From positions 1 to 21,375 of the IMG/VR virus record IMGVR_UViG_3300020395_000130: a stretch of 21,375 nt of DNA. The stretch is one strand, 5' to 3'. This document shows, piece by piece, positions 1-21,375 of the stretch. A model generated the notes under the pieces. The model saw only the letters and a program-made list of their open reading frames with translations. It was not told where the DNA came from and did not search any database. The position numbers were made by a program, and so were the translations under genes. How positions within the stretch are numbered: position 1 is the first letter of the stretch; each line of letters starts with the position of its first letter. The stretch is from a virus.

Positions 1-6
1 TATTAC

Positions 7-32
7 AAAAGCACCTTTCGGGGTGCTTTTTT
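7..32 (+). terminator. Intrinsic terminator
   Basis: A 9-bp stem (AAAAGCACC with GGTGCTTTT) and a short loop run into a T-tract. It would end transcription arriving from a gene left of the window. A TATAAT box at 37-42 follows directly, the same terminator-then-promoter layout seen elsewhere in this island. The ATG at 47 opens only a 10-codon frame. Confidence 0.8.
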
Positions 33-80
33 ATTGTATAATACAAATGGTCACGCAACGATGGAAACGAGACCAGTGAA

Positions 81-134
81 CCAGTTGAGAAACTGTCCAC
101 TTTTCTCCCCATTGTTGCTGATCTCGCTTATAAT
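81..134 (+). promoter_or_regulatory. Repeat-R promoter module 1
   Basis: Repeat R (81-100, ccagttgagaaactgtccac) contains the inverted repeat CAGTT/AACTG. After 28 bp comes a TATAAT box at 129-134, and no TTGACA-like -35 is visible at the usual place. The predicted start of transcription is base 141, the A of the next gene's ATG. R would lie at about -60 to -41, a place where an activator could stand in for the missing -35. Confidence 0.65.
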
Positions 135-140
135 AAGCAC

Positions 141-329
141 ATGTCCAACAAACTTTCCAAAATGATCACACTTGAAATCACGATTGAAGAAGCAAAGGCA
201 TACGCCGAAGCGTTAGATCGTGCATTGGACAATCCATTCATCCAAGATGATGATGAGTGCTCACCTCTATTCACCTTAAGTGGTAAATTAGATGGTGCTA
301 TTGATGCAGTGTTAGACCCTGTGGTCTAA
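141..329 (+). CDS. Small acidic protein, 62 aa, unknown
   Basis: I do not recognise this protein. It has a short beta-like start (MITLEITIEEA), a predicted amphipathic helix, an acidic turn (DDDE at about residues 37-40) and a second hydrophobic helix at the C-terminus. The start at 141 lies 6 bp past the TATAAT box and has no ribosome-binding site, so I predict a leaderless message. An internal ATG at 162 is the alternative start. The stop codon lies inside a 7-bp hairpin (312-329). Its layout loosely resembles the 59-aa protein at 4412, which has the same promoter type, but I cannot claim homology. Confidence 0.65.
   Translation: MSNKLSKMITLEITIEEAKAYAEALDRALDNPFIQDDDECSPLFTLSGKLDGAIDAVLDPVV
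312..329 (+). other. Hairpin overlapping a stop codon
   Basis: TTAGACC, loop CTGT, GGTCTAA form a perfect 7-bp stem whose 3' end is the TAA of the preceding gene. There is no T-tract right after it, so it is not a standard terminator. It may instead protect the 3' end or slow the ribosome. A TATTAT box at 350-355 follows and could serve the gene at 370. Confidence 0.5.
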
Positions 330-369
330 CAATTGCAACCGTAAACCTTTATTATTTTTCATTATCATC

Positions 370-717
370 ATGCGTAAGATTGAAAGAGCAATGCAGAGAG
401 CAATCTGTGACCTAAACAACGGTGAGACTTGGAGACAATCCAACACCGAAGTTGCAAAGAACTCTGAAGGTGACACATCCGTGTACCTACATGGCAATCG
501 GATCGCATTTATTAACAGTTTTGGTGATATCACATTATCATCATGCGGTTGGGACACTGTAACAACCAAGTCAAGATTGAACGCAATTCTTGATACTTTC
601 CTACACGGATTTCACGTGTGGCAAAGAGATTTTACATGGTACATCGGCAACACGGGCAACTGTGGAGCATACAAAAATGCAGACGTGTTCTTTGATGGTT
701 ATAAGATAAGTCGCTAA
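370..717 (+). CDS. Conserved phage hypothetical protein, copy A (115 aa)
   Basis: This is one of two near-identical paralogues in the window (the other is at 2558). Both share the N-terminal MRKIE, the central motif EVAKNSEGDTSVYLHGNRIA, then a GDITLSSCGWDTVTTKSRLNA stretch (first 20 residues GDITLSSCGWDTVTTKSRLN) and an aromatic C-terminal half. From memory, related small proteins with a YLHGN-type core and a TT.TR/K tail occur in many phages of cyanobacteria and other bacteria, with no known function. No membrane segment or catalytic motif is evident. The ATG lacks a Shine-Dalgarno sequence. The nearest -10-like box is TATTAT at 350-355, giving a leader of about 8 nt. An imperfect terminator follows at 733. 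Confidence 0.85.
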   Translation: MRKIERAMQRAICDLNNGETWRQSNTEVAKNSEGDTSVYLHGNRIAFINSFGDITLSSCGWDTVTTKSRLNAILDTFLHGFHVWQRDFTWYIGNTGNCGAYKNADVFFDGYKISR

Positions 718-732
718 TTTGCAAAAATCAAT

Positions 733-772
733 AAACTCAAGATCTCATTAATTTGAGATTTTGAGTTTTTTA
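733..772 (+). terminator. Intrinsic terminator after the 370 gene
   Basis: AAACTCAA (733-740) pairs with TTGAGTTT (761-768), ATCTCA (742-747) pairs with TGAGAT (754-759), with one unpaired base on each side. A T-tract follows. Confidence 0.8.
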
Positions 773-812
773 TTATTCTTACTTTTATCATTAAATGAAT
801 AAATCATTAATT

Positions 813-889
813 CCAACTTATACAAATGAGTCTAAGTTACCTTGGGCATTTTATATTATAACTCGTAAATTGTTACGAGAACGTAACAA
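813..889 (+). promoter_or_regulatory. Variant promoter with leader palindrome
   Basis: A degenerate, shortened form of the island's module: ccaacttatacaaatgag at 813, then TTGGGCATTTT, then TATTAT at 854-859. The same order of words occurs upstream of the gene at 3059. Just past the predicted start site lies TTGTTACG, loop AGAA, CGTAACAA (870-889), an 8-bp perfect inverted repeat that could be an operator or a leader hairpin. Confidence 0.45.
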
Positions 890-934
890 ATAACCATCTA
901 ATCGTATAACTATTATTACCATAGGACTTCAATT

Positions 935-1084
935 ATGGACAACAAAGTATCATTTTTTGATCAAGAATTACAAGATCAATGTAAAGAATTAGTTGAAGTC
1001 TATGGTGAGACCGTTGGGTCTCAGTTGTGGATTGACGATGACTACTACGATGGTGAATATTGTAATCCACCGTCCTACCGCTGA
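935..1084 (+). CDS. Small acidic protein, 49 aa, unknown
   Basis: A complete ATG-to-TGA frame of 50 codons that I do not recognise. It is acidic, with an IDDDYYDGEYC run of aspartates and tyrosines near the C-terminus. The purine-rich AGGA about ten bases before the ATG is a possible ribosome-binding site. A GAGACC/GGTCTC inverted repeat lies inside the frame at 1007-1022. It stands alone between a variant promoter and the R module of the structured RNA. Support is the start, the stop, the upstream promoter and the protein-like composition. Confidence 0.5.
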   Translation: MDNKVSFFDQELQDQCKELVEVYGETVGSQLWIDDDYYDGEYCNPPSYR

Positions 1085-1099
1085 TCAACAGCACTAGTG

Positions 1100-1154
1100 C
1101 CAGTTTATAAAGTGTCCACGGTCAGCTTGATTGTGGGCATTTTTAATGTATTAT
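1100..1154 (+). promoter_or_regulatory. Repeat-R promoter module 2 (drives structured RNA)
   Basis: R is at 1100-1119 (ccagtttataaagtgtccac), followed by a weak hairpin that uses the CCAC end of R and the GTGG of GTGGGCATTTTT, then TATTAT at 1149-1154 after 29 bp. Counting 6 bp on places the first transcribed base at 1161, the first base of the RNA's closing stem. Confidence 0.65.
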
Positions 1155-1160
1155 ATAAAT

Positions 1161-1301
1161 GTGGGATGAGGGTTCAATCATTTTGAACATGGCATACATG
1201 GCATCCCTGATGAGAAGGATCTTAAATGACCGTGTATTGAACATGGTGATCGTACTCAAGACATCTGCTATGTACACTTCTTATATGATTACTCATCCCA
1301 C
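1161..1301 (+). ncRNA. Candidate novel structured RNA, copy 1
   Basis: Predicted pairings: closing stem GTGGGATGAG (1161-1170) with CTCATCCCAC (1292-1301), 10 bp perfect; side hairpin GTTCAA/TTGAAC (1172-1188); stem TACATGGCA (1195-1203) with TGCTATGTA (1266-1274); TGAG (1211-1214) with CTCA (1255-1258); GATC (1218-1221) with GATC (1248-1251), with AAG facing GTA between these two stems; apical ACCGTGT (1229-1235) with ACATGGT (1241-1247), loop ATTGA. The core from 1198 to 1271 recurs at 4879-4952 with three changes that keep pairing. There is no terminator before the gene at 1326, so it may be a free RNA or the leader of that gene. I do not recognise it as a known riboswitch or ribozyme. The function is unknown. 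Confidence 0.7.
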
Positions 1302-1304
1302 ATC

Positions 1305-1325
1305 TTTTCCACAGGTTTTTCCACA
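1305..1325 (+). promoter_or_regulatory. Two tandem TTTTCCACA boxes (DnaA-box-like)
   Basis: TTTTCCACA occurs at 1305-1313 and 1317-1325, the second ending right before the ATG at 1326. This nonamer is the DnaA-box consensus I know for cyanobacterial origins. It could be a DnaA-binding or replication site, or simply a T-rich leader. The reverse complement lies near the second RNA copy at 5024. Confidence 0.4.
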
Positions 1326-1637
1326 ATGAAAGCACCCAATCTCACAACCGAACAATGGGACAGTATCATTGAACAGTATACCGAAATCATTGTTGATGGT
1401 ATGGACTGGAAAGATATGCACCGATTCGTTTATGACACCATCCACCGTGACCTTAGCGAATTGCAATCAAGACAAGATTTGTGTGATGATATTCAATATA
1501 CATTTGATCAAGAGTTATTGGAGGAGTTAGTGGACAATGTAACAACTGACACACAGCCAGTTGATACTAGCACTTACACCTACGGTCTCAGTGAGGGTGA
1601 AACTCTTTCATTTCCAGTTCATAAAAAATCCAGCTGA
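1326..1637 (+). CDS. Small acidic helical protein, paralogue 1 (103 aa)
   Basis: I do not recognise this family. A paralogue lies at 4014: both begin with a LT..Q.D..IEQ..EI..D.MD helix, share ELVDNVT near residue 70, and end in a TYTYGL/THTYSL strand, an acidic turn and SFPVHKK. The duplication and the conserved tail show it is a real gene. It is predicted to be soluble, mostly helical and acidic, with a basic tip. The nearest upstream promoter is the one that makes the structured RNA, so it may be read as the downstream gene of that transcript. Its codons end in C more often than those of the 4014 copy. Confidence 0.8.
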   Translation: MKAPNLTTEQWDSIIEQYTEIIVDGMDWKDMHRFVYDTIHRDLSELQSRQDLCDDIQYTFDQELLEELVDNVTTDTQPVDTSTYTYGLSEGETLSFPVHKKSS

Positions 1638-1646
1638 CCCGTTATG

Positions 1647-1700
1647 CCAATTCACAGAGTGTCCACCATTTTGCCAATGGTGGGCATTTTCGTGTATTAT
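1647..1700 (+). promoter_or_regulatory. Repeat-R promoter module 3
   Basis: R is at 1647-1666 (ccaattcacagagtgtccac). The hairpin CCACCATT, loop TTGCC, AATGGTGG follows, then GCATTTT and TATTAT at 1695-1700. The spacing from R to -10 is 28 bp. The predicted start of transcription is 1707, the A of the next ATG. CAGCTG lies just upstream of R. Confidence 0.7.
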
Positions 1701-1706
1701 AGAGGT

Positions 1707-1880
1707 ATGAATAAATCAAACCTTCAAGAGTTTTTTCCCTCACTCCTTCAAAAGGGTTACAGCGTCCGTGAGATCAACGAGTCTTGCCAACGTCACAAAG
1801 ATCGGGTTGCCCCTGATTGGTTCAACGGCACATACGCCGAGTACATGGACGAAATGCACGAATTCTTGAACGGACTATGA
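1707..1880 (+). CDS. Small protein with APDWFNG motif, paralogue 1 (57 aa)
   Basis: Related to the 55-aa protein at 4588. Shared features are KGY..REI.ESC.RH..RVAPDWFNG.Y..Y...MH.FLNG. Conserved Cys, His, Trp and aromatic residues are spread over a predicted helix-turn-helix layout, but the function is unknown. I take the ATG at 1707 rather than the earlier in-frame ATG at 1644, because it lies 6 bp past the -10 box and matches the length of the paralogue. The message would be leaderless. The stop overlaps the start of the next gene (ATGA), so the two are translationally coupled. Confidence 0.8.
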   Translation: MNKSNLQEFFPSLLQKGYSVREINESCQRHKDRVAPDWFNGTYAEYMDEMHEFLNGL

Positions 1881-2017
1881 GCACACTCCATCATGAAGCA
1901 ATCCTTGAAACAATTTACGAGGATTTGGTTGAAGAGTTCAGAACAGAATTATTGAACTGGACTCAAGATGAAATAGACACCGAGGTCTACAAACGATTTG
2001 AGGAGAGATGCCAATAG
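1877..2017 (+). CDS. Small helical protein, paralogue 1 (46 aa)
   Basis: Begins in the ATGA overlap with the preceding gene. It is closely related to the 46-aa protein at 6684: both start with a LHHE.ILE segment, share EEFRTELL, a TQD.ID.. stretch and the ending VYKRFE.RCQ. Predicted to be one or two amphipathic helices, soluble and acidic. The protein at 3628 also has an ETIYED element and may be a distant relative. Function unknown. The stop codon lies inside the terminator hairpin that follows. Confidence 0.78.
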   Translation: MSTLHHEAILETIYEDLVEEFRTELLNWTQDEIDTEVYKRFEERCQ

Positions 2018-2031
2018 GCATCTCTTTTTTT
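2004..2031 (+). terminator. Intrinsic terminator overlapping a stop codon
   Basis: AGAGATGCC (2004-2012) pairs with GGCATCTCT (2017-2025), followed by a T-tract. The TAG stop at 2015-2017 lies in the loop and stem. GCGAGGCAGCTG and another T-run follow at 2034-2052, exactly as after the 4588 gene. Confidence 0.85.
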
Positions 2032-2060
2032 ATGCGAGGCAGCTGGATTTTTTTGAAGAC

Positions 2061-2133
2061 AGTTCACAAAGTGGACTTTTTTGTTTCATAGTGTAACGAT
2101 TGAACAATTTGTCAACCCCTTTGATTGTATAAT
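2061..2133 (+). promoter_or_regulatory. Degenerate repeat R and TATAAT box
   Basis: A partial R (agttcacaaagtggac, 2061-2076) is followed by a second R-like word (aacaatttgtcaac, 2103-2116) and a TATAAT box at 2128-2133. Neither R-like word has the 28-bp spacing of the intact modules. Predicted start of transcription is near 2140. Confidence 0.4.
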
Positions 2134-2158
2134 GAATGAGTCAACACGTTTTTCACGT

Positions 2159-2476
2159 ATGCCAACTGCAACCGCCCCAACTGCTAAGAAAGTTTCAACA
2201 CGCAAACCAAGAGCACGTAAGGCAGCAGCAAAGAAACCACAAGTTTCTAAGGTCACGGTCACAACCTTTAAGAGTGGCAAGCGAGTTTCTAAGGTAACAA
2301 CCCTTAAGAGACCATCAACAAGAAATCTCATTTCAGTTGATCGCTACGTTAAGGACATTCAGACAAGATGGGCAATCCACCAGTTTGAAATCCAGGAACT
2401 AGGTAAGGACTTGAGAAAAGGTTTTAACTTCGTTCAACCCTATCACGCACAACTCGTTAAACTCATCCAGAGCTAG
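2159..2476 (+). CDS. Basic histone-H1-like small protein (105 aa)
   Basis: The N-terminal 60 residues are rich in Lys, Arg, Ala, Pro, Ser and Thr (KKVSTRKPRARKAAAKKP), followed by two related VSKVT..T.K units. The C-terminal 45 residues look folded and helical, with several aromatics. The N-terminus resembles histone H1 tails and bacterial/phage DNA-binding proteins, so nucleic-acid binding is a fair inference, not a demonstrated role. I start at the ATG at 2159 because the TATAAT box at 2128-2133 would place transcription at about 2140. The upstream ATG at 2132 overlaps that box. An intrinsic terminator and the next R module follow the stop. Confidence 0.72.
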   Translation: MPTATAPTAKKVSTRKPRARKAAAKKPQVSKVTVTTFKSGKRVSKVTTLKRPSTRNLISVDRYVKDIQTRWAIHQFEIQELGKDLRKGFNFVQPYHAQLVKLIQS

Positions 2477-2477
2477 A

Positions 2478-2534
2478 CCAGTTGACAAACTGACCACTAA
2501 CGCCCCCAAAGGGCGTTTTTTCATGGCATACTAT
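2478..2534 (+). promoter_or_regulatory. Repeat-R promoter module 5 with embedded terminator
   Basis: R is at 2478-2497 (ccagttgacaaactgaccac). The terminator AACGCCC/GGGCGTT with a T-run lies at 2499-2521, then TACTAT at 2529-2534. Spacing from R to -10 is about 31 bp, the outlier among the clear modules. The predicted start near 2541 gives the next gene a leader of about 17 nt. Confidence 0.6.
2499..2521 (+). terminator. Intrinsic terminator between R and -10
   Basis: AACGCCC, loop CCAAA, GGGCGTT and six T. It ends the 2159 transcript inside the promoter module of the next gene. Confidence 0.88.
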
Positions 2535-2557
2535 AAGAGTACTTCACCAAAGCACAC

Positions 2558-2908
2558 ATGCGTAAGATTGAAAGAGAAATGCAGTCAGCAATCTGCAACC
2601 TTAGCAACGGCGACACTTGGAGAAAATCCAATACCGAAGTTGCAAAGAACTCTGAAGGTGATACTAGTGTATACCTACACGGCAATCGCATCGCATTCAT
2701 TTCACAATTTGGTGATATCACATTATCATCATGTGGATGGGACACAGTAACAACAAAGTCACGCCTAAACGCAGTGCTGGACACGTTCTTACACGGTTTC
2801 CATGTATGGCAAAGGAACTTCACTTGGTACATTGGCAACACTGGTAACAGTTCACCAACAGCACCCGATGCAGATGTTTTCTTTGACGGATACACAATAA
2901 GTCGCTAA
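2558..2908 (+). CDS. Conserved phage hypothetical protein, copy B (116 aa)
   Basis: Paralogue of the 370 gene, identical over most of its length: MRKIER start, the EVAKNSEGDTSVYLHGNRIA core, GDITLSSCGWDTV and a W..NFTWYIGNTGN C-terminal part. It carries a short insertion (SSPTAPD) near residue 100 in place of CGAYKN, and both end in F.DGY.ISR. Because the DNA is also close, the duplication looks recent or maintained by gene conversion. Unknown function. It has no strong ribosome-binding site. The long minus-strand frames over both copies are antisense shadows. Confidence 0.85.
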   Translation: MRKIEREMQSAICNLSNGDTWRKSNTEVAKNSEGDTSVYLHGNRIAFISQFGDITLSSCGWDTVTTKSRLNAVLDTFLHGFHVWQRNFTWYIGNTGNSSPTAPDADVFFDGYTISR

Positions 2909-2927
2909 TCGTCCAATAAATCTTATT

Positions 2928-2958
2928 ACCTACCTCATGAGAATGGGGTAGGTTTTTT
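2928..2958 (+). terminator. Intrinsic terminator after the 2558 gene
   Basis: ACCTACC (2928-2934) pairs with GGTAGGT (2947-2953), followed by six T. The loop is 12 bases and contains TCATGA. Confidence 0.85.
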
Positions 2959-2978
2959 ATACCCATATGAAAACAATT

Positions 2979-3028
2979 CCAACGAGTTGTAACAATGAGC
3001 TCCAGATTTGGGGTGCTTATGTTATAAT
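2979..3028 (+). promoter_or_regulatory. Variant promoter upstream of the 3059 gene
   Basis: ccaacgagttgtaacaatga (from 2979) is followed by TTTGGGGTGCTTATG and TATAAT at 3023-3028. The same series of words precedes the 935 gene. It contains the small palindrome TTGTAACAA (2988-2995 region). An ATG at 3034 opens a 7-codon frame (MYSLRGL) that ends just before the next gene. Confidence 0.5.
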
Positions 3029-3058
3029 TAAACATGTATTCTTTAAGAGGTTTGTAAC

Positions 3059-3187
3059 ATGGACTGGGAAGAGTATTTAAAAGAGGAGTTAAAGTATTAC
3101 GATGAGCACCCCGAAGAAAATGACCCTATAGAGTGTCATTCTAATTCTTCTATGTGCCTTGATATTGATTATTCAACCAGTTCGTAA
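3059..3187 (+). CDS. Small very acidic protein, 42 aa, unknown
   Basis: A complete frame of 43 codons, starting MDWEEYLKEELKYYDEHPEE, preceded by AAGAGG at a fair ribosome-binding distance and by the TATAAT box at 3023. More than a quarter of residues are Asp or Glu, suggesting an interaction or inhibitor protein, but nothing identifies a target. The last codons (CAACCAGTTCGTAA) are also the start of a repeat R, so the regulatory repeat overlaps the 3' end of this gene. Confidence 0.55.
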   Translation: MDWEEYLKEELKYYDEHPEENDPIECHSNSSMCLDIDYSTSS

Positions 3188-3251
3188 ACTGTCCTCATCT
3201 CTGTTGTAATCCGTTACAATTGGATGATTTCATCTGATGTCATGGTATTAT
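3177..3251 (+). promoter_or_regulatory. Repeat-R module 6, long spacing
   Basis: R is at 3177-3196 (ccagttcgtaaactgtcctc). TTGTAA/TTACAA (3204-3219) is an inverted repeat. A TATTAT box lies at 3246-3251, 49 bp after R, which is 21 bp, or two helical turns, more than in the standard modules. A closer TACAAT at 3215-3220 is the alternative. Confidence 0.45.
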
Positions 3252-3278
3252 TAAAGAGTAAAGCAACCAAAGGATTTT

Positions 3279-3473
3279 ATGCTTAACAATCTTGACTTCG
3301 TTCTATCTGACCTTGAGGCATACCTTCAGTTCATGAGAGACGAATCAGGCAACGCCCCAGACCTTGCGTTAGCATGTGATTTTCTGGAGATGCAAGAAAT
3401 TCCTTGTGATCCTTGCACTGTGAGTATGGCATCTGAAATTGTTCAATCAATTATCGGAGCAGAATTTCAGTAA
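3279..3473 (+). CDS. Small acidic protein, 64 aa, unknown
   Basis: I do not recognise the family. It is acidic and leucine-rich with three Cys; DFVLSDLEAYLQFMRDE forms a predicted helix and EMQEIPCDPCTVSMA contains a CDPC pair, not part of a recognisable metal site. AAAGGA lies 8-9 bases before the ATG. It heads a tight three-gene run: its stop overlaps the next ATG (TAATG at 3471-3475), and that gene overlaps a third. Confidence 0.65.
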   Translation: MLNNLDFVLSDLEAYLQFMRDESGNAPDLALACDFLEMQEIPCDPCTVSMASEIVQSIIGAEFQ

Positions 3474-3631
3474 TGGACTCAGTGGATTTCTTAACAGAGG
3501 TATATGAGGATTACTGCACTAAGCATCACATCCCATTTGTCTCTGCTGACGAGCAAGACTTGTCAGAACTCAGTCAGGAACAGCGTGACTGGATCAATTT
3601 CTTTTCTTATCTTTGGGATTCTACAACATGA
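3473..3631 (+). CDS. Small acidic protein, 52 aa, unknown
   Basis: Starts in the TAATG overlap with the previous gene and ends in an ATGA overlap with the next. The sequence begins MDSVDFLTEVYEDYC and has a LSQEQRDWINFFSYLWD helix rich in aromatics. It is acidic and soluble. No known motif is visible. Translational coupling on both sides is the main support. Confidence 0.62.
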   Translation: MDSVDFLTEVYEDYCTKHHIPFVSADEQDLSELSQEQRDWINFFSYLWDSTT

Positions 3632-3765
3632 ATGAAATCAGACTAGAACAATTAGCAGAGACAATCTATGAAGATATTGTATCTGCAAACTTCTTAGATT
3701 TATCAACTAATGAAGAACAACTGATTTATCAAATTGCTCAAAAGCGAGCATTAGAGAGTTTTTAA
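3628..3765 (+). CDS. Small helical protein, 45 aa
   Basis: Coupled to the preceding gene by an ATGA overlap. It begins MNEIRLEQLAETIYEDIV, close in pattern to the ETIYEDLV of the 46-aa protein at 1877, and it ends in a helix with AQKRALESF. It may be a diverged third member of that small family, but identity is low. The stop codon lies inside the terminator stem. Confidence 0.6.
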   Translation: MNEIRLEQLAETIYEDIVSANFLDLSTNEEQLIYQIAQKRALESF

Positions 3766-3780
3766 AAACTCTCTTTTTTT
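3754..3780 (+). terminator. Intrinsic terminator overlapping a stop codon
   Basis: GAGAGTTTTT (3754-3763) is followed directly by its complement AAAAACTCTC (3764-3773), then a run of T. The TAA at 3763-3765 sits at the centre of this perfect palindrome, so the actual loop takes a few central bases. Confidence 0.82.
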
Positions 3781-3811
3781 CTTTTTTTTACATTATTAAC
3801 TATTAATTATT

Positions 3812-4021
3812 ATGGTACAATCTGAATTCTTTGGAAGAACATTCTGGTTTGGTAAAGATAATCAACTGAAATCTGCACCTACTAATGTAGATAATAGTGT
3901 TGATTATGACTGCTTTGATTATGTCTGTGACTGGACAGATTGGGAGGGAGTTAGTTACTACGAACTCTTTGATATTGTCTCTGAGTTAGTATCACAAAAG
4001 GAGGCACAATTACATGCCTAA
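3812..4021 (+). CDS. Small acidic aromatic protein, 69 aa, unknown
   Basis: Starts MVQSEFFGRTFWFGKDNQL and holds an unusual series of aromatic and acidic residues (DYDCFDYVCDWTDWEGVSYYELF), then a helix ending SQKEAQLHA. I do not recognise it. It uses A/T-ending codons. No R module precedes it; the stretch 3782-3811 is AT-rich with TATTAATTATTATGG at the start. It overlaps the next gene by 8 bases. Confidence 0.65.
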   Translation: MVQSEFFGRTFWFGKDNQLKSAPTNVDNSVDYDCFDYVCDWTDWEGVSYYELFDIVSELVSQKEAQLHA

Positions 4022-4322
4022 GTATAACTTAACCCCTAAACAGTTAGATGAACTAATTGAACAATTTGTAGAGATACAACTTGATAACATGGACACACAA
4101 TCTTTGTATGAGTTAGCATCAGAATATGTAACACAATCATTTGATAGATTAACATTGAGTGAGATCAAAGAGAGGATAGAAAGTTTATATGATGCAGAAT
4201 TATTTGATGAGTTAGTTGATAACGTAACTCAACAATATCCTAAGCAAGATGTAAACAATACAACTCATACTTACTCACTAAATGTTAACGAGTCCATCTC
4301 GTTCCCAGTTCATAAGAAATGA
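4014..4322 (+). CDS. Small acidic helical protein, paralogue 2 (102 aa)
   Basis: Paralogue of the gene at 1326: same length, same helix at the start (IEQFVEIQLDNMD), the ELFDELVDNVTQQ block, and the ending SFPVHKK. Protein identity is moderate and DNA identity low. This copy has a different codon style (TTA, GTA, ACA) from the 1326 copy, so the two diverged long ago or arrived separately. GGAGG about ten bases before the ATG is a good ribosome-binding site inside the upstream gene. The stop is followed at once by a GGCAGCTG repeat. Confidence 0.8.
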   Translation: MPKYNLTPKQLDELIEQFVEIQLDNMDTQSLYELASEYVTQSFDRLTLSEIKERIESLYDAELFDELVDNVTQQYPKQDVNNTTHTYSLNVNESISFPVHKK

Positions 4323-4347
4323 GGCAGCTGCTTTTTTTCCAGCTGCC
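4323..4347 (+). repeat. GGCAGCT/AGCTGCC inverted repeat
   Basis: GGCAGCT (4323-4329) and AGCTGCC (4341-4347) flank a T-rich loop. Because the T-tract is inside the loop it is not a standard terminator on this strand. The word GGCAGCTG recurs at 2038, 4779 and 5793, each time shortly before a repeat R. Confidence 0.65.
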
Positions 4348-4351
4348 CTGA

Positions 4352-4405
4352 CCAATTCTCAAACTGTCCACTAATTTGCCATTGGTGGGCATTTTCGTGT
4401 AATAT
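4352..4405 (+). promoter_or_regulatory. Repeat-R promoter module 7
   Basis: R is at 4352-4371 (ccaattctcaaactgtccac). The hairpin CCACTAAT, loop TTGCC, ATTGGTGG follows, then GCATTTTCG and TAATAT at 4400-4405, 28 bp after R. The predicted transcript begins at 4412, the A of the ATG. Nearly the same sequence as module 3. Confidence 0.7.
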
Positions 4406-4411
4406 AAGAAT

Positions 4412-4591
4412 ATGAAAATCACAGACCAATTTCAAATCACATTCTCGTCTGCTCAGTACGATTTGCTGACAGACATTTTCAGTTCACTCGCTGATCTGGA
4501 TTTGCCACCCGCCGAGGATCCTGAGTTTGACGACCTTTGGGAGAAGGTCATAAACGCAAATCACCAAATCAATTTTGAGGACGAAGCATGA
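4412..4591 (+). CDS. Small acidic protein, 59 aa, unknown
   Basis: The ATG lies 6 bp past the -10 box with no ribosome-binding site, so a leaderless message is predicted. The protein starts MKITDQFQITFSSAQYDLL, has an acidic middle (PPAEDPEFDD) and a C-terminal helix. Unknown function. The overall layout (strand, helix, acidic turn, helix) recalls the 62-aa protein at 141. Coupled to the next gene by ATGA at 4588-4591. In the first cassette the equivalent position is absent: module 3 leads straight to the APDWFNG gene. Confidence 0.66.
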   Translation: MKITDQFQITFSSAQYDLLTDIFSSLADLDLPPAEDPEFDDLWEKVINANHQINFEDEA

Positions 4592-4755
4592 GTGTAATTT
4601 CTGAATTCTATTCTGGACTCTTAGACAAGGGTTACACAGAACGTGAGATCCGAGAATCTTGCAAGCGTCACCAAGAACGAGTCGCCCCAGATTGGTTCAA
4701 CGGATCATACGAGGATTATCTGGAATCCATGCACGATTTTCTAAACGGGATTTAA
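4588..4755 (+). CDS. Small protein with APDWFNG motif, paralogue 2 (55 aa)
   Basis: Paralogue of the gene at 1707, sharing KGY..REI.ESC.RH..RVAPDWFNG.Y.. and MH.FLNG. The ATG is in the overlap with the 4412 gene, so translation depends on that gene. The function is unknown; the conserved single Cys and His are noted without a claim of metal binding. The final Gly-Ile-stop codons form part of the terminator stem. Confidence 0.8.
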   Translation: MSVISEFYSGLLDKGYTEREIRESCKRHQERVAPDWFNGSYEDYLESMHDFLNGI

Positions 4756-4767
4756 TCCCGTTTTTTT
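4744..4767 (+). terminator. Intrinsic terminator overlapping a stop codon
   Basis: AACGGGATT (4744-4752) pairs with AATCCCGTT (4754-4762), followed by T. The TAA at 4753-4755 is in the loop and stem. GCGAGGCAGCTG and a second T-run follow at 4775-4793. Confidence 0.85.
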
Positions 4768-4807
4768 ATTGTAAGCGAGGCAGCTGCTTTTTTTATCCAG
4801 AGCTCAT

Positions 4808-4861
4808 CCAGTTCACGAACTGTCCACTAAGACCCCACAAGGGGTTTTTTATTGCTATTAT
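4808..4861 (+). promoter_or_regulatory. Repeat-R promoter module 8 (drives structured RNA)
   Basis: R is at 4808-4827 (ccagttcacgaactgtccac). A terminator ACCCC/GGGGT with six T lies at 4832-4850, then TATTAT at 4856-4861, 28 bp after R. The predicted first base is 4868, the first base of the RNA's closing stem. Confidence 0.72.
4832..4850 (+). terminator. Short intrinsic terminator inside module 8
   Basis: ACCCC, loop ACAA, GGGGT and a T-run. It insulates the RNA promoter from upstream transcription. Confidence 0.75.
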
Positions 4862-4867
4862 ATAAGA

Positions 4868-4962
4868 GTGAAAGACAAATGGCATCCCTGAGGAGAAGGA
4901 TCTTAAATGACCGTGTATTGAACATGGTGATCGTACTCCAGACATCTGCCATTTGCTTTCAC
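4868..4962 (+). ncRNA. Candidate novel structured RNA, copy 2
   Basis: Closing arm GTGAAAG (4868-4874), one unpaired A, CAAATGGCA (4876-4884) pairs with TGCCATTTG (4947-4955) and CTTTCAC (4956-4962), about 16 bp. Inner stems match copy 1: GGAG (4892-4895) with CTCC (4936-4939), GATC with GATC, and ACCGTGT with ACATGGT capped by ATTGA. Compared with copy 1, T-A becomes G-C in the second stem (positions 1211/1258 and 4892/4939), G-U becomes G-C in the first, and the outer pairs change on both sides. Copy 1's extra side hairpin is missing. There is no R-to-terminator unit directly after it, so the 3' end is uncertain; 4963-5144 may be part of the transcript. Confidence 0.72.
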
Positions 4963-5144
4963 CCATTCTTGGGGCAAACGCAAGGCAGGGGTGAGCAACA
5001 ATCAGATGTCCTTCGGTACACGCTGTGGAAAACTGCTCTTTATGTTTGGAGACCTCTTGTACTCACAGTTTGAAACTGTCAACTCATTGAGTTGCTTGAG
5101 TTTTGAAGTTGTAAGACCCCAACTTATTCTTTAAAGGAGATCAC
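4963..5144 (+). other. Non-coding leader stretch before the 5145 gene
   Basis: I see no convincing gene here; one frame from 4879 stays open to 5073 but looks like chance. It holds TGTGGAAAA at 5024-5032 (reverse complement of the TTTTCCACA boxes at 1305), an R-like word with ACAGTTTGAAACTGT (5065-5079) lacking a -10 box at the expected distance, the hairpin CAACTC/GAGTTG (5080-5094) and a possible AAGTT/AACTT pairing before the ribosome-binding site. Confidence 0.5.
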
Positions 5145-5597
5145 ATGCCAAACTGGTGTCACAACAGAGTTTCGTTCTATTCAGACAATGAGCAGGACAT
5201 CAACAAACTCTATGAGATTTTTAATTCTGAGAACGTCTTTAACAAGATCGTACCGTCACCAGATTGGAAAAATACACCCAACGACAAAGGTGAACTCCCA
5301 CGTGCAAGGGAGATGAAAAACCAAAACGGTGAGGTGTTCACAACTGTTCAAGAATTTCCAGATGGCACGAATGACGACAGATGGTATCATTGGAATAATG
5401 CCAACTGGGGAACAAAATGGGATGTTGACCCTGACTGTGACCATTTAGATGAAAACAGTTTTGAATGTGAGTTTGAGACTGCATGGTCACCAGCAGAGGG
5501 AATTTATTACGCATTGCGTGAGCAGTTCCCAGACGTTGAGATCTCGTGGTTTTATGATGAACCAGGAATGCAAGTCGCTGGTTACCTAAACAATTAA
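5145..5597 (+). CDS. Api92-like ferredoxin-fold phage protein (150 aa)
   Basis: The sequence has the layout of the phage Api92/DUF1281-type family: MPNWC at 1-5, NWGTKWD at 87-93, the segment FETAWSP at 110-116, and EPGMQVAGY at 139-147, separated by charged loops. Family members are accessory proteins of phages and plasmids with a ferredoxin-like alpha-beta fold; no biochemical role is established to my knowledge. The strong AAGGAG site 7-8 bases upstream fixes the start and contrasts with the SD-less genes of this island. Its length is within the family range. It may be read from the structured-RNA promoter at 4856 because no clear terminator lies between. Confidence 0.82.
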   Translation: MPNWCHNRVSFYSDNEQDINKLYEIFNSENVFNKIVPSPDWKNTPNDKGELPRAREMKNQNGEVFTTVQEFPDGTNDDRWYHWNNANWGTKWDVDPDCDHLDENSFECEFETAWSPAEGIYYALREQFPDVEISWFYDEPGMQVAGYLNN

Positions 5598-5610
5598 TTC
5601 ATTTTTTACT

Positions 5611-5790
5611 ATGTCATTTTTCAATCACGTCCAACTGCACGAGTATGATATTACAGACCTTGGAATAAGGCAAGCGTGTTATGATGAACTCGTAGCAGAT
5701 GGTAACAATTCAGACGAGAAGCAATTACGCATACTCGCCGCCGCTATGTGTGAAGAGTTTAAAGATTACATGCGTCCCTTATTCTCATAA
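5611..5790 (+). CDS. Small acidic protein, 59 aa, unknown
   Basis: A complete ATG-to-TAA frame 13 bases after the Api92-like gene. It begins MSFFNHVQLHEYDITDLGIR and ends with a helix around LAAAMCEEFKDYMRPLFS. No known motif. The preceding sequence is T-rich without a strong ribosome-binding site. The downstream GGCAGCTGCC palindrome and module 9 mark the end of the unit. Confidence 0.58.
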   Translation: MSFFNHVQLHEYDITDLGIRQACYDELVADGNNSDEKQLRILAAAMCEEFKDYMRPLFS

Positions 5791-5792
5791 GG

Positions 5793-5858
5793 GGCAGCTG
5801 CCGACCAATTCACAAAGTGTCCACATCATGCTTTTTTTCCTTGCCTTTCTGCTATACT
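5793..5858 (+). promoter_or_regulatory. GGCAGCTGCC palindrome and repeat-R promoter module 9
   Basis: The 10-bp perfect palindrome GGCAGCTGCC (5793-5802) is followed by R (5805-5824, ccaattcacaaagtgtccac), a T-run, and TATACT at 5853-5858, 28 bp after R. An ATG at 5863 opens a 10-codon frame (MYSNEFYATT), out of frame with the next gene. Confidence 0.7.
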
Positions 5859-5881
5859 ACGTATGTACTCAAACGAATTTT

Positions 5882-6187
5882 ATGCAACGACTTGAACTCA
5901 CAATGGGTAGGGACATTCCAGACAACGGAACAGTCACCGATCACATGATGGACAATTTCATTAAGCGTGAGATCATGCCTCATTTTGAGTACGGCACTTT
6001 CATAGATGGCGAAGGTCTCTGGAAAGGCAAGCGAGAGCAAACCAAGATTTTTTATCTTGAGTGTGAAGACCGTGAGGTTGAAGACATGCTTCTCACTTTC
6101 AACTGTATCGCAGCAGCATACAGAAAACAATTCAGACAAGATTCTGTTCTTGTCTCTCAAGTTCAAACTAACGCCATTTTTATCTAA
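5882..6187 (+). CDS. DUF3574-like protein (101 aa)
   Basis: The sequence follows the DUF3574 pattern as I recall it: a start with LTMGRDIPDNGTV (residues 6-18), a helix FIKREIMPHF (26-35), G.W near 45-47, and a second helix AYRKQFRQDSVL (79-90), then a final strand. This family is found mostly in secreted or lipoprotein-like bacterial proteins; here there is no signal peptide, so a cytoplasmic form is likely. Function unknown. I choose ATG 5882 over the longer upstream frame because the promoter's -10 at 5853 and repeat R lie inside that extension. The stop is directly followed by the next ATG. Confidence 0.72.
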   Translation: MQRLELTMGRDIPDNGTVTDHMMDNFIKREIMPHFEYGTFIDGEGLWKGKREQTKIFYLECEDREVEDMLLTFNCIAAAYRKQFRQDSVLVSQVQTNAIFI

Positions 6188-6322
6188 ATGACTTCAATCC
6201 GTTATTGGTCACAAGACGACCAACGCCACGCAAGAACAATTTCATTTTCAACCGTGGCGAAAGCACTTCAGATGCTGGAATTCTATAAGGGTGCTGGTTT
6301 CAAATGTGAACTAGCACAATGA
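6188..6322 (+). CDS. Small protein, 44 aa, unknown
   Basis: Starts on the base after the previous stop (TAAATG) and overlaps the next gene by ATGA. It begins MTSIRYWSQDDQRHARTISF and holds a helix ALQMLEFYKGAGF. The layout (short strand, turn, helix, strand) is typical of small phage accessory proteins. No function can be assigned. Confidence 0.6.
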   Translation: MTSIRYWSQDDQRHARTISFSTVAKALQMLEFYKGAGFKCELAQ

Positions 6323-6459
6323 GATTTTTTCTTATTGCCCTTGTCATTGGGTGCGGTTGGGTTATCGGTGACACTGCTATTAAAAGCATGAATGACACCA
6401 TGAACCAGCGTAACGCACAACTATGCCAAATAGACCCATCTCTATGCCAGTCTAAGTAG
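6319..6459 (+). CDS. Small membrane or exported protein, 46 aa
   Basis: The N-terminus MRFFLIALVIGCGWVIGDTA is a hydrophobic segment after one Arg, which fits a signal peptide or a single membrane anchor. The remainder is hydrophilic with two Cys spaced seven apart (QLCQIDPSLCQ), able to form a disulphide outside the cytoplasm. I recall similar small proteins in other cyanophages, without known function. It is coupled to the preceding gene by ATGA. The 3' end overlaps a degenerate repeat R. Confidence 0.65.
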   Translation: MRFFLIALVIGCGWVIGDTAIKSMNDTMNQRNAQLCQIDPSLCQSK

Positions 6460-6502
6460 TGGCACACACTTACCCCATTAGGGGTATTTTTATGTGTATA
6501 AT
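6447..6502 (+). promoter_or_regulatory. Degenerate repeat-R promoter module 10
   Basis: A weak R (ccagtctaagtagtggcacac, split here as ccagtctaag plus tagtggcacac, 6447-6467) is followed by the terminator TACCCC/GGGGTA with a T-run (6471-6490), then TATAAT at 6497-6502, 29 bp after R. The predicted first base is 6509, the A of the next ATG. Confidence 0.6.
6471..6490 (+). terminator. Intrinsic terminator inside module 10
   Basis: TACCCC, loop ATTA, GGGGTA and a short T-run. It ends the unit 5882-6459. Confidence 0.8.
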
Positions 6503-6508
6503 TAAAGC

Positions 6509-6679
6509 ATGAACAAAACAAACGAACTCAAATCCTATTTCGGCGGACGTGTTCTTGCTAACGAATCAGCAATGAAAGATCCAGCAGTCCTCGCAGCATT
6601 TCAAGCAATGCAGCAACGAAACTGGGAAGAACTCAAAACTCCATGTGGCGGCACATGGAATATTTCAGACAGGCATTAA
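6509..6679 (+). CDS. Small protein, 56 aa, unknown
   Basis: Complete frame starting MNKTNELKSYFGGRVLANES, 6 bp after the TATAAT box and without a ribosome-binding site: a leaderless message is predicted. A central helix (AVLAAFQAMQQRNWEEL) is followed by PCGGTWNISDRH. Function unknown. The next gene begins four bases after the stop. Confidence 0.65.
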   Translation: MNKTNELKSYFGGRVLANESAMKDPAVLAAFQAMQQRNWEELKTPCGGTWNISDRH

Positions 6680-6683
6680 GCAC

Positions 6684-6824
6684 ATGAGCGTTTTGCATCA
6701 CGAATCCATTCTAGAGGACTGCTATCTAGAAATCCTTGAAGAGTTCAGGACTGAACTCCTCAGCATGACCCAAGACCAAATTGACGAAATGGTCTATAAG
6801 CGATTTGAGGATCGCTGCCAGTAA
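6684..6824 (+). CDS. Small helical protein, paralogue 2 (46 aa)
   Basis: Close relative of the 46-aa protein at 1877, sharing LHHE.ILE, EEFRTELL, the TQDQID stretch and the ending VYKRFEDRCQ. In both places it is the last gene of its transcription unit and follows a short, apparently leaderless gene. In the first cassette its partner is the APDWFNG protein, here an unrelated 56-aa protein, so the partner has been swapped. Function unknown. Confidence 0.78.
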   Translation: MSVLHHESILEDCYLEILEEFRTELLSMTQDQIDEMVYKRFEDRCQ

Positions 6825-6838
6825 GAACAGTCTAGCAC

Positions 6839-6867
6839 ACCCTGTCCGAAATGACAGGGTTTTTTTG
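6839..6867 (+). terminator. Intrinsic terminator closing the accessory island
   Basis: ACCCTGTC (6839-6846) pairs with GACAGGGT (6853-6860), followed by seven T. It separates the small-gene island from the late structural cluster. Confidence 0.9.
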
Positions 6868-6941
6868 TGGGTGCGGTGCGTGGGGCGATGCCGAGTGGGA
6901 CTCCTAACGATATCCAAGTCTACAAAAGTATCACAACGACC

Positions 6942-6949
6942 TATAAATA
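6942..6949 (+). promoter_or_regulatory. T4-type late promoter
   Basis: TATAAATA, the late-promoter octamer used by T4-like phages with the gp55 sigma factor. It precedes the structural cluster that starts at 7005. Confidence 0.7.
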
Positions 6950-6950
6950 T

Positions 6951-6979
6951 TTGCAAAATGAAAAATTCTGTGCTAGAAT
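6951..6979 (+). promoter_or_regulatory. Sigma-70-like promoter next to the late promoter
   Basis: TTGCAA at 6951-6956, a 17-bp spacer containing an extended TG, and TAGAAT at 6974-6979. Predicted start near 6986. This is the only place in the window where both -35 and -10 are near consensus. It may give earlier expression of the genes from 7005 on. Confidence 0.55.
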
Positions 6980-7004
6980 TTAGAAAAAATTTTCCAGGAA
7001 AAAA

Positions 7005-7319
7005 ATGACTGAAAAACCCGACTTAACAATAACGCCTCAGGAAAGTGATGAATATGATATTCCATATCCTCCCGAAGGAATGCCAGAGTATGATGAATCG
7101 GAAGCCGCCCATAAACATATGATGGGGAAAGATCCGCAATATGCCATAGCAACGCACGAGCATCAATTGAATAAGATTTCAAGTCTTATTGAGGAATTGT
7201 GTGCAAGAGTTATATCCATTGAAGCAAAACTCAATGAACTTGAGAATGAGCGTTTCGGGCATGATCCTAACAATCCTATTAATGATTACCCAGAAGTACA
7301 ACAACATCAAAACAGATGA
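7005..7319 (+). CDS. Structural-cluster protein with coiled coil (104 aa)
   Basis: An acidic protein. The first 35 residues are rich in Asp, Glu, Pro and Tyr (DEYDIPYPPEGMPEYDE), then ATHEHQLNKISSLIEELC and VISIEAKLNELENERF form a predicted coiled coil with hydrophobic heptad positions. It resembles small unnamed proteins near baseplate genes in cyanophages and is probably a minor or assembly protein; this is inferred only from position. CAGGAA lies 8-9 bases before the ATG. Overlaps the next start by ATGA. Confidence 0.75.
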   Translation: MTEKPDLTITPQESDEYDIPYPPEGMPEYDESEAAHKHMMGKDPQYAIATHEHQLNKISSLIEELCARVISIEAKLNELENERFGHDPNNPINDYPEVQQHQNR

Positions 7320-7594
7320 GAGATATACCAGTAGACGATAATTACTATGAAAAGATTCTCAATAACTTTGAACAGTTTTGTGATCAGTTTGAAGGAGCTG
7401 CAGCAAGACGATTTTCAGGGGTAGATAATGACAGTAGACAACCAATTGAACATGAAGCAGTTGAACACATCACTCCAACAGTTGTCCGAGAGGTTGACGT
7501 TGTTGGAGAAGAGGATGTTATTGCTAGAAAGACCACAGTTGATGTACCGTCCACCACAGTCAACGACATACGAGACGGTATCGGAGACACTTGA
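7316..7594 (+). CDS. Structural-cluster protein, 92 aa (overlapped)
   Basis: Starts in the ATGA overlap with the 7005 gene, MRDIPVDDNYYEKILNNFEQ. The first 40 residues look like an ordinary acidic helical protein; the last 50 lie over the start of the 7428 frame. In the overlap this frame uses GTT, GAA, GAT and other codons common in this phage, which suggests it is the older frame. It may be a real full-length protein, or only its first half may matter. Function unknown. Confidence 0.6.
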   Translation: MRDIPVDDNYYEKILNNFEQFCDQFEGAAARRFSGVDNDSRQPIEHEAVEHITPTVVREVDVVGEEDVIARKTTVDVPSTTVNDIRDGIGDT

Positions 7595-7637
7595 CTATCT
7601 ACATAAAGTAGTAGAGGAGTTGCAACATGGCAAATGA
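7428..7637 (+). CDS. Coiled-coil protein, 69 aa, overprinted on the 7316 gene
   Basis: The frame is shifted +1 relative to the 7316 gene and overlaps it for 167 bases. It begins MTVDNQLNMKQLNTSLQQLS and continues SERLTLLEKRMLLLERP, a strong leucine heptad pattern, then a Pro/Tyr/Thr-rich link and a final SETLDYLHKVVEELQHG helix. AGGGG lies 7-8 bases before its ATG, and its stop overlaps the next gene's start region (7627-7637). Leucine is mostly TTG, unlike the rest of the cluster, as expected for a frame laid over GTT/GAG-type codons. Likely a small virion-assembly or tail coiled-coil protein; role inferred. Confidence 0.65.
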   Translation: MTVDNQLNMKQLNTSLQQLSERLTLLEKRMLLLERPQLMYRPPQSTTYETVSETLDYLHKVVEELQHGK

Positions 7638-8028
7638 AATAGGTAACATGGTAGATTCATCTACAATGGATACAGCAAGTAGTAATCCTACTGCAATATA
7701 TCCTTTACAGGCACACTATGGATCTAATCAAACTTACAATACCATTTACAGTGGTGGTGCTCCGATGAGTGGATTAGATCCTACGAGTGATCCTACCGAT
7801 GTTACTGGTACACCTATCCAGCCTTTGGTTCCCCCTGTTCCACAACCATTACCTAGAACTGCTCCTATTGTTGGGATTGTCAACTCAGAGGCAAGGGGAG
7901 TTTATTTTGAAGGTACTCTCGTTCCAGTCATAGGTGATGGAGTTACTGGCATTGGTGCAGTACCCACTCCAAGACTATTGACAACCCCTGGGAAGTATGG
8001 TAGTATATTCATAGGTACACGTACATAA
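7627..8028 (+). CDS. Pro/Gly/Thr-rich structural protein, 133 aa
   Basis: GAGGAG lies 8 bases before the ATG. The N-terminal two thirds are low in charge and rich in Ser, Thr, Pro and Gly (SGLDPTSDPTDVTGTP, PLVPPVPQPLPRTAP). The C-terminal 45 residues (RGVYFEGTLVPVIGDGVTGI and PGKYGSIFIGTRT) have short Gly-bounded strands that faintly recall PAAR spike-tip proteins such as T4 gp5.4, whose genes also lie near baseplate genes. The PAAR metal-binding His/Cys set is not visible, so this is a weak suggestion. The stop shares bases with the next ATG (TAATG). Confidence 0.7.
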   Translation: MANEIGNMVDSSTMDTASSNPTAIYPLQAHYGSNQTYNTIYSGGAPMSGLDPTSDPTDVTGTPIQPLVPPVPQPLPRTAPIVGIVNSEARGVYFEGTLVPVIGDGVTGIGAVPTPRLLTTPGKYGSIFIGTRT

Positions 8029-8162
8029 TGGCATTATATAATAACTCAGATTACATAGCACCTCCAGCGAAGAAGACTAGGCAGGGCAAATCTAAGAATA
8101 CGAAGCTCGCAGCAACTTCTCGCAATGCTGCTAAGAAGAGGTATAGAGGACAAGGACGCTGA
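8028..8162 (+). CDS. Small basic protein, 44 aa
   Basis: Starts MALYNNSDYIAPPAKKTRQG and ends AATSRNAAKKRYRGQGR. It is strongly basic (about a quarter Lys and Arg) with an acid-free C-terminal half. From memory, T4-like cyanophages carry very similar small basic proteins beside their baseplate genes; the role is not known, but nucleic-acid or capsid/tail binding is plausible. The TAATG overlap with the previous gene couples the two. Too short for most gene finders. Confidence 0.7.
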   Translation: MALYNNSDYIAPPAKKTRQGKSKNTKLAATSRNAAKKRYRGQGR

Positions 8163-8192
8163 CGCTCCGAACGCCGAAGACTCCGAAAGATT

Positions 8193-8513
8193 ATGACTTA
8201 TCAGGCATTACCAAATATAGTAAAAATTAAAGATTCTCCTGTAGCAGGCCAAGGTCTTTTTGCAAAAGAAGATATACCTGCTATGTTGACTCTTGGTGTA
8301 TCCCATATCTTAGTAGAAGAGGATTCTCCTGTGAAAGGGGGGTGTACCGATCTTGTGATTTATAGAACGCCTTTAGGAGGGTTTATAAATCATTCTGATG
8401 ATCCCAATTGTGTTAAATGGGTAGAGGAAGGGATCTATTATGTAAAGACAATTAAACCTATTAAAGAGGGAGAAGAGTTATTTTTAAAGTATACATTTTA
8501 TAAAGTAAGTTAA
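8193..8513 (+). CDS. Minimal SET-domain protein, 106 aa (putative protein lysine methyltransferase)
   Basis: The protein is a nearly bare SET domain. Motifs in order: the AdoMet-binding G.G segment SPVAGQGLFAKEDIPA (15-30, Gly19 and Gly21), a mid-domain insert, the hallmark FINHSDDPNC (64-73, Asn66-His67-Ser68), and the closing EGEELFLKYTFY (92-103, Tyr100 and Tyr103), which with the NHS loop forms the SET pseudoknot. Pre- and post-SET zinc domains are absent. The family transfers methyl groups from S-adenosylmethionine to lysine side chains; the substrate here is unknown. It lies between small structural-cluster genes and gp25, so late expression is likely and a virion or host protein could be modified. 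Its substrate-binding insert is very short. Confidence 0.85.
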   Translation: MTYQALPNIVKIKDSPVAGQGLFAKEDIPAMLTLGVSHILVEEDSPVKGGCTDLVIYRTPLGGFINHSDDPNCVKWVEEGIYYVKTIKPIKEGEELFLKYTFYKVS

Positions 8514-8519
8514 AAGTGT

Positions 8520-8526
8520 CTAAATA
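8520..8526 (+). promoter_or_regulatory. Likely late promoter before gp25
   Basis: CTAAATA, a common cyanophage variant of the T4-type late promoter word, 28 bases before the gp25 ATG. Confidence 0.5.
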
Positions 8527-8554
8527 ACTACTGACTTCGTATATTTGTCGGTAG

Positions 8555-8947
8555 ATGGCATCCACGTTGTCCTTTAAGGACATTAATATCAATTTTAAGA
8601 AGCATCCTGTTACTGGTGACCTTGTTGTCAGTAAGGATGCTTCTGCTATTAAACAGGCAATTGTAAATTTACTATTAACAAATAAAGGAGAAAGACCATT
8701 TAATCCTAAGTATGGATCAAATATAAGAAGTTATTTGTTTGAACCATTAGACTTTGCAACAGCAGGACAAATAGAATTGAGTATTAGAAATACTCTATCT
8801 GAGTTTGAACCAAGAATTAATGTATTGGGAATAGACACATTTCCTAGTTATGATACCAATTCTTTTAGTGTTGATATGACATATGAAATAATAGGTTCAA
8901 ATGATCCACCCACTGCTGTAGAGTTAGTCTTAAATAGGACGAGATAA
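8555..8947 (+). CDS. 25: Baseplate wedge subunit gp25
   Basis: Matches the gp25/W-like family in length (130 aa; T4 gp25 is 132) and in its signature: LLTNKGERPFNPKYGSNI at about residues 40-57, with the conserved GERP core at 45-48, then RSYLFEP. In T4, gp25 sits in the inner baseplate where wedges meet the tail tube and sheath, and starts sheath assembly; the family is also called lysozyme-like, although gp25 is structural. It is followed by gp6 through a TAATG overlap, the T4 gene order. No strong Shine-Dalgarno is seen before the ATG; a CTAAATA late box lies upstream. Confidence 0.93.
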   Translation: MASTLSFKDININFKKHPVTGDLVVSKDASAIKQAIVNLLLTNKGERPFNPKYGSNIRSYLFEPLDFATAGQIELSIRNTLSEFEPRINVLGIDTFPSYDTNSFSVDMTYEIIGSNDPPTAVELVLNRTR

Positions 8948-10752
8948 TGCCATATACCCAATTAAACAATTTAGACTTTACTAATATAAAGACAGCTCTC
9001 AGAGAGTATATGAGAGCACAGACTGATTTCACTGATTACGATTTTGAAGGATCTACATTAAGTAATCTTCTTGATGTATTGGCATATAATACGTACTACA
9101 CAGCGTTCAATACCAATATGGTAGTGAATGAGATGTTCCTTGATTCTGCTACTCTCAGGGACAATGTGGTATCTCTGGCAAAGAATCTTGGGTATACACC
9201 CAAATCAATTACAGCACCTAAAGCAGTTGTTGATCTAGGCATTACATTTACTGGGTCTGTGCCTTCAGCAGTAACTTTAAGAGCTGGTAGTGGATTTGTG
9301 AGTAGTTTTGATGGTTCATTATATCGTTTTGTAATAACGGAAGATAGTAAAGTCGCAGTTTCTAATAGTGTTGCAACTTTCACAGATCTTGAGATATATG
9401 AAGGTTCTTATATCACTACAAATACTATTATTGATGCAAGTCTTAAGGATCAAAGGTTTATTGTTGAGAATTCTGGTGTTGATACCAATACATTAAGAGT
9501 AAGAGTATACCAAGCTGCTAATTCCAGTGTATATCATGACTATGCTCTTGCAACTAATATATTAGATATAGGATCTACAGATAAAGTATACTTCATTAAT
9601 GAGACAGAAGATGAGAACTATGAGATCTTCTTTGGTGATGGTGTACTTGGTAAGAAATTGGATGATGCTAATGTAGTTCAGATCAGTTATGTCATTACTA
9701 ATGGTGATACTACTAATGGAGCAAAGACCTTTACATTTAATGGTCTTATGGAAGATCAGAACAATGCTCCTATAACTGCACCATTTAATGTTACTACATT
9801 AACAACGACTTCTGTAGCATCAGGTGGAGCAGCAATTGAAACTATTGATAAGATTAAGTTTAATGCTCCTAAGTTCTATGGATCACAGAATAGAGCAGTT
9901 ACTGCAAATGACTATAAAGCAATAGTTAGAAATTTATATCCAGCAGTTAGTGATGTTATTGTATTTGGTGGCGAAGAGCAAGAACCACCTGCATATGGTA
10001 AAGTATTCTTATCTGTGAAACCCACTGAGGCCGCTACGTTATCAGCGTTTACAAAAAGTGATTTAAAGGAAAAATTGAAGAAACATACTGTTGCTTCTAT
10101 AAGACCTGAGTTTGTTGATCCGTCTATTTTATATGTTGAATTAACAAGTAACATATATTATGATACAAATAAAACTCAATTACTTCCTGCTGAGATGGCA
10201 TCCAAGGCTTCAACATCAGTAACTGAGTATTTAAAATCTTCTGGTACAGAGAAGTTTAACGGCAAGTTTAGATATAGTAAGTTTATTAGTGTTATTGATA
10301 ATGCAGATCGTGCTATCAATTCAAATGATACTGATATAACTATGAGAAAGGATTTTATTGCACAAATAAACACATCTTCATATTATGAGATATGTTATAA
10401 AAATCCTTTCTTAATTGATTGTAATAACCCTGTCGTATCATCTACTGGTATGACAGTCTTTGAATATCCAAATGTTACATCATATCTAGAGGATAGAGAT
10501 GGTAAATTGGTACTATATAGACTAGACTCTCTCACTGGAGAAAAGATTCTATTGAATGATTCAGTAGGAACTATTGATTATACAAAAGGTGAGATAAAAA
10601 TGGATAACTTTACCTTGTTAAAAGGAACTTTCTCTGACAATCGTATAGAATTAAGAGTAAAACCAGCAAATAAGGATATTGAAGTTAAGCGTGAGATGTA
10701 TCTGGATGTAGATATATCAAAGAGTAAATTCACCGCTTATAAAGAAGAGTAG
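8947..10752 (+). CDS. 6: Baseplate wedge subunit gp6
   Basis: A 601-residue protein of the gp6/baseplate-J family (T4 gp6 is 660 aa). Typical marks are the N-terminal helical segment (NNLDFTNIKTALREYMRAQT, the LSNLLDVLAYNTYYTAFNTN stretch and EMFLDSATLRDNVVSLAKNL), a beta-rich middle with FFGDGVLGKKL near residue 230, the FNAPKFYGSQNRAVTANDYK segment near 305-325 and a C-terminal dimerisation part. In the T4 baseplate, gp6 dimers form the inner iris-like ring that opens at contraction. It starts in the last base of the gp25 stop codon and ends two bases before the next gene. Confidence 0.94.
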   Translation: MPYTQLNNLDFTNIKTALREYMRAQTDFTDYDFEGSTLSNLLDVLAYNTYYTAFNTNMVVNEMFLDSATLRDNVVSLAKNLGYTPKSITAPKAVVDLGITFTGSVPSAVTLRAGSGFVSSFDGSLYRFVITEDSKVAVSNSVATFTDLEIYEGSYITTNTIIDASLKDQRFIVENSGVDTNTLRVRVYQAANSSVYHDYALATNILDIGSTDKVYFINETEDENYEIFFGDGVLGKKLDDANVVQISYVITNGDTTNGAKTFTFNGLMEDQNNAPITAPFNVTTLTTTSVASGGAAIETIDKIKFNAPKFYGSQNRAVTANDYKAIVRNLYPAVSDVIVFGGEEQEPPAYGKVFLSVKPTEAATLSAFTKSDLKEKLKKHTVASIRPEFVDPSILYVELTSNIYYDTNKTQLLPAEMASKASTSVTEYLKSSGTEKFNGKFRYSKFISVIDNADRAINSNDTDITMRKDFIAQINTSSYYEICYKNPFLIDCNNPVVSSTGMTVFEYPNVTSYLEDRDGKLVLYRLDSLTGEKILLNDSVGTIDYTKGEIKMDNFTLLKGTFSDNRIELRVKPANKDIEVKREMYLDVDISKSKFTAYKEE

Positions 10753-10754
10753 GG

Positions 10755-13700
10755 ATGCTAAAGACTGCGAATAAGATCTCCTTCTTAGTTGATCAACAAT
10801 TACCTGATTTTATCAATGAAGAGTATGAACTGTTTGGTAAGTTCATACAGAAGTATTATGAGCAGCTTGAACTTCAAGGTCAACCTTTAGATATTATTGA
10901 AAATCTACAGGCATATCGTGATATTGATTTCTATGAGAACAATATTTTAAATCAAAGTACCACTGTAGTTGGATTAGTTAATATTGGTGATACTACTATA
11001 ACAGTAGCAGATGCTTCATCATTCCCCAAGAATGGTGGATATTTTAAAATAGATGATGAGATATGTTTTTATAAGAGTAGAACAGATACTCAATTTAAGG
11101 AAGTTAGTCGTGGTGTAAGCGGTAATACTGAATTAGGTGATCTTTATTCTTCAAGTACTTTTGTTACTACCCAAGCATCCAGTCATACCAATGGATCTAA
11201 GGTACAGAACATTAGTAACCTTTTCTTATATGCATTAATAAAAAGTTTTGAAAATGAATATCTAACAGATTTCCCAGAAGCATATTTAAATGATTCGGTA
11301 GATAAAAGAACACTCATTAAGAATATAGGTTCTTTTTACCAATCAAAGGGAACGGACAAGTCTGTTAAATTCTTATTCAAGTGTTTAGTTAAAGATGATC
11401 CAGAACCAGAGGTTGCGTATCCACGTGATTTTACTTTAAAGAGCTCAGAATCAACTTGGGTTAATAATTATTCACTTAAAGTTAAAGTTCTTTCTGGTAC
11501 AGTAGAAGATCTTATTGGTAAAAAGATTACACAAACCAGTGGTACACATGCTTCTGCTGTTGTTGATAATGTACGTTATGATGGTAAGTATGATGGAGAG
11601 GATCTATATGAGATCATACTTAACGAAGCAAGTGTGAATGGAGAGTTTTCCACAGCTGCAAGAACAAAATTAACAGAGTCTATTACTACTACAGATGATG
11701 TAGGAGATAGAATTGACGTAGAGTCCACAATGGGGTGGGATAAGAAAGGAGAATTTAATATTGGTAGTGAAACTTTTACATTTGAAGATAAAAATGTAAA
11801 TCAGTTTATTATTAAAACAAGAAATGGATCTTCTACACATTCTGTAGGTACTGCTGTAACATATGGAGCTAATGTTTCTGGTTCTAATGTTTCATTACTT
11901 GTATATGGAGTATTCTATGGTGTAGATAATAAAATAGAAGCACCATATTCAAATCCAGGTGATCTACTTGAGATATCAGAACCAGGATTTACAACAAGCG
12001 ATATAAGACTCTTTGATGCCCAGAATAACCTTAGATGGACTCAGACAACGGGATCGGTACAAGTACCGTCTCTGACCGATTTAAACACCAATGTAGCAGC
12101 GATCTATGAGGATGGTGAAGGATATTACATAGCATCTTCTGGATGGCCTACACATGCTGTTCCAGCAAACCCACCTTCTGATGTATCAGATCAAAAGCAT
12201 TTAAAAATTATTAGAAAGCATCCTATCTCAACTACTGAGATATATGAGACTAAGTATAGAGATGTTGGTATTGCTATTAATGGTATTCCATTTTTAGGAT
12301 ATAAGGATGAAGATGTTATTCTAGATGGTCCTATACAAAAGATTACTGTTGATACAAAAGGTAATGGATATAAAGATGATCCTTTTGTATTAATCGGTGG
12401 CCTTGTTAATCGTGCCATTGCAACACGTTCTGGTGAAACTATAGAATCAATTACTGTAACTAATGCTGGAGATTACACTGCTGTTCCTACAGTAGAGATT
12501 GTATCTGGTAGAAATGCTACTGGAACTGCTGTTGTTACTAATGGTGTAATTACTAGTATTACAATTAATGATGCTGGTGAGTATTATTCAACTCCTCCTG
12601 TTGTAGTTATTACAGATTCCGCAGGGAAGGGTAGATTTGCGGAATATACTACTACAGTTAATGCTTCTGGTGCTATCACTTCATTTGTTAAAGTTAATGG
12701 TGGTAATTATTATACGCAAGAAAATGTATCTGTTAAAGTTCTTGCGGTGGGATCGGGTGCTACTGCGACTGCTACGGTTAAAGAGTGGAGAAAGGACAAG
12801 TATTATAAGAACAAGAATTTACTAGATGCTGAGAATGGATATTGGTTTCAGAATTTTGATCCCTTTAAAGGACATGGATATGCTTATTACGCATCTCCCA
12901 CTACATTAAGAGCTACTGATACTGGAGCATCCCATTCACCTATTCTAGGGTTTGCATATGATGGTAACCCCATATATGGTGCTTATGGTTATACAGACCC
13001 ACTAGACAGTTCTAGTACTGTCACACAGATGACTTCTAGTTATCTTGGTAATACTACTAGACCTAATGGACCTTCTACAACAACATATCCTGTTGGTACT
13101 TTTATACAGGATTGGGTATTCACAGATGGAGCTGGTACTTTAGATCATAATAATGGTCGTTTTTGTATTACACCAGAATATCCTAATGGAACATATGCAT
13201 ATTTTATTACAGTTGATAGTAACGGAAATCCATTATTTCCCTATATCATAGGAGAAAATTATTATTCCCTTCCTTTAGATTCTAATTACAACTCTACTAT
13301 ATCTCAAGATGATTTACCAAGAACTGCTAGTAGGTTAAGAACTTCTGGTATTAGTAAAAATGGTGATCAAACCTTAGCTAAGGTTAAGGATGTAACTAGA
13401 GGAACGGTATCATCTGCTACCATTATTACTAGTGGATCTAATTTTTCTGTTGGTGGTGGATTAGTTATTGATAATGATGGTACTGATGGTTTAAATGCTG
13501 CTGGAGAAGTAGAATCTGTTAAAGGAAAAACAGTATCATCTATTGAATCACAGTCTAATAAAGTATTATATGTTGAGCTTAGCAATACTGCATATATTTT
13601 TGATGGAGATACTATAACACAATCTACTACAGGTGCTACAGGTACTATAGTTGGTAATGTGTTTTCTTCTAATAAATTTGCTTTACGTTCAGTAACAGGA

Positions 13701-16700
13701 ACCTTTGATAGTACAAATGTACTATCATCAAATACTAATGTAATAAATTTAATATTAGATAAGAAATCTTCTTATAGTAAAAGTGCTGTTCTTTCCTTTA
13801 GTGATGGAGTTAATGCTCCTGTAGCTACAGGAGAAGTTCTTGAAACTACTATATTACAAAATAGTGTTAAGATTAAAGTATTAACTGGAAATTTCACAGT
13901 TTCTTCCACATTATTTTTAACAAGCTCAGATTTAAATAATACTACTGGATCAAAAATTGTTTCTTTTAGTTCTCTGAGTGGTGGATTGATACCATTTAAA
14001 GTTCAGGATAATGTTGCGTTATTAACAACATCATCTTCACATGGTGTTGCACTTGGGGAAAAAATTGATATTGATATTAATCCTAATGATGCAACATCTA
14101 CAACGACTTGGTATGTGAGAAAAAGAATTTATCAGGAAGCAGTCCTTAAAAACCCAGTCATATCAACGAGTCTCAGCGACACTGGTGTGGGTAGAGTTGC
14201 CATCTTGAATGGTGGTGGTGATTACACTGCTGGTGAGTATCCTGACATTGCACTATCTGGTGGAGCAGGATCTGGTGCTAAAGCAAAGATAGTTGTTTCT
14301 TCTACTGGTGTTATTACTAGTGTTACGATAACTAATAAAGGAACTGGGTATAAACAGTTTGATGTTCTTAGTGTTTCTGGTACTGCGTTAAGTAAAGCAG
14401 GCTCATCTACTAAACCAGATCTTCAATTGAGTATAGATCATGTAGGGTTTGCTATTCAGAGTACAGTTTTAACAGTTGCTAATGCAGATAAGATTACTGT
14501 TAATGATCTTCTACAGATTGGTAACGAAATTGTTAAGGTAACTTCTAAATCTGGAACTAATTTAAGTGTTTCAAGAGCACAAAATTCAACTACAGCACTT
14601 GATCATTTTAATGGTGCTTCTGTTTCTGTATATAATTTTGGATATACACTTCCAGTCAATCATCCTACTGGTTCTGATGATGAAGATTCAAAAATTATTT
14701 CATATGATTCAACAACTCAGAAAGCAGTATTTGTATGGGATTATGATAGGGCAACATCAACTATTAATAAAATAGATCTCAATACTGTATTCTACGATAA
14801 TAGCACTGATAAGAAGCTTGTAGAAATTGTATCATTTACTTCTCCTGATACTTATTTTGAATTTTCTTCTGATAATACTACATTTACAAGAAATCCAAAT
14901 ATTGATATTAAAGAGTATTACAAATATAAATTTGATATATCTCATTCTTCAATGAGTGGTGTTGGATTTGATATTTCTCCTAGTAGAAATTTTAATCTTG
15001 TCACTCCAGAAAGAACTATTTCATCTAATATTGTTGATATTAAATTGGGTTTTGGAACAAGAGTTTCAACAAATACATATTCAGTTAAAAATCCTATAAC
15101 ATACAACAAGTATTATTACTATGATAGGGATGGATTGGTTAATTCAGAAAAATCTTATCTTAATGTAATTGAAGATCCTTTACAAGGAGAGAAAACTGCT
15201 TTATATGTAACTTCTGATAAGATTTTATATTCAACAGATATTAAAGCTCCTCATGATGGTACAGGAACTATTACTTATATCTCCAAATCTTTATTTTCTG
15301 TAGGAGAAATAAACTCAATTAAGATAATCAATATAGGTAGGGATTATAAAAAGGTTCCTATTGTAACTGGTATCTATGATAAAGATGGAAAAATTGATAA
15401 CACAATATCATGTTTTTTAAACAGTAATGATATTGGTATTCCTAAAAATATAAAAATTGAGAATAATGGTGGTTCTTATCATAATGATCAAACATTAAAA
15501 TCTAGTGTTAGATCAAATTATATTCTTAAACTATCTAACTTTGTTAGTGATGCTTTTAATGTTGGTGAGACAATAGTACAAAGATCTGGTACTGTTGAAA
15601 AAGCACGTGCTAGAGTATCAAGTTGGAGAAAAGGATCTAATATACTTGTTGTTGATAGAGTTGTTGGTTCTTTTACTAGTAATGAACAAATTGTTGGATT
15701 AGCAAGAAACAATACAGCAACTATTACAGATATTAGTTATAGTGAATTCACTCCTATTATTAAAACTTATTTTGATAATATAGGTGATTACACTTCTGAT
15801 TCTGGTAAATTGAATAATAGTAATCAAAAGATTACTGATTCCTTTTATTATCAAGATCATTCATATTTAATTAAGTGCAAAACTTCTATTGATACTTGGA
15901 GATCTTTAATAAAGGAAACTACACATCCAGCTGGATTTAAATTGTTTGGTGAAGTACTTGTAGAGTCATCTTCTCAAGTACCTATGAGTAATACTACATC
16001 AACTACTCATAATAGTTTTGTAGAACTTGGTCCTGCTACTATTACAGTACAGAGTACAAAGAAACAAGTTACTCAATATTTTGTCACAACAAAATCTTCT
16101 GTTATTGAGAAAGGTGTTGGATCAGTAGCAAAGGATACTGCTAACACTACTGAAATTAAATCTCAGATTATAAAACTTTCTGCTGCATTTGATGGAGCAT
16201 TATCAAATAAAGGTAATTTGTCAGGAACAAAAACCTTTGGTATACTTGATCAAAATAATAATTCTGTTACTCCATATAATGCACAGGCATTGATGATTAC
16301 TCTTGATGGTATATTCCAAGAACCTGGAGTTGCATACACTGTATCTGGTAGTAATATAACCTTTGCACAGCCTCCTCTTGGACCATCTACAAAGAATGGA
16401 CAGGATATTCCTGGTGTTAAATTCTATGGAAAGAATTATCAGTTTAAGACTGACACTTTAAATTCAAGATATCTTAAGAAGATTAGAAATATCTATCAAA
16501 GGAATGGTAGATGGATTGATGCTGCAAATCAACTTGAACAAAATAGAGCATATATTCAAGGAGAAACTCTTGGTTATATTAGGAATAAGTTTCCTACACT
16601 AACATGGGGTACTCTTTCTATTAAGTGTGCTAGAGATATTGGTTTCATTGTAGATGCATTAGCACATGATTTGAGATTTGGTGGCAATCAAAGCACTGTT

Positions 16701-19223
16701 GAAGCAATTGAGAAGTACTTTAATAATGATATCCTTGATTATATCCAAGGAGAGCAAGAAGAAACACTAGAAGCATATGAGTATGCTGTTGAACTTGCTA
16801 AGAAGGCAATGAAGAATGCTTTGCCTACTGGAACTTATACAACTGTAGCACCTTATGCTAATATTAACATCTTATCAGATAGTTCTCCTAAGTGTGCGGA
16901 TGTTGAATCTGCTCTGACTACTCTTGCTGGTGTTATAAGGTCAATATTTAGTGGTGGTAAAGGATCAGTACCTGTATCTTATCCTGATTATATTGACGGT
17001 AAGAATAAAATCTTTGAGTTATATTATGAAGATGGAACTGGTGTTGCAACAGATCCAAACGAAGATCTTATTATAGCAATATCTGGAGTTATACAACACG
17101 ACTCTGCTTATAGTATTGATAGAACATCTGTACCAAATAAGGTTGTATTTACTAGTCCACCTCTTTGGGGTCAAGCAGCAAATACTAAGACATTAGGAGA
17201 ACCATTAGCAGTAGATAAGTTTTTTGCTTATGGTATAGGAAGTTATCTTAGATGTGAGATTAGTAAAGATGATGTTGGTTCTAATGGTTCACCTGGTCCT
17301 TATCTGATTTTAAATAGTTCTGATAAGGAAGTGATAAACATCACAGATCCAAAGTTTGCTATGATTTTCATTGATGGTGTCTTACAAAGAGATAAAGAAT
17401 CCTATAGTATTAATGGGCCTACGATTAAATTCTCTAAAAATATTTTTGCTAAGAATAATATTGAAATTTTATATCTTTATGGTAGAGATATTCAACAGAG
17501 CATTACTTTATATGATTATGAGAAGAGTGAATATTACAATGAGATAAAAATTAAATTTACTGGTAGTAGTGGAGATTTTGATGCTTTTGAATCATGGTGG
17601 GGTAAGTATTATGAAACTGATATGATTGCATATCAAAAGGATAGTGGAGTTAAGAAAATTATTGGTAGTCTTAAATCATATACTATTGATAATAGTGATG
17701 ATCTAATTGTTCAAATTGCAGGATTTAATCCAGACACTGATAGTAGTCCAGTATTTTTCTCTGGTAGAGATGATTATAGTGATGAAATATCAGTTACACA
17801 ATCTCAAACTACTACTGTCACTAAGAATTCTGATGATACTTACAAGATGCAGAGAAATGCAACTAGATGGTTGTATGGATCAGTTAAGGCAGATGAAGCT
17901 TTCTATGTAAGAAAGAATGGTCTTGCTAATTTGAATAAAGGAGACCTTATTAAGATTAGTGGAGAGGAAGAATATAGAACTATTAATAAGTTGCCACAAT
18001 ATCTGACACCAAAGACTTATATTCCAGGAGATGATCCTTCACAGAGTTTCTTTGGTTCTGTTGCTACTACAAACTATAATGGTGATGAGAGAGGAACAGG
18101 ATTTAGTGTTAGTTGTACTATTTCTGGAGGTAAGGTAGATACTATCACATGGGATAAGACAGTTCCTATTTCTGGATATAATGATGCTCCTATATTACAT
18201 TTTGTCCCTGTAGATCAAGCAGGTGGTGGTGCTAGAGCAGAAGTTATTGTTGTTGATGGTGTTGTTGTAGATATAGTATTGACTAATGGTGGTTCTGGAT
18301 ATACAAAAGCACCTAGAGTTGTTGTTGCTAGACAGTATGATATTATCAAAAGAAAAGATAGGAAGATTGATTCTTTTGTTCAACTCAATTTCCATAATCA
18401 ATTTGCTAGTGTAGGTCAACCTGGTCCAGTTCAAGCTGAGAGTAGTTATAGTAAAACAACTAGTGGTTCTGGAGGTGGAGCTGCTCTTACAAGTGCTGTA
18501 CAACTCCCTTCTACTCTTCCAGATGTTTTGGAGAAGTTTACAATTATTCTTCCATCAATAGCATTAGATCAAGCAGCGACATTTAATATTTCTGGAGAAT
18601 TACTCTTAATACCTAAAGCATCTACTGCTATTGTTACACCAACAACATCAGATAGTATTTTCAAGGTACATCTAGAATTAGATAGAAGTATTGAGTCTCA
18701 ACCAACTCATAAAATTGAAATAGGTAGAGAGTTTGGATATCAATTAGGATTCACAGATTATCGTTTCTGGGGTACTCCTCCTGCTGGTTTTGCTAACATA
18801 ACTTTGAGACCATCCTTCCAGATGTGGGAGAATGCTAAATTTATGGATACAGGAAATGTGCTACATAATGGTGTATCAGTTTCCGCATTAACCATTGAGG
18901 AGTTTACACGTTGGGGATTTGACCTAGCAGACTTCGCTAACTGGGGTGGGTCGGGTATATCTGATGCTGGATATGCATTCAATGTTGGGTATCCAAGTAT
19001 AAATTATTACATGGGTAGAATTAACCAAAACCTTGTTGCTGGAGACCTTATAGTCTATGCAGAACATACTACCGACTTCCCTGCTACGGGAACATTACAA
19101 TTAGGAAAAGAACAGATCACTTACACTGGTAAACTGAGTGATCGTTTTACAGGATGTACAAGGGGTGCGAATGGCACAACTGCTCAAGCACATACCGCAG
19201 GTGACTACTTCAGAAGTGCGTAA
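10755..19223 (+). CDS. Giant modular baseplate/tail protein, 2822 aa (gp7 position)
   Basis: It lies between gp6 and gp8, where T4 has gp7 (1032 aa), and is nearly three times longer. Residues 1-60 (starting MLKTANKISFLVDQQLPDF) and about 150-230 form a helical N-terminal part typical of cyanophage baseplate proteins. The rest is a chain of modules: an FP..G...IG.E.I.Y-type beta unit at about 69-125, 310-366, 1234-1291 and 2756-2822; G.GY..P.V.I..G-type glycine-rich beta units at about 536-676, 1152-1199 and 2479-2526; a YHYH-like domain at about 727-839 (GFAYDGNPIYGAYG); DG.FQ/DGV.Q..Y.I.G units at about 1850, 2109 and 2206; and an alpha-helical domain at about 1902-2069. Likely a baseplate wedge initiator with peripheral fibre-like extensions. 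Identity with gp7 itself is inferred from position. Confidence 0.88.
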   Translation: MLKTANKISFLVDQQLPDFINEEYELFGKFIQKYYEQLELQGQPLDIIENLQAYRDIDFYENNILNQSTTVVGLVNIGDTTITVADASSFPKNGGYFKIDDEICFYKSRTDTQFKEVSRGVSGNTELGDLYSSSTFVTTQASSHTNGSKVQNISNLFLYALIKSFENEYLTDFPEAYLNDSVDKRTLIKNIGSFYQSKGTDKSVKFLFKCLVKDDPEPEVAYPRDFTLKSSESTWVNNYSLKVKVLSGTVEDLIGKKITQTSGTHASAVVDNVRYDGKYDGEDLYEIILNEASVNGEFSTAARTKLTESITTTDDVGDRIDVESTMGWDKKGEFNIGSETFTFEDKNVNQFIIKTRNGSSTHSVGTAVTYGANVSGSNVSLLVYGVFYGVDNKIEAPYSNPGDLLEISEPGFTTSDIRLFDAQNNLRWTQTTGSVQVPSLTDLNTNVAAIYEDGEGYYIASSGWPTHAVPANPPSDVSDQKHLKIIRKHPISTTEIYETKYRDVGIAINGIPFLGYKDEDVILDGPIQKITVDTKGNGYKDDPFVLIGGLVNRAIATRSGETIESITVTNAGDYTAVPTVEIVSGRNATGTAVVTNGVITSITINDAGEYYSTPPVVVITDSAGKGRFAEYTTTVNASGAITSFVKVNGGNYYTQENVSVKVLAVGSGATATATVKEWRKDKYYKNKNLLDAENGYWFQNFDPFKGHGYAYYASPTTLRATDTGASHSPILGFAYDGNPIYGAYGYTDPLDSSSTVTQMTSSYLGNTTRPNGPSTTTYPVGTFIQDWVFTDGAGTLDHNNGRFCITPEYPNGTYAYFITVDSNGNPLFPYIIGENYYSLPLDSNYNSTISQDDLPRTASRLRTSGISKNGDQTLAKVKDVTRGTVSSATIITSGSNFSVGGGLVIDNDGTDGLNAAGEVESVKGKTVSSIESQSNKVLYVELSNTAYIFDGDTITQSTTGATGTIVGNVFSSNKFALRSVTGTFDSTNVLSSNTNVINLILDKKSSYSKSAVLSFSDGVNAPVATGEVLETTILQNSVKIKVLTGNFTVSSTLFLTSSDLNNTTGSKIVSFSSLSGGLIPFKVQDNVALLTTSSSHGVALGEKIDIDINPNDATSTTTWYVRKRIYQEAVLKNPVISTSLSDTGVGRVAILNGGGDYTAGEYPDIALSGGAGSGAKAKIVVSSTGVITSVTITNKGTGYKQFDVLSVSGTALSKAGSSTKPDLQLSIDHVGFAIQSTVLTVANADKITVNDLLQIGNEIVKVTSKSGTNLSVSRAQNSTTALDHFNGASVSVYNFGYTLPVNHPTGSDDEDSKIISYDSTTQKAVFVWDYDRATSTINKIDLNTVFYDNSTDKKLVEIVSFTSPDTYFEFSSDNTTFTRNPNIDIKEYYKYKFDISHSSMSGVGFDISPSRNFNLVTPERTISSNIVDIKLGFGTRVSTNTYSVKNPITYNKYYYYDRDGLVNSEKSYLNVIEDPLQGEKTALYVTSDKILYSTDIKAPHDGTGTITYISKSLFSVGEINSIKIINIGRDYKKVPIVTGIYDKDGKIDNTISCFLNSNDIGIPKNIKIENNGGSYHNDQTLKSSVRSNYILKLSNFVSDAFNVGETIVQRSGTVEKARARVSSWRKGSNILVVDRVVGSFTSNEQIVGLARNNTATITDISYSEFTPIIKTYFDNIGDYTSDSGKLNNSNQKITDSFYYQDHSYLIKCKTSIDTWRSLIKETTHPAGFKLFGEVLVESSSQVPMSNTTSTTHNSFVELGPATITVQSTKKQVTQYFVTTKSSVIEKGVGSVAKDTANTTEIKSQIIKLSAAFDGALSNKGNLSGTKTFGILDQNNNSVTPYNAQALMITLDGIFQEPGVAYTVSGSNITFAQPPLGPSTKNGQDIPGVKFYGKNYQFKTDTLNSRYLKKIRNIYQRNGRWIDAANQLEQNRAYIQGETLGYIRNKFPTLTWGTLSIKCARDIGFIVDALAHDLRFGGNQSTVEAIEKYFNNDILDYIQGEQEETLEAYEYAVELAKKAMKNALPTGTYTTVAPYANINILSDSSPKCADVESALTTLAGVIRSIFSGGKGSVPVSYPDYIDGKNKIFELYYEDGTGVATDPNEDLIIAISGVIQHDSAYSIDRTSVPNKVVFTSPPLWGQAANTKTLGEPLAVDKFFAYGIGSYLRCEISKDDVGSNGSPGPYLILNSSDKEVINITDPKFAMIFIDGVLQRDKESYSINGPTIKFSKNIFAKNNIEILYLYGRDIQQSITLYDYEKSEYYNEIKIKFTGSSGDFDAFESWWGKYYETDMIAYQKDSGVKKIIGSLKSYTIDNSDDLIVQIAGFNPDTDSSPVFFSGRDDYSDEISVTQSQTTTVTKNSDDTYKMQRNATRWLYGSVKADEAFYVRKNGLANLNKGDLIKISGEEEYRTINKLPQYLTPKTYIPGDDPSQSFFGSVATTNYNGDERGTGFSVSCTISGGKVDTITWDKTVPISGYNDAPILHFVPVDQAGGGARAEVIVVDGVVVDIVLTNGGSGYTKAPRVVVARQYDIIKRKDRKIDSFVQLNFHNQFASVGQPGPVQAESSYSKTTSGSGGGAALTSAVQLPSTLPDVLEKFTIILPSIALDQAATFNISGELLLIPKASTAIVTPTTSDSIFKVHLELDRSIESQPTHKIEIGREFGYQLGFTDYRFWGTPPAGFANITLRPSFQMWENAKFMDTGNVLHNGVSVSALTIEEFTRWGFDLADFANWGGSGISDAGYAFNVGYPSINYYMGRINQNLVAGDLIVYAEHTTDFPATGTLQLGKEQITYTGKLSDRFTGCTRGANGTTAQAHTAGDYFRSA

Positions 19224-19231
19224 TAAATACG

Positions 19232-19239
19232 TATAAATA
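19232..19239 (+). promoter_or_regulatory. T4-type late promoter before gp8
   Basis: TATAAATA, 40 bases before the gp8 ATG and just after the stop of the giant gene. A related TAATAAATA lies at 19221. Confidence 0.75.
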
Positions 19240-19278
19240 AACCAGATTCAGTCTTTATACAATCACGGCAATTAGACA

Positions 19279-20994
19279 ATGGCAGCTATTATTTCAGAAA
19301 AGTTTAGGATCTTCAATGCGAAGCAGTTTAGAGAATCTCTAAGCGAAGCAGCAGGAACTAACATGTATTTCTTCGTTGGAAGACCTCAAGCATGGTATGG
19401 TTACCTTGAGATCTACAATGTTGTAGGAACATTCCAAGTTGGTGAAACAATCACAGGTGGTGGTTTAACCGCTACAATCAACGAGGTTCATACAAATAGT
19501 CTACTCGTTACCGCAACGACTACAACAGCAGCTCCAGCAGCAGGTAGCACCATTACAGGTGGTACTTCAACTGCTACTGCTAAATCAAAGACTTATAGAT
19601 ATGCCACTGAAGATGCTCCCCCTGCTCCTACTGATAACCAAGTAGAGAAAGGTGATGTATATGATGATCTCATTGCTGCTAAGAGAATTATTGAAGATAA
19701 TACTAGGTTAGTTGCCCCTCGTTTCAATTGGAGTTTGACAACAAACCCTAAGTTTGATATGTATCGTCCTAATTACTCTGTCACACCTGGTGGTGGTGGA
19801 GCAATTGGTGTACAGACTGCATTAGGTAATTCCGCATTATCTGGATCTAAGTATTATGTAATGAACTCCAATTATGAGGTGTTCAAGTGTTTGTATAATG
19901 GTCAAACTCCTGCTAACCCATCTGGACAGAATGCTCAGAAAGAGCCTTCTACAACTCCACAAGCATCTGATGGCACATATGCAAGTGGTGTATTTACAGA
20001 GGCTGCTGGTACAGCAGGTTATGTTTGGAAGTATATGTACACCTTAAGTACTGCTGAAGTTATTGCTTTCTTGTCTAGTGATTTTATGCCTATTGGAGCA
20101 TATACTGGTACTGCTGCTGTTGATGGTGCAATTCATATTGCTGTAATAACAGATGGTGGTTCTAATCTTCCTAATGGTACTTTATATGTACCTGTAGATG
20201 GAGATGGTTCTGGTGCTAAGGTTAAACTTACTACAAGTAGTGGTACTATTGATGCAGTAAGTATGGAAGCAGTTGGAACTGGGTATACCTATGGTAGTAT
20301 TCGTTTGGTACAGGGTAATGTATTTACAGATGCTGCTCTTACCACTACTGCTACTGTTGGTGGAAATGCTTTAGGTACTGTTGAGGTTGTTTTATCACCT
20401 GAAGGTGGTCATGGTGCTGATCTTGCTAATGAGTTCTTTGCTAAGAGAGTTATGGCGAATATTCGTCTAACTTATGCAGAGGGTTCTGGAGACTTCCCAG
20501 TTGATAATGATTTCCGTAGAATTGGAATCATTCAAGATCCATATAACTACGGTACTACAACTGTTGCTACTGCAACTACACTTCGTGGAACACATGCAAT
20601 AAAAGTTACTGGTAGTGGTGATTATACTGTTGATGAAGAAATAACTCAAACAGTAACATCACCTGTTGCTGGTACTGCTAAGGGAAGAGTTGTTTCATGG
20701 GATGCAACAAATGGTATTTTGAAATATTTCCAATCTCCTGATCTTCATACCGACAATGGTGTTGTACGTGCATTTAACCATGCTACTAATAATGTGACTG
20801 GTGCTACTTCAACTACTGCACGTCCGATTGATGGAAACCAAGATACAGCACTTGCTGACATCTCTTTCACAGACGGAAAAGCAACCCCTGAAATCGCAGC
20901 AAACTCTGGAGATATCGTATACATAGAGAACAGAAGACAGATTACAAGAGCTGCTGACCAAATTGAGGACATCAAGCTCGTAATTGAATTCTGA
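19279..20994 (+). CDS. 8: Baseplate wedge subunit gp8, enlarged (571 aa)
   Basis: The start (KFRIFNAKQFRESLSEAAGT, then NMYFFVGRPQAW), the DVYDDLIAAKRI and PRFNWSLTTNPKFDMYRPNY segments, KYYVMNSNYEVFKCLYNG and GYVWKYMYTLSTAEVIAFLS are typical of gp8 of T4-like cyanophages. T4 gp8 is 334 aa; here two extra beta modules are inserted, one at about residues 44-112 (GTFQVGETITGGGLTATI) inside the N-terminal part and one at about 430-500 (SGDYTVDEEITQTVT). They resemble modules of the giant protein next door, suggesting domain sharing. In T4, gp8 dimers join gp7 and gp10 in the outer wedge. It has its own late promoter; the ribosome-binding site is weak. Confidence 0.88.
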   Translation: MAAIISEKFRIFNAKQFRESLSEAAGTNMYFFVGRPQAWYGYLEIYNVVGTFQVGETITGGGLTATINEVHTNSLLVTATTTTAAPAAGSTITGGTSTATAKSKTYRYATEDAPPAPTDNQVEKGDVYDDLIAAKRIIEDNTRLVAPRFNWSLTTNPKFDMYRPNYSVTPGGGGAIGVQTALGNSALSGSKYYVMNSNYEVFKCLYNGQTPANPSGQNAQKEPSTTPQASDGTYASGVFTEAAGTAGYVWKYMYTLSTAEVIAFLSSDFMPIGAYTGTAAVDGAIHIAVITDGGSNLPNGTLYVPVDGDGSGAKVKLTTSSGTIDAVSMEAVGTGYTYGSIRLVQGNVFTDAALTTTATVGGNALGTVEVVLSPEGGHGADLANEFFAKRVMANIRLTYAEGSGDFPVDNDFRRIGIIQDPYNYGTTTVATATTLRGTHAIKVTGSGDYTVDEEITQTVTSPVAGTAKGRVVSWDATNGILKYFQSPDLHTDNGVVRAFNHATNNVTGATSTTARPIDGNQDTALADISFTDGKATPEIAANSGDIVYIENRRQITRAADQIEDIKLVIEF

Positions 20995-21022
20995 TATCAA
21001 TCCAAGCTAAAAGAAAAGTGAG

Positions 21023-21375
21023 ATGCCTCAGAAGACGAACCTTAACGTAGCACCGTACTACGATGATTTTGCACAAGATAAGAACTTCTACAAGGTTCTC
21101 TTTCGCCCTGGATATTCAATCCAAGCGAGGGAGTTAACCCAGTTACAGTCTATTCTGCAAAATCAGATAGAGAGTTTTGGTAAATATGCTTTTAAGCAAG
21201 GTGAATTAGTCATACCTGGTGAGGTTGGTCTTAACACTAAACTTCCATTTGTTAAACTATCTTCAGTATCAGAGATACCAACAAATGTTGGTGGAAGTAT
21301 AGTTTATAAGAAGTATGATATTACCCAATTAAAGGGACAACAATTAAAAGGTTTAACTTCTGGTGTTATTGCTAC
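21023..21375 (+). CDS. DUF4815-like virion structural protein (partial, 5' end)
   Basis: The first 117 codons of a gene cut by the window edge. NVAPYYDDFAQDKNFYKVLF and RPGYSIQARELTQLQSILQN, then QIESFGKYAFKQGELVIPG, are characteristic of the N-terminus of DUF4815-type phage structural proteins, which lie beside baseplate genes in cyanophages. The full protein is usually several hundred residues or more. The exact place in the virion is not known; peripheral baseplate or tail-fibre attachment is a fair guess. The purine-rich AAAAGTGAG lies just before the ATG. Confidence 0.85.
   Translation, partial: MPQKTNLNVAPYYDDFAQDKNFYKVLFRPGYSIQARELTQLQSILQNQIESFGKYAFKQGELVIPGEVGLNTKLPFVKLSSVSEIPTNVGGSIVYKKYDITQLKGQQLKGLTSGVIA

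Follow-up and report, generated by a model that had tools for sequence, protein, structure and literature searches.

A phage RNA repeated at two promoters

What kind of RNA does a marine phage place twice, nearly unchanged, directly behind promoter-like boxes of one gene island, and what could it do there? The window analysed here, the whole 21,375-base IMG/VR record, belongs to a T4-like cyanophage whose gp6 baseplate gene is 74–81% identical to that of Kyanoviridae isolates. A sequence-only reading had noticed a 74-nt core that recurs with three changes, and this description holds: comparison of the two window copies shows positions 1198–1271 and 4879–4952 to be identical at 71 of 74 bases, T1211>G4892 and A1258>C4939 affect base-pair partners and convert U-A to G-C, and T1269>C4950 converts G-U to G-C. 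This core identity of 96% stands out, since the remaining paralogous stretches of the window, small island genes duplicated at 369–663/2557–2851, 1742–1873/4617–4748 and 1929–2016/6736–6823, are just 73–82% identical at the DNA level. The two copies have unrelated flanks. As also read at the outset, each copy forms its own long closing stem: in copy 1 this consists of 10 bp plus 9 bp, and in copy 2 one unpaired base separates 7 bp from 9 bp. A TATTAT box precedes the first base of either stem at a distance of exactly 6 nt. None of 200 shuffled sequences was as stable as the native fold, either for copy 1 (1161–1301, z-score −4.9) or for copy 2 (4868–4962, z-score −6.5). The parts of both copies and their surroundings are as follows.

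1149–1154, + strand: −10-like box TATTAT of copy 1; the stem begins 6 nt later, a spacing general across homologous leaders
1161–1301, + strand: leader RNA of copy 1; the closing stem encloses module C, which encloses module M, which encloses core A
1170–1185, + strand: 5' signature of module C, GGGTTCAATCATTTTG, with its 3' half CTTATATGATTACT at 1280–1293
1200–1210, + strand: 5' half of the module M internal loop, GGCATCCCTGA, with its 3' half AGACATCTGC at 1259–1268
1213–1256, + strand: core A of copy 1
1305–1325, + strand: two TTTTCCACA boxes in the short gap that separates copy 1 from the following start codon
1326–1637, + strand: open reading frame after copy 1, 103 aa, family F0
4809–4827, + strand: palindrome CAGTTNNNNAACTG-TCCAC upstream of the copy 2 promoter, found again at 1101–1119 before copy 1
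4856–4861, + strand: −10-like box TATTAT of copy 2; the stem begins 6 nt later
4868–4962, + strand: leader RNA of copy 2; the closing stem encloses module M, which encloses core A
4894–4937, + strand: core A of copy 2
4969–5122, + strand: module B, directly 3' of copy 2, a separate conserved RNA closed by TTGGGG/CCCCAA
5145–5597, + strand: open reading frame of 150 aa that follows copy 2 and module B

The hairpin GGTTCAATCATTTTGAACC that appears in the energy fold of copy 1 is probably not the conserved fold, since the relatives L003 and L030 are unable to form it and keep AAUCAU/AUGAUU instead. Two further readings of the core were rejected. A hammerhead-like CUGAUGAG at 1207–1214 reads CUGAGGAG in copy 2, and its U pairs with A1258. 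Protein coding was considered as the frame MASLxRRILNDRVLNMVIVL is open in both copies; the changes follow base pairs including G-U, and the copy in L008 has a stop a few codons upstream. ARAGORN detected neither tRNA nor tmRNA in the window.

The conserved unit is a hairpin of about 44 nucleotides

Is the 74-nt core one self-contained small RNA, as originally proposed? The relatives indicate that it is not. The conserved unit is an apical hairpin of about 44 nt, here called core A; the outer part of the 74 nt, containing the UCCCUGA/AGACAUC internal loop, is a second module (M), as it is also found without A. Core A starts with a 2-bp base, followed by an AAG/GUA internal loop, a GAUC/GAUC helix, a 7-nt bulge UUAAAUG and a 6-bp helix, which in copy 1 is ACCGUG/CAUGGU closed by the loop UAUUGAA. 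The bulge is invariant and the loop is UAUUGAA in all but three copies. In these three (L051 308–379, L122 5292–5365 and L125 865–936) UUUC..GCAAGUAAU around a further hairpin replaces the UAUUGAA loop, indicating that the tip of A can itself be extended. A pairing between bulge and loop, which are complementary at 6 of 7 positions, was discarded as not general, because these same variants keep the bulge and lose the loop sequence.

A pattern scan of viral contigs yielded 27 contigs, one of which, L022, is a chance match devoid of base pairing. The remaining contigs together with MH319759, the three long-loop variants and the two window copies make up 32 copies of core A, all in marine viral contigs, of which 30 lie outside the window and have the same structure, the long-loop variants included. 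A covariance model of core A, the kind of search by which the sequence-only reading was to be checked, recovered all 32 copies at E below 1e-6, the next best match being not below 0.29. The further homologues with covariation that this reading called for do exist. Core A is absent from the 12 complete isolate cyanophage genomes searched, where a match in P-SSM4 (E 0.5) is attributed to chance, and one scan of cellular genome contigs returned a sole match, L141 from an Acidobacteria MAG, again a chance one that does not pair. Rfam 15 contains no match to the window or, at the gathering level, to 18 loci, and none to 10 leader loci at E up to 3; weak matches (sR24, mir-124 and others, E 0.6 or more) are chance. 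The same Rfam searches gave no match for the modules other than A, and in the open-access literature no description of A or its companion modules was found. The earlier view of an undescribed family is in line with these searches; its suggestion of a 6S-like polymerase decoy is not, as there is no Rfam 6S match and no large central bubble, the largest internal loop being 7 by 7 nt.

Does the hairpin act as RNA? All 12 core pairs are formed in all 24 distinct core A sequences (100% of cells paired), both-sides changes occur at six core pairs with 37 cells in total, and the covariation score across these 24 sequences is 0.42 as compared to 0.17 for shuffled and at most 0.09 for slid alignments. 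Since kinship among sequences inflates covariation counts, substitutions were also simulated on the tree, using a simplified version of our own of the idea behind R-scape, not R-scape itself. Under this null pair 24-36, with four double changes on separate branches, was unmatched in any simulation (400 and 500 simulations); pairs 6-47, 12-41 and 25-35 reach significance only if no pairs beyond the 12 proposed ones are searched, and a single event each lies behind the covariation of pairs 5-48 and 10-43. Pairing of the whole structure is 1.00, while the null averages 0.78 and does not exceed 0.91; this supports the fold of core A as a whole and, with the 30 further copies, bears out the earlier claim of a functional RNA. 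An instructive case is the pair of loci L020 and L023, which have nearly identical flanks, yet CGAG/CTTG of one is swapped for CTTG/CGAG in the other. G-U pairs are found in 14 of 24 sequences at pair 24-36 and in 13 of 24 at pair 25-35, which fixes the + strand as the one that pairs. Judged by its pattern of substitution, core A therefore acts as an RNA of the + strand, as every core pair forms, both sides change together and pair 24-36 survives the tree-based null. It is a real, uncatalogued RNA hairpin of uncultured ocean cyanophages. A terminator or REP-like palindrome would show no strand preference, and the G-U pairs of A occur on the + strand only.

A hairpin grafted onto unrelated supports

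Comparison of the loci reveals that A is not one compact small RNA: it is a module grafted as the apex onto supports of at least six kinds, which are unrelated to one another. In every case A sits at a tip: directly on the terminal stem in 9 loci, on internal loop M in five copies (two of these lying within module C), in module B, either in its first hairpin (11) or in a later one (3), on module K in one and on an internal loop CA/GUAAGU in 3. Like opening and closing brackets, the 5' signatures of the modules match up with the 3' ones, indicating nesting. The supports also occur without A: module B in about 50 loci, M within C in four, and C within D in L003, L037 and L045. Taken singly, module C is found without A in L003, L010, L018, L033, L037 and L045, and module M in L010, L018, L033 and L037.

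Modules are exchanged even in front of the same gene. Leaders of gene family F1 consist of K carrying A in L016, K carrying B in L053, and K carrying B with A inside it in L024 and L025, and the comparison of GATATC-CTAGGATATC in L053 with GATGTCCTC followed by A and CTAGGACATC in L024 and L025 reveals A as a clean insertion at the tip. For gene family F8 the promoters are empty in L001 and L033 and occupied in L026 and L051, with the short 3' part of the untranslated region retained. Promoters of the same gene family are thus seen with no RNA, with A, with B or with A inside B, and such exchange of nested modules between orthologous leaders amounts to a natural experiment in RNA modularity. 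Structured 5' leaders as such are a known kind of element in cyanophages (manA, wcaG; PMC2864571); what is new is the RNA family A and the nested exchange of modules at one promoter, that is, the combinatorial architecture.

Could the mobile element be palindromic DNA, selfish or driven by recombination, that spreads at promoters without any role for an RNA? Movement from site to site and the clean tip insertion would fit, but the compensatory changes, whose G-U pairs fit one strand only, the invariant unpaired bulge and the presence of one copy per contig speak against it, making this the least credible of the explanations considered. At the other extreme, the leaders might represent a combinatorial RNA system: at least 10 small modules, each with standard helix ends, would nest and replace one another at position +1 of early promoters, so that each phage would make a mosaic RNA of its own. 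The modules of this RNA would work separately in binding or catalysis, with host nucleases or defence factors as conceivable targets. This idea is speculative, and we hold it to be true with low confidence.

Module B of the window has over 50 relatives in marine phage contigs, with conserved GGCARGGGTGAG and CTCTTTATGTTTGGAGACCTC, variable hairpins and no Rfam match, and in other phages A lies within its hairpins. Further modules, D (GGGTTCAGGTGTAAGCGATTCCC), E, F, G, H, I, J and K, recur in long leader RNAs. Such multi-module leaders are found in L003 (3950–4340), L037 (11395–12800), L045 (7091–7700) and L113 (6770–7180), some of them on the reverse strand of the locus, and often end with GTAAGTCC. 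Large domain-built structured RNAs encoded by phages are already known from GOLLD and ROOL, to which the source assigns no function (PMC12286853). These lie near tRNA islands, whereas the modules described here are small, recombined in nests, situated in 5' leaders and without match in Rfam.

Leaders predicted to begin with their own closing stem

Where does transcription of these RNAs start? Among 48 promoters ahead of modules, a stem of at least 7 Watson-Crick pairs starts at +6 from the −10 box in 38%. The share is raised throughout +4 to +8, since the position of the box is uncertain by one or two bases, and amounts to 0–10% at other offsets. The scan counted Watson-Crick pairs only, as a version permitting G-U pairs was too noisy. 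In many loci the 3' arm of the stem ends 20–29 nt before the ATG. These stem-start statistics agree with the proposal of the sequence-only reading that the element is a 5' leader with its 5' end in the closing stem, the start itself being predicted. A whole-genome scan of the 202-kb contig G017 revealed two convincing leaders, the second of which (L168; G017 83,776–84,020, about 3,776–4,020 of L168) is 5'-sealed by a 13-bp terminal stem, contains module D and ends 19 nt before an ATG.

Several observations suggest a protective function. In E. coli an mRNA whose 5' end is base-paired is closed to RppH and RNase E and thereby more stable (PMC3997798), and cyanobacteria possess RNase E and the 5'-3' exonuclease RNase J (PMC10989914). 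On these grounds we place first, tentatively and at somewhat less than an even chance, the explanation that the element is a modular 5'-sealed leader of small early-type cyanophage genes, protecting the transcript in cis from 5'-end-dependent decay, a role already listed by the sequence-only reading. The first transcribed base would be the one that opens the leader's own closing stem, which would bury the 5' end of the transcript in a helix. Within this stem lie one or several conserved RNA modules joined by helices, A being most likely one among several interchangeable rigid tips, and in many loci the leader is followed by a native untranslated stretch of about 20–29 nt up to the start codon. 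The compact sealed leader would then shield the transcript, RNase E and RNase J being the relevant cyanobacterial enzymes. The covariation of core A, the architecture of the leaders and the module exchange in front of one gene family are in favour of such protection. Stem-loop stabilisers of the ompA and papA type likewise have a 5' end that is paired from the first nucleotides and act independently of the gene; in the leaders described here the predicted start falls into the stem, which begins 6 nt behind the −10 box in either copy and at offsets of +4 to +8 in most homologues. Those stabilisers are simple hairpins, though, whereas here the stem encloses conserved, exchangeable and nested modules. 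Against protection it must be said that cyanobacteria have no close homologue of RppH (PMC10989914). Moreover, the invariant bulge and loop of A, which imply a specific contact, be it with a protein or a tertiary one, are not needed for protection alone and are left unexplained by it. If the leaders do protect or regulate early mRNAs, they would add a level of gene control that has escaped notice in these abundant marine phages, and would supply small ready-made parts.

Neighbouring genes and copy number

All loci with A lie in the same plastic island, which is made up of small genes and situated ahead of gp25 and gp6, and the gene that follows A belongs to at least nine families. Structured RNAs with conserved internal loops and bulges in potential 5' UTRs are known from manA (RF01745) and wcaG (RF01761), found mostly in marine metagenomes and in T4-like cyanophages (PMC2864571), a likeness that would suit a ligand- or protein-responsive translational switch, either a riboswitch or an autoregulatory operator of the downstream gene. 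At none of the levels reported did the manA and wcaG models match the window, 10 leader loci or the isolate islands. Both associate with metabolic gene classes, which A does not: a metabolite riboswitch should precede a consistent gene class, and the change of the next gene between phages disfavours a gene-specific riboswitch as well as one for a single pathway. In addition, one gene family has differing leader modules across phages, the 3' arm as a rule stops short of the ribosome site, on its upstream side, and no alternative pairing is visible. We therefore consider a switch very unlikely.

The same variety of next genes is what would be expected if A, together with M, B and C, were a trans-acting noncoding RNA and bound some protein of host or phage, for instance as decoy or sponge, with the leader as mere vehicle, since the genomic place of A would then be free. 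Each of 22 A-bearing contigs, even those of 202 and 129 kb, has exactly one copy, the window alone having two, which is odd for a general stabiliser and natural for an RNA acting in trans. Equally, in L001, L002, L010 and L018 the RNA seems to be owned by no gene, as the next gene's own palindrome and promoter adjoin it directly; such RNA-only units count against protection in cis and for action in trans. The invariant bulge UUAAAUG and the nearly constant loop UAUUGAA also favour this reading. On the other hand, most loci lack a terminator behind the element and often have an ATG within 20–35 nt, and neither the start of the stem at +1 nor the kept native untranslated region would be necessary for a free RNA. 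We place a trans-acting RNA second, as a possibility that is real but rather doubtful; if it is correct, the leaders point to a host target under selection.

Placed third is antitermination resembling that of put RNAs. The putL RNA of phage HK022, about 70 nt with two hairpins, lies directly after an early promoter and acts in cis over 10 kb (PMC9378689). The leaders sit directly behind a promoter-like box, putatively an early one, whichever gene follows, and the put hairpins have essential bulges. A nascent leader could fold on RNA polymerase after promoter escape and cause read-through of terminators in the island. The first 9 kb contain 21 terminator-like sites on both strands, mostly on the + strand, compared to 5.4 in shuffled sequences. 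Yet put RNAs are one conserved family, while the A leaders, whose function is predicted only, range from about 60 to several hundred nt and consist of unrelated modules, and the island genes mostly have promoters of their own. This mode of action thus appears unlikely.

Other elements of the island

Upstream of most small genes of the island lies the palindrome CAGTT-N4-AACTG-TCCAC, with 12 matches in the window as compared to 0.6 expected, among them those at 82–100, 1101–1119, 2479–2497, 3178–3196, 4353–4371, 4809–4827 and 5806–5824. It is probably an operator or activator site of the island promoters. The TTTTCCACA box occurs four times in the window versus 0.54 expected, and the isolates S-RIM44, S-CAM3 and S-H38 have two or three such boxes in an intergenic position of the corresponding island. 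We take the tandem boxes to resemble cyanobacterial DnaA boxes, and they possibly constitute an origin or a site of DnaA titration.
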